Assembly (NCBI RefSeq): GCF_000585375.1
Contig: NZ_KK073874.1
Span: 4,526,001-4,590,000, forward strand
Direction: 5' to 3'
From: Cryptosporangium arvum DSM 44712
GTDB taxonomy: Bacteria; Actinomycetota; Actinomycetes; Mycobacteriales; Cryptosporangiaceae
DNA: 64,000 nt
How positions within the stretch are numbered: position 1 is the first letter of the stretch; each line of letters starts with the position of its first letter. The notes under the pieces are model-generated. The model ran no database searches and was not told the DNA's origin. It saw only the letters and a program-made list of their open reading frames with translations. This document shows, one piece after another, positions 1-64,000 of the stretch. The translations under genes were made by a program, and so were the position numbers.

Positions 1-1218
1 GAAGCCCTCGCTGAGCTGGTCGTATGCCGTGCGCTGCGTGGTGCCGACCGGGGCCGTGCCCTCGTCCGGCAGCGCGAGCCGCAGGTCGAGCGCCGGCAGC
101 GCGGTCAGCACCAGCAAACCGGTCGCGGCCAGCACCACCCCGACCCGGTGGGTGACCACCGACCGCGCCCACCGCTCCCCGAGCGGACGCCGTCCCTCCG
201 GTCCGGCCGGCGGCCGCCCGGTGCGGGCGCGGCGGGGGAGGACGCGGTTCCCGGCGAAACCGAGAAGGGCGGGGAGGAGCGTCAGGCTGATCAGGACGGC
301 GACGGCGACGGTTCCGGCGGCGGCCAGCCCCATCGACGTCAAGAACGAGATGCCGACGACGGAGAGCGCGGCGAGCGCGATGACGACCGTGAGACCGGCG
401 AACACGACCGCGGACCCGGCGGTGCCGATCGCGTGCCCTGCTGCGTCCTCGCCGCTGCGGCCCCGCCGGAGCTCGTGCCGGTAACGCGACAGCACGAACA
501 GCGCGTAGTCGATGCCGACCGCGAGCCCGAGCATCAGCGCGAGCGTCGACGTGGTCGCGCTCAGGTCGAAGAACCCGGTCGCGATCCGGATGCCGAGCAT
601 CCCGAGCCCGACCCCGATCAACGCGGTGAGCAGCGGCAGCCCGGCCGCGACGAGCGAGGAGAACGTGAGCACGAGCACGAGCGCCGCGACCAGGACGCCG
701 AGCACCTCACCGGCCGGGGTCTCGCCCGCTTCCTGGGCGGCCGACCCGGAGAACTCCACCCCGATCCCGGCCGGCTCCGCGGAACGACCGGCGTCGATCA
801 ACTGCTCGCGGGCGTCGTCGGCCAGATCGGTGACCGGGACGTCGTACGCGACGGTCGCGTACGCGGTCCGCCGGTCCTCGGCGACGACGAGGTCGGACAC
901 CGCCGCGACGTCGGGGAGCGCACGCAGCTCGGTGAGCGCGCCCTCGATCGCGGTCCGGGGCCCGGCACCGGCCAGGTCGCCTGCGGTGAACACGACGTTC
1001 GCCGACGCGGTGTCCCCGGACCCGGTGTTCATCTTCGCGCTGATCACGTCCATCGCCCGGGACGACTCGGTGCCGGGGATCGAGAAGCCTTCCTCGCTGG
1101 GGCCCGACATCGTCGCCGCGCCCACGCCGAACAGCACCACCAACACGACCCAGGCCGCGGTCATCCGGCCGCGACGCCGATAGGAGAACCGGCCCAGCCG
1201 GTACAGGAGAGTAGCCAC
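1..1218 (-). CDS. MMPL family transporter, partial (C-terminus beyond window)
   Basis: This is the first 406 codons of an RND-superfamily exporter of the MMPL type; the reading frame stays open to the left edge. It starts at a GTG (VATLLYRLGRFSYRRRGRMT), followed by a first membrane segment and an extracellular loop with the family's SIPGTESS sequence. Later membrane helices and a stretch reading LPDEGTAPVGTTQRTAYDQL match the other MMPL protein at 54145-56286 segment by segment, so the two are paralogues and about 300 residues are missing here. MMPL proteins use proton flux to export lipids or hydrophobic compounds across the cytoplasmic membrane. It lies divergent from the two-component pair at 1362-3163. 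The substrate cannot be told. The start choice is moderately sure, as there is no strong ribosome site. Confidence 0.88.
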   Translation of the reverse strand, partial: MATLLYRLGRFSYRRRGRMTAAWVVLVVLFGVGAATMSGPSEEGFSIPGTESSRAMDVISAKMNTGSGDTASANVVFTAGDLAGAGPRTAIEGALTELRALPDVAAVSDLVVAEDRRTAYATVAYDVPVTDLADDAREQLIDAGRSAEPAGIGVEFSGSAAQEAGETPAGEVLGVLVAALVLVLTFSSLVAAGLPLLTALIGVGLGMLGIRIATGFFDLSATTSTLALMLGLAVGIDYALFVLSRYRHELRRGRSGEDAAGHAIGTAGSAVVFAGLTVVIALAALSVVGISFLTSMGLAAAGTVAVAVLISLTLLPALLGFAGNRVLPRRARTGRPPAGPEGRRPLGERWARSVVTHRVGVVLAATGLLVLTALPALDLRLALPDEGTAPVGTTQRTAYDQLSEGF

Positions 1219-1347
1219 GGATCCGACGATCGCCGGGTGGGCGTCCCGCGTCGTCGTGCCGCTGCAGGCCGGGGACTACCACGGTCGTGGTACCGACGCC
1301 GCCGGCCGCTACCACGACCGGACGAGGTAGCCCGCGACCTGCTCGTT

Positions 1348-1353
1348 TACTGT
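1348..1353 (+). promoter_or_regulatory. Putative -10 box (TACTGT) for a leaderless kinase mRNA
   Basis: TACTGT fits the actinobacterial TANNNT -10 consensus and ends 8 nt before the ATG at 1362. No Shine-Dalgarno sequence precedes that ATG, so the message is likely leaderless. No convincing -35 box is visible. Confidence 0.35.
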
Positions 1354-1361
1354 CGATCTCG

Positions 1362-2495
1362 ATGATGTCGAGAGTCCGCGCGCACCAGGCCCTGCTCACC
1401 GACCTGCTGCTGGCGGGGGTGACGGGGTTCCTGAGCCTCCAGGCCGAGCAGACCGTCGAGCTGCCCTGGCGCGTGCCGCTCGCGGTGATCGGCGTCGGGT
1501 CGATCCTGCTGCGCCGCCGCTACCCGTTGCCGGTGCTGGTGTTCGTCACGCTCGTCGTGGCGGGCGGGGTGGTCTCCGGGTTTCTGTTCCCGGCGCTGGC
1601 CCTCGGGATGGGCGTGCTGATGTACTCGGTCGCGCTCGACCTGGAGGGACGGCGGCCGTGGGGGTACGCGGCCCTGGTGTCGGCGGCGGTCTGCGTGCCC
1701 GGGCTGATCCTGCACTTCGACATGTGGTGGGGTGTGAACTCGTTCGCGGTGCCGGTGTGGATCTTCGGGGGAGCGGCGATCGGGGACTCGGTCCGGTCGC
1801 GGCGGGCCTACATCGCCGAGGTGACCGAGCGTGCGCGGCAGGCCGAGCTCACCCGCGAGGAGGAAGCGCGGCGGCGGGTGATCGACGAGCGGCTGCGGAT
1901 CGCCCGGGAGCTCCACGACGTCGTCGCGCACCACATCGCGGTGATCTCCGTGCAGGTGGGCGCGGCGACGCACGTCCTGCGACGCGACCCGGAGCAGGTC
2001 TGGCCGGTGCTGACGCACATCCGGTCGGCCGCGGACACGGTGCTGACCGAGATCCAGTCGGTGGTCGGCGTGCTGCGTGATCCGAACGAGGTGACGAGCA
2101 CCGAGCCGACGCCCGGGATGGACCGGTTGCCCGCGCTGCTGGAGGACCTGCGGGCGATGGGCTTCGCGGTGTCGTTCGCCGAGCACGGAGAGCACCGCGC
2201 GCTGCCGGCGATGACCGACATCACCGCGTACCGGATCCTCCAGGAGGCCCTCACCAACGCCCGCCGCTACGGCGACGGGTCCGCGTCGCTGTCGGTGGAC
2301 TTCGGTACCGAGGAGGTCCGGGTGACGGTGGAGAACCGGATCCGCCCGTCCGCCGCCGCGGGGTCGGGGTTCGGCCTGCTCGGTATGCGTGAACGGGCCA
2401 CCGCCGCCCACGGCACGCTCGAGACCGGCCCCACCGCCGACGGCTCCTTCCGGGTGCACGCCGTGCTCCCGCTCCGCGCGGAGGTGACCGCGTGA
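1362..2495 (+). CDS. Sensor histidine kinase, NarL/DesK-type (HisKA_3)
   Basis: Membrane-bound sensor kinase of a two-component system, 377 aa. The N-terminal ~150 residues hold several hydrophobic membrane segments. A short coiled linker follows, then the HisKA_3 dimerisation box RIARELHDVVAHHIAV with the phospho-acceptor His, and a C-terminal HATPase_c domain ending in GSGFGLLGMRERA. The start is placed at the ATG at 1362 (a second ATG follows at 1365); an in-frame GTG at 1287 would add 25 residues without homology character. The stop overlaps the GTG of the response regulator by 4 nt, so the pair is translationally coupled. The signal sensed is unknown; the partner is clearly the next gene. 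Confidence 0.92.
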   Translation: MMSRVRAHQALLTDLLLAGVTGFLSLQAEQTVELPWRVPLAVIGVGSILLRRRYPLPVLVFVTLVVAGGVVSGFLFPALALGMGVLMYSVALDLEGRRPWGYAALVSAAVCVPGLILHFDMWWGVNSFAVPVWIFGGAAIGDSVRSRRAYIAEVTERARQAELTREEEARRRVIDERLRIARELHDVVAHHIAVISVQVGAATHVLRRDPEQVWPVLTHIRSAADTVLTEIQSVVGVLRDPNEVTSTEPTPGMDRLPALLEDLRAMGFAVSFAEHGEHRALPAMTDITAYRILQEALTNARRYGDGSASLSVDFGTEEVRVTVENRIRPSAAAGSGFGLLGMRERATAAHGTLETGPTADGSFRVHAVLPLRAEVTA

Positions 2496-3163
2496 TCCGG
2501 GTTCTCCTGGTCGACGACCAGGCGCTGATCCGGGCCGGGTTCCGGATGATCATCGACGCCGAGCCCGGTCTCGAGGTCGTCGGTGAGGCGGCGGACGGCC
2601 GGGCCGCGGTCGACCTCGCCTACTCCGCGATGGCCGACGTCGTCCTGATGGACCTGCGCATGCCGACGATGGACGGCATCGAAGCGACCCGCCGCATCGG
2701 CGCGGACGACCGGCTGGCCGGCGTCCGGGTCCTCGTCCTCACGACGTTCGAGGAGGACGACAACGTGGTGCTCGCGCTGGAGGCCGGGGCCAGCGGGTTC
2801 CTGGGCAAGAACGTCGACCCCGACGACCTGGTCGCGGCGATCCGGGTGGTCGCGGACGGCGAGGCGCTGCTCTCCCCGCGCGCCACCCGGGGTCTGGTCG
2901 CGCGTTTCATCGCCCAGCGCCGCCCGGAGGCCACCGACCACCCGGGTCTGCGCTACCTCACCGACCGCGAGCGCGAGGTGCTCGTGCTGGTGGCGCACGG
3001 TCTGTCCAATGAGGAGGTCGCCGCCCGCCTCACGGTGTCGCCGCTGACCGCGAAGACCCACGTGAACCGCGCGATGACCAAACTCGGCGCCCGCGACCGG
3101 GCCCAGCTCGTCGTGGTGGCCTACCAGAGTGGCCTGGTGCGACCGGGCGACGCCCTGCCCTAG
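2492..3163 (+). CDS. Response regulator, NarL/LuxR family
   Basis: DNA-binding response regulator of 223 aa and cognate partner of the kinase just upstream (GTGA overlap). The receiver domain (about 1-120) has the acidic pair VDDQ, the phospho-acceptor Asp in DLRMPTMDG, and the Lys in FLGKNV. The C-terminal LuxR-type helix-turn-helix (about 150-215) reads LTDREREVLVLVAHGLSNEEVA. It ends in a CTAG shared with the stop of the convergent WYL regulator. The regulon is unknown; the neighbouring divergent MMPL exporter is a possible target. Confidence 0.93.
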   Translation: MIRVLLVDDQALIRAGFRMIIDAEPGLEVVGEAADGRAAVDLAYSAMADVVLMDLRMPTMDGIEATRRIGADDRLAGVRVLVLTTFEEDDNVVLALEAGASGFLGKNVDPDDLVAAIRVVADGEALLSPRATRGLVARFIAQRRPEATDHPGLRYLTDREREVLVLVAHGLSNEEVAARLTVSPLTAKTHVNRAMTKLGARDRAQLVVVAYQSGLVRPGDALP

Positions 3164-4140
3164 CGGCCGGTGCGGTGCGACTCGGCGTCACCGGGGGGTG
3201 CCGCCGGGGTGTCGCCGGTCGCGTAGGCGCGGAGGCGGTCGGCGAAGGCGGCGACGAGGTCGCGCAGTTCGGCCGGGCGCTCGACGGTGAACGGGGCGTC
3301 GAGGGAGGCGAGGACGGCGGGGAGCCAGTCGAGGCTCTCCACCCGCAGCTCCACGTCGAGGTGATCGCCTCGGTCGTGGACGAGCGCGAGGCCGGGTGGA
3401 AGCCGGCGGCGGACCTGGGCGGGGGTGGCGTGCACGCGCAGGCGGACGTGGTGGCGGTAGGGCACGGTCGCGAGCCGGTGGAGCAGGTGCTCGGCCGGGT
3501 CGCGGTGCTCCGGCGGGGTGAACGTGCCCGGCCCGGTACGCACGCTCGCGATCCGGTCCAGGCGCAGGACGCGGTCCTCGCCGTCCGCGGCCCCGGTGAC
3601 GTACCAGTGGTCGTTGTGGACGACGAGCGCGTGCGGATGGAGCGTGCGCTCGCTCCGGCGGCCGTCGGCGGTGGTGTACGCCAGCCGGACCGGGAGGTGG
3701 TCCCGGACGGCGGCGGCCAGGGGGAGCAGGATCTCGCTGTCCGGCGTGGGTGCGGCCACCGGCGCGGTCCACGACACCGAGTCCAGGACGGCGGCCAGCC
3801 GTCGCGCGAGCGGGGCCGGCAGCACCCGGCGCAGCTTGGCCCGCGCGGTCTCCTGGGCGGTGTCGCCCGTGCGTGCGGTGGCCAGGCTCAGCAGCACGGC
3901 CAGCGCCTCGTCCTCGCTGAACATCAGCGGGGGCAGGCGGTGCCCCCGGGCCAGGCGGTAGCCGCCGTACCGGCCGCGGACCGACTCCACCGGCACGTCG
4001 AGGTCGACCAGGTGCTGCACGTACCGCCGGACCGTCCGCTCGTCGACGCCGAGTCGTCCGGCCAGCTCACCGACCGTGCGCACACCACCGGACTGGAGAA
4101 GTTCGAGGAGCGAGAGCACACGAGCGGTCGGCCGGGCCAC
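3160..4140 (-). CDS. WYL-domain transcriptional regulator (YafY type)
   Basis: Regulator of 326 aa. An N-terminal HTH_11-type winged helix (about 1-60; GELAGRLGVDERTVRRYV) is followed by a GGYRL segment and a WYL domain (about 140-220) that binds small ligands or nucleic acid in this family; the signature here is HNDHWYVTG. The C-terminal ~80 residues form the usual WCX-like extension. It is divergent from the VOC protein at 4194, and the 53-nt gap holds a 7-bp inverted repeat. That arrangement suggests the VOC gene and itself are its targets. Its stop shares CTAG with the response regulator. Confidence 0.9.
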   Translation of the reverse strand: MARPTARVLSLLELLQSGGVRTVGELAGRLGVDERTVRRYVQHLVDLDVPVESVRGRYGGYRLARGHRLPPLMFSEDEALAVLLSLATARTGDTAQETARAKLRRVLPAPLARRLAAVLDSVSWTAPVAAPTPDSEILLPLAAAVRDHLPVRLAYTTADGRRSERTLHPHALVVHNDHWYVTGAADGEDRVLRLDRIASVRTGPGTFTPPEHRDPAEHLLHRLATVPYRHHVRLRVHATPAQVRRRLPPGLALVHDRGDHLDVELRVESLDWLPAVLASLDAPFTVERPAELRDLVAAFADRLRAYATGDTPAAPPGDAESHRTGR

Positions 4141-4150
4141 ACCGCCGACG

Positions 4151-4175
4151 ATACCGGGCGGATCCTGTCCGGTAT
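4151..4175. promoter_or_regulatory. Inverted repeat ATACCGG-N11-CCGGTAT, candidate WYL operator
   Basis: Perfect 7-bp arms (4151-4157 and 4169-4175) separated by 11 nt sit in the 53-nt gap between the WYL regulator and the VOC gene, and include the likely promoter of at least one of them. The position is typical of an autoregulatory operator. Binding is inferred. Confidence 0.5.
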
Positions 4176-4193
4176 TGCTCCTAGCGTGCGGGC

Positions 4194-4538
4194 ATGAACT
4201 TCGTTTCGATCCGTGTCATCACCGCCGACGTCGCCCGCCTCGTCGGCTTCTACGAGAAGACCACCGGGCTGACCGCCACCTGGGCCACGCCCGAGTTCGC
4301 CACGTTCACGACCGGCGCCGCGACGCTCGCGATCGGCGGTGAGCGCACCGTGCCGGTGGCGAGCCCGGCCGCGAACCGCTCGGTCATCGTCGAGTTCCTG
4401 GTCGACGACGTCGACGCGCTCCACGGCACGCTCGACGACGTCGAGGTGGTCATGCCGCCGACGACGATGCCGTGGGGCAACCGGTCGCTGCTGGTCCGCG
4501 ATCCCGACGGCAACCTCGTCAACTTCTTCAAGCCCTGA
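4194..4538 (+). CDS. VOC family (glyoxalase/bleomycin-resistance-like) protein
   Basis: Small protein of 114 aa with the vicinal-oxygen-chelate fold. It opens MNFVSIRVITADVARLVGFYE and closes with SLLVRDPDGNLVNFF, the usual second beta-alpha-beta module with a metal-ligand Glu/Asn region. Members are glyoxalases, dioxygenases or drug-binding resistance proteins; the substrate cannot be read from sequence. It is transcribed divergently from a WYL regulator, a common pairing, and is followed by a strong hairpin at 4546-4572. Confidence 0.85.
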   Translation: MNFVSIRVITADVARLVGFYEKTTGLTATWATPEFATFTTGAATLAIGGERTVPVASPAANRSVIVEFLVDDVDALHGTLDDVEVVMPPTTMPWGNRSLLVRDPDGNLVNFFKP

Positions 4539-4545
4539 CCCGGAC

Positions 4546-4572
4546 CCGGTGGGGCGGGCACCGCCCCACCGG
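4546..4572. terminator. Bidirectional terminator hairpin between VOC gene and gltA
   Basis: CCGGTGGGGCGG (4546-4557), loop GCA, CCGCCCCACCGG (4561-4572): a perfect 12-bp GC stem between two convergent stop codons. No U-tract follows, as is common in actinobacteria. Confidence 0.75.
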
Positions 4573-4582
4573 ACCCCGCTGG

Positions 4583-5881
4583 TCAGCGGTCGGACAGCGC
4601 GACGTAGTCGCGTTCGGTCGCGCCGGTGTAGACCTGCCGGGGACGGCCGATCTTGGTCGCCGGGTCGTTGATCATCTCGCGCCACTGCGCGATCCAGCCC
4701 GGCAGCCGGCCGAGGGCGAACAGCACCGTGAACATCCGCGGCGGGAAGCCCATCGCCCGGTAGATCAGGCCGGTGTAGAAGTCGACGTTCGGGTACAGCT
4801 TGCGCTCGACGAAGTAGTCGTCCGACAGCGCGATCTCCTCGAGCTGCAGGGCGATGTCCAGCATCGGGTCCGGGTTCGGCATCGCGTCGATGACCTCGCG
4901 CGCGGCCTTCTTGACGATCGTCGCCCGCGGGTCGTAGTTGCGGTAGACGCGGTGGCCGAAGCCCATCAGGCGGGTACCGGCCGACTTGTCCTTGACCGCG
5001 CTGACGAACGAGCCGACGTCACCGCCCTCGGCGTCGATCTTGCTGAGCATGCTCAGCACGGCCTCGTTCGCCCCGCCGTGCAGCGGCCCGAACAGCGCGT
5101 TCACGCCGGCCGACACCGACGCGAACATGTTCGCCTGGCTCGAACCGACCAGCCGCACCGTCGAGGTGGAGCAGTTCTGCTCGTGGTCGGCGTGCAGCAC
5201 GAGCAGCATGTCGAGTACTCGCGAGTGCAGCGGGTTGACCTCGTACGGCGTCGTCGGCAGGCCGAACGTCATCCGCTGGAAGTTCTCGACGTACGAGAGC
5301 GAGTTGTCGGGGTAGAGCGTCGGGTGCCCGATCGAGTTCTTGTACGAGTGGGCCGCGATCGTGGGCAGCTTCGCGAGCAGCCGCACCGTGGAGATCTCGA
5401 CCTGGTCCTTGTCGAACGGGTCGAGGCTGTCCTGGTAGAACGTCGAGAGCGCGCTGACGCCCGAGGACAGCACGGCCATCGGGTGCGCGTCGCGCGGGAA
5501 ACCGTCGAAGAAGCGGCGCATCTCCTCGCGGATGAGCGTGTGCTCCTTGACGTCCTCGGTGAACCGGCTCAGTTCCGCCTCGGTCGGCAGCTCACCGTGG
5601 ATGAGCAGGTGCGAGACCTCGAGGAACGACGATTTCTCGGCCAGCTGTTCGATCGGGTAACCGCGGTAGCGGAGAATGCCGGCGTCGCCGTCGATGTACG
5701 TGATCGCCGACGTACACGACGCCGTGTTCACGAAACCGGTGTCGAGGGTGACCTTGCCGGTCTGCTTGAGCAGCGGCGCGATGTCGAGGCCGCCGGAGCC
5801 CTCGGAGGCTTCGCGCACCGGCAGCGGCAGGCTTTCGTCCCCGTACTGCAGGACGAAGTCGTCCTTGCGCTCATCGGTCAT
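4583..5881 (-). CDS. gltA: Citrate synthase
   Basis: Hexameric-type citrate synthase, 432 aa, catalysing acetyl-CoA + oxaloacetate to citrate in the TCA cycle (cytoplasm). Clear signatures: NSIGHPTLYPDN, HADHEQNCSTSTVRLVGSSQ with the first catalytic His, GFGHRVYRNYDPRA with the second, and DFYTGLIYRAMGFP near the C-terminus. The start is the ATG at 5881 (MTDERKDDFVLQYG), preceded by GGAGGAAGAGC; an in-frame start at 5968 would add 29 unrelated residues. A long divergent upstream region (5882-6246) must hold its promoter. A hairpin at 4546-4572 probably ends transcription. Confidence 0.97.
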   Translation of the reverse strand: MTDERKDDFVLQYGDESLPLPVREASEGSGGLDIAPLLKQTGKVTLDTGFVNTASCTSAITYIDGDAGILRYRGYPIEQLAEKSSFLEVSHLLIHGELPTEAELSRFTEDVKEHTLIREEMRRFFDGFPRDAHPMAVLSSGVSALSTFYQDSLDPFDKDQVEISTVRLLAKLPTIAAHSYKNSIGHPTLYPDNSLSYVENFQRMTFGLPTTPYEVNPLHSRVLDMLLVLHADHEQNCSTSTVRLVGSSQANMFASVSAGVNALFGPLHGGANEAVLSMLSKIDAEGGDVGSFVSAVKDKSAGTRLMGFGHRVYRNYDPRATIVKKAAREVIDAMPNPDPMLDIALQLEEIALSDDYFVERKLYPNVDFYTGLIYRAMGFPPRMFTVLFALGRLPGWIAQWREMINDPATKIGRPRQVYTGATERDYVALSDR

Positions 5882-6246
5882 GCTCTTCCTCCCGGATGTC
5901 GACGTGCAGGGGTGCGCGGCCGCGGACCCATGTTCCGGACGGGTTTCGCCCGAGGGTCCTGTATCCACCCATCGTTACAGCCGTGAGTCGGAACTCGGGT
6001 GCGGGACAGGTCACAGTCCGGATATCTCGCCTGCTGGACGGCAGTGCGCTATGTCCGGAGCAGTCCGTAGCAGCAGGATGACGGACCGACGCTCAGCGCC
6101 CTCGCCACGCCGGGTAACAACCGGACGGCGAGCCCCAGAGGTGATGATTACCACGAATGCCCGCGACGTGTGCGGTGAACAGGGGGCGTGGCGGCCCCGG
6201 GGACTCCGTACGATGCCCCGGAGAAACCGACCCCCCGGGAGGTGCA
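5882..6246. other. 365-nt intergenic region, divergent promoters
   Basis: No convincing gene is seen here on either strand. It lies between the start of gltA (leftward) and the kinase-like gene at 6247 (rightward), so it must carry both promoters. A TACGAT (6209-6214) is a possible -10 box for the rightward gene. No clear repeat or RNA structure stands out. Confidence 0.5.
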
Positions 6247-7968
6247 GTGAAGCCCCGCGCGGCCCCGCTGCTGGTCGGGCCGCTCGCCGGACTGCTCGCG
6301 TTCGTCTGCGGCCTGCCCTACTGGCGTGAGCACGTGCCGGCGGCGCTGATGACCTGCCTCGGCTGCGCCGGGTTCGCCGCCGCCGGTGGCCTGTTGGCCG
6401 GGAGCGCCGACGGCCGTCGCCGGTCCGGGACCCTGCTCGTGACCGGCGCGTTCTGCGTGGCGCTGGCCTGGGTGGTGACCTGGAACAGCGGTATCTGGCC
6501 GCTGGTCTCGTTCCTCGCGCAGGGCTCGGCCTACGTGCTCTCGGGCGCGGCGGTGCTGCTCTACCCCGGGGGCCGGCTGACCGGGCGGGCCGAACGGGCG
6601 TGGGTGGTGTGCGCGGTCGTGGTCCTGATCGGCGGTCAGGTGGTCGTCGGTCTCGTGTCGCGTCCGGAGTGGAACGGCCTGCACCCCGACGTCGTGTGGC
6701 CGAACGTCGCGTCGCAACGCCGGGTCTTCGACCTGACCGTCGAGATCGTGATCGTCGCCCAGCTGTTGCTCGTCGTCTGGTACCTCGTGGTGCTCGTCCG
6801 CCGGGCCCGTCGCCTCTCCGAGCTGGAGCGCTCGGCGATGCTCCCGCTGCTGCTGGCCACCGGATTCTTCGGCGTGGGCGCCGCGGTGCTGACGACCGGT
6901 TCCGACGCGTGGACCGAGCTCGACGCGCTGCTCTCCTTCTACGTGGTGGTGAACCTCCTCGCGATGGCGGTGCCGCTGGCGGTGCTGTCCGGCGCACTGC
7001 GCGAGCGGTGGCGTGAGGTGGATGCGCCGCATCGGGTGGTGCGGATGACGTCGTCGACGTCGTCGGTGGGGTCGGTGCGTGATGCGTTGGCGGCGGCGTT
7101 GCGTGATCCGCGTCTTCGGTTGTTGTTCTGGGTGCCGGCGGAGCGGAGTTATGTGGATCGGTGGGGGCGGTTGGTGGGGGTTCCGCGGGCGGCGGCCGGG
7201 CGGTGGTGGGCGGAGGTGCGGGTGGAGGAGGGGCAGCCGTTGGCGTTGGTGGAGCTGGACGAGGGTTTGCGGGGGCGTGCGGGGGTGGTGGAGGCGGTCT
7301 TGCGGGCGGGTTCGCCGGCGTTGTTGACCGCGCAGTTGCAGGCGGTGGTGACCGCGCAGTTGGAGTTGGTGTTGGCGGCGCAGGCGCGGGTGGAGGAGCG
7401 GGGGCGCGCGGAGCGGTGTCGGTTGGAGGCGGATCTGCGGGAGGGGGCGCAGCGGCGGTTGGTGGGGTTGGTGTCGCGGTTGGAGGGGTTGGAGGGGTTG
7501 CCGGAGCCGGTGGGGTCGGTGGTGGTGTCGTGCCGGTCGGAGGTGGTGGGGGCGATCGCGGAGTTGGAGGCGTTGGCGCGGGGTTTGCATCCGTCGGTGT
7601 TGCGGGCGGAGGGGTTGGGGGTGGCGTTGGGTGAGGTGGCGGAGCGGTTGGGGTTGGTGGTGCAGCTGGCGGTGGAGGTCGGGCGTGCGTCCGAGGCGGC
7701 GGAGGCGACCGTGTACTTCGCGCTCTGCGAGGGCCTGACGAACGTCGCGAAGTACGCTCCCGGCGCGCGGGTGCGGATCGAGGTGACCGAGGCCGGCGGG
7801 TGGGTGCACGGGGTGGTGGCCGATGACGGCCCGGGTGGGGCGCGGGTGATCCCCGGGGGCGGGCTGGCCGGCATCGATGCCCGCGTCCGGGCGCTGCACG
7901 GACGCACGCTCGTCGAGAGCGAGGCCGGCGCGGGCACCCGGCTGCGGGTGAGCCTCCCCAGCGCCTGA
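6247..7968 (+). CDS. Histidine-kinase-like sensor protein lacking the H-box histidine
   Basis: Membrane protein of 573 aa built like a NarL/DesK-type sensor kinase. The first ~250 residues hold several hydrophobic helices; a dimerisation region (about 390-470) and a C-terminal HATPase_c domain follow (about 475-573; N-box EGLTNVAKYA, G1 box DDGPG, G2 box GGGLAGI). In the expected H-box (normally LERDLHDGAQQRL) the sequence is LEADLREGAQRRL: the phospho-acceptor is Arg398 (CGG). The ATP site looks intact. No response regulator is adjacent. Start: GTG at 6247 with GGGAGG four nt upstream. Codons between about 7021 and 7690 switch to TTG, GCG, CGG and GGG, unlike the flanks. It may be a pseudokinase, or may phosphorylate elsewhere. 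Confidence 0.85.
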   Translation: MKPRAAPLLVGPLAGLLAFVCGLPYWREHVPAALMTCLGCAGFAAAGGLLAGSADGRRRSGTLLVTGAFCVALAWVVTWNSGIWPLVSFLAQGSAYVLSGAAVLLYPGGRLTGRAERAWVVCAVVVLIGGQVVVGLVSRPEWNGLHPDVVWPNVASQRRVFDLTVEIVIVAQLLLVVWYLVVLVRRARRLSELERSAMLPLLLATGFFGVGAAVLTTGSDAWTELDALLSFYVVVNLLAMAVPLAVLSGALRERWREVDAPHRVVRMTSSTSSVGSVRDALAAALRDPRLRLLFWVPAERSYVDRWGRLVGVPRAAAGRWWAEVRVEEGQPLALVELDEGLRGRAGVVEAVLRAGSPALLTAQLQAVVTAQLELVLAAQARVEERGRAERCRLEADLREGAQRRLVGLVSRLEGLEGLPEPVGSVVVSCRSEVVGAIAELEALARGLHPSVLRAEGLGVALGEVAERLGLVVQLAVEVGRASEAAEATVYFALCEGLTNVAKYAPGARVRIEVTEAGGWVHGVVADDGPGGARVIPGGGLAGIDARVRALHGRTLVESEAGAGTRLRVSLPSA

Positions 7969-7986
7969 CCTACCCCGGCCCACCCT

Positions 7987-8036
7987 CCGCGCGCCCGAAT
8001 CCGCCGCCCCTCGGCCCGCGCGCCCGAATCCGCCGC
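7987..8036. repeat. Two 21-bp direct repeats, period 29
   Basis: The same 21-bp sequence, beginning CCGCGCGCCCGAATCC, occurs at 7987-8007 and 8016-8036. It lies just downstream of the kinase-like gene and leads into the 15-bp array. Confidence 0.85.
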
Positions 8037-8055
8037 TCCCCGTCCCGCGCCCCCG

Positions 8056-8203
8056 ACCCGCGTCAGGTGGCCCCGCGCCCCCACCCCGCGTCAGGTGGCC
8101 CCGCGTCAGGTGGCCCCGCGTCAGGTGGCCCCGCGTCAGGTGGCCCCGCGTCAGGTGGCCCCGCGTCAGGTGGCCCCGCGTCAGGTGGCCCCGCGTCAGG
8201 CGG
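8056..8203. repeat. 15-bp tandem repeat array (8 units plus one separated copy)
   Basis: The unit CCCCGCGTCAGGTGG is repeated head to tail at 8084-8203: seven perfect copies and a last copy with one mismatch. One more copy with one mismatch at 8056-8070 is set apart by 13 nt. On the minus strand each unit contains TGA in the same phase, and the stop codon of the SnoaL-like gene (8196-8198) is the TGA of the outermost unit. On the plus strand the unit could be read as APRQV, but nothing supports translation. Confidence 0.95.
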
Positions 8204-8750
8204 GCCGTGTCGTGGCGGGCGCAGCCGCGGCCGCGGGTACGGACGGGGAAGCGGACGCGGCGCGGCGGGCGCGGCGGGTCGCCCGGGCGCAGCGCGCGAG
8301 GTAGAGCGGCGACGGCGGGAGCCAGCCCAGCTGCATCGCCATCGACTGGTCGTCACGCACGGCCCAGTGCTCGACGACCAGGCCGTCACGCACCCGCTGG
8401 AAATGCGCGTGCCGTACCTCGAACCGCCGCCCGGTCGGCGCGAACGCGCGCTCCACCGCACCGGCCGCGGTCCAGACCACGAAATCCCCGGTCTGGCGCC
8501 CCGACATCCGGCCGTACGTGACCACCAGGTCGCGTTCGACGACGCTCTCGTCGACCGTGAACGCCAGCTCACTGAAGCCCGTACGCAACCAGAGCGCGGT
8601 GGCCCAGAACGCCTCCGGCCCCGTGCCCCGGCAGGCCGGCGGCTCCGCGACCGCCTCGCGGTTCGTCGCCCCGGGGTGCACGACCTCGCGGAGATCGTCC
8701 AGGGTTCCCGCCATCATCAGGTGAATCGCGCGTTCGGCCACGTCGGGCAT
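8196..8750 (-). CDS. SnoaL-like / ester cyclase family protein
   Basis: Protein of 184 aa with the NTF2-like SnoaL fold. The core (about 1-145) includes DLREVVHPGATNREA, FWATALWLRTGFSEL, and the closing HAHFQRVRDGLVVEHWAVRDD typical of SnoaL-like ester cyclases. The last ~35 residues are a low-complexity Arg/Ala tail that ends inside the 15-bp repeat array. Start: ATG at 8750 with GGAGG upstream. It is divergent from a TetR regulator at 8840 and a 9-bp-arm inverted repeat fills the gap, so control by that TetR is likely. The real substrate is unknown. Confidence 0.8.
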   Translation of the reverse strand: MPDVAERAIHLMMAGTLDDLREVVHPGATNREAVAEPPACRGTGPEAFWATALWLRTGFSELAFTVDESVVERDLVVTYGRMSGRQTGDFVVWTAAGAVERAFAPTGRRFEVRHAHFQRVRDGLVVEHWAVRDDQSMAMQLGWLPPSPLYLARCARATRRARRAASASPSVPAAAAAPATTRPA

Positions 8751-8763
8751 TCCGTCCTCCGAT

Positions 8764-8811
8764 TTCGATACATGATGCTGTACACAACTCAGGACAGTAG
8801 GCTGTATCGAA
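8764..8811. promoter_or_regulatory. 48-bp inverted repeat (TTCGATACA/TGTATCGAA), candidate TetR operator
   Basis: Perfect 9-bp arms at 8764-8772 and 8803-8811 enclose a 30-nt centre, between the SnoaL-like gene and the TetR gene. The spacing is wide for one TetR dimer, so two dimers or a loop-type site is possible. Binding is inferred from position. Confidence 0.5.
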
Positions 8812-8839
8812 CTTGGCCGCAACGGTGTTCCGGAGATCC

Positions 8840-9460
8840 ATGCCCTACGACAACCGCACGCGGGCCGCGGCCGCCCGCGAGACCCGCGCGGCCGTCCTCG
8901 CCGCCGCCCGCGAGTCCTTCCTGACCAGCGGTTACGCGGCCACCACGATCCGCGGGGTGGCCGAGGTCGCCGGCGTCTCCCAGGAGACCGTCTACAAGCG
9001 CTTCGGTGGCAAGGCCGGGCTGCTCAAGTCCGTCTACGACATCGCGATGGCCGGCGACGACGAGGACGTCCCGATCGCCGGGCGGCCGCAGTCGCTCGCC
9101 GTGCACCGCGCCACCACGCCGCGGGAGACCACCCGCGCCTACGCCGCGCTGGCCCGGTGGCTGATGGAGCGGGCCGGCGCGGTGCTGCGGATCGTCGTAC
9201 CGGCGCGGGGGAGCACCCCCGAACTCGACGCGTTCATGCACACGATCGACGGGGAGCGGCTGATCGGCACCCGGATGGCGGTCACCGCCTGGGACGAACA
9301 CGGCTGGCTGCGCCCCGGCCTCGGCCGCGACCGGGCGGTCGACATCGTGTGGACGCTCAACTCACCGGCGGTCTGGCTCCTGCTCGACGAACGCGGCTGG
9401 ACCGGCGAGGACTACGAGCGCTGGTTGCGCGAGACCCTCGACGCGACCGTGCTGAGCTGA
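8840..9460 (+). CDS. TetR/AcrR family transcriptional regulator
   Basis: Regulator of 206 aa. The N-terminal TetR helix-turn-helix (about 15-60) reads ESFLTSGYAATTIRGVAEVAGVSQETVYKRFGGK. The C-terminal ligand-binding domain is alpha-helical with no specific clue. The start is the ATG at 8840 (MPYDNRTRAAAARETR) with CGGAG nearby; a start at 8813 would lie in the operator. It is divergent from the SnoaL-like gene, its likely target. Its 3' end nearly touches the convergent photolyase-like gene. Confidence 0.88.
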   Translation: MPYDNRTRAAAARETRAAVLAAARESFLTSGYAATTIRGVAEVAGVSQETVYKRFGGKAGLLKSVYDIAMAGDDEDVPIAGRPQSLAVHRATTPRETTRAYAALARWLMERAGAVLRIVVPARGSTPELDAFMHTIDGERLIGTRMAVTAWDEHGWLRPGLGRDRAVDIVWTLNSPAVWLLLDERGWTGEDYERWLRETLDATVLS

Positions 9461-9461
9461 C

Positions 9462-10928
9462 TCAGGGCGCGCGCGAGCCGCGGGCCCGCTCTTGCTCGAC
9501 GAGCGCGTCGAGGTCGTCGAGGCGGCGCAGCCCACGCAGCGGCTGACGCATCCGGTGGTTACCCTCGAGCGCCTCCTCGTGGCGCGCGAGGAAGCTCCAG
9601 TACCCGGCGGTGTACGGGCAGGCGTCGTCGCCGGTGCGGTGTTTCGGGTCGTAGCGGCAGCCCCCGCAGTAGTCGCTCATCCGGTTGATGTAGGCGCCGC
9701 CGGCCGCGTAGGGCTTCGTGCTCATCCGCCCGCCGTCGGCGAACTGGCTCATGCCGATGACGTTCGCGGTCATCACCCACTCGTAGCCGTCGACGAAGCA
9801 GCGGTGGAACCAGTCGGAGACCGCACCGGGCCGCCAGCCGCGCTGCATCGCGTAGTTGCCCAGCACCATCAGCCGGGGGATGTGGTGCACCCAGCCGCGA
9901 TCGCGCACCCCGGCGAGCACGTCGGACAGGCAGCGCGCCTCGACCGCGTCGGCGTCCAGCGAGGCGAACCACTTCGGGAGCTCCCGGCGCGCGTCGAGCG
10001 CGTTCGCGGTGCGGTAGCGGGGCTCGAAGTACCAGTACAGGTGCCAGACGAAGTCGCGCCAGCCGAGGATCTGCCTGGTGAAGCCCTCCACGCCGGCCAG
10101 CGGCGCGGCGCCGGACCGGTAGGCCCTCTCGGCCCGCTCGACGACCTCGCGCGGATCCAGCAACCCCAGGTTGATCGCCGCGCTGAGCAGGCTGTGCGCC
10201 ATCAGCGGGTCGTTCGCGAGCATCGCGTCCTCGTAGGGCCCGAACGCGGCCAGCCGGTGCTCGACGAAGTGACGCAGCCGCGCCAGCGCCTCGGTCCGGG
10301 TCACCGGGAAGAGCCGCGGCCCGTCGTTGCCGACGAACTCGATGCCCTCGTCGTGCTGCCACCGGTCGAGGTCGGCACGCACCTCGTCGTCGATCGCGTC
10401 TTCCCGGATCTCCGGCGGCGGCGGGACGTCGAGCGTCGAGGTGCCCCGCGGCGGCGGCTCGCGGTTGTCCGCGTCGTAGTTCCACTGCCCCCCGGCCGGT
10501 TCGTCCCCGTCCATCAGCACCTCGTGCTGACGCCTGGCGAAGCGGTAGAAGTCCTCGAGGCGCAGCTGCTTCTTCCCGTCCGCCCAGGCCACGAAGTCCG
10601 GCGGTGCGGTGACGAACCCGCGCGGTGGCAGCATCTCGACCCCGTCCAGCCGCTGGACGAACGCGCGGGCGGCCCGCGAGGTCGGGTGACACACGCTGAC
10701 CGGCTCGGTGAGCGCCTCCGCGTACGTCTCGGCCCGGACGAGGCGCACGTCGTCGCCCTCGGCCTCCCGGTGACGCAGCGCCGACAACACCAGGTGGGCC
10801 TTCTGCCGGTGGAACACCCGCCGCCGGAACACCCCCTTCGACTCGACGAGCAGCACCGGCTGATCCGGCGCGTCGAGGAAGTGCGGCCCCAACTGGTCGG
10901 CGAACAGCCAGCGTCTCTCCACCCGCAC
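9462..10928 (-). CDS. Cryptochrome/photolyase-related protein (FeS-BCP/DPRP family)
   Basis: Flavoprotein of 488 aa, of the class that includes bacterial (6-4) photolyases with an iron-sulfur cluster. The N-terminal Rossmann-like antenna domain starts VERRWLFADQLGPHFL. The C-terminal FAD-binding part has GWVHHIPRLMVLGNYAMQRG and SVFVDGYEWVM-type segments (here CFVDGYEWVMTANVIGMSQFADGG). Near the end, YCGGCRYDPKHRTGDDACPY supplies the cluster cysteines. Predicted role: light-driven repair of UV lesions or light sensing. Start: GTG at 10928; a longer open frame upstream runs through the divergent gene and is rejected. It is divergent from the oxidoreductase at 10960. Confidence 0.88.
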   Translation of the reverse strand: MRVERRWLFADQLGPHFLDAPDQPVLLVESKGVFRRRVFHRQKAHLVLSALRHREAEGDDVRLVRAETYAEALTEPVSVCHPTSRAARAFVQRLDGVEMLPPRGFVTAPPDFVAWADGKKQLRLEDFYRFARRQHEVLMDGDEPAGGQWNYDADNREPPPRGTSTLDVPPPPEIREDAIDDEVRADLDRWQHDEGIEFVGNDGPRLFPVTRTEALARLRHFVEHRLAAFGPYEDAMLANDPLMAHSLLSAAINLGLLDPREVVERAERAYRSGAAPLAGVEGFTRQILGWRDFVWHLYWYFEPRYRTANALDARRELPKWFASLDADAVEARCLSDVLAGVRDRGWVHHIPRLMVLGNYAMQRGWRPGAVSDWFHRCFVDGYEWVMTANVIGMSQFADGGRMSTKPYAAGGAYINRMSDYCGGCRYDPKHRTGDDACPYTAGYWSFLARHEEALEGNHRMRQPLRGLRRLDDLDALVEQERARGSRAP

Positions 10929-10947
10929 GAGGCTATTTGCCCGCCCG

Positions 10948-10953
10948 TAGGAT
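10948..10953 (+). promoter_or_regulatory. Putative -10 box TAGGAT, leaderless promoter
   Basis: TAGGAT is followed by 6 nt and then the ATG at 10960, the spacing seen for leaderless actinobacterial mRNAs. A GAGGG directly before the ATG could alternatively act as a weak ribosome site. Confidence 0.35.
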
Positions 10954-10959
10954 CGAGGG

Positions 10960-11817
10960 ATGACGGTGCGTGTCGGGCTGGTCGGAGCAGGTCCCTGGGC
11001 GACGAGTTTCACCGGGCCGCTGCTCGCGGCCGGGCCGGGCACCAGCCTGGCGGCGGTGTGGGCCCGCCGCCCCGAGGCCGCGCGGACGCTGGGGGTACCG
11101 GTGGCCGGCAGCTTCGACGAACTGCTCGGCACCTGCGACGCGGTGGCGTTCGCGGTCCCGCCGGACGTGCAGGCCGAGCTCGCGCCGCGCGCGGCCGCGG
11201 CCGGGAAGCACCTGTTGCTGGAGAAGCCGGTCGCGTTCGGCCTCGAGGCCGCCGAGCGCGTCGCGGCCGCCGCCGACGAGGCCGGGGTCGTCACCCAGCT
11301 GATGCTCACCAACCGCTGGTCGGCGGCCGTGCCGGAGTTCGTGGAGCGCGTGCGCGCGGCCGGCCCGCGGGTCCTGCGCGCCGAGTTCGTCGGCAGCGGC
11401 GCGATGCCCGGGTCGTTCTTCGCCACGCCCTGGCGGCAGCCCGAGGCCGCGCTCCAGGACGTCGGCCCGCACGTGTTCGACCTGCTCGAGTCGGCGGCGG
11501 GGCCGGCCAGGGTCGTGCACGCCCGGCGGGCGGGCGCGGTCACCGCGGTGACGTTCGAGCACGCGAGCGGCGCGGTCAGCTCCGCGGTGCTCTCGATTGC
11601 CACGCCGGGCGCGCACGGCCCCATGAAGTGCGAAGCGATCACCGACGCCGGGCGCGTCGAGCTCGCCGACCCCGGCGCGGAACCCCCGGCCACCGTGCAG
11701 CAGCGCATCGCCGCCACCTTCGCCGAGGCGGTCACCAGCGGGAAGAGCCCGTCGCCCGACGTCCACCGCGGTGTCGAGCTGCAGCGTCTGCTGGCCGCCG
11801 CCGAGGCCGCGCTCTGA
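10960..11817 (+). CDS. Gfo/Idh/MocA family oxidoreductase
   Basis: NAD(P)-dependent sugar-dehydrogenase-like protein of 285 aa. It begins with a Rossmann fold (MTVRVGLVGAGPWATSF), then the family's EKPVAF motif with the conserved Lys (KHLLLEKPVAFGLEAAE). The second half is the alpha/beta substrate domain, with DVGPHVFDLLE holding the usual catalytic His. It is short for the family (usually 330-400 aa), lacking part of the C-terminal sheet. Substrate unknown; probably monocistronic and divergent from the photolyase-like gene. Confidence 0.85.
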   Translation: MTVRVGLVGAGPWATSFTGPLLAAGPGTSLAAVWARRPEAARTLGVPVAGSFDELLGTCDAVAFAVPPDVQAELAPRAAAAGKHLLLEKPVAFGLEAAERVAAAADEAGVVTQLMLTNRWSAAVPEFVERVRAAGPRVLRAEFVGSGAMPGSFFATPWRQPEAALQDVGPHVFDLLESAAGPARVVHARRAGAVTAVTFEHASGAVSSAVLSIATPGAHGPMKCEAITDAGRVELADPGAEPPATVQQRIAATFAEAVTSGKSPSPDVHRGVELQRLLAAAEAAL

Positions 11818-11827
11818 CGTCGAAGAG

Positions 11828-11879
11828 TTGAACTGGTCCAGAGCAGAACTTGATCTGGTCCAAAAAAGTGCACTAGGTT
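11828..11879 (+). promoter_or_regulatory. furA-katG promoter with 13-bp direct repeats
   Basis: TTGAACTGGTCCA (11828-11840) and TTGATCTGGTCCA (11850-11862) repeat with a 22-bp period, two helical turns. TAGGTT (11874-11879) is a good -10 box, 7 nt before the GTG start, implying leaderless furA mRNA as known in mycobacteria. The repeats sit at -40 and upstream and may be the autoregulatory FurA site. Confidence 0.55.
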
Positions 11880-11886
11880 CGAACCC

Positions 11887-14594
<2,708 letters not shown>

Positions 14595-14604
14595 TCCGGC
14601 CGCA

Positions 14605-14636
14605 CGAACGGGCCCGGCTCCGGCCGGGCCCGTTCG
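14605..14636. terminator. Terminator hairpin between katG and the aldo/keto reductase
   Basis: CGAACGGGCCCGG (14605-14617), a 6-nt loop and CCGGGCCCGTTCG (14624-14636) form a perfect 13-bp stem between convergent stops. It can serve both strands. Confidence 0.78.
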
Positions 14637-14639
14637 GTG

Positions 14640-15506
14640 TCACCGCCCGATCTTGTCCAGTTCCGCGACGTCGTCCGCGGACAGTTCGAGCCCCGCACCG
14701 GTCACGTTCTCACGCAGGTGGGCCACCGACGAGGTGCCCGGGATCAGCAGGACGTTCGGCGAGCGTCGCAGCAGCCAGGCCAGCGCGACCGACATCGGCG
14801 TCGACCCCAGCCGGTCCGCGACCGCCGAGAGCGCGTCGGACTGCAGCGGGCTGAACCCGCCGAGCGGGAAGAACGGCACGTAGGCGACGCCGTCGGCGGC
14901 GAGCGCGTCGATCAGGTCGTCGTCCTCGCGGTGCGCGAGGTTGTACCTGTTCTGCACGCAGACGATCGGCGCGACCGCCCGCGCCTCGGCGACCTGCTCC
15001 GGGGTCGCGTTGCTCACCCCGAGGTGGCGGATCAACCCCTGCTGCTGCAGTTCGACGAGCGTCGCGAACGCGGCCGCGACCGGCTCGGCCACCGGCCCCT
15101 GGGCGTCGCCGAGCCGCAGGTTGACCACGTCGAGCACGTCCAGGCCCAGGTGGTCGAGGTTCTCGTGGACCTGCCGGCGCAGGCTCTCGGGATCCCGGGC
15201 CGCCGGCCAGCCACCCCGGGCGTCGCGGCGGGCGCCGACCTTGGTCACGACGTGCAGGGAATCCGGGTAGGGGTGCAGCGCCTCGCGGATCAGCCGGTTG
15301 GTGACGTGCGGGCCGTAGGCGTCGCTGGTGTCGACGTGGGTGATGCCCAGCTCGACCGCCGCGCGCAGCACGGCGAGCGCGCCGGCGTGGTCGGCGGGCG
15401 GGCCCATGACCCACGGTCCGGCCAGTTGCATCGCGCCGTACCCGAACCGGGAGACGCGCAGATCGCCGAGCGACCAGTCGCCGCCGGGAAGTGTGGAAAT
15501 CGCCAT
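14640..15506 (-). CDS. Aldo/keto reductase
   Basis: NADPH-dependent oxidoreductase of 288 aa with the AKR TIM barrel. Family marks: GYGAMQLAGPWVMG near the start, DTSDAYGPHVTN with the catalytic Asp and Tyr, HVVTKVG with the Lys, IRHLGVSN, and a closing IPGTSSVAHLREN that binds the cofactor phosphate. Start: ATG at 15506 (MAISTLPGGDWSLGD); upstream in-frame sequence lies in the divergent HxlR gene's leader. The gap to HxlR carries the repeat ACTTCC-N5-GGAAGT, so redox or aldehyde-responsive control by HxlR is likely. Confidence 0.92.
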   Translation of the reverse strand: MAISTLPGGDWSLGDLRVSRFGYGAMQLAGPWVMGPPADHAGALAVLRAAVELGITHVDTSDAYGPHVTNRLIREALHPYPDSLHVVTKVGARRDARGGWPAARDPESLRRQVHENLDHLGLDVLDVVNLRLGDAQGPVAEPVAAAFATLVELQQQGLIRHLGVSNATPEQVAEARAVAPIVCVQNRYNLAHREDDDLIDALAADGVAYVPFFPLGGFSPLQSDALSAVADRLGSTPMSVALAWLLRRSPNVLLIPGTSSVAHLRENVTGAGLELSADDVAELDKIGR

Positions 15507-15526
15507 GGATCCACTATGAGCTGGTA

Positions 15527-15543
15527 ACTTCCTATCAGGAAGT
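15527..15543. promoter_or_regulatory. Inverted repeat ACTTCC-TATCA-GGAAGT, candidate HxlR operator
   Basis: A 17-bp dyad in the 73-nt gap between the aldo/keto reductase and HxlR starts. It lies 21 nt upstream of the reductase ATG and 37 nt upstream of the HxlR ATG. Confidence 0.55.
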
Positions 15544-15579
15544 AGGCACCTCAAAGTGCGTAACGCACCGGGAGAGCGA

Positions 15580-15942
15580 ATGAAGTACGACGCGTTCCTC
15601 GCGCAGTGTCCGAGCCGGCAGCTGCTCGACCGCATCTCCGACAAGTGGAGCACGCTGACCCTCTGTGCGCTGAGCGGCGGCCCACTGCGCTACTCCGAGC
15701 TCGCCCGCCGGCTCGACGGCGTCAGCCAGAAGATGCTCACCCAGACGCTGCGCACGCTGGAGCGCGACGGCCTGGTCAGCCGCACCGTCGAGGCGACCGT
15801 ACCGGTCTCGGTCACCTACGAGCTGACCGAGCTCGGCTGGTCCCTGCTCCGCACCGTGCGCGGCGTGAAGAGCTGGGCCGAGAACCACATGGACGACGTG
15901 TTCGCGCACCGTGAGGCCCACGATGCCCGAACCGCCGTGTGA
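15580..15942 (+). CDS. HxlR family transcriptional regulator
   Basis: Winged-helix regulator of 120 aa. Signature sequences are CPSRQLLDRISDKWSTLTL, LRYSELARRLDGVSQKMLTQTLRTLERDGLV and the wing VSVTYELTELGWSLL. An early Cys (AQCPSRQ) is the residue that senses electrophiles or oxidants in many HxlR proteins. Start at ATG 15580 with GGGAG upstream. It is divergent from the aldo/keto reductase with a palindrome between them. Its 3' end overlaps the next gene by 20 nt. Confidence 0.93.
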   Translation: MKYDAFLAQCPSRQLLDRISDKWSTLTLCALSGGPLRYSELARRLDGVSQKMLTQTLRTLERDGLVSRTVEATVPVSVTYELTELGWSLLRTVRGVKSWAENHMDDVFAHREAHDARTAV

Positions 15943-16696
15943 GGCGGCCCGCGCCGCCGCGGACCGGGCCGCCCGGCGCGCCGGCGTCCGGGTGCGGCCG
16001 CTGGAGTCGATGGCCGACGCGGTCGGCTGCGAGCAGCTGTTCCGGGAGGTCTGGCAGACCGGCGCGGGCCAGGTGCCGGTCCCGGCCGACGTCGTCCGCG
16101 CGCTCATCGACGCCGGCAGCTACGTGGTGGGGGCGTTCGCGGCCGACGTGCTGCTCGGCGCCTGCGCCGCGGTGTGGGGTCCACCCGGGTCGGGGCGCCT
16201 GCACAGCCACATCGCCGGGGTCCGGGCGAGCGCCCGGGGCCGCGACGTCGGGCTCGCCCTGAAACTCGACCAGCGCGCGTACGCGCTGGCCGCCGGGGTC
16301 ACCGAGGTGACCTGGACGTTCGACCCGCTGATCAGCCGCAACGCGCACTTCAACCTCCGCAAGCTCGGCGGCGTCGCGGACACGTACCTGGTCGACCACT
16401 ACGGGCCGCTCGTCGACGGCCTGAACGGCGACGACCCGTCCGACCGGCTGCTGGTCCGCTGGCGCCTGGACGACGAACGCACCCGCCGGGCCTGCGACGA
16501 CGGGGTCGTGACCGCGGTGGAGGGAGCCCGTGTCCCGGTGCCGCCCGACGTCGAGGAGCTGCGCCGCCGTGACCCGGTGGAGGCCGGCCAGTGGCGCCGG
16601 TCGATCCGCGAGGCCCTCGCCGGGCCGCTCGCGGCCGGTGGACGGCTCGTCGACTTCGACCGCGTCGAGAGCGCCTACCGGCTCCGGGTCAGCTGA
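15923..16696 (+). CDS. GNAT-like acetyltransferase family protein (COG3375-like)
   Basis: Protein of 257 aa resembling the predicted GNAT superfamily proteins of the COG3375 type. The central part (about 80-150) has HSHIAGVRASARGRDVGLAL, corresponding to the acyl-CoA-binding loop, and the family-typical FDPLISRNAHFNLRKLGGVA followed by YLVDHYG. The C-terminal ~80 residues are a separate segment seen in these proteins. Start: ATG 15923, overlapping the HxlR gene by 20 nt, so it is co-transcribed with it. The substrate is unknown. It converges with the TetR gene (8-nt overlap). Confidence 0.75.
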   Translation: MPEPPCEAARAAADRAARRAGVRVRPLESMADAVGCEQLFREVWQTGAGQVPVPADVVRALIDAGSYVVGAFAADVLLGACAAVWGPPGSGRLHSHIAGVRASARGRDVGLALKLDQRAYALAAGVTEVTWTFDPLISRNAHFNLRKLGGVADTYLVDHYGPLVDGLNGDDPSDRLLVRWRLDDERTRRACDDGVVTAVEGARVPVPPDVEELRRRDPVEAGQWRRSIREALAGPLAAGGRLVDFDRVESAYRLRVS

Positions 16697-17366
16697 GGGT
16701 CTCCGGGCGCGCGTCCTCGAGGACGAGGCGGATGCCCGGCAGCACCGCGTCGAGATCGCGGGTGGTGCGGAAGACGACGACGGCCGCGCGCTCGTCCGCG
16801 GCCCCGGCGGAGCCGCCGAACAGCCGCAGGACGTCGGCCATCGCCCGGTCGAATTCGTCCAGCGGGTCGGCGCCGACCTCGCGCAGCCAGCGTCGCAGCA
16901 CGTAGTTGTGGGCGGTGACGACGGCGTTGGCCAGCAACTCCGCGTGGAGCGGGTCGCCGCCGATGCCGCGGGAGGCCGCGAACTCGCGGAAGAGCCGCTG
17001 GTACTGCTGCATGCCGCTGATCTCGCGGTGGCGCAGCGCGGGCACCGTGCGGGTCAGCCGGTAGCGCACCCGGGCCAGGTCACCCTCGTCGAGGTAATGG
17101 GTAAGTACCAGGCGGGCGCCCTCGACGATCGCGGGCACCCCGGCGTCGGGTGCGGCCGCGGTGAGGCGGTCGCGCACGGCGACGACGAGCGACTCGTGGT
17201 GGGGAAAGATCACGTCGTCCTTCGAGCCGAAGGCCCGGAAGAACGTCGTCCGGCCGACGCCGGCCCTGGCCGCGATGTCCTCGACCGTCGTCTGCTCGTA
17301 GCCCTGCTCCTCGAACAGGGCGAAAGCCGCGGCGGTCAGCCGTTCCCGCGATGACTCGTTGACCAC
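16689..17366 (-). CDS. TetR/AcrR family regulator of the acyl-CoA genes
   Basis: Regulator of 225 aa. The N-terminal helix-turn-helix (about 8-55) reads FALFEEQGYEQTTVEDIAARAGVGRTTFFRAFGSK; the C-terminal helical domain has no recognised ligand signature. Start: GTG 17366 just after GGAGGTGGA. It is divergent from the 3-hydroxyacyl-CoA dehydrogenase/acyl-CoA dehydrogenase pair across a 57-nt gap with two GGTACTGAGTACC-like boxes, so it probably represses them and itself in response to an acyl-CoA. Confidence 0.88.
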   Translation of the reverse strand: MVNESSRERLTAAAFALFEEQGYEQTTVEDIAARAGVGRTTFFRAFGSKDDVIFPHHESLVVAVRDRLTAAAPDAGVPAIVEGARLVLTHYLDEGDLARVRYRLTRTVPALRHREISGMQQYQRLFREFAASRGIGGDPLHAELLANAVVTAHNYVLRRWLREVGADPLDEFDRAMADVLRLFGGSAGAADERAAVVVFRTTRDLDAVLPGIRLVLEDARPETLS

Positions 17367-17380
17367 GACTCCACCTCCCT

Positions 17381-17413
17381 GGTACTGAGTACCATAGAGC
17401 GGAACCGAGTACC
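17381..17413. promoter_or_regulatory. Two 13-bp operator boxes for the divergent TetR
   Basis: GGTACTGAGTACC (17381-17393), a near-perfect palindrome, and GGAACCGAGTACC (17401-17413), a half-conserved copy, lie with a 20-bp period, two helical turns. TACCAT (17390-17395) inside the first box could be the -10 of the rightward promoter, and AGGAGG follows the second. Confidence 0.6.
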
Positions 17414-17423
17414 AGGAGGTCGG

Positions 17424-18278
17424 ATGAGAGTCGGAATCGTGGGCTGCGGGCTGATGGGGTCCGGGATCGCCGAGGTCTGCGCGCTGGCCGGCCTCGACGT
17501 GATCGTGGTCGAGACGAGCGCCGACGCCCTGGAACGCGGACGGCAGCGCCTCGCGACCTCGCTGCAGCGCTCGGCGGCCCGGCGCAAGGTCGACGACGCC
17601 GCCATCGTGCTCGGCCGCATCGGCTTCACCACCGCGCTGGCCGACCTCGCCGACCGGGAGATCGTCATCGAGGCGGTCGCCGAGGACGAGGCGGCCAAGG
17701 TCGCGATCTTCGAGCAGCTCGACACGATCGTCGCGTCGCCGGACGCGATCCTGGCGTCGAACACCTCGTCGATCCCGATCATGCGGCTGGGCGTGGCCAC
17801 GTCCCGCCCCGAGCACGTGGTCGGCATCCACTTCTTCAACCCGGTGCCGGTGCTCAACCTGGTCGAGCTGGTGCCGAGCCTGCTGACCGACCCGGACGTC
17901 GCCGACGCGGCCCGCGACTTCATCGCCGGCGTGCTGGGCAAGCACGTGATCGTCGCCCAGGACCGGGCCGGGTTCATCGTCAACGCGCTGCTCATCCCGT
18001 ACACGCTCTCCGCGGTCCGGATGATGGAGTCCGGGTTCGCCACCGCCGACGACATCGACCAGGGCATGGTGCGCGGCGCCGCCCACCCGATGGGCCCGCT
18101 GGCCCTGTGCGACCTGATCGGCCTCGACACCGTGCACGCCGTCGCCGAATCGCTCTACGCCGAGTTCAAGGAACCGCTGTACGCCCCGCCGCCGCTGCTC
18201 TCGCGGATGGTCGACGCCGGCCTGCTCGGCCGGAAGACCGGCCGGGGTTTCTACGCTTACCCGCCAAAGGACAACTGA
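17424..18278 (+). CDS. 3-hydroxyacyl-CoA (3-hydroxybutyryl-CoA) dehydrogenase
   Basis: NAD-dependent dehydrogenase of 284 aa, the size of the stand-alone 3-hydroxybutyryl-CoA dehydrogenases. The N-terminal Rossmann fold has GCGLMGSGIAEVCALAG; then the catalytic region IHFFNPVPVLNLVELV with the His, SNTSSIPI upstream of it, and the dimer domain with RAGFIVNALLIPY and HPMGPLALCDLIGLD. A perfect AGGAGG precedes the ATG. The stop overlaps the acyl-CoA dehydrogenase start (TGATG). Together they give two steps of short-chain beta-oxidation or acetoacetyl-CoA reduction. Confidence 0.94.
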   Translation: MRVGIVGCGLMGSGIAEVCALAGLDVIVVETSADALERGRQRLATSLQRSAARRKVDDAAIVLGRIGFTTALADLADREIVIEAVAEDEAAKVAIFEQLDTIVASPDAILASNTSSIPIMRLGVATSRPEHVVGIHFFNPVPVLNLVELVPSLLTDPDVADAARDFIAGVLGKHVIVAQDRAGFIVNALLIPYTLSAVRMMESGFATADDIDQGMVRGAAHPMGPLALCDLIGLDTVHAVAESLYAEFKEPLYAPPPLLSRMVDAGLLGRKTGRGFYAYPPKDN

Positions 18279-19429
18279 TGACGTTCGACCTGTTCCGGCT
18301 CTCCGACGACCACGAGGACCTGCGCGCGGCCGTCCGCGACCTGGTCGCGGACAAGATCACGCCGCACGCCGCCGAGGTCGACGCGACCGCGTCGTACCCG
18401 CACGAGGCCCAGGCCGCGCTGGTGGCCGGCGACTTCCACGCCGCCCACGTTCCCGAGGAGTACGGCGGCGTGGGCGCGGACGCGCTCGCGGTGTGCCTGA
18501 TCATCGAGGAGGTCGCGCGCGGCTGCGCGTCCTCGTCGCTGATCCCGGCGGTGAACAAGCTCGGGAGCATGCCGCTGATCCTGGCCGCGTCCGAGGACGT
18601 GAAGCAGCGGTACCTGGCGCCGCTGGCCCGCGGCGAGGGCGGGTTCTCCTACGCGCTCAGCGAGCGGGAGGCCGGCAGCGACACCGCCTCGATGCGCACC
18701 AGGGCCACCCGCGACGGCGACGAGTGGGTGCTCAACGGGGCCAAGGCGTGGATCACCAACGCCGGGGTGTCGGAGTACTACACCGTGCTCGCGATCACCG
18801 ACCCGGACGGCCGCCGCGGCGCCAACGCCACCGCGTTCGTCGTCGAGAAGAGCGACGCCGGGGTGACGTTCGGGGCGCCCGAGCGCAAGCTCGGCATCAA
18901 GGGGTCGCCGACCCGCGAGGTGCTGCTCGACAACGTCCGGATCCCGGACGACCGGCGGGTCGGCGACGTGGGCGACGGTCTGAAGATCGCGCTGAGGACG
19001 CTCGACCACACCCGAGTCACGATCGGAGCGCAGGCCGTCGGCATCGCTCAGGGCGCGCTCGACGTGGCGACCGCGTACGTCCGGGAGCGCAAGCAGTTCG
19101 GCAAGCGGGTGGCCGACTTCCAGGCCATCCAGTTCATGCTGGCCGACATGGCGATCAGCCTGGAGGCCGCCCGGCAGCTGGTGTACGTGGCGGCGGCCAA
19201 GTCCGAGCGTGGCGACGACGACCTCCCGTTCTTCGGCGCGGCCGCGAAGTGCCAGGCCTCGGACACCGCGATGAAGATCACGACCGACGCGGTGCAGCTG
19301 CTCGGCGGGGCCGGGTACACGCAGGACTTCCCGGTGGAGCGGATGATGCGCGACGCGAAGATCACCCAGATCTACGAGGGGACCAACCAGATCCAGCGCC
19401 TGGTGGCGGCCCGGTCACTGCTCCGCTGA
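18278..19429 (+). CDS. Acyl-CoA dehydrogenase
   Basis: FAD-dependent dehydrogenase of 383 aa, matching the length of short-chain acyl-CoA dehydrogenases. The N-terminal helical domain contains HVPEEYGGVGAD; the FAD loop is YALSEREAGSD and WITNAG; the C-terminal helical domain ends with GGAGYTQDFPVERMMRDAKI and IYEGTNQIQR, with the catalytic Glu. It forms an operon with the dehydrogenase upstream, controlled by the divergent TetR. Its last 15 nt overlap the convergent stressosome operon. Confidence 0.95.
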   Translation: MTFDLFRLSDDHEDLRAAVRDLVADKITPHAAEVDATASYPHEAQAALVAGDFHAAHVPEEYGGVGADALAVCLIIEEVARGCASSSLIPAVNKLGSMPLILAASEDVKQRYLAPLARGEGGFSYALSEREAGSDTASMRTRATRDGDEWVLNGAKAWITNAGVSEYYTVLAITDPDGRRGANATAFVVEKSDAGVTFGAPERKLGIKGSPTREVLLDNVRIPDDRRVGDVGDGLKIALRTLDHTRVTIGAQAVGIAQGALDVATAYVRERKQFGKRVADFQAIQFMLADMAISLEAARQLVYVAAAKSERGDDDLPFFGAAAKCQASDTAMKITTDAVQLLGGAGYTQDFPVERMMRDAKITQIYEGTNQIQRLVAARSLLR

Positions 19430-20986
19430 CGTGCGGCGGAGCACGAGCAGCGCGATGTCGTCCTCGCCACGGCTCGCGGCCAGGGCTTGCAGCACTCGGT
19501 CGCAGTAGCGCTCGAGGTCGTCGTCGACGGGCACGGACAGCTGACGCAGCTGCTCCATGCCCTCGTCGATGGCCGTGCCGCGCATCTCGACCAGACCGTC
19601 GGTCACCAGCACGATGCTGCCGCCGTCCGGGATCGTGAACGTCACCTCGGGCCGCTGGAACTGCCCGACGCCGAGGATCGTGCCCCGGACCCCGACGTAG
19701 TCCGTGCCCGCCGCGGTGGCCAGCAGCGGCGGCAGATGGCCCCCGGTGGCGGCGACCGCGGTGCCGGTGGCCGGGTCGACCATGAGCAGCAGCACGGTGG
19801 CCAGCGTCCCCGGGTGGTACCGCCGGAGCATCGCGTCGAGGCGGACCAGGATCCCGGCCGGTCCGTGCCCGTCGACCGCGTAGGCCCGCAGCGCGTGGCG
19901 CAGCTCCGCCATCACGGTGGCCGCGTGCAGCGAGTGGCCGACGACGTCGCCGATCGCGACCAGGAGGCGGTCGTCGACCTCGGCGATCTCGTAGAAGTCA
20001 CCGCCGATCTCGGCGGTCGCGATCGCCGGCACGTACCGGAACGCGACCTCGGCGCCCCGCACCGGCGGCAGATCGCGGGGGAGCAGGCTGTGCTGGATCG
20101 TCAGGGCCACGGTGCGCTCCTCGGCGTAGGAACGCAGCGCGTCGACGGCCAGCGCGGTGGCCTGGCCGAGCTGGCTGAGCAGGTCCCGGTCCTCGTCCTC
20201 GTGCGCGGTGCCCCGCCGGAGCAGCGCGACCGCGGTGGGGGCCCGCCGCGGCCGGGCCGGGACGACCGAGGCCAGCCACGGGGCGTCGGCGTCGGACGAC
20301 TCGAGGGCGTGCCGCCAGCGCGGGGGCGGGTCGGTCACGAGCCGGACGCCTTCCTCGGCGTACCCACCCGCCGCCGGGTGGCGGTACGCGCGGGAGCGGT
20401 CCGCGGACGCCGCCACCGTGATGCCTTCGCCGTCGTGGTCCACCGCGCTGGCCACCGCGGGCGCGTCGAACACCGCGGCCGCGCCGGTCGCGGCCGCGGT
20501 CAGCACGTCCTCGACCGACCGCGCCGCGTTGATGTTCAGCGTCGCTCCGGCCAGCAGCGCGAGCCGGCGGGCCAGCCGCTCGGCGCGCTGCCGGGCCCGC
20601 GAGTAGCGCAACATCGCGTGCGCGGTGGCGACCAGCTCGTCCGGGTCGATCGGCTCGGTCAGGTAGGCGTCCGCACCCTCCGACAGGCCCCGGGCGCGGT
20701 CGCTGACACCGACCGACGTCGCCGACACGAACACGACCGGCACCCCGGCCGCCGCCGGGTTGTTCTTGATCCGGTCGCAGACCGTGAACCCGTCCAGATC
20801 GGGCAGGTTGACGTCGAGGAACACCAGGTCGACGTCGGAGTCGTCGACCCGGGCGAGCGCCTCGGTGCCGGTCGCCGCCTCCACCACCCGGTGCCCGGCC
20901 CGCCGCAGCCAGGTGCCGAGGATGTACCGGTTGGCCGCCGCGTCGTCGACGACGAGCACGGTGGCGGCGCTCTCCGGGCCGGTCAC
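19415..20986 (-). CDS. Response regulator-GAF-SpoIIE/PP2C phosphatase (RsbU-like output)
   Basis: Protein of 523 aa and last gene of the stressosome operon. The N-terminal receiver (about 8-125) has VVDDAAANR and the phospho-acceptor Asp in LVFLDVNLPDLDGF. A GAF-like segment follows (about 150-290). The C-terminal SpoIIE-type PP2C Ser/Thr phosphatase (about 300-515) has EIGGDFYEI, AIGDVVGHSLHAA and VLVTDGLVEMRG, with metal-binding Asp residues. In Bacillus the equivalent step is RsbU, activated by RsbT; here the receiver suggests control by phosphorylation from the hybrid kinase encoded just upstream (GTGA overlap). Its target, an anti-sigma antagonist, is not encoded nearby. Confidence 0.92.
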   Translation of the reverse strand: MTGPESAATVLVVDDAAANRYILGTWLRRAGHRVVEAATGTEALARVDDSDVDLVFLDVNLPDLDGFTVCDRIKNNPAAAGVPVVFVSATSVGVSDRARGLSEGADAYLTEPIDPDELVATAHAMLRYSRARQRAERLARRLALLAGATLNINAARSVEDVLTAAATGAAAVFDAPAVASAVDHDGEGITVAASADRSRAYRHPAAGGYAEEGVRLVTDPPPRWRHALESSDADAPWLASVVPARPRRAPTAVALLRRGTAHEDEDRDLLSQLGQATALAVDALRSYAEERTVALTIQHSLLPRDLPPVRGAEVAFRYVPAIATAEIGGDFYEIAEVDDRLLVAIGDVVGHSLHAATVMAELRHALRAYAVDGHGPAGILVRLDAMLRRYHPGTLATVLLLMVDPATGTAVAATGGHLPPLLATAAGTDYVGVRGTILGVGQFQRPEVTFTIPDGGSIVLVTDGLVEMRGTAIDEGMEQLRQLSVPVDDDLERYCDRVLQALAASRGEDDIALLVLRRTSAEQ

Positions 20987-22710
20987 CGGCGGCGCACCGC
21001 GTCGGCCACGGCCGCCACGTCGAGGCTGGTCTTGGAGAGCACGGTCAGGTGCGGATCGTCGACGGGGGTCCAGCTGGTCTCGGAGGTCACGACGACCACC
21101 GGGGTCGCGGCCAGCGCCTCCTCGGCGCGCAGCCCGGCCAGGATCTCCTCGCCGCTCACCCCGGGCATCCGCAGGTCGAGGAACACCACGTGCGGGCGCA
21201 CCCGCCGGATCAACGGCAGCGCTTCGCGGGCGTCGGCCACCTCGGCGATCTCGCGGTCGTCGTCGTCGACCGCGTCGAGCGCCGAGCGCAGTACCCGCCG
21301 GAACGTCGGGTCGTCGTCGACGACGACGATCCGGATCGGGCCCGACGCCGGCGCCGCGATCTCGTCGGCCGGTCGCTGCGGTTCGCGGGGGAGCACGACG
21401 GTGACCGTGGTGCCCTCACCGGGGGCGCTGCGCAGGTCGAGCTCGCCGCCCAGCGCCGCCACCAGCCGGCGGACCAGCGCCAGCCCGAGCCCGGTGCCGC
21501 CCACCTGGGCCTGCAGCGCTCCCGGCACCTGGTAGAACTCCTCGAAGATGCGTTCGTGCTGGTCGGCCTCGATCCCGATGCCGGTGTCCGTGACGACGAA
21601 CGTGATCGTCCCCGCCTCGGCCCGCACGTCCAGGCGCACCTCGCCGCGCACCGTGTACTTCAGCGCGTTCGTCATCAGGTTGCGCAGCACCTGGGTCAGC
21701 AGGAGGCCGTCGCTGACCAGGTCCGGCGGCGGATCGGGGTCGGCCACCGCCAGCGTGACGTCCGCGCGTGCGTTCGCCGGGCCCAGCGCGGCACGCAGCT
21801 GCCCGAGCAGCACGCGCAGGTCCACCGGCTCCCAGGCCGGCTGGATCCGGGTCGCTTCGGCCTTCGCCAGGTCGAGCAGGTCGTTGACCATCCGCAGGAG
21901 GTCGGCCGCGGAGTGCCCGACCAGCTCGATCTGGTGCTCCTGCTCGGCCGAGAACGGCGGGTCGGCCACCGTGGTCATCACCCGCACCAGCCCGAGGATC
22001 GAGTTCACCGGGGCCCGCAGCTCGTGGTTGACGTGACGCAGGAACCGGGTCTTGGCGTCGTTGGCCTCACGCAGCCGCTGGGAGCGGTCCTCCAGCTCGG
22101 CGTAGAGGGCGACCACACCCTGGTTCGTGTGTTCCAGTTCCTCGGTCAGCTCGTTGTAGAGGGCGAGTACACCCCGGTTGGTCTCCTCGAGTTCCTCGTT
22201 CATGCGGATCTGCGAGTCCCGGCTGCGTTCGGCCTCGTCCAGCGCGGCGAGCAGCTCCTGGTTCTGCCGCCACAGCTCGTCGGCCGGGGTGGTGGGGCGC
22301 AGGGCGGCGAGCTCGGCCCGCACCAGGGCCGGGTCGATCGGCGTCCGGACGGTCTTGACCAGCGTGATCGTGACGTGGTCCGCGTCCTGCACGACGCGCA
22401 GGTCGTCGACGAGCCGGGCCGCGCCGGCCAGGCCGTCCGGGCCCGGGCGCTCGCGGACGCCGGTCAGCGTGCGGTCCGTGACGCCGGACAACTCGACGCG
22501 CAGCGCGCGGAGCGCCACGCGGAACAGCGCGGTCACCGCCGTGGGCGCGGCGAGCAGTACCCGGCCGATCTCGCTCAGCGCGGTGGCCACCCGGGTCTGG
22601 TCGGACGCGTCCAGGCCGACCGCCGCGGCGACCGCCCGCCCGCTGTGGCGCAGGGCGAACACGTCGGCCTCGCCGCGCAGGTGCACGCGCAGGACGACGT
22701 CGTCGTTCAC
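20983..22710 (-). CDS. Hybrid histidine kinase-receiver with degenerate RsbT-like N-terminus
   Basis: Cytoplasmic protein of 575 aa. Residues ~1-125 resemble RsbT/RsbW kinases (LDASDQTRVATALSEIGRVLL aligns with the RsbT segment of 23753-24181), but the N-box Asn is replaced by Val. A coiled coil (about 140-220) holds two copies of LExTNxGVxALYxEL (174-188 and 192-206). HisKA has His229 in RHVNHELRAP; HATPase_c follows (NALKYTV, DTGIGI, GGTGLGLALV); a receiver at the end has Asp in VVFLDLRMPGVSG. Start: GTG 22710 overlaps the previous stop by 4 nt; GTG 22719 is possible. It likely passes stressosome state to the receiver-phosphatase. Confidence 0.9.
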   Translation of the reverse strand: MNDDVVLRVHLRGEADVFALRHSGRAVAAAVGLDASDQTRVATALSEIGRVLLAAPTAVTALFRVALRALRVELSGVTDRTLTGVRERPGPDGLAGAARLVDDLRVVQDADHVTITLVKTVRTPIDPALVRAELAALRPTTPADELWRQNQELLAALDEAERSRDSQIRMNEELEETNRGVLALYNELTEELEHTNQGVVALYAELEDRSQRLREANDAKTRFLRHVNHELRAPVNSILGLVRVMTTVADPPFSAEQEHQIELVGHSAADLLRMVNDLLDLAKAEATRIQPAWEPVDLRVLLGQLRAALGPANARADVTLAVADPDPPPDLVSDGLLLTQVLRNLMTNALKYTVRGEVRLDVRAEAGTITFVVTDTGIGIEADQHERIFEEFYQVPGALQAQVGGTGLGLALVRRLVAALGGELDLRSAPGEGTTVTVVLPREPQRPADEIAAPASGPIRIVVVDDDPTFRRVLRSALDAVDDDDREIAEVADAREALPLIRRVRPHVVFLDLRMPGVSGEEILAGLRAEEALAATPVVVVTSETSWTPVDDPHLTVLSKTSLDVAAVADAVRRR

Positions 22711-23765
22711 GGCCGGCACTTCAGGACGAGAACGCCGGCGTCGTCGCGGCGGGTACCGGCGTCACGCAGGAGCACGGAGGCGATCACCAGCGGGTCGTGG
22801 CCGGCCAGCCCCCACTGCCCGTCGAACGACCAGCGTGAGTTCAGGCCGTCGGTGTGCAGCACGATCAGCGCGTTCTCCGCGGCGGGGTAGTCGAACGACC
22901 GGATCGTGCGGGCCTGGTGCCCGGCGATGCCCGGCATCGACGTGAGGTGCCGGCCGCGCTCGCCGGCCCACAGGACCGCTCCGGCGATGTTGCCCAGCCC
23001 GGCGAACTGGACGAGGCCGCGGGACACGTCGTGGCGCACGACGCCCACCGCGGCGCCCCGCGTCGGCTTCAGCTCCCGGTGCAGCCGGGTGACCAGCGCG
23101 GTCACGTCCTCGTCGGCGGTGTCGAGGAACACCTCGACCGCGCGCTGGGCCGCGCGGGCGGCCAGCGGGCCGTGCCCGAGGCCGTCGCAGAGCACGGCCA
23201 CCACGCCGTCCGCGGTGCGCCGGACGGCGTAGGCGTCACCGCACGCGCTCTCCCCGGCCATCGGCCGGGTGAGCCCGGCCGCGCGTTCCCCGCCCGGCTG
23301 CGCCGGTTGCCCGATCCGGGTCAGCGGGCGGCGCGGGGCCGCGAACCGCGCGGCGACGACCGTGCCGCGCCCCGGCTGGGACCAGGCGTCGAACGTCGAC
23401 GCCAGGCGGGTGACCGCGCCGAGCCCCACGCCGAGCGTGCCGCCGGTCGAGTACCCGTCACGCAGGTGCGCCTCGAAGTCCTCCAGACCCGGCCCGGCGT
23501 CGAGCGCGACCACCTCGACGGCCGGGTCGGCGGTATCGGAGTCCGAGAGGTACGGGCGGGTGAGGCGTAACGCCACCGCGCCGTGGTGGGCGTGGCGGTG
23601 CAGGTTGCCGGCCAGCTCGGTGACCGCGATCGCCAGCTCGCCCGTGCGCGCCTCGTCGAAACCGGCCCGGCCGGCCAGCCCGGTCGCCATCCGCCGGGCG
23701 GCCCCGACCGCGCTGGTGTCGTCGATCGGGATCCAGAGCGTCTCCGCCCCGATCAACGACTCCAC
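22707..23765 (-). CDS. RsbT-like ATPase fused to RsbX/SpoIIE-type phosphatase
   Basis: Protein of 352 aa. The N-terminal half (about 1-150) is a GHKL ATPase of the anti-sigma kinase type, with ELAIAVTELAGNLHRHAHHGA and LDAGPG followed by GGTLGVGLGAVTRL. The C-terminal half (about 175-350) is a PP2C of the small RsbX type, with CGDAYAVRR, VAVLCDGLGHG and LIVLHTDGLNSRW. RsbX removes phosphate from RsbR and RsbS to reset the stressosome in Bacillus; the fused RsbT-like part may compete with RsbT. Start: GTG 23765 (13-nt overlap with rsbT); TTG 23756 is an alternative. All neighbours are coupled the same way. Confidence 0.9.
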   Translation of the reverse strand: MESLIGAETLWIPIDDTSAVGAARRMATGLAGRAGFDEARTGELAIAVTELAGNLHRHAHHGAVALRLTRPYLSDSDTADPAVEVVALDAGPGLEDFEAHLRDGYSTGGTLGVGLGAVTRLASTFDAWSQPGRGTVVAARFAAPRRPLTRIGQPAQPGGERAAGLTRPMAGESACGDAYAVRRTADGVVAVLCDGLGHGPLAARAAQRAVEVFLDTADEDVTALVTRLHRELKPTRGAAVGVVRHDVSRGLVQFAGLGNIAGAVLWAGERGRHLTSMPGIAGHQARTIRSFDYPAAENALIVLHTDGLNSRWSFDGQWGLAGHDPLVIASVLLRDAGTRRDDAGVLVLKCRP

Positions 23766-24181
23766 TTGGCCACCGTGATCCGGGTGCCCCGGCCGACCTC
23801 GGTGTCGAGGTCGAACTCGTCGACGAGCCGGCGGGAACCGGACAGCCCGAGGCCCAACCCTCCACCGGAGGTGTAGCCGTCGGTCATCGCCAGGTCGATG
23901 TCGGCGATGCCCGGTCCGTCGTCGGCGAACACGATCCGCACGCCGCGCCGGAGGCCGTTCTGCACCGCGGTGACCTCGGCGACCCCGCCCCCGCCGTAGA
24001 GCAGCGTGTTGCGGGCCAGCTCGCTCGCCGCGGTGACGAGCTTCGTCTGGTCGATCAGCGACAGCTTGACCGCCACCGCGACCGACCGGACCAGCTGCCG
24101 CACCCGCACCACGTCCTCGTCGGACGCGATCGGCTGCCGCTGCGGCTGGCCGGTGGCCGGCAGGGTCACGGCCGGACTCAC
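23753..24181 (-). CDS. rsbT: RsbT, stressosome switch kinase
   Basis: Serine/threonine protein kinase of the GHKL fold, 142 aa, as in Bacillus RsbT. N-box: ASELARNTLLYGGGG; G1: FADDGPGI; G2: SGGGLGLGLSGSRRLVDEF. Known role in the family: held by RsbS in the stressosome, it phosphorylates RsbR and RsbS under stress, is released and activates a PP2C phosphatase. Here the phosphatases are encoded directly downstream. Start GTG 24181 overlaps rsbS by 4 nt. Confidence 0.93.
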   Translation of the reverse strand: MSPAVTLPATGQPQRQPIASDEDVVRVRQLVRSVAVAVKLSLIDQTKLVTAASELARNTLLYGGGGVAEVTAVQNGLRRGVRIVFADDGPGIADIDLAMTDGYTSGGGLGLGLSGSRRLVDEFDLDTEVGRGTRITVAKWSR

Positions 24182-24591
24182 CGGCTCTCGGGTGCGCGCA
24201 GCGACGGCGCGATCGACGGGGAGTCCCCGGCGCCGTCCGCCCAGGCCCGGCGCAGCAGCGCCAGGCCCTTCTCCAGGTTCAGCGCGGTACGCACCTCACC
24301 CAGCGACAGCCCCAGCTCGACGAGCGTGATCGCCACCGCGGGGCGCATGCCCACGACGACGGTGTCGGCGTCGAGCAGCCGGGACACCGACGCGGTCGTG
24401 GCCAGGATCCGGCCGATGAACGAGTCGACGATCTCCAGCGCGGTGATGTCGATGACGACACCGCGCGCCCCGGTCGCGGTGATGCGCTCGGCCAGCGCGT
24501 CCTGCATCGCCAGCGCCGTCTGGTCGGACAGGTCGACCTGGATCGAGAGCAGCAGGACGTCGTCGAGCTTGAGGATCGGGATCGAGGTCAC
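24178..24591 (-). CDS. rsbS: RsbS, stressosome STAS scaffold
   Basis: Single STAS domain of 137 aa. The phospho-acceptor Ser57 in ITALEIVDSFIGRIL corresponds to Ser59 of Bacillus RsbS, and the second site, Thr89 in VAITLVELGL, is also present. The C-terminal ~20 residues extend beyond the usual length (about 120). In the family RsbS forms the stressosome core with RsbR and traps RsbT until phosphorylated. It starts 1 nt after the rsbR stop and overlaps rsbT by 4 nt. Confidence 0.94.
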   Translation of the reverse strand: MTSIPILKLDDVLLLSIQVDLSDQTALAMQDALAERITATGARGVVIDITALEIVDSFIGRILATTASVSRLLDADTVVVGMRPAVAITLVELGLSLGEVRTALNLEKGLALLRRAWADGAGDSPSIAPSLRAPESR

Positions 24592-24592
24592 G

Positions 24593-25420
24593 TCACGCCC
24601 CGGCCGCGGCGCGGTGGGCGTCCTGGCGGCGCCGGGCCAGCGACAGGGCGTCGGCCAGGCTGGACTTGGTCGCGATGTCGCCGAACTCGATGCCGAGCGC
24701 GACGATGGTCTGGGCGATCTGCGGGCGGATGCCGGAGATGATGGCCTCCGCGCCCATGAGGCGGGCCGCCATCACGGTCTTGAGCAGGTGCTGGGCGACC
24801 TGGGTGTCGACCGCGGGCACGCCGGTGATGTCGATGATCGCGTAGTCGGCGTCGTACGAGGTGAGCGCCTCGAGTAACTGCTCCATGACCGCCTGCGCCC
24901 GCGCCGAGTCGAGCGTGCCGACCAGCGGGACGGCGATGATGCCGTCCCAGAGCTTCACCACCGGGGTGGACAGCTCCAGCAACTGCTCCGCCTGCTCCGC
25001 GATGATCTGCTCCCGGGCCTGCGAGTACGCCTCGAACGTCTGCAGGCCGAGGTCGTCGATCAGCCGCGAGAACTCGAGGAACCCGCTCAGCGGCGTGTCG
25101 TCGCCGGCCCGGCGGCCGACGACCTCCTTGAGCGCGAACACGCTCACCGCCGTCTCGCGGGGGGAGAAGCCCTGGATCGCGCGGGCGCGGGAGAGTTCGG
25201 ACAGCAGCGCGCGTAACTCGCCGAACGGATCGGCGTCGGCGGCGTCGTCCAGCCCGGCCTGCAGGGCGCGGTACAGGTCGGCCAGCTCGGACCGGACCTC
25301 CGCCCGGCTGACGCGTCCGCGGAGGCTGTCGGCGACGATCGCGGTCCACTCGTCGACGATGCCCTCCGGGTCGCCCGCGAGGACGGGCACGAGGCCCTGC
25401 GGCGAGTGGGTCTGCGACAT
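24593..25420 (-). CDS. rsbR: RsbR co-antagonist, stressosome sensor
   Basis: Protein of 275 aa and first gene of the operon. The N-terminal ~145 residues are a helical sensor of the RsbRD type (SLRGRVSRAEVRSELADLYRAL). The STAS domain (about 155-270) has PVVKLWDGIIAVPLVGTLDSARA, Thr206 in VDTQVAQHLL and Thr238 in IRPQIAQTIVALGI, equivalents of the two Thr residues phosphorylated by RsbT (Thr171 and Thr205 in RsbRA). No haem or flavin motif is visible, so the signal is unknown. Start: ATG 25420 (MSQTHSPQGL) with GGAG upstream. Confidence 0.94.
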   Translation of the reverse strand: MSQTHSPQGLVPVLAGDPEGIVDEWTAIVADSLRGRVSRAEVRSELADLYRALQAGLDDAADADPFGELRALLSELSRARAIQGFSPRETAVSVFALKEVVGRRAGDDTPLSGFLEFSRLIDDLGLQTFEAYSQAREQIIAEQAEQLLELSTPVVKLWDGIIAVPLVGTLDSARAQAVMEQLLEALTSYDADYAIIDITGVPAVDTQVAQHLLKTVMAARLMGAEAIISGIRPQIAQTIVALGIEFGDIATKSSLADALSLARRRQDAHRAAAGA

Positions 25421-25672
25421 CCGTGAGCTCCGATCCGTGAGGTATAGGCCGGTCGGTGACGACGGCCCCGGCAACTATGACAGAGGGCGGGCCGATGCTG
25501 ATCCGGTGCACCCGGTCGTAGGCGGGCGACGACGCACCGTGTCCGCGGGTGGCCGGCCCGGCGAGCGTCCGCCGGGCGCCGGGCCGGACGCCGGCGCAGG
25601 GACGGGAACGCTCGGCGCGCGGCGCGCGGTCTGATCTACTGGGCGGTAACGTCGTCGTCCCGAGGAGCCCGC

Positions 25673-26632
25673 GTGCGCGCAGTGCAGATCACCAGCCTCA
25701 ACGGTCCGTCCGCGCTCGAGGTGGTCACGGTCGACGAGCCGGCCGCCGGCCCCGAGGACGTCGTCATCGACGTGCACGTCGCCGGGGTGACCTTCCCCGA
25801 GGTGTTGCAGAGCCGGGGCGAGTACCAGCTGAAGCCGCCACTGCCGTTCGTGCCGGGGTCGGAGGTCGCCGGGGTCGTCCGGTCCGGTCCCGGGTTCGCT
25901 CCCGGCCGGCGCGTCGCCGCGTTCCCCGCGCTCGGCGGCTTCGCCGAGGTGGTCACCGCACGTCCGGCGCAGGTGTTCCCGCTGCCCGACGCGGTGTCCT
26001 TCGAGGCCGGCGCGGCGCTGCCGATGAACTACCTCACCGTGCACTTCGGACTGGTCCGCCGCGGCCGGCTGCGCGCGGGCGAGACCGTGCTGGTGCACGG
26101 CGCCGCCGGCGGGGTCGGCACCGCGGCCGTGCAACTGGCGTCCGCGCTCGGCGCGCGGGTGATCGCGGTCGTCTCCACCGAGGACAAGATCGACCCGGCC
26201 AGGAAGGCCGGCGCCGACGAGGTGATCCTCGCCGACGGCTTCAAGGACGCGGCCAAGGAACTCACCGGCGGCCGCGGCGTCGACGTCGTGGTGGACCCGG
26301 TCGGCGGCGACCGCTTCACCGACTCGCTGCGCAGCCTCGCGCGCGAAGGCCGGCTGCTGGTCATCGGCTTCACCGGCGGCGAGATCCCCCAGGTGAAGGT
26401 CAACCGTCTGCTGCTCAACAACATCAGCGTCGTCGGCGTCGGCTGGGGCGCGTTCTGGGTGCCGCAGCCGAACTACCTGCAGGAACAGTGGTCCGACCTC
26501 GCGCCGCTGCTGGCGGCGGGCAAGCTCGAGCCGGTGCTCGGCCGCTCGTTCCCGCTGGAGGACGCGAGCCTGGCGCTGCGCGAACTGGACGAACGCCGCG
26601 CCATCGGCAAGGTGCTGCTCACCGTCCGCTAG
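25673..26632 (+). CDS. NADPH:quinone oxidoreductase family protein (MDR, zinc-free)
   Basis: Medium-chain dehydrogenase/reductase of 319 aa. The N-terminal GroES-like part has LPFVPGSEVAGVV; the cofactor domain has VLVHGAAGGVGTAAVQLASALGARVI, and the C-terminal NISVVGVGWGAF and ELDERRAIGKVLL are typical of quinone oxidoreductases. Zinc-binding Cys residues are absent. Start: GTG 25673 with GAGGAG 5 nt before. It is divergent from the stressosome operon over 252 nt and convergent with the DeoR gene (5-nt gap). Likely role: NADPH-dependent reduction of quinones or enones. Confidence 0.92.
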   Translation: MRAVQITSLNGPSALEVVTVDEPAAGPEDVVIDVHVAGVTFPEVLQSRGEYQLKPPLPFVPGSEVAGVVRSGPGFAPGRRVAAFPALGGFAEVVTARPAQVFPLPDAVSFEAGAALPMNYLTVHFGLVRRGRLRAGETVLVHGAAGGVGTAAVQLASALGARVIAVVSTEDKIDPARKAGADEVILADGFKDAAKELTGGRGVDVVVDPVGGDRFTDSLRSLAREGRLLVIGFTGGEIPQVKVNRLLLNNISVVGVGWGAFWVPQPNYLQEQWSDLAPLLAAGKLEPVLGRSFPLEDASLALRELDERRAIGKVLLTVR

Positions 26633-26637
26633 CGCGC

Positions 26638-27393
26638 CTACACCACGTCGACGTGGACGCCGGCCGCGCGGAGCGTCGCCAGCTGGGCCGGGTCGGCGTC
26701 CCGGTCGGTCACCACCTGGTCGATGCTGGCCAGCGGCGTGATCTGGGCGAACCGCACCACGCCGAGTTTGGAGTGATCGGCCAGCACCACCGCCCGGGAC
26801 GCCCGCTGCAGGAACGCCCGGTCGGTCTGGGCCTCCATCTCGTCGTACGTGGTGCACCCGTGTTCGGCGGTCAGGCCGTCGACGCCGATGAACGCCATGT
26901 CCAGGTGGTAGTTCGCGAGCATCGCCTCGGCGGCCGGGCCGACCAGCTCCGCCGACGGCCGGGCGACGCCGCCGATCACCACCAGGTGCACGCCGGGGCG
27001 GCCGATCAGCTCGGCGCCGATGTTCACCGCGTTCGTGACGATCGCGATGTTGCGCCGGTCGGCGAGCGCGCGGGCCAGCTCGAGCATCGTGGTGCCGCCG
27101 GTCATCCCGATCACGGCCCCGTCGGGGATGCTCGCGGCGGCGGCGAGCCCGATCCGCCCCTTCTCGGTGTGGCGCCGCACCGCTTTGATCTGGGTGGGCA
27201 GTTCCCCGTCCCGATCGTTCGCGACGGCGCCGCCGTGGGTGCGCACGAGCAGCCCGCTGCGGCTGAGTGACTGCAGATCGCGCCGGATCGTCGCCTCGGA
27301 CACCCCCAGCGCGCCCGCGAGGTCACTCACGTCCACGCTGCGGGTGTCGTTGACCCGCTCCAGGATCGCGTTGAGCCGGGGTGTCTTCCGCAC
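26638..27393 (-). CDS. DeoR/GlpR family sugar regulator
   Basis: Repressor of 251 aa. The N-terminal DeoR helix-turn-helix (about 4-55) reads VSDLAGALGVSEATIRRDLQSLSRSGLLVRTHGGA. The C-terminal sugar-phosphate-binding DeoRC domain has GMTGGTTMLELARAL, TNAVNIGAEL, DMAFIGVDGLTAEHG and DHSKLG. The start GTG 27393 is supported by a TACAGT box (27405-27400) with 6 nt between, indicating a leaderless mRNA; ATG 27429 would add 12 residues. It is divergent from the ABC-sugar operon, its likely target, and probably responds to a sugar phosphate made by that pathway. Confidence 0.93.
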   Translation of the reverse strand: MRKTPRLNAILERVNDTRSVDVSDLAGALGVSEATIRRDLQSLSRSGLLVRTHGGAVANDRDGELPTQIKAVRRHTEKGRIGLAAAASIPDGAVIGMTGGTTMLELARALADRRNIAIVTNAVNIGAELIGRPGVHLVVIGGVARPSAELVGPAAEAMLANYHLDMAFIGVDGLTAEHGCTTYDEMEAQTDRAFLQRASRAVVLADHSKLGVVRFAQITPLASIDQVVTDRDADPAQLATLRAAGVHVDVV

Positions 27394-27433
27394 GTCGACA
27401 CTGTAAAACGAATGACCGTCTCTGCGCATTCGT

Positions 27434-27447
27434 GCAACCAAAGTTGC
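27434..27447. promoter_or_regulatory. Inverted repeat GCAAC-N4-GTTGC, candidate DeoR site
   Basis: Perfect 5-bp arms lie between the divergent DeoR and binding-protein genes, with TGCGCA flanking on each side (27423-27428, 27445-27450) and again at 27539-27544. Possible repressor site. Confidence 0.35.
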
Positions 27448-27474
27448 GCACTTCTGTCCGGACGCGCGTGGTCG

Positions 27475-27533
27475 TTGACCCGAACCTGCATGCGGGCGTA
27501 CGTTCTGGCTCCATCGCGCAGGTTCGCGCAGGT
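27475..27533 (+). promoter_or_regulatory. Promoter of the sugar operon with a downstream tandem 10-bp repeat
   Basis: TTGACC (27475-27480), an 18-nt spacer and TACGTT (27499-27504) form a good sigma-70-type promoter. Directly after the predicted transcription start lie two head-to-tail copies of TCGCGCAGGT (27514-27523 and 27524-27533), one helical turn apart, a plausible roadblock operator. Confidence 0.5.
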
Positions 27534-27579
27534 CGTAATGCGCACACGTGCAAACCCGAAGAACACCGCAGGAGGCATC

Positions 27580-28917
27580 ATGCGTAGGTCGTTCCCCCGT
27601 CGCGCCGGTCGGTGGCGGGCGCCGACGCTGGCCGCGGTGCTGAGTCTGTCGGTCCTGGCGACGGCGGCCTGTGGTGGCGGCGGCAACGCCCCCTCCGACA
27701 AGGACACCGACGTCACGATCACGGTCGCGCTGGCCGCCGACCCGCCGCCGAAGGCCGCGCTCGACGAGTTCAAGCAGGAGACCGGCATCACGGTCAACTG
27801 GGTGAACATCGACTGGGACAGCCTGCAGACCAAGATCTCCGCCGCGGCGACGGCCAAGACCTACTTCGCCGACGCGACGAACGTCGACTGGTCGCGCGTC
27901 GGTGAGCTGGGCAAGCTCGGCTGGTACTACCCGATGGACGACTACGTCGACGTGAACGCGATGAAGGCGGACGTGCCGCAGCTGGCGTCGTTCACCTACG
28001 ACGGCAAGGTCGTCGGCGTCCCCTACGACGCGTCGTTCATGGTGACGACCGTCAACACCGAGCTGTTCAAGAAGGCCGGCGCCGACCCCGCGCCGAAGAC
28101 GATGGACGAGTACACCGCGGCGCTGCGCAAGATCAAGTCGTCCGGCACCGTGAAGTACCCGCTGAACATCCCGTTCGCGGCGGCCGAGGGCCTCTCCACC
28201 TACTGGTACGAGACCACGAACGCGTTCGGCGGCACGATCCTCGACGGCAAGGGCAAGCCGCAGTTCTCCGACCCGGGCTCGCCCGGCTACAAGGCCGCCC
28301 AGTGGATGGTCGACGCGCTCAAGAGCGGCCTGGTCCCGCCGGGCAACATCAACGTCACCGACAGCCAGGGCGAGCAGACGCTGATGGCCCGAGGCTCGGT
28401 GGCCAGCATCTTCTCCGACTACTCGGGCCTGGTCGGCACGCTCTACAACGTGCCGGACTCCTCGTCGGTCGTGAACAAGGTCGCCTACCTCCCGACGCCC
28501 GGCGTGACCGGCCCGGCCGCGAACCTGAGCAACCCCGACGGCGTCGGCATCATGAAGACGGCCAAGTACCCGAAGGCCGCGGCCAAGTTCATCGACTGGT
28601 TCACCCAGTCCGACCGGCAGGCGGAGTTCGCCGGTCTGAACGGCCCGGAGAAGGCGTGGGCGTCCTACGCGCTGCCGTCGCACCTCTCGGCGGTGGAGAA
28701 GCTCGCCAGCGACGGCAAGCTGATCGGCGGCACCGAGCTGGCCGCGCTGCTCAAGACCTCCAAGCCGGTCTTCCCCGAGGGCGCTCCGGCCTGGTACTCG
28801 AAGTTCTCCAACGCCGTCTACACCCACCTGCACGCCGCGGCCGCCGGTTCGGAGAGCGTCGAGCAGGCGGTGAAGGCGATGAGCGACACCGCCAACGACC
28901 TCTCCAACGGTTCCTGA
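27580..28917 (+). CDS. ABC transporter sugar-binding lipoprotein
   Basis: Extracellular solute-binding protein of family 1, 445 aa. The signal peptide (RRSFPRRAGRW, then a hydrophobic core LAAVLSLSVLATAACGG) ends in a lipobox at the Cys, so it is anchored to the outer face of the membrane. The mature part has the family 1 pattern TVALAADPPPKAALDEFKQETGI, VPYDASFMVTTVNTELFKKAG and MARGSVASIFSDYSG. Start: ATG 27580 behind AGGAGG. First gene of a five-gene operon with permeases, GH4 and SIS proteins. The sugar is probably a galactoside or amino sugar by context. No ATPase gene is present; a shared MsiK-type ATPase elsewhere is likely. Confidence 0.94.
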   Translation: MRRSFPRRAGRWRAPTLAAVLSLSVLATAACGGGGNAPSDKDTDVTITVALAADPPPKAALDEFKQETGITVNWVNIDWDSLQTKISAAATAKTYFADATNVDWSRVGELGKLGWYYPMDDYVDVNAMKADVPQLASFTYDGKVVGVPYDASFMVTTVNTELFKKAGADPAPKTMDEYTAALRKIKSSGTVKYPLNIPFAAAEGLSTYWYETTNAFGGTILDGKGKPQFSDPGSPGYKAAQWMVDALKSGLVPPGNINVTDSQGEQTLMARGSVASIFSDYSGLVGTLYNVPDSSSVVNKVAYLPTPGVTGPAANLSNPDGVGIMKTAKYPKAAAKFIDWFTQSDRQAEFAGLNGPEKAWASYALPSHLSAVEKLASDGKLIGGTELAALLKTSKPVFPEGAPAWYSKFSNAVYTHLHAAAAGSESVEQAVKAMSDTANDLSNGS

Positions 28918-29843
28918 TGACGATGACTCAAGCCCCGGAGGCGGCGAAAGCCGCCCCCGGGGGCCGTCCCCGACCGAAACGCCGGTTCGACGTCCTGCCC
29001 TACCTGCTGGTCTCGCCGGTCACGCTGTTCATCATCGCGCTCGCGCTGGTGCCGGCGGCGTTCACGATCATCCAGGCGTTCTTCCGGGTCGACGCGCTCG
29101 ATCCGCCGACCCGCTTCGACGGGTTCGGCAACTTCACCCGGCTGTTCAAGAACGACGCGATCGTCGGCAGCATCGGCAACACCGGCCTCTACGTCGTCAT
29201 CGGCGTGACGCTCTCGACGCTGCTCGGCATCGGGATGGCGGTGCTGCTGCAGCGGGCGTTCCGGGGTCGCAGCATCGTGATCGCGGTGCTGATCCTGCCG
29301 TGGGCGCTCCCGGGCGTCGTCGAGGGCATCCTCTGGACCGGCATCTTCGACCCCAACTCGGGCCTGATCGCCAGCGTGATGCGGACGTTCGGCGCGGACG
29401 AGGGCGCGGTCCTGCTCGGGCAGAACAAGTTCCTGACGATCGTGCTGATCGAGCTCGTGCAGGTCTGGCAGATCACGCCGCTCTCGGCGCTGCTGATCCT
29501 CGCGTCGCTCCAGCTGATCCCGGACGAGCTCTACGAGGCCGCGGTCATCGACGGGGCCTCGACCTGGCGGTCGTTCTGGCACCTGACGCTGCCGATGGCC
29601 CGGCCGGGCATCGCGGTGTCGATGGTGCAGGCCGTCATCGCCACGCTCAACGTCTTCGACCAGCCGTTCGTGCTGAACGGAGCGGCGACGACCGGCGCCT
29701 CGGTGACCATGCAGACCTACTACGTCAGTTTCCAGAACCTGGACTTCGGCCAGGGGTACGCGCTCTCGCTGCTGATCACGATCACCACGCTGGTGATCTC
29801 GCTGGGTGTCGTGCGGGCGGTCTACCGGAGGGTCGAGCTGTGA
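28917..29843 (+). CDS. ABC sugar permease (MalF/UgpA type)
   Basis: Inner-membrane permease of 308 aa with several hydrophobic helices. It starts near PYLLVSPVTLFIIALALVPA and carries the EAA loop ELYEAAVIDGASTWRSFWHLTLPMARPG that contacts the ATPase. It overlaps the binding-protein stop by one nucleotide (TGATG) and the next permease by 4 nt. It pairs with the gene at 29840 to form the membrane channel. Confidence 0.94.
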   Translation: MTMTQAPEAAKAAPGGRPRPKRRFDVLPYLLVSPVTLFIIALALVPAAFTIIQAFFRVDALDPPTRFDGFGNFTRLFKNDAIVGSIGNTGLYVVIGVTLSTLLGIGMAVLLQRAFRGRSIVIAVLILPWALPGVVEGILWTGIFDPNSGLIASVMRTFGADEGAVLLGQNKFLTIVLIELVQVWQITPLSALLILASLQLIPDELYEAAVIDGASTWRSFWHLTLPMARPGIAVSMVQAVIATLNVFDQPFVLNGAATTGASVTMQTYYVSFQNLDFGQGYALSLLITITTLVISLGVVRAVYRRVEL

Positions 29844-30652
29844 TGAGGCGCATCGGGATCTTCCTGGTCGTCGTGTGGTCGGTGCTGCCGATCTACTGGG
29901 CGTTCAAGACCAGCATCCAGACCGAGGGCGACGCGCGGGACGGGCAGTACCTCCCGCTGCACCCGACGCTGGACAACTACACGTCGCTGCTCTCGGGCGA
30001 CAGCGACACCGCGAACGGCATCCGCTCGTCGTTGCTCAACATCGTCATCGAGTGCGGCGCGGCGACGATCGTCACGGTCGTGCTGGCGGCGCTGGCCGCG
30101 TACGCGTTCGCCCGGATGACGTTCCGCGGGCACACGATCCTGTTCTACGGCGTGCTGCTGACGATGGCGTTCCCCGCATACACCACGCTGATCCCGCTCT
30201 ACCGGATCATGTCCGAGGCGTACCTGGTGAACACCTACACCGGCGTCGTGCTGGTCTACGTCTCGGGCTTCCTGCCGCTGGCCACCTGGGTGCTGCACAA
30301 CTACTTCTCCGGGTTGCCGTCCTCGATCGAGGAGGCCGGGCTCATCGACGGCGCGAACCGGCTGCAGGTGTTCTGGCACCTGGTGCTGCCGCTGGCCCGG
30401 CCCGGCATCATCTCGACCGCGCTGATCACGTTCCTGTTCGCCTGGGCGCAGTTCCTGTTCCCGCTGGTGCTGACCACCGACACGTCCACCCAGCCGCTGA
30501 CCGTCGTCATCGCGTCGCTGCAGGGCCGGCACGTCGTCCCGACCACGCTGCTCAGCGCGGCCGGCATGATCGCGATCGCGGTCCCGGCGGTCGTCGCCCT
30601 GGTGTTCAACCGGTACATCGTCAACGGCCTGCTGGCCGGCAGCACGAAGTGA
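29840..30652 (+). CDS. ABC sugar permease (MalG/UgpE type)
   Basis: Second permease of the importer, 270 aa. It has the usual start of MalG-type proteins (RRIGIFLVVVWSVLPIYWAFKTSIQ), several helices, and the EAA loop SIEEAGLIDGANRLQVFWHLVLPLARPG. GTG 29840 sits 7 nt after GGAGGG and overlaps the upstream stop; ATG 29843 is nearly as good. It overlaps the GH4 start by 4 nt. Confidence 0.93.
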   Translation: MMRRIGIFLVVVWSVLPIYWAFKTSIQTEGDARDGQYLPLHPTLDNYTSLLSGDSDTANGIRSSLLNIVIECGAATIVTVVLAALAAYAFARMTFRGHTILFYGVLLTMAFPAYTTLIPLYRIMSEAYLVNTYTGVVLVYVSGFLPLATWVLHNYFSGLPSSIEEAGLIDGANRLQVFWHLVLPLARPGIISTALITFLFAWAQFLFPLVLTTDTSTQPLTVVIASLQGRHVVPTTLLSAAGMIAIAVPAVVALVFNRYIVNGLLAGSTK

Positions 30653-31902
30653 GCATCGTCCTGATCGGTGCGGGCAGCACCGTGTTCACTCCCGGACTGC
30701 TGACCGACCTGGCGGCGGATCCGGCGTTCGCCGGGTGGACCGTGCACCTCGTCGACCTGGACGCGGGAGCCGCGGAGACGATGGCGCGTCTCGGGGCCCG
30801 GATCGCCGCGGCGGCCGGCGCGGACCTGCGGTTCGAGGCGCACACCGACCGGCGGGCGGCGCTGCCCGGGGCCCGGTTCGTGGTCAGCACGATCGCGGTC
30901 GGCGGCGCCGAGGGCTGGCACGCGGACCTGGCGGTCCCGGAGAAGCACGGGGTCGCGCAGACGGTCGGCGACTCGGTCGGGCCCGGGGGAGTGCTGCGCG
31001 CACTGCGTCACGTGCCCGAGTTGGTCGCGATCGCCCGCGACGTGGCCGACCTGGCGCCCGGCGCGACGATCGTCAACTACAGCAACCCGCTGACGGCGAA
31101 CGTGCGCGGCATCCACCGCGCGACCGGGGTACCGGTGATCGGGCTCTGCCACGGCACCAGGCACGTGCTCGCCGCCCTGGCCGCCCGGCTCCGGGTGCCG
31201 GCCGGCGAGGTGCACGCGGTGTTCGCCGGGCTCAACCACCTGTGCTGGCTGCTGGACCTGCGCCACGGTTCCACCGATCTCTACCCGCGCCTGCGCGAAC
31301 TCGAGCTGGAGCCGTTCTCGGCCGACCTGATGCGGCTCTTCGGGCTCTACCCGGCGCCGGGGGACCGGCACGTCGCCGAGTTCTTCCCCTGGTACCTGCG
31401 CGGGAACGAGTCCCCGCCGGGGCGGGCGGAGACCCTCCGCTACATCGGCGAGAAGACGTCGCTCTGGGAGCGGCTGCACGACCAGGCCGAGGGACGTGCG
31501 CCACTCGACCCCACCCGTGACCAGGAGGCGGAGCGGCTCGTGGCGATCCTGGCGTCGATCATCACCGGGCGGGAGAGCGTCGAACTCGCCGTGAACCTGC
31601 CGAACGAAGGGAAGATTCCGAACGTGCCGTCGAACGCTGTCGTCGAGGTACCGGCCGTCGTGAGCGCGGCCGGGGTGAACGGAGTGGCGGTCGGGGCGCT
31701 CCCGCCGGCGATCGCGGCGGTGCTCACCGCGAGAGCGCAGCAGCAGGAGCTCACGGTGTCGGCCGCGCTGGCCGGCGACCGGGCGCTCGCGATCCAGGCG
31801 CTGGCCCTGGATCCGCTGGTGCCGGATCCGGCGACCGCCACCGCGATCCTCGACGACGCCGTCGTCGCCCACGCCCCGCGGCTCGACGGGTTCGCGGCAT
31901 GA
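30649..31902 (+). CDS. Glycoside hydrolase family 4 (alpha-galactosidase/6-phospho-glycosidase)
   Basis: NAD- and Mn-dependent GH4 glycosidase of 417 aa. The N-terminal NAD-binding fold reads VSIVLIGAGSTVFTPGLLTDL. Metal and catalytic region: NYSNPLTANVRGIHRATG, GLCHGTRH with the Cys/His metal ligands, and AGLNHLCWLLDLR. The C-terminal part has NLPNEGKIPNVPSNAVVEVP, typical of the family. These enzymes open alpha- or beta-linked sugars by a redox mechanism. Since uptake is by an ABC system rather than PTS, an unphosphorylated substrate such as an alpha-galactoside is more likely. GTG start overlaps the permease. Confidence 0.93.
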   Translation: MSIVLIGAGSTVFTPGLLTDLAADPAFAGWTVHLVDLDAGAAETMARLGARIAAAAGADLRFEAHTDRRAALPGARFVVSTIAVGGAEGWHADLAVPEKHGVAQTVGDSVGPGGVLRALRHVPELVAIARDVADLAPGATIVNYSNPLTANVRGIHRATGVPVIGLCHGTRHVLAALAARLRVPAGEVHAVFAGLNHLCWLLDLRHGSTDLYPRLRELELEPFSADLMRLFGLYPAPGDRHVAEFFPWYLRGNESPPGRAETLRYIGEKTSLWERLHDQAEGRAPLDPTRDQEAERLVAILASIITGRESVELAVNLPNEGKIPNVPSNAVVEVPAVVSAAGVNGVAVGALPPAIAAVLTARAQQQELTVSAALAGDRALAIQALALDPLVPDPATATAILDDAVVAHAPRLDGFAA

Positions 31903-32996
31903 CCGGCGCGGACGCGACGACGCGGGAGATCTGGCAGCAGCCGGCGCTCTGGCGCGAGGTCGACACCGACCCGGCCGCCGGGTTCCTGCGGCCGCTGCTG
32001 GCCGACCCGGACCTGCGGATCGTCCTGACCGGCGCCGGCACCTCGGCGTTCGCCGGCGGCCTGCTCGCCCCGGCGCTGTCCAGGCACCGGCGTCGCCGGG
32101 TCGACGCGGTGGCCACCACGGACATCGTGTCGAACCCGGCGGACTACTTCGCCGAGGACCGGCCGACGCTCCTGGTGTCGTTCGCCCGGTCCGGCGACAG
32201 CCCGGAGAGCGCCGCCGCCACCGCGCTGGCCGATCACTGCCTGACCGACGTCCACCACCTGATCATCACGTGCAACCCGGACGGCAGGCTCGCCCGCGAG
32301 CACGGGGTGCGCGAACGGTCGCACGTGCTGCTGATGCCGGCCGCGTCGAACGACCGCAGCTTCGCGATGACGTCCAGCTACACCTGCATGGTGCTGGCCG
32401 CCTGGTCGGCGCTGGGCGGTGGCACCGACGTCGACGCGCTGGCCGACGCGGCCGAGCAGATGCTCAAGGACCACGACGCCGACACCCGCGAGCTCGCCTC
32501 CCGCGGGTACCAGCGGATCGTCTACCTGGGAAGCGGGCCGCTGCAGAGCCTGGCGCGCGAGTCGGCGCTCAAGGTGCTGGAGCTGACCGCCGGCGACATC
32601 GTGGCCTACGCCGACAGCGCGCTGGGGTTCCGGCACGGGCCGAAGTCCGTGCTCGACGCGAAGACGCTCGCCGTGGTGTACGTGTCCGACGACCCGTACA
32701 CCCGGCGCTACGACGAGGACATCGCGCTCGAACTGCGGTCCGCGCTGGGCCCGGACCACGTGCGGGTGGTGGCCGGGCGTCCCAGCGAGCGCCTCGGTAC
32801 CGCCGGGGTCTGGTACGTCGACGGGCTGGCCGGCGCGCCCGACGTCGTCCTCTCGCTGCCGTTCGTGGTGGTGGCCCAGCAGCTCGCGCTGCGGTTCTCA
32901 CTCGCGCTGGGACATACGCCGGACAATCCGTTCCCGTCCGGTGAGGTCAACCGCGTGGTCCAGGGCGTGACGATCTACGACCGACCCGAGCAGTAG
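31899..32996 (+). CDS. SIS-domain sugar isomerase/deaminase (AgaS-like)
   Basis: Protein of 365 aa with two SIS domains (about 35-185 and 205-345). Sequence marks: VLTGAGTSAFAGG, LLVSFARSGDSPES, NDRSFAMTSSYTCM, and the second module VYLGSGPLQSLARESALKVLELTAG with FRHGPKS. This is the AgaS pattern, linked in other bacteria to galactosamine-6-phosphate or tagatose-6-phosphate metabolism. It closes the operon (ATGA overlap with GH4). No kinase or PTS gene for making the phosphorylated substrate is seen in the window. Confidence 0.9.
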   Translation: MTGADATTREIWQQPALWREVDTDPAAGFLRPLLADPDLRIVLTGAGTSAFAGGLLAPALSRHRRRRVDAVATTDIVSNPADYFAEDRPTLLVSFARSGDSPESAAATALADHCLTDVHHLIITCNPDGRLAREHGVRERSHVLLMPAASNDRSFAMTSSYTCMVLAAWSALGGGTDVDALADAAEQMLKDHDADTRELASRGYQRIVYLGSGPLQSLARESALKVLELTAGDIVAYADSALGFRHGPKSVLDAKTLAVVYVSDDPYTRRYDEDIALELRSALGPDHVRVVAGRPSERLGTAGVWYVDGLAGAPDVVLSLPFVVVAQQLALRFSLALGHTPDNPFPSGEVNRVVQGVTIYDRPEQ

Positions 32997-33006
32997 CACC
33001 GCCCCG

Positions 33007-33066
33007 GCCGCCGCCGTGACGCCAGCCGCTCCCCGAACCCCGGGCGGCGGCCGGCACGGCGGCGGC
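33007..33066. terminator. Large GC hairpin after the sugar operon
   Basis: GCCGCCGCCGTG (33007-33018) pairs perfectly with CACGGCGGCGGC (33055-33066) around a 36-nt loop that can form a further small hairpin. It lies in the 103-nt gap between the SIS gene and the hydrolase, so it is a possible terminator, though simple-sequence GC repeats could give this by chance. Confidence 0.4.
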
Positions 33067-33099
33067 ACCGGGCGCGCGGGCACGGTAACCTGCGCTGCC

Positions 33100-36727
<3,628 letters not shown>

Positions 36728-36728
36728 C

Positions 36729-38024
36729 TCACCCGCCGTTCCCCGCCGCCCCGTGGTGCCCACCGGACACCACGGGACCGGTGGGCCAACTCCCCGCACC
36801 GGGCCCACCGGCGGGCCGACCCGCCCCGAGAGGACCGGTGGCCGGGTTCGCGGCGGCCGGTCCACCCGGCCCGGACCAAGGTCCACCCGGCCCGGACCAC
36901 GGTCCGGGTGGGCCGGACCACGGTCCGCCGGGGTCGGGCAGCGGGCCACCCGGCCCGGGCCGCGGCGTCCGTGGGGCGCGGGAGGCGACCCAGGCCGAGA
37001 CCGACGGCATCGCCAGCAGCACCAGGGCCACCAGGTGCAGCAGTGCGGCGGCGAGGCCGACGAAGAACGCCGCGCGCCCCGCACCCACCCCCGGATCACC
37101 GTTGTCGCTCTCGCCCGCGATCGACCACACCACCGCGAAGTAGCCGACCGCGGGCACGCTGCCCCCGAGCGTCATCCACGCCAGCGTGAACGTGACCCCA
37201 CGCACCCAGGCCACCCGCCCGGAGCGCACCACCAGCGCACCGGCGACCAGCGTCAGCTCTGCGGCCACCAGCAGCGCGGCCACAGCCGACCCGGCCACGA
37301 AGTGCGCCGCGGCGTCGTCGCCGTAGGAGTACGCGTCGGTGGCCGGCGCCGCGTCGGCCTGCGCCCGGCCGAAGAGATCCAGCCCGATCGTCACCCCGTA
37401 CAGCAGCACCGCGAACCCGCCCAGCCCGGCGACGACCAGCAGCGTGGTCCGTCCGCGCCCGGGCAGCACCGTCCGCCGCCGCTCGATCAGGAAGTCGCGC
37501 GCACCCGGCAGCGCCCACGCCACCGCGGCGACCAGCACCGCGACCACGCCCACCGCCGCAGCGCCGGTGCCGGCGGCCGTGCCGATCCGCACCGCCGTCG
37601 AGTTCTCGTCATCGACGACAGCGCTCATGTTCCCGGCGACGCCGATGAAGTAGGCCGGAAGGACCAGCGGCACGAAGGCCCAGGCGACCGCCCGGCCGCC
37701 GGACCGTCCACCGGAACCGGCGAGCGACCCGATCGGCGCGGCCACCGTCACCAGCAGCAGGATCAGGGTGGTCGCGGCCATCGCGACGAACGTGCTGGTG
37801 CCGTAGTCGTTGTACGCGCGGCCGTCGTCGTTCTGGCTGATCGCGTCGGCGGCGCAGAACGTGGCGAAACCGACCGCGGTCACCACCGCGCCGACCAGCC
37901 CGATGACCCCCGCCACCCGGGCGACCCGCACCGACGCGGCCCGGCCCGCGCGGGGTGGGGCGGGCGGTGGGGAGCCGTAGGGCAGCGGACCGGCCGCGTA
38001 CGAGGGCGGCGGAGGTAACGACAT
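36729..38024 (-). CDS. Membrane protein with Pro/Gly-rich ends
   Basis: Unrecognised protein of 431 aa. A Pro-rich N-terminus (MSLPPPPSYAAGPLPYGSPPPAPP) is followed by several hydrophobic segments between about 30 and 345 (for example VIGLVGAVVTAVGFATF and VAMAATTLILLLVTVAA). The last ~85 residues are a low-complexity tail with repeated GGPWSGP units. It resembles other actinobacterial DUF-type membrane proteins but no function can be assigned. It faces the beta-galactosidase stop with one base between and lies 9 nt downstream of the phosphatase gene, so the two form an operon. The tail is encoded by imperfect DNA repeats (about 36840-36975). Confidence 0.7.
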   Translation of the reverse strand: MSLPPPPSYAAGPLPYGSPPPAPPRAGRAASVRVARVAGVIGLVGAVVTAVGFATFCAADAISQNDDGRAYNDYGTSTFVAMAATTLILLLVTVAAPIGSLAGSGGRSGGRAVAWAFVPLVLPAYFIGVAGNMSAVVDDENSTAVRIGTAAGTGAAAVGVVAVLVAAVAWALPGARDFLIERRRTVLPGRGRTTLLVVAGLGGFAVLLYGVTIGLDLFGRAQADAAPATDAYSYGDDAAAHFVAGSAVAALLVAAELTLVAGALVVRSGRVAWVRGVTFTLAWMTLGGSVPAVGYFAVVWSIAGESDNGDPGVGAGRAAFFVGLAAALLHLVALVLLAMPSVSAWVASRAPRTPRPGPGGPLPDPGGPWSGPPGPWSGPGGPWSGPGGPAAANPATGPLGAGRPAGGPGAGSWPTGPVVSGGHHGAAGNGG

Positions 38025-38033
38025 GCCCCCGTC

Positions 38034-38843
38034 CTACCGCATCGTCCCGGTGCCCCGGACGAGCAGGTCCAGTGCGGCGGCGTGCAGGCCGGCGTCGCGG
38101 GCGAACACCGACGTCCCCCGGCCGGGCCGGGTCCGGCCGTCCAACCCGCCGTAGCACCCACCGGCCTCGGTGACGATCAGCGAGGTCGCCGCGAAGTCCC
38201 AGACGTGCCCGCGCGTCTGCACCGCGAGGTCGAACTCGCCGCCGGCGACTAGCAGCGCGGCGTGCACCCCCCACGCGGTCTTCGTCGCCACCGCGGTCAG
38301 CGGCGCGAGCATCTCCCGCTCGGCCGGGAACAGCCCGTCGTCGGTCGGGATCACGCCGAGCACGCTCCCGGCGAGCCCGTCCGGCCGCGACCGGCCGACC
38401 TGCAGCCGCTGCCCCGGCCCCACCGAGTCCCCGGTGTAGCGCGCGGCGAACGCGCCCTCACCGCGCGAGGCCCACCAGATCCGGCCCTGGGCGGGCACCA
38501 CGACGACCCCGGCGACGATCTCGCCGTCCTCCTCCAGGGCGACGAGCACCAGCCAGCGGTCGTCCCCGGCGACGAACAGCGCGGTGCCGTCGATCGGATC
38601 GACGATCCACCGCCGGGCGCCGGTGCCGGTCGGCCCGCTCTCCTCGCCGAGCACCGCGTCGCCCGGCCGCGCGTCGGCCAGGACCGCGCGGACCGCGGCC
38701 TCGACCGCGCGGTCGGCCGCCGTGACGACGCTGCCGTCGGACTTGTACTCGCGGGGCAGTTCGGCGAGGTCGGCGAAGTACCGGAGGCCGACGGCCGCAC
38801 CGGCCAGCGCGGCGTGACGAGCGAGCTGGAGATCCGTGTTCAT
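38034..38843 (-). CDS. Inositol monophosphatase family phosphatase
   Basis: Metal-dependent sugar-phosphate phosphatase of 269 aa. Motif 1 is WIVDPIDGTALFV (DPxDGT), with GEESG upstream as the first metal site, and the second Asp site is HVWDFAATSLIVTEAGG. In actinobacteria such proteins serve as histidinol-phosphatase (HisN), inositol-1-phosphatase or CysQ; these cannot be separated here, though the single-gene context and DLQLARHAALAGA start fit HisN-like proteins. ATG 38843. It is divergent from the potassium transporter with only 33 nt between starts. Confidence 0.9.
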   Translation of the reverse strand: MNTDLQLARHAALAGAAVGLRYFADLAELPREYKSDGSVVTAADRAVEAAVRAVLADARPGDAVLGEESGPTGTGARRWIVDPIDGTALFVAGDDRWLVLVALEEDGEIVAGVVVVPAQGRIWWASRGEGAFAARYTGDSVGPGQRLQVGRSRPDGLAGSVLGVIPTDDGLFPAEREMLAPLTAVATKTAWGVHAALLVAGGEFDLAVQTRGHVWDFAATSLIVTEAGGCYGGLDGRTRPGRGTSVFARDAGLHAAALDLLVRGTGTMR

Positions 38844-38876
38844 CCGCCCATCCTGCGTCGTGATACAACCGGGCGG

Positions 38877-40208
38877 ATGCGTGGGAACACTCCGCGCCCG
38901 GCGCGGGCCGTGGTGCTCGTCTTTCTCGGGGCGATCGCGGCCGGCACGGCGCTGCTGATGCTGCCCGCGTCCCGGCGCGGCGACGGCGCGGCGCCGTTGC
39001 TGACCGCGTTCTTCTCCGCGACGTCGGCGATCACCACGTCCGGCATGTCGACGGTCGACATCGCCACGTACTGGTCGGGGTTCGGGCACGTTCTGCTCGC
39101 CGTGCTCACCCAGGCCGGCGGGTTCGGGATCACCGCGGCCGCGACGGTCCTCGGGCTGCTCGTCTCGCAGCGCCTGGGGTTGCGCGGCCGGATGATGGCC
39201 GGCGCGGAGACGGGCTCGGGCGTCGCGCACGGCGACGTCCGGCGGGTGCTCGTCCTCGCGGCCGTCGTGATGTTCGCCAGTGAGGCCGTGATGGCGGTGT
39301 TCGTCACCGGGCGGCTCTGGCTCAGCTATCGCGTGGCGTTCCCGTCGGCCCTGCGTGAGGGCCTGTTCAACGCCGTCCAGGCGTTCAACAACTCCGGCTT
39401 CTCGCTCCGCAGCGAGGGCCTCTCCGGGTTCGTCGGCGACTGGTGGATCTGCGTCCCGCTGACGCTCGGGGTGATCGTCGGTGGTCTCGGGGTGCCGGTG
39501 CTCTACGAGATCGCCAAGGAGCTGCGCCGCCCGGCCGCGTGGTCCACCCACACCCGGCTCACGGTGTGGGGATCGCTGGTGCTGCTGGTCGTCGGGTTCG
39601 TCACCGTGCTCGGTTTCGAGTGGAACAACGCGCTGGCCCCGCTCGGCGTCGCCGACAAGGTCCTGGCCTCCTTCGTCCAGGGCACGATCCCTCGCTCCGG
39701 CGGTTTCAACACGCTCGACTACGGGTCGTTCGATCAGGACACCAGCGCGATCGTCACCGGGCTGATGTTCATCGGCGGTGGCAGCGCCAGCACCGCCGGT
39801 GGCATCAAGGTCACCACGTTCTTCCTCCTCGCGTTCGTGATCTGGACCGAGGCGCGGGGCGAGCGCGACGTCGTGGTCGGGCGCAGGCGGATCGCGGAGT
39901 CCACCCAGCGCCAGGCCACGGCGGTCGCGCTCCTCGGGGTCGCCGCGGTCGCCGCCGGCACGCTGCTGCTGCTCCGCCTCACCGCCGACGTGACGTTCGA
40001 CCGGGCGTTGTTCGAGGTCATGGCCGCGTTCAGCACCGCGGGTCTGACCACGGGCCTCACCGCCGAGCTGTCCGGGCCGGGTCAGCTCGTCCTGATCGTG
40101 ATGATGTTCGTCGGCCGGGTCGGTACCGTCGCGGTCGCGTCGGCGCTGGCCCTCAACACCCGCCACCGGCTCTACCGGTACCCGGAGGAAAGGCCCCTCG
40201 TTGGCTGA
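38877..40208 (+). CDS. TrkH/KtrB family potassium uptake channel subunit
   Basis: Potassium translocating subunit of 443 aa in the membrane. Four pore loops can be read: SAITTSGMST, QAFNNSGFSL, IPRSGGFNTLD and FSTAGLTTGL, each with the selectivity-filter Gly. GGGSASTAGGIKVTTF is the conserved region before the last pair of helices. The ATG at 38877 follows GGGCGG. It overlaps the TrkA-type subunit by 8 nt. Together they form a Ktr-type, probably sodium-coupled, uptake system. Confidence 0.95.
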   Translation: MRGNTPRPARAVVLVFLGAIAAGTALLMLPASRRGDGAAPLLTAFFSATSAITTSGMSTVDIATYWSGFGHVLLAVLTQAGGFGITAAATVLGLLVSQRLGLRGRMMAGAETGSGVAHGDVRRVLVLAAVVMFASEAVMAVFVTGRLWLSYRVAFPSALREGLFNAVQAFNNSGFSLRSEGLSGFVGDWWICVPLTLGVIVGGLGVPVLYEIAKELRRPAAWSTHTRLTVWGSLVLLVVGFVTVLGFEWNNALAPLGVADKVLASFVQGTIPRSGGFNTLDYGSFDQDTSAIVTGLMFIGGGSASTAGGIKVTTFFLLAFVIWTEARGERDVVVGRRRIAESTQRQATAVALLGVAAVAAGTLLLLRLTADVTFDRALFEVMAAFSTAGLTTGLTAELSGPGQLVLIVMMFVGRVGTVAVASALALNTRHRLYRYPEERPLVG

Positions 40209-40881
40209 GCGGAAGAAGTCGAAGACCGAGGCCGGCAGCGACAACGTCGTGGTGATCGGCCTGGGCCGGTTCGGTGGCCAGGTCGCCGAGTCGTTGCTGT
40301 TCCTCGGCCACGAGGTGATGGGCGTGGACGAGAACACCAGGATCGTGCAGCAGTGGTCGGACCGGCTCACGCACGTGGTGCAGGCCGACTCGACCGACGA
40401 GGACGCGCTGACCCAGGTCGGGATCCGCGAGTTCTCCCGCGCGGTCGTCGGCATCGGGACCGACATCGAGGCCAGCGTGCTCACCGTGCTCACGCTCAGC
40501 GAGCTGGGCATGCCCGAGATCTGGGCCAAGGCGATCTCGGTCAAGCACGGCAAGATCCTGACGTCGGTCGGCGCGGACCACGTCATCTATCCGGAGGCGA
40601 CGATGGGGGAGCGGGTGGCCCGGCTGATCGCCAGCCGCCTGCTGGACCTCGTCGACCTCGGCGACGGCGACGCGATCGCGACGGTCCGGCCGCCGGAGGA
40701 CGCGATCGGCCGGACGATCACCGACCTCGGCGTCCGCACCACGTACGGCGTGACGATCGTCGGGATCAAGACCCCCGGCGCCGGGATCGAGTGGGCCACC
40801 CCGCAGACCGTCGTGCCGGACGGCTGCGCGCTGATCGTGAGCGGCTCGATCGACCAGGTGCAGCGCTTCGCCACGGCCTAG
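40201..40881 (+). CDS. TrkA/KtrA family potassium channel regulatory subunit
   Basis: Cytoplasmic RCK protein of 226 aa. The N-terminal Rossmann RCK_N domain reads VVVIGLGRFGGQVAESLLFLGHEVMGVDE and binds ATP/ADP or NAD(H); the C-terminal RCK_C domain (about 145-220) has TVRPPEDAIGRTITDLGVRTTYGV. It gates the KtrB-like subunit. The start is a TTG (40201) inside the end of the upstream gene, with AAAGG 7 nt before; a rare start, which should be noted. Confidence 0.93.
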   Translation: MAERKKSKTEAGSDNVVVIGLGRFGGQVAESLLFLGHEVMGVDENTRIVQQWSDRLTHVVQADSTDEDALTQVGIREFSRAVVGIGTDIEASVLTVLTLSELGMPEIWAKAISVKHGKILTSVGADHVIYPEATMGERVARLIASRLLDLVDLGDGDAIATVRPPEDAIGRTITDLGVRTTYGVTIVGIKTPGAGIEWATPQTVVPDGCALIVSGSIDQVQRFATA

Positions 40882-40903
40882 GTGTCCGGCCGGGACAGAA
40901 CAC

Positions 40904-42061
40904 CTAGGAGTAGTCGGGCAGCGTCATCGCCGAGTGCGCCGGGTTGGCGTCGGCCGGGATCTCGCTCAGCTGACGCAGCATCGTGTTGCGCCGTTCCAGC
41001 GTCGCCGCCGTCGACGGGAACATCGTGGCCTCCCCGGCGGTGACCTGCGCCTGGTTCACCTCGACGAAGTCACGCATGGACTTCTCGTACGCGGTGAACG
41101 CCGCCGTGTGGTCGGTGTGCGCGGCCAGCTCTCCGGCCAGCACGTAGGCACCGACCAGCGCCAGGCTCGAGCCCTGCCCGGTCAGGAACGACGGCGCGTA
41201 CGCCGCGTCGCCGACCAGCGCGACCCGCCCCTGCGACCAGCGCGGGAGGTGGATCTGGCTGACCACGTCGAAGAACAGGTCGTCGGAGGCGCGCATCGCG
41301 TCGAGCATGGCGGGGATCTCCCACTCCTGGTCGGTGAAGACCGACTCGATCAGCCGGCGCTGGGCGGCCGGGTCGCGGTGCGCGTCCAGCGGCGGCTCGG
41401 GCAGGCTGAAGTTGAGGAACGCGTGCACGGACGCGGGGGTGTCGCCGACCGCGAAGAGCGCCGCGGCCCGCCCCGGCACGTTCCACATCACGCCCTCGTG
41501 GGAGAGCCCGAGCCGGTTGGGCATGCCGAACCCGGCGAACGAGTACCCGATGTAGCGGTGGTACTGCTCCTCCGGCCCCAGGATCAGCCCCCGGGTGCGC
41601 GAGTGCAGGCCGTCGGCGCCGATGACCAGGTCGAACGTCCGGCGGGCTCCGCTCTCGAACCGCACCTCGCGGTCGTCGATCGCGGCGATCGAGTCGGTGA
41701 AGAGGATCTCGACGTCGTCGCGGATCGTGTCGTAGAGCATCGTCGTGAGGTCGCCGCGCCGGATCTCGAGGTCGGCGTTCTCGCTCTTGGTGAGCGTGAC
41801 CGGGTTGAGCGAGGTCAGCAGGCTCCCGTCCGGGTTGAGGAACGAGATGCGGCGGGTGTCCACGTGGGCGTCGCGTAACCCGGGGAGCAGCCCCATCCGG
41901 TCGACGACACCGAGCGCGGTCCCGCGGATGTCGATCGGGTAGCCGCCGCCGCGCAGCGCGTCGGCCTTCTCGACGATCGTGACGTCGAAGCCGTAGCGGC
42001 GCAGCCAGTAGGCGACGGTGGGTCCGGCGATGCTGGCACCGGACACGAGAACAGATGTCAT
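40904..42061 (-). CDS. FAD-dependent monooxygenase (PHBH/TetX-like)
   Basis: Flavin monooxygenase of 385 aa. Nucleotide-binding start VLVSGASIAGPTVAYWLRRYGFDVTIVEK, the DG motif FDLVIGADGLHSRTR and the second flavin motif GRVALVGDAAYAPSFLTGQGSSLAL identify group A hydroxylases, close to tetracycline- or drug-modifying members. Start ATG 42061 (MTSVLVSG) with GGAG upstream; a TTG 12 nt earlier is rejected. It is divergent from a MarR regulator, with a 13-bp palindrome over its predicted -10, so it is probably derepressed by a phenolic or drug-like ligand. Confidence 0.92.
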   Translation of the reverse strand: MTSVLVSGASIAGPTVAYWLRRYGFDVTIVEKADALRGGGYPIDIRGTALGVVDRMGLLPGLRDAHVDTRRISFLNPDGSLLTSLNPVTLTKSENADLEIRRGDLTTMLYDTIRDDVEILFTDSIAAIDDREVRFESGARRTFDLVIGADGLHSRTRGLILGPEEQYHRYIGYSFAGFGMPNRLGLSHEGVMWNVPGRAAALFAVGDTPASVHAFLNFSLPEPPLDAHRDPAAQRRLIESVFTDQEWEIPAMLDAMRASDDLFFDVVSQIHLPRWSQGRVALVGDAAYAPSFLTGQGSSLALVGAYVLAGELAAHTDHTAAFTAYEKSMRDFVEVNQAQVTAGEATMFPSTAATLERRNTMLRQLSEIPADANPAHSAMTLPDYS

Positions 42062-42073
42062 CGGTTTCTCCAA

Positions 42074-42086
42074 TACCTAAGTTAGG
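42074..42086. promoter_or_regulatory. MarR operator box 1 (ACCTAAGTTAGGT)
   Basis: A 13-bp palindrome with one central base, 13 nt upstream of the monooxygenase ATG. On the minus strand it contains TAACTT, a -10 box for the monooxygenase. Confidence 0.7.
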
Positions 42087-42146
42087 TAAGCTTTCTCGGC
42101 GCAGACCGGGGCCGGCGGCCCCGCGCTGCGACAGGACCAACTATAT

Positions 42147-42159
42147 ACCTAACTTAGGC
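42147..42159. promoter_or_regulatory. MarR operator box 2 (ACCTAACTTAGGC) and marR promoter
   Basis: Same box in reverse orientation with one mismatch, centred 73 bp from box 1. TGCGAC (42127-42132), a 17-nt spacer and TAACTT (42150-42155) make a promoter for the MarR gene, with the -10 inside the box. Confidence 0.7.
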
Positions 42160-42165
42160 ATCTAT

Positions 42166-42648
42166 ATGAGCGACGACGAAGAGTTCGCGGGGGTTTTCGG
42201 CGGCATCACCCGGTTGGGCAACGCGATCCGCCGCGGCCGGCTCGAGGAGCGCGCCATGCAGCGGTCCGGCATCGAGCTCGACCGGCCCGCCCTGACGATC
42301 CTCATCACGCTGCAGACCGCGGACCAGCCGCTGCGCATCGGGGAGATCGCGACCCGCATGCAGGTCGTCGGCCCGCACGTCACCCGGCTCCTTCCCGACC
42401 TGGAGAAACGCGGTCTGGTCCAGCGCGTCGTCGACCCCGACGACCAGCGCGCCCGCCTGATCGCGACGACCGACGAGGGCACCCGCACGGTGCAGCGCTA
42501 CCTCGGCACCGTGCTGGGCTGGATGCGCGAGTCGCTCGCCGACTGGTCCGCCGAGGACCGCGCGACGCTGCTGACCCTGCTGCAACGCTTCGCCGACGAC
42601 TTCGCCGCCCGCGTCGCCCGCCTCGACGACGAGGACGACGCGGGCTAG
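42166..42648 (+). CDS. MarR family transcriptional regulator
   Basis: Winged-helix repressor of 160 aa with LRIGEIATRMQVVGPHVTRLLPDLEKRGLVQRVVDPDDQRARLIATTDEG, the recognition helix and DxR wing typical of MarR. ATG 42166 lies about 4 nt after the predicted transcription start, so the mRNA is nearly leaderless. Two matching 13-bp palindromes over its own and the divergent monooxygenase promoter indicate autorepression and repression of the monooxygenase. Its stop shares CTAG with the convergent kinase gene. Confidence 0.93.
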   Translation: MSDDEEFAGVFGGITRLGNAIRRGRLEERAMQRSGIELDRPALTILITLQTADQPLRIGEIATRMQVVGPHVTRLLPDLEKRGLVQRVVDPDDQRARLIATTDEGTRTVQRYLGTVLGWMRESLADWSAEDRATLLTLLQRFADDFAARVARLDDEDDAG

Positions 42649-45600
42649 CTCACGACCCGGTCGCGGCCGGCCCGTTTGGCCTCGTAGAGCTTGGCGTCGG
42701 CGGCGTCGATGAGGGTGCTCGGCGTCCCGCCGACGGCGACGGTGGCCGAGGCGACCCCGATGCTCACCGTGACGTGCCCGCGCTCGGTGCGCTCGTGCGG
42801 CAGCCGCAGCTCGGCCACCGCGCCCGCCATCCGGAACGCGACCGCGTGCGCTCCCTTGACGTCGGTGTCGGGCATGACGACCGCGAACTCCTCGCCGCCG
42901 TACCGGGCGACCACGTCGGACTGCCGGACCTGCAGTCCGAGCGTGTCGGCGATCGTGCGCAGGCACTCGTCGCCGGCCGGGTGGCCGTAGTGGTCGTTGT
43001 AGAGCTTGAAGAAGTCGATGTCGAGCATCGCGACGGCCAGCGGTTCGCCGGTGCGCCCGGCCCGCGACCACTCGGCGTCGAGCATCTCGGTGAGGCGCCG
43101 CCGGTTCGCGACCCCGGTCAGCGGGTCGGTGAGGCTCAGCTGTTCCAGCCGCCGGTTGGCCTCGGCGAGCTCCTGGGTGCGCTCGGCGACCTTCTGCTCC
43201 AGCGACGTGTAGAGCAGCGCGTTGTCCAGCGACACGGCCAGCTGCCCGGCGATCAGCGTCACCGCGTCCAGCCGGTCGGCCGAGAACGCGCCGGTGCTGA
43301 GCGTGTTGGTCAGCACGAGCACGGCCCACGGCGCGCCCCGGTACTCGATCGGGACGACGAGGAGCGAACACCGCTCCTGGCCGGCGACGTAGGGATCCGA
43401 CCCGAACCGCTCGTCGGTCGTGGCGTCGTCGACGAGCAGCGGCCGGTTGCTCCGCCGGACGTACCGGAACGCGGTGAGCGGAAGGCGGTCCCCGGCCTCG
43501 TCGACCGGGATCCGCGCCCCGTCCGCCCCGAGCACCGCCCAGTCACCGTCGTTGTGCAGCGCGACCTCCACCGTGGTGGCGCCGCTGACCGAGCCGAGCA
43601 CGTCGACGATCCGGCGTCGCAGGCGCTCCAGGTTGGTCTCCGAGCTCAGCGCCCGCGAGGCGCTCAGCACCCCCAGCAGGTCGAGCGCGCCGGACGAGAG
43701 CCGGTTCGACGCCCGCGGGTCCGGCCGGACCGTCCCGGCCAGCTCCGGGAACTCCGCGTCCAGGTGGGCGGTCTTCGCCTGCGCGCCCCAGATCGTGTAC
43801 TCGGCCCGGGCCCGCTCGAGCAGCAGCGCGCCGCCGTAGGGCAGGCCGGTCCGGACGGCGAAGCGCCCGGCCCGCTCCGCGAACCAGGCCCGCTGCCACC
43901 GCGACGTCCCGGCGGCGGCGCGGCGGACCGCCTCGTCGTAGGCCGTCCGGGCGGTCTCCACGTCGCCGCGGACCGCGGCCAGCTCGGCGTCGAGGAAGAC
44001 CGGGAGGTGCGCGAACCGCTGCGGTGCGTCGGCGGCGCGGGCCGCGATCCACGCGCGTTCGGCCGCGAGCTCCGCCCGGTCGCCGCCGTCCCAGATCAGC
44101 GCCAGCGCGCGCAGGAAGTGCGCGTCGAGCATCATCGGCATCCCGGCCAGGTTCGGCAGCGGACCGGTCACCGCGGCGGTGTGGGCCGACAGCGCGTCCG
44201 GGTGCTCGAACAACGCGGCCAGGAACGCCTGGGTGAGGTGGTACCCGACGACCTCGTGGAGGTCGTCGGGCGGTGGCCCGAACGGGGTGTCGTCGCCCCG
44301 GAGCCGGGCGACGAGCGTGTCGTAGTGCTGGACGAATCCGGTGACCTGGTCGTTACCGCTGCGTGCGCCGTAGGCCGTCGCGTCGTTGACCTCGTTCGCG
44401 ACCTCGTGCAGGTTCGGCGCGTGCCCGAGCAGCAGCGTGACCGACACCAGGTAGGTGAACGCCGCGCTCAACAGGTCACCGCAGCGGACCAGCTCGTCGT
44501 GGGCCTCCCGGGCCAGGACGACGTGCGCACGCGGTTCGTCGAACCAGTGTCCGGTGGACATGACGTACAGGAAGCGCGCCTTGGCGGTCCCGGCCTCGTA
44601 GCCGCGGGCCGCACCCACCGCGATCAGCGGCGGCAGCAGCCGCCGGCCGAACCGGTGGTCGCCACGCACGTCGCCCGCGACGACGGTGAGGTCGCCGAGC
44701 GCACCGATCAGCGCGGGCGAGGGGCCGTGCTCGATCCACAGCCGGGCGCACTCCAGCACCAGCCAGTGCATGCGGGACCGATCGAGGAAGTGCGTGGGCG
44801 GGATGAGCCGGTAGGCCAGCGCGCCGATCGCCGCGACCGACGGGTCGTCCGCCTCCGGCCGGTCGGCGTCCGCCTCCGGGCCGCCCGCGGCCAGCCAGGC
44901 GTCGACCCGCTCCAGGCCCGCGGTCACCGCCGGTCCGAGGTCGCCGGGGACGTCGACGCCGAGGGTGCGCAGGTACGCGAATCCCAGCGCCACCGCCTCG
45001 GGGGTCCGGCGCCGGTTGGTCAGGCTGGTGATCTGCACGCAAGTGGCGTCCAGGCGGGCCAGCGGGCTCACGTCGTCCTGGGCCAGTAGCCAGTCGTAGA
45101 CGCGGTCGGCGTCGGCCGGGCGGCCCAGGGCGTACAACGCGGCGTGGCGCTGGGTGGCCAGGTCGACGTCGAGCCCGGCGAGCGACTCGGCGGCCGCCAG
45201 CAGCCGGTCCACGGTCACGTAGTTGCTCGTCGACAGGGCGTGGGCGGCCGCGCGGCGGCACAGCGCCGCGACGTCGGCCCGCTCGGCGGGGTCGGTCAGC
45301 GCGCCGAGCACCGCCAGGTACTGGGCGGCCGCGGCGGCGGTCCACCGGGGCACCGCGGCCAGCCGGCGCGCGACCGCCAGCCGGAACCCGGCGTCGTCGC
45401 GGTGCCCCAGCCGCGCTCTGGTCGCCTGCTGGATCCGGTCGTGCGCGAAGCGGACCGCTCCGGTCGACGGGTCGGCGACCAGCAGCCCGTCCTCCAGCGC
45501 CGGGCGCAGCCGGTCGGTCAGCACCGGCCCGGCCAACCCGGTCGCGTCGGTCAGCAGGTCCGCGTCCACCTCGCCGCCGAGGCAGCCCAGCACCTCCAGG

Positions 45601-47339
45601 ATCGCGGCGGTGTCGTCCGGGAGCCGGTCGAGGTGGGCGGCGACCACGTCGGCCGGCCCGCGCAGGTGCACGCTCCGGCGGACGACGTCCGGGTCCCACG
45701 TCCAGCCCCGCTCGTCGAGTTCCAGCACGCCGTCGCGGCGCAGCAGGTTGATCACCTCGACGGTGTCGAACGGGTTGCCGCCGGTGTACGCGGTGATCTC
45801 GGCGGCCAGATCGCCGACCTCGTCGCGCTCCATCCGGAGCATGTCGGCCAGCAGTTCCCCGACGTCGCCGGGGGCGAGCGTGCGCAGCTCGATCCGGGGC
45901 ACGCCCCGGCTCTGCCACCGGGTCAGCAGCGGGGTGAGCGGATGCGCCTCGTCGACCTCGTCGCTGCGGTAGGCGACCACCACGAACAGCCCCGGGATCG
46001 GCGCGTCGCCGGCCAGCCGGTCGAGCAGCTCCAGCGGCGCCGGCCCGGACCACTGCACGTCGTCGATCACGACGACGACCGGCCGCTGCGGCCGAGCCAC
46101 GGTGCGCAGGATCTCGATCGCGGCGTGGAGGAGCTGGGCCCGGATCGTCGCCGGATCGGTCGATGCCGGCGCGTCCTGCTTGTCGAGCAGCACGCAGAAC
46201 TCCGGGAGCGGCGCGAGGAAGTCGACGGCGCGGCCCAGCCGCTCCCGGAGGAGCTCGCGGACCGGCTCCAGCTCGGCTTCGGGCTGGGCCAGCAGCAGCC
46301 GGCCCACCGCGCGGATCGCCGCCACCGCGCCCCCGGCCGCCGGGTCCAGCCGCAGCTGGTCGAACTTTCCCCCGACGAACCAGCCGCCGGCCGCCGCGAC
46401 GGTGGGCCTCAGCTCGTCGATCAGCCGCGACTTCCCGGCGCCGCACTCCCCGCTGACCAGCAGCAGCGGCGTGTCGCCGGCGGTGAAGGCGTGGCGCAGC
46501 GCGGTCACCTCGGCGGTCCGGCCGATCAGCGTCGACGGCGCGGCCAGCCGCAGCGGGAAGTCCCGCTGGCCGAGCGGGAACCGCGCGCCGGGGTCGTCGA
46601 GGACCCGGCGCAGGTCGAAGAGCAGCCCCCGGGCGCTCTGGTAGCGGCGGTCCGGCTCCTTCTCCAGCAGCCGCAGGACGATCGCCGAGAACGCGGCCGG
46701 CACCGCGGGGTTGCGTCGCGACGGCGGCTCGGGGGTGCGGGTCAGGTGGTCGCGGATCAGCCGCATCGGGTCGCCGGACCCGAACGGCGGCTCGCCGGTG
46801 GCCAGCTCGTACAGCGTCGCGCCGAGGGCGTACAGGTCCGTGCGCTGGTCGATCGGGTTCCCGGTGCGGCCGGACTGCTCGGGCGCCAGGTAGGGGAGCG
46901 ACCCGGTGATCTCGCGCTCGGCGGTGAAGGCCGGGCGCTCCTCGGCGAACGTCGTCGCCAGATCGAAGTCGATGAGCGTCGGCCGGTCCCCGGCCAGCAC
47001 GATGTTCGCCGGGTTGAGGTCCTTGTGGGTGACGCCACGCGCGTGCATCCGCGCGACCGCGTCGGCCAGGCGCGGTGCCAACCGCAGCAGCGTGGGCACG
47101 TCGACCCCACCCAGCGCCTCGCCGCCGTCGTCGTGCAGCTCGAGGTAGCCGCTGGTGTGGCCGGCCAGCTGGGCGACGCCGGGCACACCGACCAGGCGTT
47201 CGAGCACGGCCCGTTCGGTGTCCAGGCGGCGGGCCGCGTCCGCGCCGAAGTACTCCTTGCGGATGACGCCGGAGCCGTCCGGAATCAGGGTACGGGTCAC
47301 CCACGTGCGCTCACTCCGGTAGAGAACCTGCTCCCGCAC
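42645..47339 (-). CDS. Ser/Thr kinase-AAA ATPase-GAF-GGDEF signalling protein
   Basis: Very large cytoplasmic protein, 1564 aa. Domains: Ser/Thr kinase-like (about 5-250; HKDLNPAN with Asp107, then DFD at 124-126 in place of DFG); AAA_16-type STAND ATPase (Walker A GECGAGKS at 297-304, Walker B VVVVIDDVQW); a long helical TPR-like middle (about 600-1190); GAF (about 1220-1390); a coiled coil; and GGDEF (about 1400-1564), with GGEEF at 1481-1485 and an RxxD inhibitory site (RQSD) 5 residues before it. It should therefore make cyclic di-GMP with feedback inhibition. Usually this architecture ends in a histidine kinase. GTG 47339 follows AAGGA. It lies 30 nt after the IclR gene on the same strand. 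Confidence 0.93.
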   Translation of the reverse strand: MREQVLYRSERTWVTRTLIPDGSGVIRKEYFGADAARRLDTERAVLERLVGVPGVAQLAGHTSGYLELHDDGGEALGGVDVPTLLRLAPRLADAVARMHARGVTHKDLNPANIVLAGDRPTLIDFDLATTFAEERPAFTAEREITGSLPYLAPEQSGRTGNPIDQRTDLYALGATLYELATGEPPFGSGDPMRLIRDHLTRTPEPPSRRNPAVPAAFSAIVLRLLEKEPDRRYQSARGLLFDLRRVLDDPGARFPLGQRDFPLRLAAPSTLIGRTAEVTALRHAFTAGDTPLLLVSGECGAGKSRLIDELRPTVAAAGGWFVGGKFDQLRLDPAAGGAVAAIRAVGRLLLAQPEAELEPVRELLRERLGRAVDFLAPLPEFCVLLDKQDAPASTDPATIRAQLLHAAIEILRTVARPQRPVVVVIDDVQWSGPAPLELLDRLAGDAPIPGLFVVVAYRSDEVDEAHPLTPLLTRWQSRGVPRIELRTLAPGDVGELLADMLRMERDEVGDLAAEITAYTGGNPFDTVEVINLLRRDGVLELDERGWTWDPDVVRRSVHLRGPADVVAAHLDRLPDDTAAILEVLGCLGGEVDADLLTDATGLAGPVLTDRLRPALEDGLLVADPSTGAVRFAHDRIQQATRARLGHRDDAGFRLAVARRLAAVPRWTAAAAAQYLAVLGALTDPAERADVAALCRRAAAHALSTSNYVTVDRLLAAAESLAGLDVDLATQRHAALYALGRPADADRVYDWLLAQDDVSPLARLDATCVQITSLTNRRRTPEAVALGFAYLRTLGVDVPGDLGPAVTAGLERVDAWLAAGGPEADADRPEADDPSVAAIGALAYRLIPPTHFLDRSRMHWLVLECARLWIEHGPSPALIGALGDLTVVAGDVRGDHRFGRRLLPPLIAVGAARGYEAGTAKARFLYVMSTGHWFDEPRAHVVLAREAHDELVRCGDLLSAAFTYLVSVTLLLGHAPNLHEVANEVNDATAYGARSGNDQVTGFVQHYDTLVARLRGDDTPFGPPPDDLHEVVGYHLTQAFLAALFEHPDALSAHTAAVTGPLPNLAGMPMMLDAHFLRALALIWDGGDRAELAAERAWIAARAADAPQRFAHLPVFLDAELAAVRGDVETARTAYDEAVRRAAAGTSRWQRAWFAERAGRFAVRTGLPYGGALLLERARAEYTIWGAQAKTAHLDAEFPELAGTVRPDPRASNRLSSGALDLLGVLSASRALSSETNLERLRRRIVDVLGSVSGATTVEVALHNDGDWAVLGADGARIPVDEAGDRLPLTAFRYVRRSNRPLLVDDATTDERFGSDPYVAGQERCSLLVVPIEYRGAPWAVLVLTNTLSTGAFSADRLDAVTLIAGQLAVSLDNALLYTSLEQKVAERTQELAEANRRLEQLSLTDPLTGVANRRRLTEMLDAEWSRAGRTGEPLAVAMLDIDFFKLYNDHYGHPAGDECLRTIADTLGLQVRQSDVVARYGGEEFAVVMPDTDVKGAHAVAFRMAGAVAELRLPHERTERGHVTVSIGVASATVAVGGTPSTLIDAADAKLYEAKRAGRDRVVS

Positions 47340-47369
47340 GTTCCTTTATCGGCGGCCCGACCTGGGGCC

Positions 47370-48149
47370 TTAGCGCATCTCCCCGGCTCCGGCCGGTCGG
47401 CTCACGGCCGTCGAGAGCCGGTGGGCCTCGGCCAGCAGCAGACGCCCGAGCTGGGGCCGCCGGTGCGGCGCGAACCGGTGCGCGACGCCGGTGAGGCTCA
47501 GCGCCCCGACCGGCTCCGACCGCGCGTCGAACACGGCCGCGCCCATGCCCCAGCTGCCTTCGACGATCAGCCCCGGGTTGACCGCGTAGCCGTCCCTGCG
47601 GGTCTCGGCGATCCGGCCGCGGAGCGCGTCGGGCGCGTGCTCCGGGCCGTGGGCGGCGGTGCGGCCGGCGCGCGACAGGTAGCGCTCGACGTCGGGATCG
47701 GGCAGGTAGGCGAGGATCGCCAGACCGGCGGACGCGACGCCGAGCGGGAACCGGATCCCCTCGTGGAGCACGTGGGAGCGGATCGGGAAGCTGCCGTCCT
47801 CGCGGAGCAGGCAGACGGTCTCGTCGCCGCGCCGGACCGAGAAGAACGCGCTCTCGCCGGTCGCGTCGGCGAGCCGGCGCACCGACGGCTGGGCCAGCGC
47901 GGTGACGTCGTAGCGGGCCGCCGCGGCCGTGCCCAGCAGGTACAGCTCCGGCCCGAGCTGCCAGCGACCGGCCGGATCGCGGTCGACCAGGCCCTCGCCG
48001 AGCAGGCCGGAGAGCAGCCGGTGGGCGGTCGGCCGGGCCAGCCCCGTCGCGCGTGCCAGCTCCGAGGTCGTCGCGCCGCCGGGCTCGTGGGTGGAGAGCG
48101 CCCGGAGCACGGCCGCGGCACGCCCCAGCACGTCGATCGGTGCGTTCAC
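47370..48149 (-). CDS. IclR family transcriptional regulator
   Basis: Regulator of 259 aa. The N-terminal winged helix (about 5-65) reads GGATTSELARATGLARPTAHRLLSGLLGEGLV; the C-terminal IclR effector domain has GIRFPLGVASAGLAILAYLP and GSWGMGAAVFDARSEPVGALSLTGVAHR. GTG 48149 is preceded by TAGCGT (48162-48157) with 7 nt between, indicating a leaderless mRNA; a start at 48245 would reach into the divergent gene's promoter. It is divergent from the CoA-transferase operon, its probable target, consistent with IclR control of oxoacid and aromatic catabolism. Confidence 0.92.
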   Translation of the reverse strand: MNAPIDVLGRAAAVLRALSTHEPGGATTSELARATGLARPTAHRLLSGLLGEGLVDRDPAGRWQLGPELYLLGTAAAARYDVTALAQPSVRRLADATGESAFFSVRRGDETVCLLREDGSFPIRSHVLHEGIRFPLGVASAGLAILAYLPDPDVERYLSRAGRTAAHGPEHAPDALRGRIAETRRDGYAVNPGLIVEGSWGMGAAVFDARSEPVGALSLTGVAHRFAPHRRPQLGRLLLAEAHRLSTAVSRPAGAGEMR

Positions 48150-48253
48150 CCAGTGGACGCTACTCGCGCCGGTCGTCCGCTGGCCGGTCTGTTGGCGTTC
48201 GTTCAGCGGCCGACCGTTGACGGCGGGGACGGCGGCGGCGAGCATCTGCGGCC

Positions 48254-49006
48254 ATGCACAAAGTCGTGGAGAGCGCCGCCGCCGCGGTCGCTGACGTTCC
48301 GGACGGCGCGACGCTGTCCGTCGGTGGATTCGGGCTGTGCGGGATCCCGTCGGTGCTGATCCAGGCCCTGCTGGAGGCCGGAACGCGCGACCTCGAGGTC
48401 GTGTCGAACAACGCCGGGGTCGACGACTGGGGGCTGGGTGTGCTGCTCGGTGCCCACCGGCTGCGCCGGATCGTCGCCTCCTACGTGGGGGAGAACAAGG
48501 AGTTCGCGCGCCAGTACCTGGCCGGCGAGCTTGAGGTCGAGCTGACCCCGCAGGGCACGCTCGCTGAGCGGATGCGCGCCGGTGGGTCCGGTATCCCCGC
48601 GTTCTTCACCGTGACCGGGGCCGGCACCCAGGTCGCCGACGGTGGCCTGCCCTGGAAGTACGGGTCCGACGGTTCGGTCCTGGTGGCCTCCCCGCCCAAG
48701 GAGACCCGCGAGTTCGGCGGCCGCGAGCACGTGCTCGAGGAAGCGATCGTCGCCGACTTCGGCCTGGTGCGGGCCTGGAAGGGCGACCGGCACGGCAACC
48801 TCGTCTTCCGCCGCGCGGCGCGCAACTTCAACCCGCTCGCCGCGATGTGCGGCCGGGTCACGATCGCCGAGGTCGAGCACCTGGTCGAGCCGGGCGAGAT
48901 CGACCCCGACGACGTGCACACGCCGGGCGTCTACGTGCACCGGGTCGTGGCGCTGACGTCGTCGCAGGCCGCGGAGAAGCGGATCGAGAAGAGGACCGTG
49001 CGATGA
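48254..49006 (+). CDS. 3-oxoacid CoA-transferase subunit A
   Basis: Alpha subunit of a family I CoA transferase, 250 aa. It starts [32 protein letters not shown], with the glycine-rich loop typical of ScoA/PcaI/AtoD, and has [13 protein letters not shown] and [14 protein letters not shown]. It moves CoA from succinyl-CoA (or another donor) to a 3-oxoacid such as acetoacetate or 3-oxoadipate. It overlaps subunit B by 4 nt. The nearby IclR and the acyl-CoA genes at 17-19 kb fit ketone or fatty-acid use. Confidence 0.94.
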
Positions 49007-49632
49007 GCTGGACCCGGGAGCAGATGGCCGCGCGGGCCGCAGCCGAGCTGACCGACGGTTCGTACGTGAACCTCGGCATCGGGCTGCCCACGCTGGTACC
49101 CAACTACGTCCCCGACGACGTCGAACTGGTGCTGCAGAGCGAGAACGGCATCCTCGGCGTCGGCGCCTACCCGGCCGACCCGGACGTCGACCCCGACCTG
49201 ATCAACGCCGGCAAGGAGACCGTGACCGTCCGCCGCGGGGCGTCGTTCTTCGACTCGGCGACGTCGTTCGGCATGATCCGCGGCGGCAAGATCGACGCGG
49301 CGATCCTCGGCGCCATGCAGGTCTCCGCCGCCGGCGACCTGGCCAACTGGATGATCCCCGGCAAGATGGTCAAAGGCATGGGCGGCGCGATGGACCTCGT
49401 CCACGGCGCGGCCCGGGTGATCGTGCTGATGGAGCACGTCGCCCGGGACGGCTCGTTCAAGATCGTCGACGAGTGCTCGCTGCCGTACACCGGCCGCCGG
49501 GTCGTGCACCGCATCATCACCGACCTGGCCGTGCTGGACGTGACCCCGGCCGGGTTGCGGCTGATGGAGCTCGCCCCGGGCGTCACCGAGGAGGAGGTCC
49601 GCTCGGCGACCGAACCTCCGCTGCTGACCTAG
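49003..49632 (+). CDS. 3-oxoacid CoA-transferase subunit B
   Basis: Beta subunit, 209 aa. The catalytic Glu that forms the CoA thioester lies in [13 protein letters not shown]; other marks are [35 protein letters not shown] and [15 protein letters not shown] 49003 overlaps subunit A's stop (ATGA). The last 50 nt overlap the convergent lactate-dehydrogenase-like gene, an unusually long antisense overlap. Confidence 0.95.
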
Positions 49633-50854
49633 GCGCGAGGCGCGCGAGCTGGGTGACGTGTCGGGGGGTGAGTTCCTCGATGCTGTGTGCGCCGAGGAGT
49701 TTCATGGTGCGGATGATTTCGGTGGAGAGGATGTCGATGGTTTTGTCGACGCCGGGTCGTCCGGCGGCCATGAGGCCGTAGAGGTAGGCGCGGCCGATGA
49801 GGGTGAATTTGGCGCCGAGGGCGAGGCAGGCGACGATGTCGGCGCCGTTCATGATGCCGGTGTCGACGCTGATTTCGACGTGGTGGCCGACTTCGCGGGT
49901 GACGTCGGGCAGGAGGTGGAAGGGGATGGGGGCGCGGTCGAGTTGGCGGCCGCCGTGGTTGGAGAGCAGGATTCCGTCGACGCCGTAGTCGGTGAGTTTT
50001 TGGGCGTCTTCGAGGGTTTGGACGCCTTTGACGGCGAGTTTGCCGGGCCACATGTCGCGGATGATTTTCAGGTCTTCGTAGGAGATGGTGGGGTCCATGG
50101 CGGCGTCGAGGAGTTCGCCGACGGTGCCGCCGGTGGAGGAGAGGGACGCGAATTCGAGTTTGGGGGTGGTGAGGAAGTCGTACCACCACCAGGGTCGGGG
50201 GATCGCGTTGGCGACGGTGCGCAGGGACAGTTGTGGGGGGATGGAGAACCCGTTGCGTTTGTCGCGGAGGCGGGCTCCGGCGACGGGGGTGTCGACGGTG
50301 AAGAACAGGGTGTCGAACCCGGCCGCGGCGGCCCGCTCCACCAGCCCGTAGGAGATTTCCCGCTGGCGCATGACGTAGAGCTGGAACCAGTTACGCCCGG
50401 TCGGGTTGGCGGCTTTGACGTCTTCGATGGAGGTCGTACCCAGTGTGGAGAGCGTGAACGGGATCCCGGCTGCGCCGGCTGCGGCGGCGCCGGCGGTTTC
50501 GCCTTCGGTGTGCATCAGACGGGTGAACCCGGTGGGCGCGATCCCGAACGGCATCGCCGACGGCCCCCCGAACACGGTGGTGGAGGTGTCGACGTTCGCC
50601 ACGTCGGCGAGGACCGACGGGTGGAATTCGACGTCGAGGAATGCTTGGCGGGCGCGGCGCAGGGAGAGTTCGGCTTCGGCGGCGCCGTCGGTGTAGTCGA
50701 AGGCGGCGCGGGGGGTGCGTCGTTGGGCGATGCGGCGCAGGTCGGCGATGGTGAGGGCGCTGTCGAGGCGTCGGGTGCGTCCGTTGAGCTGGGGTTTTTT
50801 GAGTTGCAGGAGTTCGAAGATTTCCGCGGGCTTCGGAACCTGACGTCGGACCAC
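49583..50854 (-). CDS. FMN-dependent alpha-hydroxy acid dehydrogenase (lactate dehydrogenase-like)
   Basis: Flavoenzyme of 423 aa in the glycolate oxidase/L-lactate dehydrogenase family. TIM-barrel marks: [56 protein letters not shown] and the active-site [12 protein letters not shown] with catalytic His and Arg, then [25 protein letters not shown]. Start: GTG 50854 directly after GGAGGAGGA. The product oxidises L-lactate or a similar 2-hydroxyacid at the membrane. Codon use differs from neighbours (CAA, AAA, GAA, CTC common), making the plus strand G/T-rich from about 49640 to 50850. The C-terminus extends 50 nt into scoB. Confidence 0.93.
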
Positions 50855-50933
50855 CGCTCCTCCTCCGGTTGTGCTGAGCCCATCCAACGGCATCCCCGCC
50901 CTACCGGCGCGGCGCCCCCTGAGCAGCGAGTCC

Positions 50934-53900
50934 CTACGGGCGTTCCTTCGGGTCGTTGGCCTGCTCTGCGGCTTCTTCGCCGTCTCCGAGAATCTCGATC
51001 GTCAGTCTCGCCAGATCATCCGGCTCGTCGGTGCCGGGCTCGGGTGTCTCGAAGACCGATCGCAGTGCTGCCACCTGGGCTCTGTTCAAGCGCTCTCGAT
51101 GGGCACGAAGTGTACGCAGCACGATTGTCCGGTAGGTACGGCGAGCCTCGATTCCACTCGGCGGGAAGCCTCGCCGAGCGATTTCGAAGCAGTCCGAGAA
51201 CGCCGTGAATACGTCCTCTTGTGCACAGGGTGTCGACGTACGAAGCCAGAGATCGATCAACGAGCGGGCGGCTGACACCGCCCGGTCATCCCAGTATCCG
51301 TGTACCGAGGTGACCGAATCGGCGATCTTCGCGGCCAAGGATTCCAAGGCGTGGTGTGCGAGGTCGTCGAGCGGATCGCACAGAAAGTTGGTCTGCCACT
51401 GACGCAATGCGTCATTCTCCGTGAGCCAGCTGAACGTTCCGCGCTCGAACTCCGGGTACTGCTTATCGGCAGTCAGAACGTCGCGTGTCCACCACAGATC
51501 GGCCGCGGGTGCGTCAGCCTCTGGCCAGGACAGGTCTCGAAAGAATCGAAGAGATCGTTGCTCGCCATTCCACTGCCGTTCGACGCCGAGAGTTCCGACC
51601 AGCCGGCTCCATGCGTCACCGCGCAGTTGTGACCGCCACAGTTGAGCGGTCCGGCGCCAGGCGTCGATGCGGTCATCGGTGTCGGGGAACAGGTCATCGG
51701 TCGTGATGCGTTCTCCGGTCGCGATCAGCACCAGGAGGAGATTGGCCGAGTAGGTCGCATGACGCGCCGGAACGGTCAGAGCCACGGGCTCGTAGTCGGT
51801 GAGCCGCCCGTGGTCCCGGGCCTCCATCGACCGGTGGAACAGGCCGACGAGGATCGTTCTGATCGAAGCGCGCCGACGTGGCTCCCAGGCGCCCAGCCGT
51901 TCGGTCAGGAAGTCCAGAGTGGTCCGGCGTTGGCTGATCACCGCGAAGGACAGCAGAGCGTAGAGGAAGTCATCGTCGATACGGGTCATTCGGCTGCGTC
52001 GCGCCTGCCGGACAGCGTCCTCGACCAAATCGTCCAGCTCGCGGTCGAGAGCACGGGCTATGAGGTACTCGCCGAATGTGGCGTGGAGGAACTCGTACGT
52101 CCGTAGTGGCTGCTCTTCCCGGCGGGCCCGGGCCTCATGGATGAAGAAGAAGCGACCCAGGACGGTCTGACCAGCCGTAAGGCCCTGCCGGGCTGAGGTC
52201 GCCTCGGCCGGATGGCTCGACTCGGAGTCCAGAAGGATCGGCAGATCGGCATTCAGATCGGTCTCGGCCACCCACTGCCGCCCGCGGTTGAACGCTGCGA
52301 ACGCCACCATCGCCAGCCGGAACAGCTCTTCCTGCATGAGACCGTCGACATGGTCGTCGGGATGACCCTGACCGGCCTTGAGCACCTCGCGCCGGGCGAA
52401 CTGTCCGAGGAGCCGCTCGTAGAGATCAGCGCGTTTGAGCTCGGCACCGAGTCTGGCCTGGAGGGCGTTGTCCTGAGCGTCGTAGATGGCCAGCATCAGC
52501 AGCAGCGCGACCCACTCGACGATCTGCTCGTCGGTAAAGGGCTCCAAGCGCAGCGCTACCGTGTCCGCGGTCGGGCGCGCCCGGTCCGCGACCGTTGTTC
52601 TTTGGGTGACGATGACGGCGACCGGGCGACCCTCGACGGACTCGCGGCGCTGGAACCGGGCCACGTTCATGAGGTAGTCCCACTGGCTCACGCCCGTTGC
52701 CTGCAGCAGTTCGTCGAACCCGTCGAGGAGGACGACCGGCAGCGCGCCGGGTACGACGTCGACGACCTCCGGCCAGGTCGCCCGCTCTCCTGTCGTGTCG
52801 AAGATGGCTTGCTCGATTTGAAGTTGCAACGACGCGTCAGCCGGGACGTCACGCAACGGAACCCGGACCACCATGAAGTCCTCGGCCGGCAAGGTCGCGG
52901 CCAGCATTCGCGTCAGGAGGGATTTACCGGACCCGGGCTGGCCGAGCAGAAGCAGCGGCCCGTTCACGGCCGACACCGACGTCAGGTGCCCGATCAGGAA
53001 ACGCATCAGATCGTCGTGGGTCGACTGTCCCTCCCACCAGCGCTCGTCGGCGATCGGGTCCTGTGGGCCAACCGCCGCCACTCGGAACGACGGGTTGACG
53101 TACGACGAAGCGATGTTCGGAATCGCCGGCCCGGAGTCGTTGCCCTGTGTGTCGAGCAGCGGATCGTGCAGTGCGGCCGCGTAGGCGCGCGAGAGCGACG
53201 TCCGTGTCCGCCGGCCGATCCGGTCGGGCGCGAGCGAGGCGAGCATCTCTTGCAGAGCCGCCACGCCGATGGTCACCGTGGTGATTCGGTCGCGCGTCGC
53301 CTGATGATCCAGCAGGTTGACCCAGAAGCCGAACTCCGGCACCTCGCCGGCCATTCGGCGGAAGCTCGCCTGATAGCCGGCGACGGCCCGGTCGATCACG
53401 TGGCCGTGCAGGGCTTCGAAGATCCGCTCACGATCGGCGTCTCGCAGTGAATCCCAGGCGGCGAGACCGGCGAGGAACTCCGCGACCGCGTCCGACATCC
53501 GGTCGTAGAACCGCTCGACGTCCGCCAGCAGGACCTCGGGTGGCACATGGGGCATCGGGATCGGCACATCGGAGTGCAACAACGCTCGTCCCAAGTCTCC
53601 CAGGCGGGCGCTTCTCGGTCGCTCGCCGGTGGCCAGGGTCACGCGTTCTACGCCGCTGATCTCCAATGCGGAGCCTGAGATCGGCAACCGGATCGACGAC
53701 AACGCGTCGAAGTAGGCGCCGACCACGAGTGCGGCATGCCCTGCGGCAAGCCGCTGCGTCCGGTCGATACGGCTCAGACCGGCGGCCCGATCCGACAGAT
53801 CACTGACCAGCAGATGACTGGCTTGCGCCAGCTCGGCCTTGGCGTCGAAGAGACTCATCGCCAGTCCACTGCCGCCCGCCGTCGCCGCGAGCAGCAGACC

Positions 53901-53990
53901 GCCGGTCGCCCGTTCGAGAACCGTCACCGTCTTGCTGTGTGAGCCGCCCAGGATGCGGACCGCGTCGGCATAGGACAGGGATCGGCTCAC
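50934..53990 (-). CDS. NACHT-type STAND NTPase with N-terminal helical domain
   Basis: Protein of 1018 aa. The N-terminal ~270 residues ([43 protein letters not shown]) look like the helical N-terminal domains found before bacterial NACHT modules; from memory closest to the NNH7 type, not verified. The NACHT domain follows: Walker A GQPGSGKS (350-357), Walker [12 protein letters not shown] with the double acidic DE (about 420-429), then [17 protein letters not shown], typical of the NACHT winged-helix region. The C-terminal half is helical, without clear repeats. Such proteins are known or predicted anti-phage sensors. Start GTG 53990. Codon use is less GC-rich than neighbours. It stands alone. 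Confidence 0.85.
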
Positions 53991-54144
53991 ACCGCGAGCC
54001 TGCCTGACTACTGGCCGCTACGACACCGCATTCCCGATGTCGGTCCGACCGTCGGCGCGGAGGCCGCATGTTCGTAGACCCGCCTCCGGACGCTCGGTAG
54101 CCGTCGCTACCCGGCGGTCCGACCTCCGCGCCACTCAGCCCGCG

Positions 54145-56286
54145 CTAACCGACCGCCACGGGCTCCTTCGGGGCCGTTTCCTCGTCCCCGCGGAGGGACT
54201 CGCCTTCGATGTCCACCCTGGGCAGCAGCCGGTCCAGCCACCCCGGCAGCCACCAGGCTCCTCGTCCCACCAGGGCCAGCACCGCGGGCACCAGCGTCAT
54301 CCGCACGACGAACGCGTCGATCAGGACGCCCACGGCCAACGAGAACGCGATCGGTTTGATGATGGCGTCGTCCGGGATGACGAACGTGGCGAAGACGCTG
54401 AACATGATCAGCGCGGCCGCCGTCACGACCCGGGAGGCGTGGCGGGCGCCACCGTGGACCGAAGCCAGCGCCTTGCCGGTACGCACCCACTCCTCGCGGA
54501 TGCCGGACACCAGGAACACCTCGTAGTCCATCGCCAGACCGAACAGCACCGCCATCAGGATGATCGGCAGGAAGCTGATCACCGGGCCCGTCCTGCCCAC
54601 TCCGAGGACGTCGGCGAGCCAGCCCCACTCGAACACCGCTGCGGTCGCGCCGAACGACGCGCCGACCGACAGCAGGAAGCCGATCGTCGCTTTCAGCGGA
54701 ACGACGAGCGAGCGGAAGACCACGAGCAACAACACCAGGCACAGGCCGACGACGACGGCGGCGAACGGGACGAGGGCGGCGGAGAGGCGGTCGGAGACGT
54801 CGATGGCGATCGCGGTGTTGCCGGTGACCTGGACGCGCACGCCGGTCTGGGCCTCGATCGCGCCGGCCCGGTCGCGGATCGTGTCGACGAGGTCGGTGGT
54901 GGCCTGGGCGTCGGGACCGGTCCGGGGGATGACCTGGATCAACGCGTACTCGCCGTCGGGGGTGGGCACGGGCGGCGTGACCGCGACGACGTTCGTGAGC
55001 GCGCCGAGGTCCTTCGCGACCAGTGCCGCGCGATCGGCGTCGCCGTGGGCCAGGACGAGCAGGGGACCGTTGAAGCCGGGGCCGAACGCCTCGCTGACCG
55101 CGTCGTACGTGACGCGTTGGTGCGTGCCTTCGGCGGCGGAGCCGCCGTCGGGCAGCGCCAGGCGCAGGTCCTTGGCCGGGATCGCCAGCACGAGCAGGCC
55201 GACGACGACGGCGAGCACCGTCCACGCGGGCCGCCGGGTGACGATCCGGGCCCAGCGCTCACCCCCGCTCGTCGTGTCCGGCGCGCCGCGGCGCTCGGCG
55301 CGGGACCCGGGCTTCGGGACCAGCCGGGCACCGGCGAAGCCGAGCAGCGCGGGCACCACGGTCAGCGCCACCAGCACCGCGACCAGCACGGTCGCCGCCG
55401 CGCCGAGCCCCATCACGGTGAGGAACGGGATGCCGACGACCGACAGGCCGGCGAGCGCGATGATCACGGTGAGCCCGGCGAACACGACCGCGCTGCCCGC
55501 GGTGCCGTTGGCCAGGGCCGCGGACTCCTCCGGGTCCATCCCGCGCGCGAGCTGCGTGCGGTGGCGGGAGACGATGAACAGCGCGTAGTCGATGCCGACC
55601 GCGAGTCCGATCATCAGCGCGAGCGTGATCGCGGTCGACGAGATGTTCCCGACGGCGGCGGTGGCGAGCAGCCCCAGCAACCCCACCCCGACGCCGACCA
55701 GTGCGGTGACCAGCGGAAGCCCGGCGGCGAGCAGCGAGCCGAACGTCACGACGAGCACGAGCAGGGCGACGCCGACGCCGATCAGCTCGAGCGCGCTGAC
55801 CGACACGCCGTTCTCGCTGAAGGCCGCGCCGCCGACCGACACGGTGAGCCCGGCCCGCTCGGCCGGTTCGACGGCCTGTTCCAGCGCCTCCGGGTCGCTC
55901 GGGTGCTCGACGGCGTACTCGACCTGGGCCAGCGAGGTCCGCTGGTCGGCCGAGACCGCGCCGGTCTGCACCGCCTCGACCTGGGGCGCGTGCGTCACGC
56001 GGTCGAGGGTGCGGGTCACGACCGCGGTGTAGTCGGTGATCCGTTCCCCGGCGGGGGCGCTGAACACGATCTGCGCGGTGGCGCCGGCCGCGGCCGGGAA
56101 CTCGCGGCTGAGCGTGTCGCGGGCCTGCTGGGACTCCGAACCGGGGATCGAGAAGTCGTTGTCGAGCGAGCCGCCGACGCCGACGACGAGTCCGATCAGT
56201 AACGCCAGGACGGCGGCCCAGGCGCCCAGCACGACACCGCGGTGCCGGAAAGCACCGCGTCCGAGTCGGTGAAGAAGCGTGGCCAT
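54145..56286 (-). CDS. MMPL family RND exporter
   Basis: Complete membrane exporter of 713 aa. Two repeats, each a helix, an extracellular loop and a bundle of helices: the first loop contains DNDFSIPGSESQQARDTLSREFP, the first bundle has MIGLAVGIDYALFIVSRHR and the second MAVLFGLAMDYEVFLVSGIREEW, the proton-relay segments of MMPL proteins. ATG 56286. It is divergent from a TetR gene across a 21-bp perfect inverted repeat, so it is probably induced by the compound it exports. It is a paralogue of the fragment at 1-1218. Confidence 0.95.
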   Translation of the reverse strand: MATLLHRLGRGAFRHRGVVLGAWAAVLALLIGLVVGVGGSLDNDFSIPGSESQQARDTLSREFPAAAGATAQIVFSAPAGERITDYTAVVTRTLDRVTHAPQVEAVQTGAVSADQRTSLAQVEYAVEHPSDPEALEQAVEPAERAGLTVSVGGAAFSENGVSVSALELIGVGVALLVLVVTFGSLLAAGLPLVTALVGVGVGLLGLLATAAVGNISSTAITLALMIGLAVGIDYALFIVSRHRTQLARGMDPEESAALANGTAGSAVVFAGLTVIIALAGLSVVGIPFLTVMGLGAAATVLVAVLVALTVVPALLGFAGARLVPKPGSRAERRGAPDTTSGGERWARIVTRRPAWTVLAVVVGLLVLAIPAKDLRLALPDGGSAAEGTHQRVTYDAVSEAFGPGFNGPLLVLAHGDADRAALVAKDLGALTNVVAVTPPVPTPDGEYALIQVIPRTGPDAQATTDLVDTIRDRAGAIEAQTGVRVQVTGNTAIAIDVSDRLSAALVPFAAVVVGLCLVLLLVVFRSLVVPLKATIGFLLSVGASFGATAAVFEWGWLADVLGVGRTGPVISFLPIILMAVLFGLAMDYEVFLVSGIREEWVRTGKALASVHGGARHASRVVTAAALIMFSVFATFVIPDDAIIKPIAFSLAVGVLIDAFVVRMTLVPAVLALVGRGAWWLPGWLDRLLPRVDIEGESLRGDEETAPKEPVAVG

Positions 56287-56309
56287 GCGGTACCCCTCGC
56301 ACGTCGCGA

Positions 56310-56358
56310 AAATCTGTCAGTACTGACACTAGCGCAAAGTGTCAGTACTGACAGATTT
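56310..56358. promoter_or_regulatory. 21-bp perfect inverted repeat with two TGTCAGTACTGACA boxes
   Basis: Arms at 56310-56330 and 56338-56358 are exact reverse complements with a 7-nt spacer. Each contains the 14-bp palindrome TGTCAGTACTGACA (56315-56328 and 56340-56353), centres 25 bp apart. It lies between the MMPL and TetR starts, so two TetR dimers probably bind and shut both promoters. Confidence 0.8.
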
Positions 56359-56379
56359 GAGTTTTGGGATACTGCGCAC

Positions 56380-56940
56380 ATGACCGGCCGCCGCGAGCTG
56401 CACAAGCAGGAGACCCGCCGAGCACTGCAGGAGGCCGCGGTCCGCCTGTTCGAGCAGGACGGCTACGACCGCACGACCGTGCGCGACATCGCGGCCGCGG
56501 CCGGCGTCACCGAACGCACGTTCTTCCGGTACTTCGCGACCAAGGAGGAACTGGTGCTCGGGGAGGTGCTCGACCTGCTCCCGGTGATCCGCGAAGCGGT
56601 GATCGAGCGGCCCGCCGGGGAGACGCCCTACCAGGCGGTGCGCTCGGCGCTGCTCGCGCTGCTCGACGGGCTCGACCGCGGCATCGGCATCCTGTTCGCG
56701 AGCGAGGAGGGCGCGACCCCGTCCGCGCTGGCCGTCATCCACCAGGTCGAGGAGGCGCTCGAAGACGCGTTCGTGGCCCGGGGTGTGGCCGCGGGGCTAC
56801 CGGCCTCGGTGCTCTCCAAGGCCGCGACGGCCGCGGTGCACAGCACGATCGAGACGCACACCAAGCTCCCGGAGGACCAGCGCACGGTCGACACCGCCCG
56901 CCGCCTGCTCGGCGAGGCGTTCGCCCTGCTGGAGAACTAG
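56380..56940 (+). CDS. TetR family regulator of the MMPL exporter
   Basis: Regulator of 186 aa. The helix-turn-helix (about 10-60) reads LFEQDGYDRTTVRDIAAAAGVTERTFFRYFATKEEL; the helical C-terminal domain (about 75-186) resembles those of export regulators. ATG 56380 (MTGRRELHKQETRR). It faces the MMPL gene across the large palindrome, an arrangement that strongly suggests it is the exporter's repressor. Its stop shares CTAG with the convergent chorismate-mutase-like gene. Confidence 0.92.
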   Translation: MTGRRELHKQETRRALQEAAVRLFEQDGYDRTTVRDIAAAAGVTERTFFRYFATKEELVLGEVLDLLPVIREAVIERPAGETPYQAVRSALLALLDGLDRGIGILFASEEGATPSALAVIHQVEEALEDAFVARGVAAGLPASVLSKAATAAVHSTIETHTKLPEDQRTVDTARRLLGEAFALLEN

Positions 56941-57239
56941 TCGCCGGTGCGGTGCACGCGCAGTTCCAGGTCGATGAACGCGGCGATCATCGCGCGATAG
57001 GTGGCTTCGACGACCGCGGGGTCGGCCCCGGACTCCGCGGCCAGGCCACGGACCTTGCTGATCACCTGCTCGACGCGGGCGGGCGCGCGCACGGCGTCGG
57101 AATCGGCTTTGAGGCGGCCGGCGCGCCGGACGAACTCCTCCCGGCGCGCCAGCAGCCCGACGATCTCGCGGTCGAGCGCGTCGATCGCGGACCGCACCTC
57201 GGTCAGCTGGTCAGCAGTCGTCCGGCGGTCAGCTTCCAT
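56937..57239 (-). CDS. Chorismate mutase family protein (AroQ fold, PchB-like)
   Basis: Small all-helical protein of 100 aa. LTEVRSAIDALDREIVGLLARREEFVRRAGRLKA is the first AroQ helix with the active-site Arg, and APARVEQVISKVRGLA resembles the APERV segment of PchB (isochorismate pyruvate lyase) more than house-keeping mutases. It could rearrange chorismate to prephenate or split isochorismate. ATG 57239 lies inside the 3' end of the YciI-like gene (37-nt overlap), making it the last gene of the molybdenum hydroxylase operon; its role there is unclear. Confidence 0.85.
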   Translation of the reverse strand: MEADRRTTADQLTEVRSAIDALDREIVGLLARREEFVRRAGRLKADSDAVRAPARVEQVISKVRGLAAESGADPAVVEATYRAMIAAFIDLELRVHRTGD

Positions 57240-57484
57240 TCCCGCAGACTACGGTCCTTCGTCACGTTCAGGATCGTGTAGGGGTCCTGGTCGACGAGCG
57301 CCTGCGCGGCGGCCTCGTCGTCGGCCTCGAGCACGATGACGCCGCCGGTCAGGTCGGCGAGCGGGCCCGCGGCCAGGAGGTGGCCCCGCTCGGTCAGCGA
57401 CGCGAGGTGCGCGAGGTGGTCGTCGCGGCGCTCGGCGCGCAGCGGGGTGTCGTGGTAGCCGTAGGTGAGGAGGAACGTGGCCAT
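57203..57484 (-). CDS. YciI family protein
   Basis: Dimeric alpha-beta barrel protein of 93 aa. It has the YciI pattern MATFLLTYGYHDTP, RDDHLAHLASLTERGHLLAAGPL and DPYTILNV with conserved His and Asp residues. Related proteins dehalogenate or isomerise aromatic ring-cleavage products; the role here is not known. AGGAGC precedes the ATG. One nucleotide separates it from the amidohydrolase stop, and its end overlaps the next gene by 37 nt. Confidence 0.88.
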   Translation of the reverse strand: MATFLLTYGYHDTPLRAERRDDHLAHLASLTERGHLLAAGPLADLTGGVIVLEADDEAAAQALVDQDPYTILNVTKDRSLREWKLTAGRLLTS

Positions 57485-57485
57485 G

Positions 57486-58388
57486 TCAGGTGCTCCTATC
57501 GGGGGTCAGGCCGTAGACGCGTCGGGCGTTCTCGGCGAAGATCCAGCGCTGCTGCTCGGCGGGGAGCCCGGCGAGCGTCGCCCGCCAGGCGTCGACGAGC
57601 GTCGGCATCGTGGTCCAGAGTTTCTCGATCGGGAAGTTCGTGCCGAACAGCGCGCGCTCCGGGCCGAAGAGCTCCAGCACCGTGTCGGTCACGAGCCGGA
57701 GCAGGCCGGAGTCGACCCGGTGCACGAACGTGCCCTGGCCGGTCAGCTTCACCACGACGTTCGGCTGCTCGGCCAGCCGGCTCATCCCGGCGCGCCAGGC
57801 CTCGTCCTCGCCGGGGATCAGCATCCCCGCGTGGACCAGCACGAACGTGAGCCCGGGGTGGGCGGCGACGAGCGTCGCGGCGTCGGCCATCTGGGCCGGG
57901 AAGACCTGCAGCTCGAACAGCCAGCCGAGGTCGGCGACGACGGCCAGGTTGCGGGCGAGCACCGGGTCGAGGAGCGCGTCGGGGCGGTCGGCGAACCGGA
58001 ACTCCGGGCGCTCGTGCCAGTGCAGCTGGTGGCGGGTGCCGCGCAGCAGCGGTGAGAGCGCGGCCTGGGCCCTCAGGACGTCCTCGGCCGGGGCGAACAG
58101 GTCCGCGGCGCCGATCACGGCCGCCGGCCAGCCGCTGGCCGCGTGCACGTCGGCGAGCCAGCGCACCTCGTCGAGCACCCGGGGGAGCGGCCAGTTCGTC
58201 TGGACGTAGACCGACTCGGTGATGCCGGCCGCGGTCGCGTCGGTGACGTACTCGTCGATCAGGTAGTCGCGCCGGATCGGCTCGTAGGGGCCGAAGATCC
58301 GCGGCACCGGTTCCCCGGCCAGCCACTCGAGGTCGTCCCGGCGCCAGACGTGGTGGTGCGCGTCGACGATCGGGCCGGTGTAGGTCAT
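57486..58388 (-). CDS. Amidohydrolase family 2 protein (TIM-barrel lactonase/hydrolase)
   Basis: Metal-dependent hydrolase of 300 aa. The N-terminal metal motif is VDAHHHVWRRDDLEWL; later marks include NLAVVADLGWLFELQVFP, LTFVLVHAGM, NVVVKLTGQG, and the final Asp region RALFGTNFPIEKLW (Asn where many have Asp). Members act as lactonases, decarboxylases or amidases in aromatic and sugar catabolism. ATG 58388 overlaps the VWA gene by 4 nt. Within this operon it probably acts on the product of the molybdenum hydroxylase. Confidence 0.9.
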   Translation of the reverse strand: MTYTGPIVDAHHHVWRRDDLEWLAGEPVPRIFGPYEPIRRDYLIDEYVTDATAAGITESVYVQTNWPLPRVLDEVRWLADVHAASGWPAAVIGAADLFAPAEDVLRAQAALSPLLRGTRHQLHWHERPEFRFADRPDALLDPVLARNLAVVADLGWLFELQVFPAQMADAATLVAAHPGLTFVLVHAGMLIPGEDEAWRAGMSRLAEQPNVVVKLTGQGTFVHRVDSGLLRLVTDTVLELFGPERALFGTNFPIEKLWTTMPTLVDAWRATLAGLPAEQQRWIFAENARRVYGLTPDRST

Positions 58389-59455
58389 GGGCGCAGTCCT
58401 TTCAGGGCACGGTGCGCGGACGCGAGGTCGCCGACGCCGTCGAGCACGCACAGGTCGTCGGCGATCGCGGCCATGGCCCGGGTGACCGGCCGGTACGCCG
58501 GGTCGCAGGCCAGCGGTGACCACCAGACCAGGCGGTGACCGAGCCGGCGCAGACGCCGGACCGCGGTGACCATCGCGGTGGGGTCGCCGCGCTCCAGGCC
58601 GTCGGAGAACACGACGACGACCGCACCGGCGACCGCGGACCGGTGCTCCTCGAGGAAGGCGCCGAGCGCGCTACCGATCCGGGTGCCGCCGTCGGCGTCG
58701 AGCACGCGCGCGCCGAGCGCGGCCAGCGCCGCGTCCGGATCGGCGACCGCACGCAGGGACGACGTGACGTGCGTGAGCTCGGTGCCGAACGTGAACACCT
58801 CGGCCCGCGCGCCCGAGCGCACCGCCGCGTGCCCGACGCGGAGCAGGTCGGCGGCGTGCTGCTTCATCGACCCGGAGACGTCGACGAGCAGCACCATCCG
58901 GCGCGGCCGGGCCGGGCGCCGCCGTCGGCGCAGCCGGAGCACCTCGCCGTGGGTGCGTGCGGCCTCGCGGGCCACGCGGCGGACGTCGAGGGTGTCGCCG
59001 CGGTGCGCCGGGCGCCGCCGCCGGGACCGGACGGGGGGCAGCGCGCCGGGCAGGTCGCGCCGGATCCGGGCGAGCAGGTCGGGCCGGGTCGTCCGTCCGA
59101 AGCGGAGGGTGCCGGCGGCGGCGGTGGGGCTCGCGGCGAGGCCGCGGTCGGAGCCGGGGTGCTGCTCGACCGGGTCGGTCCCGCCGCCGCTGCCGCCGGG
59201 GGCCGGCGTGTCGGTGGTCCCGGCGGGTGCCGGTGCGGGGGCCACCGGCAGGTCGGCGAACCAGCGCCAGAAGATCGGTTCGAAGATCTCGTGCTCGGCG
59301 GGCGAGGCGGTGAGCGTGATCCGCGCGGTCCAGTACAGGTCAGCCGGGTCGGCGGCACGCAGGAACCGGATCGTTCGCTCCGGGGTCACGCCGACGCCGT
59401 GGTCGACCAGGTCCCGGACGAACCCGTGCAGGTGATCGGTCATCGGGCCGATCAC
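58385..59455 (-). CDS. VWA domain protein, CoxE-like maturation factor
   Basis: Protein of 356 aa. The C-terminal half (about 175-350) is a von Willebrand A domain with the MIDAS motif LLVDVSGSMKQH (DxSxS), then the Thr and Asp sites DGGTRIGSAL and VVFSDGLERGDP. The N-terminal half is the CoxE-type leader, with a Pro/Gly-rich linker at about 90-135. GTG 59455 follows AGGAGG and overlaps the MoxR gene. CoxE and CoxD insert the metal centre of CO dehydrogenase-type enzymes; the same is likely here. Confidence 0.9.
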   Translation of the reverse strand: MIGPMTDHLHGFVRDLVDHGVGVTPERTIRFLRAADPADLYWTARITLTASPAEHEIFEPIFWRWFADLPVAPAPAPAGTTDTPAPGGSGGGTDPVEQHPGSDRGLAASPTAAAGTLRFGRTTRPDLLARIRRDLPGALPPVRSRRRRPAHRGDTLDVRRVAREAARTHGEVLRLRRRRRPARPRRMVLLVDVSGSMKQHAADLLRVGHAAVRSGARAEVFTFGTELTHVTSSLRAVADPDAALAALGARVLDADGGTRIGSALGAFLEEHRSAVAGAVVVVFSDGLERGDPTAMVTAVRRLRRLGHRLVWWSPLACDPAYRPVTRAMAAIADDLCVLDGVGDLASAHRALKGLRP

Positions 59456-60261
59456 GACAGGACCTCCTGGGCCCGCCGGACGTCCTCCTCGTACTTCACC
59501 AGCAGGCCCAGCGCCCGGCGCAACGCGTCCGGCCACGGCACGCCCTCGTCGGTGAGCACACGCGCGCCCCGGGCCCAGGCGATCGACTCCGCGACACCGG
59601 GACGTTTGACCGGCCCGAGGTCACGGACCGCGTTCACGGCGTCGACCAGCCGGGCCGCACTCCGCTCGTCCAGGCCGGGCGCCTTGACCCGGACGATCTC
59701 GCGTTCCCGGGCGGCGTCCGGGTAGGGGATCCAGTGGTAGAGGCACCGGCGTTTCAGGGCGTCGTGCAGGTCGCGGGTGCGGTTGGAGGTCAGCACCACG
59801 ATCGGCGGGGTCTCGGCGTGGATCGGGCCGAGCTCGGGGATCGTGATCCGGAAGTCGGCCAGGAACTCCAGCAGGAACGCTTCGAACTCCGCGTCGGCGC
59901 GGTCGATCTCGTCGACGAGGAGCACCGCCGGGGTGCGCAGCGCGGCCAGCAGCGGCCGCTCGAGCAGGAACTCCGGGGCGTAGAGGTCGGCACCGGAACG
60001 CAGGTGCAGGAGCTGCTTCGGGTAGTCCCACTCGTAGAGCGCGTTCGCGGCGTCGAGCCCCTCGTAACACTGCAGCCGGATCAGCGTGCGGCCGGACACG
60101 CGGGCGAGCGCGGTGGCCACCTCGGTCTTGCCGACGCCGGGCTCGCCCTCGAGCAGCAGCGGCAGCTCGAGCTTCCCGGCCAGGTGGATCGCGGTCACCA
60201 GCCCGTCGTCGGCCAGGTAGGACTGGGCCCGGAGGGCGTCCTGCAGCTCAGCGCGGTTCAC
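59452..60261 (-). CDS. MoxR/CoxD-type AAA+ ATPase
   Basis: ATPase of 269 aa. Walker A is EGEPGVGKTEVA, Walker B VLLVDEIDRADAEFEAF, sensor 1 VVLTSNRTRDLHDALKRRC, matching the MoxR branch, which works with VWA proteins as metal-centre chaperones. GTG 60261 starts inside the end of the molybdenum subunit gene (14-nt overlap). With the next gene it forms the CoxDE pair of this operon. Confidence 0.92.
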   Translation of the reverse strand: MNRAELQDALRAQSYLADDGLVTAIHLAGKLELPLLLEGEPGVGKTEVATALARVSGRTLIRLQCYEGLDAANALYEWDYPKQLLHLRSGADLYAPEFLLERPLLAALRTPAVLLVDEIDRADAEFEAFLLEFLADFRITIPELGPIHAETPPIVVLTSNRTRDLHDALKRRCLYHWIPYPDAAREREIVRVKAPGLDERSAARLVDAVNAVRDLGPVKRPGVAESIAWARGARVLTDEGVPWPDALRRALGLLVKYEEDVRRAQEVLS

Positions 60262-61258
60262 GCAGCGCGTCCAGTCCTCGGAGGACCGACTCCGGGGTGA
60301 ACGGCATGACCGTGAGGCGGACACCGACCGCGTCGAAGATCGCGTTGGCGATGGCCGGGATCGGCGCGTTCGCGGTCATCTCCCCGATGCCCTTCGCGCC
60401 GAACGGCCCGTTCTCGGCCGGCCGTTCGAGCAGCACGCTGACCTGTTCCGGGCAGTCGGCCGGCCCGGGCATCAGGTAGTCGCTGAAGCTGATCGGCCCG
60501 TGCTCGCGCGAGGCCGGGTAGCCGGGCTCGCATGACTCGAACAGCGCGTGCGAGACGCCCATCCAGGCGCCGCCCTCGACCTGCTGGGTGGCCAGCCCCG
60601 GGTTGATCGTGCGCCCGACCTCGTAGGTGTTGTGCAGGCTGACGACCTCGACGACCCCGGTCTCGTCGTCGACCACGACGTCGGCGACCGTGCAGGCATG
60701 GGCCTGGCAGGAGTCCGGGTCCATCTGCCCGGTCTCCGGGTCGGGGTAGTTGCGTTCCTTGAGGTAGATGCCCCGGCCGGAGATCGTCCGGCCCTGGGCG
60801 AAGTGCGCGGCCAGCGCGACGTCGCTGACGTGGATGCGGCGCTGCGTGGCCCCTTTGACCACGATGTAGCCGGTGCCGTCGGTCTCCAGGTCCTCGGCGT
60901 CGGTCTCCAGCTCGTCCGCCGCGACCCGCAGCATCACCTCGCGGGCCTCCTGCGCGGCCATGATCACCGCGTTGCCGACGCGGTGCGTGCCGCGGCTGGC
61001 GAACGTGCCCATGCAGTGCGGGCCGGTGTCGGTGTCCGCGGTGTCGACGAGCACGCTCTCCACCGGCACGCCGAGCGTCTCGGCCGCGCACTGCCGGGCG
61101 ACGGTCGTGATGCCCTGCCCGAGGTCGACCGAGGAGAGCGTGACGACGAACCCGCCCATCGTGGTGGCGTGCACGAGCGCCTGCGACGGGTCACCGCCGA
61201 GGTTCATGCCGGTGGGGTAGTTGACCGAGGCGTACCCCCGGCCGCGGCGCAGTGCCAT
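60248..61258 (-). CDS. Molybdenum hydroxylase large subunit, C-terminal part (split gene)
   Basis: 336 aa covering only the second molybdopterin-binding domain of the xanthine dehydrogenase/CO dehydrogenase large subunit. Marks: GYASVNYPTGMNLGG, SSVDLGQGITTVARQ, CMGTFASRGTHRVGN, and near the end FGAKGIGEMTANAPIPAIANAI with the catalytic Glu. ATG 61258 overlaps the stop of the N-terminal part (TGATG), and GGAGGGAGGAC just before the ATG shows independent translation. Both halves together (452 + 336) equal the usual ~780 aa chain, so nothing is missing. Confidence 0.92.
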   Translation of the reverse strand: MALRRGRGYASVNYPTGMNLGGDPSQALVHATTMGGFVVTLSSVDLGQGITTVARQCAAETLGVPVESVLVDTADTDTGPHCMGTFASRGTHRVGNAVIMAAQEAREVMLRVAADELETDAEDLETDGTGYIVVKGATQRRIHVSDVALAAHFAQGRTISGRGIYLKERNYPDPETGQMDPDSCQAHACTVADVVVDDETGVVEVVSLHNTYEVGRTINPGLATQQVEGGAWMGVSHALFESCEPGYPASREHGPISFSDYLMPGPADCPEQVSVLLERPAENGPFGAKGIGEMTANAPIPAIANAIFDAVGVRLTVMPFTPESVLRGLDALREPR

Positions 61259-62616
61259 CAGTCCTCCCTCCGGGAACTCAGCGCGCGGTGCTCGGGCGAG
61301 AGCGGGTAGCCGACCAGGTCCGCGGCGCGTTGCACGACCTCGATCAGCGCGGTGCCCTCGGCGAGTTTGCGGTGGGCCTTCATGTCGCCGTCGCGGTAGG
61401 CGTTGATCAGGCGGAACTCCAGCGGCCCGATCCCCAGCTCCCGGGCCAGCCGGTCCATCTGCGACTCCAGCGCGAAGTCGGCGATCGTCACCCCGAACCC
61501 GCGCATCGCACTGGACGGCGTCCGGTTGGTGAAGACGCAGTGGGCGTCGACGTACACGTTCGGGATCGCGTACGGGCCGGGCAGGTGGGCCGCGGCCTTC
61601 GTCGTGCCGTAGGGGCTGTGCCGCTGGTACGCGCCCGCGTCGACGTAGAGCACGACCTTCCGGGCGACGATGCGCCCGTCGTTCGTCACGCCGTCGGTGA
61701 TGTAGAGACGCTCGGCCGCGCGCGGCGAGGAGACCTGCATCTCCTCCTCCCGGCTGTAGACGAACTTCACCGGGCGGTTCGTGAGCGACGCGGCGATGCA
61801 GGCCAGCGGCTCGACCATCACGTCGACCTTGCCGCCGAAACCACCGCCGACCGTGCCGCCGACGACCTGCAGATCGGTGAACGGCCGGTCGATGATCAGT
61901 GCGGTGTTGTCCAGGGTGAAGAAGCACGCCTGGGTGTTGCTGTGGATGCGCAGCCGGCCGTTGCCCTGCGGGACGACGACGCAGCCGGTCGTCTCGGTCG
62001 GCGCGTGCTCGATCGGCGCCGAACCGTACCGCCAGCTGAACACGTGGTCGGCGGCGGCGAAACCGGCCTCGACGTCGCCGAAGCGCACGCGGCGGCAGTG
62101 ATGTCCCTCGTAGACGAAGTAGTTCGTGCCGCTCCGCTTGAAGGCCGGTGCGGTGAGGGCCTCCTCCACGTCGAACACCGGCGGGAGGTCGGTGTAGTCG
62201 ACCACGATCCGCGCGGCGCCCTCCCGGGCCGCCTCCTCGGTGGTGGCCACCACCGCCACGATCGGTTCGCCCCGGTAGAGCACCCGGTCCTCGGCGAGGA
62301 CCGGCTCGTCGTCGGGCTCGATCCCGATCAGCCGCAGCACGTTGTACCAGTTCGACGGCACGTCCGCGGCGGTGATCACGCGCAGCACGCCGGGCACGTC
62401 GTAGGCCTTCGACACGTCGACGCGGTCGATGAGCGCGTGGTGCCGGGTGGAGCGGTGGATCTTGAGGTGGGTGAGGCCGGGCGGGATCGTGTCCTCGAAG
62501 AACGCGGTCCGGCCGGTGACGTGCCCGCGCGCGTCGGCCCGCTGCACGGTCGACCCGATGACGTGGAACGACCCCGGCCGTTCGTCCCGGAAGTAGTCCC
62601 GGTCGATCGTGGTCAT
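61258..62616 (-). CDS. Molybdenum hydroxylase large subunit, N-terminal part (split gene)
   Basis: 452 aa with the hammerhead domain (about 20-130; GRTAFFEDTIPPGLTHLKIHRS) and the first molybdopterin-binding domain (about 150-410). Marks are APTETTGCVV, GGTVGGGFGGKVDVMVEPLA, and SAMRGFGVTIADFALE with the Arg/Phe residues near the metal. The chain stops at TGA 61260-61258, where related proteins simply continue. Substrate class: N-heterocycle, purine or aldehyde; not CO, since the CO dehydrogenase active-site Cys loop is not seen. ATG 62616 overlaps the 2Fe-2S gene by 4 nt. Confidence 0.92.
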   Translation of the reverse strand: MTTIDRDYFRDERPGSFHVIGSTVQRADARGHVTGRTAFFEDTIPPGLTHLKIHRSTRHHALIDRVDVSKAYDVPGVLRVITAADVPSNWYNVLRLIGIEPDDEPVLAEDRVLYRGEPIVAVVATTEEAAREGAARIVVDYTDLPPVFDVEEALTAPAFKRSGTNYFVYEGHHCRRVRFGDVEAGFAAADHVFSWRYGSAPIEHAPTETTGCVVVPQGNGRLRIHSNTQACFFTLDNTALIIDRPFTDLQVVGGTVGGGFGGKVDVMVEPLACIAASLTNRPVKFVYSREEEMQVSSPRAAERLYITDGVTNDGRIVARKVVLYVDAGAYQRHSPYGTTKAAAHLPGPYAIPNVYVDAHCVFTNRTPSSAMRGFGVTIADFALESQMDRLARELGIGPLEFRLINAYRDGDMKAHRKLAEGTALIEVVQRAADLVGYPLSPEHRALSSRRED

Positions 62617-63095
62617 GACGCCGCCCGGCGACGCCGCGCGGCGTCGAGCACCGCGGTGACGATCGGCGTGTACCCGGTGCACCGGCAGACGTTCCCGCTG
62701 ATCGCCTCCTCGACCTCCTCGCGGGTCGGGTCGGGGTTGCGCTCCAGCAGCGCCTCGGCCGACATGATCATGCCCGGCGTGCAGTATCCGCACTGCATCG
62801 CGAACCCGTCCAGAAACGCTTGTTGGACGTCGTCCAGGGCGCCGTCGGGGCCGGCGACGCCCTCGATCGTGGTGACCGCGGCCTCGTCGACGGTGGCCAG
62901 CGGCACGAGGCAGGACACGACCGGTGCGCCGTCGAGCAGCACCGTGCAGCTGCCGCAGGTGCCCTGGGCGCATCCGCGCTTGGCCCCGGTCAGACCGAGC
63001 GACTCGCGCAGCGCGAGCAGCAGGGTCGTGGCCGGGCGGGCGATCAGCTCGGTCTGCGCGCCGTTCACGGTGAGGGTGACCAGATGGGAAGCCAT
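62613..63095 (-). CDS. Molybdenum hydroxylase 2Fe-2S subunit
   Basis: 160 aa, the small CoxS/XdhC-type subunit. The plant-type ferredoxin cluster ligands are in KRGCAQGTCGSCTVLLDG with a further Cys in VVSCLVP; the second cluster domain has QCGYCTPGMIMS and NVCRCTGYTPI. It carries electrons from the molybdenum site to FAD. AAGGAG precedes ATG 63095; it follows the FAD gene by 11 nt. Confidence 0.96.
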   Translation of the reverse strand: MASHLVTLTVNGAQTELIARPATTLLLALRESLGLTGAKRGCAQGTCGSCTVLLDGAPVVSCLVPLATVDEAAVTTIEGVAGPDGALDDVQQAFLDGFAMQCGYCTPGMIMSAEALLERNPDPTREEVEEAISGNVCRCTGYTPIVTAVLDAARRRRAAS

Positions 63096-63106
63096 GCGGT
63101 GCTCCT

Positions 63107-63847
63107 TCAGCGGCCGAGCAGGGCTCGTCGGAAATGGACCGGGAAGACGCGGTGGCGGTACCAGGCCGACGCGTACGCGTCGTCGGCCGGCGCCAGGTGC
63201 TCGCGCATGGCCTCGGCGGCGGGCCCGACCGCGCCGGGGTCCGCGCGCAGCACCGCTTCGGCGGCGTGCGCGCGCAGCGGACGCGGGGCCACCCCGCCGA
63301 GCGCGATCCGGTCGCCGTTCACCGCGACACTCACGATCGCGGCCGAGTTGTGGCGGCGACGGGTGGCCTTGTAGAACCGGAACGAGTCCGGCACCGCGAA
63401 CGTCACCGCGGTGACCAGGTCGCCGGCGGGGACGCCGTCGTCGAGCGGGGTGCGCCCGCCGCCGTGCACCTCGATCGAGGCGCCGAGCGCGAGCAACGCG
63501 ACCGCGAGGTCGCCGTAGGGCTGCGGGACGAACAGGTTGCCGCCGACGGTGGCCAGGCCGCGCACCGGGGGAGAGGCGATGGCGCGCAGGCACGGCCGCA
63601 GGAACGCGAGGCGCTCGTCGGCTTCGAGGGTGGCCAGCGTGGTCGCCGCGCCGAGCCGGACCGTGGCGCCGTCGGCCTCGACGCCGTCGAGCCCGGCGCG
63701 GCGCAGGCTGACGACGCTCGTCGGCGGGAACGCACGCTCGTTGAACCGGGGCATGAGGTAGGTACCACCGGCCAGCACCGTGCCGCCCTCGCGTAACGCC
63801 TGGGCGGCGGCGGCCGGATCTCGGGGGACGTGCACTGCGCTGAACAC
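63107..63847 (-). CDS. Molybdenum hydroxylase FAD subunit
   Basis: 246 aa, the medium (CoxM-like) subunit. FAD-binding marks: GGTVLAGGTYLMPRFNER and SPPVRGLATVGGNLFVPQPYGDL; the C-terminal CO_deh_flav_C domain has FYKATRRRHNSAAIVSVAV. It is slightly shorter than the usual 280-290 aa. First gene of the nine-gene leftward operon; GTG 63847 with GGAGG before it. A perfect 16-bp palindrome sits just upstream. Confidence 0.94.
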   Translation of the reverse strand: MFSAVHVPRDPAAAAQALREGGTVLAGGTYLMPRFNERAFPPTSVVSLRRAGLDGVEADGATVRLGAATTLATLEADERLAFLRPCLRAIASPPVRGLATVGGNLFVPQPYGDLAVALLALGASIEVHGGGRTPLDDGVPAGDLVTAVTFAVPDSFRFYKATRRRHNSAAIVSVAVNGDRIALGGVAPRPLRAHAAEAVLRADPGAVGPAAEAMREHLAPADDAYASAWYRHRVFPVHFRRALLGR

Positions 63848-63865
63848 GTGCGACCTCCGATAAAA

Positions 63866-63881
63866 TTATCGATATCGATAA
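63866..63881. promoter_or_regulatory. 16-bp perfect palindrome TTATCGATATCGATAA, candidate GntR operator
   Basis: An AT-rich palindrome in a GC-rich setting, 19 nt upstream of the FAD-subunit start and 46 nt upstream of the divergent GntR start. It very likely controls the operon. Confidence 0.75.
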
Positions 63882-63926
63882 CACCCTAGGAACGAGGGGC
63901 GGTGGCGGTCAAGGCATGATCGAGGC

Positions 63927-64000
63927 GTGACCAAGCCGACGTTGAGCGAGCAGATCCGTGACGCGCTGCTCCACCGCATCGTCACCGGCGAACTCGCCGG
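63927..64000 (+). CDS. GntR family regulator, partial (N-terminus only)
   Basis: Only 24 codons are inside the window, starting at GTG 63927: VTKPTLSEQIRDALLHRIVTGELAG. This is the opening helix of a GntR winged helix (the xxVxxxIRxxIxxGxLxPG pattern). The FadR/VanR subgroup cannot be told. It is divergent from the molybdenum hydroxylase operon with a palindrome between, so it is the probable regulator. Confidence 0.75.
   Translation, partial: MTKPTLSEQIRDALLHRIVTGELA

Follow-up and report, generated by a model that had tools for sequence, protein, structure and literature searches.

RsbRSTX stressosomes coupled to differing sets of downstream genes were reportedly described by Pane-Farre in 2005 and 2017. 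In the relevant excerpts of Heinz 2022 (PMC9237108), rsbR-rsbS-rsbT-rsbX is followed by kinases, receivers or PP2C phosphatases without a local sigma factor, an arrangement shared by the locus studied here; RsbU_N is present in some of the downstream proteins and absent from most, and RsbT-dependent phosphorylation is suggested. Because two-component and PP2C outputs of RsbRSTX are thus already published, the headline of a sequence-only reading of this DNA, a stressosome wired to two-component and PP2C outputs without a sigma factor, is not new. In section 10 and related passages of the same paper, no output kinase is said to carry an RsbT-like domain, and no description of a pseudo-RsbT kinase domain was found in the literature covered (open-licence PMC papers). 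What is new here is that the N-terminus of the output kinase is an RsbT paralogue whose ATP site is lost.

Among the closest described systems, RsbK/RsbM/RsbY of Bacillus cereus (excerpts of PMC4574943) likewise pairs a REC-PP2C regulator with a hybrid kinase whose H-box is preceded by a signalling helix. The present locus differs from it in being joined to a stressosome, in the absence of RsbV, RsbW, a sigma factor and a methyltransferase from its six genes, in the dead RsbT domain at the kinase N-terminus, and in the frequent loss of the kinase receiver. With RsfS/RsfR of Mycobacterium smegmatis the likeness lies in a histidine kinase controlling a receiver-PP2C phosphatase, which dephosphorylates an anti-anti-sigma factor; in the excerpted parts of PMC10950880, RsfS has a CHASE3 sensor, unlike the kinase here, the activity of RsfR is lowered by phosphorylation, and no stressosome is named. 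RsbRSTX-D1-D2 of Vibrio vulnificus (passages of PMC9237108 and PMC10014275) also has genes for a kinase and a response regulator downstream of its stressosome, but its output is thought to be c-di-GMP. Finally, the Moorella and proteobacterial RsbU_N outputs (excerpts of PMC12143880) have in common RsbT-linked control of non-sigma effectors, with RsbU_N as the entry domain where this locus has an RsbT paralogue.

The window analysed, a 64,000-nucleotide stretch of Cryptosporangium arvum DSM 44712, contains six open reading frames on the minus strand, from 25420 to 19415, which form one operon (Table 1). The gene order, 5' to 3', is rsbR-rsbS-rsbT-rsbX-like-kinase-(receiver-PP2C), spaced, with the starts used here, by a 1-nt gap and then overlaps of 4, 13, 13 and 4 nt. 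Pfam assigns to genes 1–6, respectively, RsbRD_N and STAS; STAS; HATPase; HATPase_c_2 and SpoIIE; HisKA, HATPase and REC; and REC and SpoIIE. Frames, domains and spacings agree with the six-gene, tightly packed stressosome operon (overlaps of 4–13 nt or genes 1 nt apart) given in the sequence-only reading. Its statement that the operon lacks the RsbU, RsbV, RsbW and sigB of a Bacillus-type sigB operon is likewise borne out: neither RsbU_N nor a sigma domain was detected on the six proteins (Pfam, E ≤ 0.01), Pfam found no RsbM methyltransferase, RsbV, RsbW or sigB among the genes, and no sigma factor or RsbVW operon lies within the operon.

Table 1. Features of the operon, with positions in the window
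Feature	Position	Strand	Domains, residues and basis
rsbR	24593..25420	-	RsbRD_N sensor domain PF14361 (E 2e-20) and STAS PF01740 (E 9.8e-14)
rsbS	24178..24591	-	Single STAS; Pfam
rsbT	23753..24181	-	Switch kinase; Pfam HATPase, motifs intact
rsbX-like fusion	22707..23765	-	RsbT/RsbW-fold HATPase with intact motifs, and SpoIIE/PP2C phosphatase; Pfam, alignment of 14 rows
HATPase_c_2 domain of rsbX-like fusion (residues 18–139)	23349..23714	-	Pfam
Hybrid histidine kinase	20983..22719	-	Pseudo-RsbT, signalling-helix-like repeats, HisKA, HATPase and REC
Pseudo-RsbT domain (kinase residues 8–125)	22345..22698	-	hhalign, AlphaFold, Foldseek; ATP site lost
Kinase helix with two TNxGVxALY repeats (residues 170–212)	22084..22212	-	Pattern match
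Response-regulator phosphatase, RsbY-like	19415..20986	-	Pfam REC and SpoIIE; GAF-like region from AlphaFold secondary structure
Atypical receiver of last-gene phosphatase	20624..20959	-	Asp58 kept; Glu111 where Lys is usual
SpoIIE/PP2C catalytic domain of last gene	19433..19975	-	Pfam E 3.1e-38; tested Asp residues intact

Related loci were gathered with the kinase N-domain as query, and the gene-order counts are therefore conditional on the presence of the kinase. At order level, 28 of 200 genomes gave a match at E < 1e-45, the window's own genome included; neighbourhoods were read for 22 of the other 27, and all 22 keep the six-gene order. Among 80 named genome loci, the best 80 of 262 confirmed relatives, from genera that we take to belong to four actinobacterial families, 78 keep it and the other two are cut by contig ends (78/78 uncut). 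In every uncut locus read (22/22; 78/78), rsbRSTX adjoins the kinase. Chance does not account for this arrangement, which is kept as one block and answers the search for a conserved order proposed in the sequence-only reading. Together with the window, these sets supply 103 kinase rows; six of the 22 duplicate records among the 80, leaving 97 distinct kinase sequences as judged by the last 250 residues. A SigB/F/G-like match lies in the examined flanks, which were shorter than asked in 8 of the 80 loci, of one of the 80 relatives, on the opposite strand.

The first three genes have the parts of a stressosome module, as tallied over 101 rows each, rows cut at contig ends being missing. RsbR combines the N-terminal sensor RsbRD_N with a STAS domain and two putative acceptors, RsbS is a STAS protein with a conserved Ser57, and RsbT has an intact ATP site, with N58, D87-x-G-x-G91 and G108-G112 present in 101/101 rows. 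Ser57 aligns with Listeria Ser56 and is Ser in 101/101 rows, and RsbR Thr206 aligns with Listeria Thr209, in keeping with the phospho-sites named earlier. The second RsbR site named with them, Thr238, does not stand: Listeria Thr175, named as a site in the excerpted text of PMC7358398, aligns instead with Ser172, which is Ser in 100 of the 101 rows, with one gap. RsbR here thus has two putative phospho-acceptors by alignment, Ser172 (Ser for Thr) and Thr206. In the rsbX-like fusion, the HATPase motif residues are conserved over 103 rows (0–2 gaps per column), one motif Gly being Ala in five.

Turning to the kinase, its previously unannotated residues ~8–125 are an RsbT paralogue. Aligned with hhalign, this N-domain matches the RsbT profile at 97.9% (E 5.6e-13; 97.1% in a second run), against at most 4.1% for the five other operon-family profiles and at most 2% for the controls, of which ten had shuffled columns and one was reversed; on these values chance or composition was set aside as the source of the match. 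Its AlphaFold model (pLDDT 86.9) has RsbW, UsfX and SpoIIAB as nearest folds by Foldseek; this link comes from the predicted model, since a profile search of PDB sequences returned no relative at E ≤ 1. At E ≤ 0.01 Pfam recognised the domain in none of 23 members, and the sequence-only reading overlooked it.

The ATP site of the domain is lost. Its catalytic N-box Asn, kept in 101/101 RsbT rows, is lost in 103/103 kinase rows, as is the G-box Asp, whereas each glycine column still holds Gly in 3 to 35 of the 103 rows. Matched by fold and profile and not by catalytic residues, the domain is, on its sequence, a pseudo-kinase derivative of the RsbT/SpoIIAB switch-kinase family. The equivalents of R28 and R32 are kept in 103/103 kinase rows and correspond to Listeria RsbT R19 and R23, which, with N24, are implicated in RsbT-RsbU binding in the excerpts of PMC12143880. 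N24 itself is not kept: at its column Thr predominates in RsbT rows and Glu in kinase rows. The dead domain would most likely dock the kinase to the stressosome or to RsbT; for the arginine face, RsbT and RsbS/RsbR are both candidate partners, and it may bind neither. The eroded ATP site and a mean column identity of 58% (23 rows) against 73% for RsbT (28 rows) would also suit a vestigial dimerisation module in a kinase that responds to a signal of its own and belongs to the operon just to be co-expressed, but 17 invariant columns over 23 rows, two arginines kept over 103 rows and the adjacency of rsbRST in every uncut locus read make this quite improbable.

Between the pseudo-RsbT domain and HisKA, the TNxGVxALY pattern occurs in 103/103 kinase rows, with two copies in 101. 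The helix resembles the RsbK signalling helix, matched by pattern and position without alignment to RsbK, and the locus has, as in RsbK/RsbY, both a kinase with a signalling-helix-like stretch before HisKA and a REC-PP2C regulator. His232 is kept in 103/103 rows. The label hybrid kinase-receiver given earlier is true of the window but not of most orthologue rows, where the receiver Asp is a gap in 67 of 103 and another residue in 7 more.

Fused RsbT domains are found in other bacteria. Domains retaining the N-box and G-box occur on kinases encoded directly after an rsbX-like gene in records from Deinococcus (two), Sphingomonas (one), Paraburkholderia (two), Phaeobacter (one) and Salipiger (one); R32 is Met in the Phaeobacter domain, and 4 of these 7 intact fused kinases (both Paraburkholderia, Phaeobacter and Salipiger) gave no match to the signalling-helix pattern. 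In Streptomyces, an eroded RsbT domain sits directly on two PP2C proteins, one of them hhalign-tested (95.4%). The PP2C N-terminus in R-S-T-X-PP2C loci L102–L105 scores 50% (E 1.6e-4) against fused domains and 30% against RsbT, which is no more than suggestive of another pseudo-RsbT. Xanthomonas and Variovorax kinases encoded at the same point of the operon lack an RsbT domain, and extension to the D1-like kinase of Vibrio, similar by eye, was rejected on present data because its hhalign score was at shuffle level (one sequence, Vibrio sp. THAF191d, in three plasmid records); the module is therefore not needed everywhere.

In an unrooted tree of hand-picked rows (18 kinase, 31 RsbT, 9 other fused and 8 rsbX-like, three of the RsbT rows failing the composition check), fused domains separate from free RsbT, and the branch uniting all of them has moderate support (95/88). 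A long branch leads to the eroded clade, and the intact fused domains have no settled branching order. Two origins were rejected: derivation of the N-domain from the rsbX-like HATPase (3.2% profile match, with X on the free RsbT side of the unrooted tree) and a recent tandem duplication of the operon's own rsbT, as the tree groups the kinase domains with other fused domains and not next to their own rsbT. Possibly, at a little under an even chance, these proteins represent a general "tethered RsbT" output class, in which RsbT would have been duplicated once and fused, often via a signalling-helix linker, to an effector that docks on the stressosome. Its ATP motifs would be kept in Deinococcus and some Proteobacteria and dead in Actinobacteria, and the module would be portable between histidine kinases and PP2C phosphatases, replacing RsbU_N as the entry point.

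SpoIIAB-type anti-sigma kinases pair with each other as dimers. In the same style, the pseudo-RsbT domain could be a receptor with which stressosome-released RsbT pairs, switching the kinase on, an idea in line with the fold shared with anti-sigma kinases, the kept RsbT contact arginines and the lack of an RsbU_N match in the genome. We consider it unlikely, as the fused RsbT domains with intact ATP motifs in Deinococcus and others fit docking on STAS surfaces better than a passive receptor.

In the last-gene phosphatase, the receiver Asp58 is kept in 103/103 rows, position 111, judged by eye to be that of the usual Lys, is E in 97 and D in 6 of 103, and PP2C residues D330, D347, D463, D509 and D510 are kept in 103/103. 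Of the receiver-GAF-PP2C architecture proposed earlier, REC and SpoIIE stand by Pfam; GAF has no Pfam match at E ≤ 0.01, and residues 158–260 look GAF-like by eye in the AlphaFold secondary structure, so that the protein is read as REC, a GAF-like part and SpoIIE/PP2C.

In the sequence-only reading, a separate phosphorelay converges with released RsbT, which itself acts directly on one of the PP2C proteins (receiver-PP2C or HATPase-PP2C), much as Bacillus RsbT activates the PP2C RsbU via its N-terminal domain and linker (excerpts of PMC12143880). Here, RsbU_N, the usual RsbT receptor, is on neither PP2C (E ≤ 0.01) and has no match in the genome at E ≤ 0.001, and the last protein has REC and the GAF-like region in its place; direct action is thus very improbable, and the kinase is the likelier entry point because it carries the dead RsbT paralogue. 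The anatomy and its strict conservation agree with the broader wiring, which runs from stressosome through two-component system to PP2C with no local sigma factor, save for RsbT acting directly on the phosphatase. Over 200 genomes of the order, RsbU_N and this kinase were never found in the same genome (0.035, unadjusted and ignoring phylogeny), the kinase and RsbU_N searches, 200 genomes each, being taken as one set in which the listed genomes agree. The look-up of RsbV/RsbW elsewhere suggested in that reading gave clusters that combine an RsbV-like, an RsbW-like and a SigB/F/G-like match near 6.705–6.708 Mb and 7.610–7.614 Mb, which are plausible targets in trans.

We propose, with confidence evenly balanced, an RsbRSTX stressosome with an RsbK/RsbY-like two-component PP2C output, joined by the dead RsbT paralogue on the kinase. 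Domain identities, ATP-site loss, retained arginines, gene linkage and the lack of a genomic RsbU_N match form its computed basis, and RsbK/RsbY and RsfS/RsfR are precedents for a histidine kinase acting on a REC-PP2C protein; the unkept N24, the glycines surviving in some kinase rows and the phosphatase receiver without the usual Lys count against it. At rest, free RsbT and the kinase pseudo-RsbT would both dock on STAS surfaces of RsbS/RsbR. Upon stress, RsbT would phosphorylate RsbS Ser57 and RsbR Thr206, and the docking surface would be lost; the freed pseudo-RsbT pair may then re-set the helix leading to HisKA, in whichever direction the switch runs. Altered kinase activity would alter phosphorylation of the Asp58 receiver, and the phosphatase could in turn alter phosphorylation of RsbV-like anti-anti-sigma factors encoded elsewhere, with the rsbX-like protein resetting the complex.

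The pseudo-RsbT identity accounts for a domain that is invisible to Pfam. By what route stressosomes act on RsbU_N-less histidine kinases and phosphatases is left open in the literature covered (PMC9237108, section 10, suggests RsbT-dependent phosphorylation), and a dead or live RsbT copy within the output kinase is a concrete, testable answer. If true, this would be a bacterial pseudo-kinase serving as an adaptor, and it suggests a means by which a stressosome might control two-component signalling where the usual adaptor is absent.

The six genes lie on the minus strand of window 4526001–4590000, which forms part of a single 9,195,993-base contig. From rsbR onward, adjacent genes are 1 base apart and then overlap by 4, 13, 13 and 4 bases. 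Reading of the six frames, with domains assigned by Pfam, bore out the positions and gene kinds described by the sequence-only reading, and its observation is partly confirmed. One phospho-site was misplaced: that reading had put those of RsbR at Thr206 and Thr238, whereas alignment to Listeria RsbR, whose sites are given in a passage of PMC7358398 as Thr175 and Thr209, identifies Ser172 and Thr206. Among the 101 aligned RsbR orthologues, Thr206 is always Thr and Ser172 is Ser in 100, with one gap. At the distal end, a plus-strand frame resembling an acyl-CoA dehydrogenase (named by eye; end at 19429) converges on the last operon gene, and their 3′ ends share 15 bases (19415–19429).

Genes of the stressosome operon, in window coordinates
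Gene	Position	Strand
rsbR	25420–24593	minus
rsbS	24591–24178	minus
rsbT	24181–23753	minus
HATPase-PP2C (rsbX-like) gene	23765–22707	minus
histidine kinase with receiver	22719–20983	minus
receiver-PP2C gene (last gene)	20986–19415	minus

Of 200 genomes from this order searched with the kinase N-terminus, 70 gave matches at E ≤ 0.001 and 28 at E < 1e-45, the window's own included. Neighbourhoods were read for 22 of the other 27, and all 22 carry the order R-S-T-X-kinase-PP2C, most with overlaps of a few bases between genes. A scan of named genomes yielded 262 relatives, and the best 80 were kept, from genera that we place in Micromonosporaceae, Pseudonocardiaceae, Streptosporangiaceae and Thermomonosporaceae; the six genes are complete and in order in 78 of these loci, one of which (L126) has a gap of at least 79 bases between the rsbX-like and kinase genes, and the other two are truncated where their contigs stop. 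Among plasmid records found with RsbT as query (see below), those of Nonomuraea and Embleya carry all six genes. A profile built from the window genome's SigB/F/G-like sigma factors matched the flanks (at most 8 kb long, and less than the full length in eight loci) of one of the 80 named loci, on the opposite strand. As the 22 and 80 loci were collected with the kinase, their counts describe what travels with it, not stressosome frequency.

Residues 1–150 of the kinase gave no Pfam match at E ≤ 0.01 in any of 23 members. Profile–profile comparison aligned residues from about 11 to 125 with RsbT (97.9%, E 5.6e-13), and the last gene scored 0.4%; an origin as a copy of the rsbX-like protein, at 3.2%, was rejected. 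A second run returned RsbT at 97.1%, the other five profiles at no more than 4.1%, and one reversed and ten shuffled controls at no more than 2%. An AlphaFold model of the domain (mean pLDDT 86.9) has as its nearest PDB structures chains of RsbV/RsbW complexes (6m37 chain C, E 3.8e-6), UsfX (8ih8) and SpoIIAB (1l0o); 6m36 chain A is RsbW, and the remaining complex chains matched are taken to be RsbW also. A sequence-profile search with the domain gave no relevant PDB match. We consider the identification of this domain as a pseudo-RsbT to be strong.

In window RsbT numbering, N58, D87, G89, G91, G108, G110 and G112 are invariant in 101 RsbT orthologues. Among 103 kinases, the equivalents of N58 and D87 are kept in none and each G-box glycine in 3 to 35, while those of R28, R32, A51, S53 and R57 are kept in all. 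R28 and R32 correspond to Listeria RsbT R19 and R23; a passage of PMC12143880 implicates R19, R23 and N24 of B. subtilis RsbT in RsbU binding, and the N24 equivalent is kept neither in the kinases nor in most RsbT orthologues. Since the ATP-site residues are lost and the arginines and their companions always kept, the domain looks, on residue conservation, like a docking module without catalysis. It is followed by a helix in which the motif TNxGVxALY is repeated, occurring twice in 101 of 103 kinases. This helix resembles, by position and name, the signalling helix that part of PMC4574943 describes for RsbK-type kinases.

RsbU_N, the RsbT receptor domain of Bacillus, had no match in the window's genome at E ≤ 0.001 and is present in 21 of the 200 order genomes, none of which is among the 28 kinase genomes (probability 0.035, unadjusted and ignoring relatedness). 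In each of the eight T-R-S loci of the order that were read (L093–L098, L100 and L101), an RsbU_N match lies directly 3′ of rsbS. In L093 and L094 it is a free-standing frame of 100 aa. RsbT in the eight loci is the C-terminal part of a frame of at least 358 aa; four of these frames were read, and that of L093 (7811–6735, minus) has Sigma70_r2 and Sigma70_r4_2 before the HATPase, a sigma-RsbT fusion.

Turning to other lineages, an RsbT search of plasmid records matched 105 records, and 17 regions were examined. In Deinococcus radiodurans MP1, Deinococcus sp. KNUC1210, Sphingomonas, two Paraburkholderia, Phaeobacter and Salipiger, the gene that immediately follows the rsbX-like one encodes a kinase whose N-terminal RsbT domain has both N-box and G-box; one G-box Gly is replaced by Ala in P. 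aromaticivorans and R32 by Met in Phaeobacter. The signalling-helix pattern is present in the Deinococcus and Sphingomonas kinases and was not found in the other four. The kinases of Xanthomonas and Variovorax contain this helix and no RsbT domain. In two Streptomyces loci the RsbT domain is eroded and, together with the helix, is fused straight to PP2C, with no intervening kinase. In a tree of 66 hand-picked domains, a branch with 95/88 support splits fused domains (kinase and PP2C) from free RsbT and rsbX domains. The eroded actinobacterial domains, including those of the Streptomyces PP2C proteins, form a 100/100 group on a long branch within the fused side; the first fork among the intact fused domains has 82/36, and the tree does not settle the branching order there.

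A Vibrio sp. THAF191d stressosome locus (L200, 7457–10630) encodes a receiver protein and a D1-like kinase of 1057 aa. By eye, the N-terminus of this kinase is spaced like RsbT; its assignment as an RsbT domain was rejected on present data for want of profile support. In an archaeal record the downstream gene encodes a PAS multi-sensor protein, and a Listeria record has the classic sigB arrangement. A Stenotrophomonas rhizophila plasmid record (CP031730.1), possibly a foreign or misassigned contig, has the Bacillus-type order alr-mazF-rsbT-phosphatase-rsbW-sigB. Four R-S-T-X-PP2C loci without a kinase (L102–L105) encode a PP2C protein that begins with a region of weak similarity (50%) to the fused RsbT domains, followed by a signalling-helix-like stretch.

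On the output side, kinase residues His232, N347, N351, D378, G380, G382, G408 and G410 are kept in all 103 orthologues, as are D14, D15 and D58 of the last protein's receiver and the five PP2C aspartates tested. Receiver residue 111 (window 20654–20656), the canonical Lys position, is Glu in 97 and Asp in 6; its counterparts in Deinococcus, Xanthomonas and Variovorax are, by eye, His. The kinase also has a C-terminal receiver of its own, whose Asp column shows a gap in 67 of 103, Asp in 29 and another residue in 7; judged from the alignment, this receiver is a lineage trait. Either sign of phosphorylation control is conceivable here, because kinase to receiver-PP2C precedents go both ways: published work describes RsbY as activated (PMC4574943) and RsfR as inhibited (PMC10950880) by phosphorylation. 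The window's genome has seven SigB/F/G-type sigma and ten anti-anti-sigma matches over cut-off, and some of the latter form clusters together with sigma factors and RsbW-like matches, around 6.705–6.708 and 7.610–7.614 Mb; these clustered proteins are plausible as putative phosphatase substrates in trans. One anti-anti-sigma-like match in this genome (G000:C1:1938811-1939113) contains an in-frame TAG and is perhaps a pseudogene.

Published work (parts of PMC9237108 and PMC10014275) already describes RsbRSTX modules whose outputs are two-component, c-di-GMP or PP2C, so the headline of a stressosome with two-component and PP2C output is not new. Passages of PMC9237108 state that RsbU_N is missing from most of the downstream proteins considered there, suggest RsbT-dependent phosphorylation and mention a failure to show an RsbT–VvD1 interaction. 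Searches of open-licence PMC papers brought up no account of an output kinase with an RsbT-derived domain. The interpretation given by the sequence-only reading is partly supported. The operon is best read as a stressosome with a pathway of RsbK/RsbY type coupled to it, and we infer that the coupling runs via the fused pseudo-RsbT.
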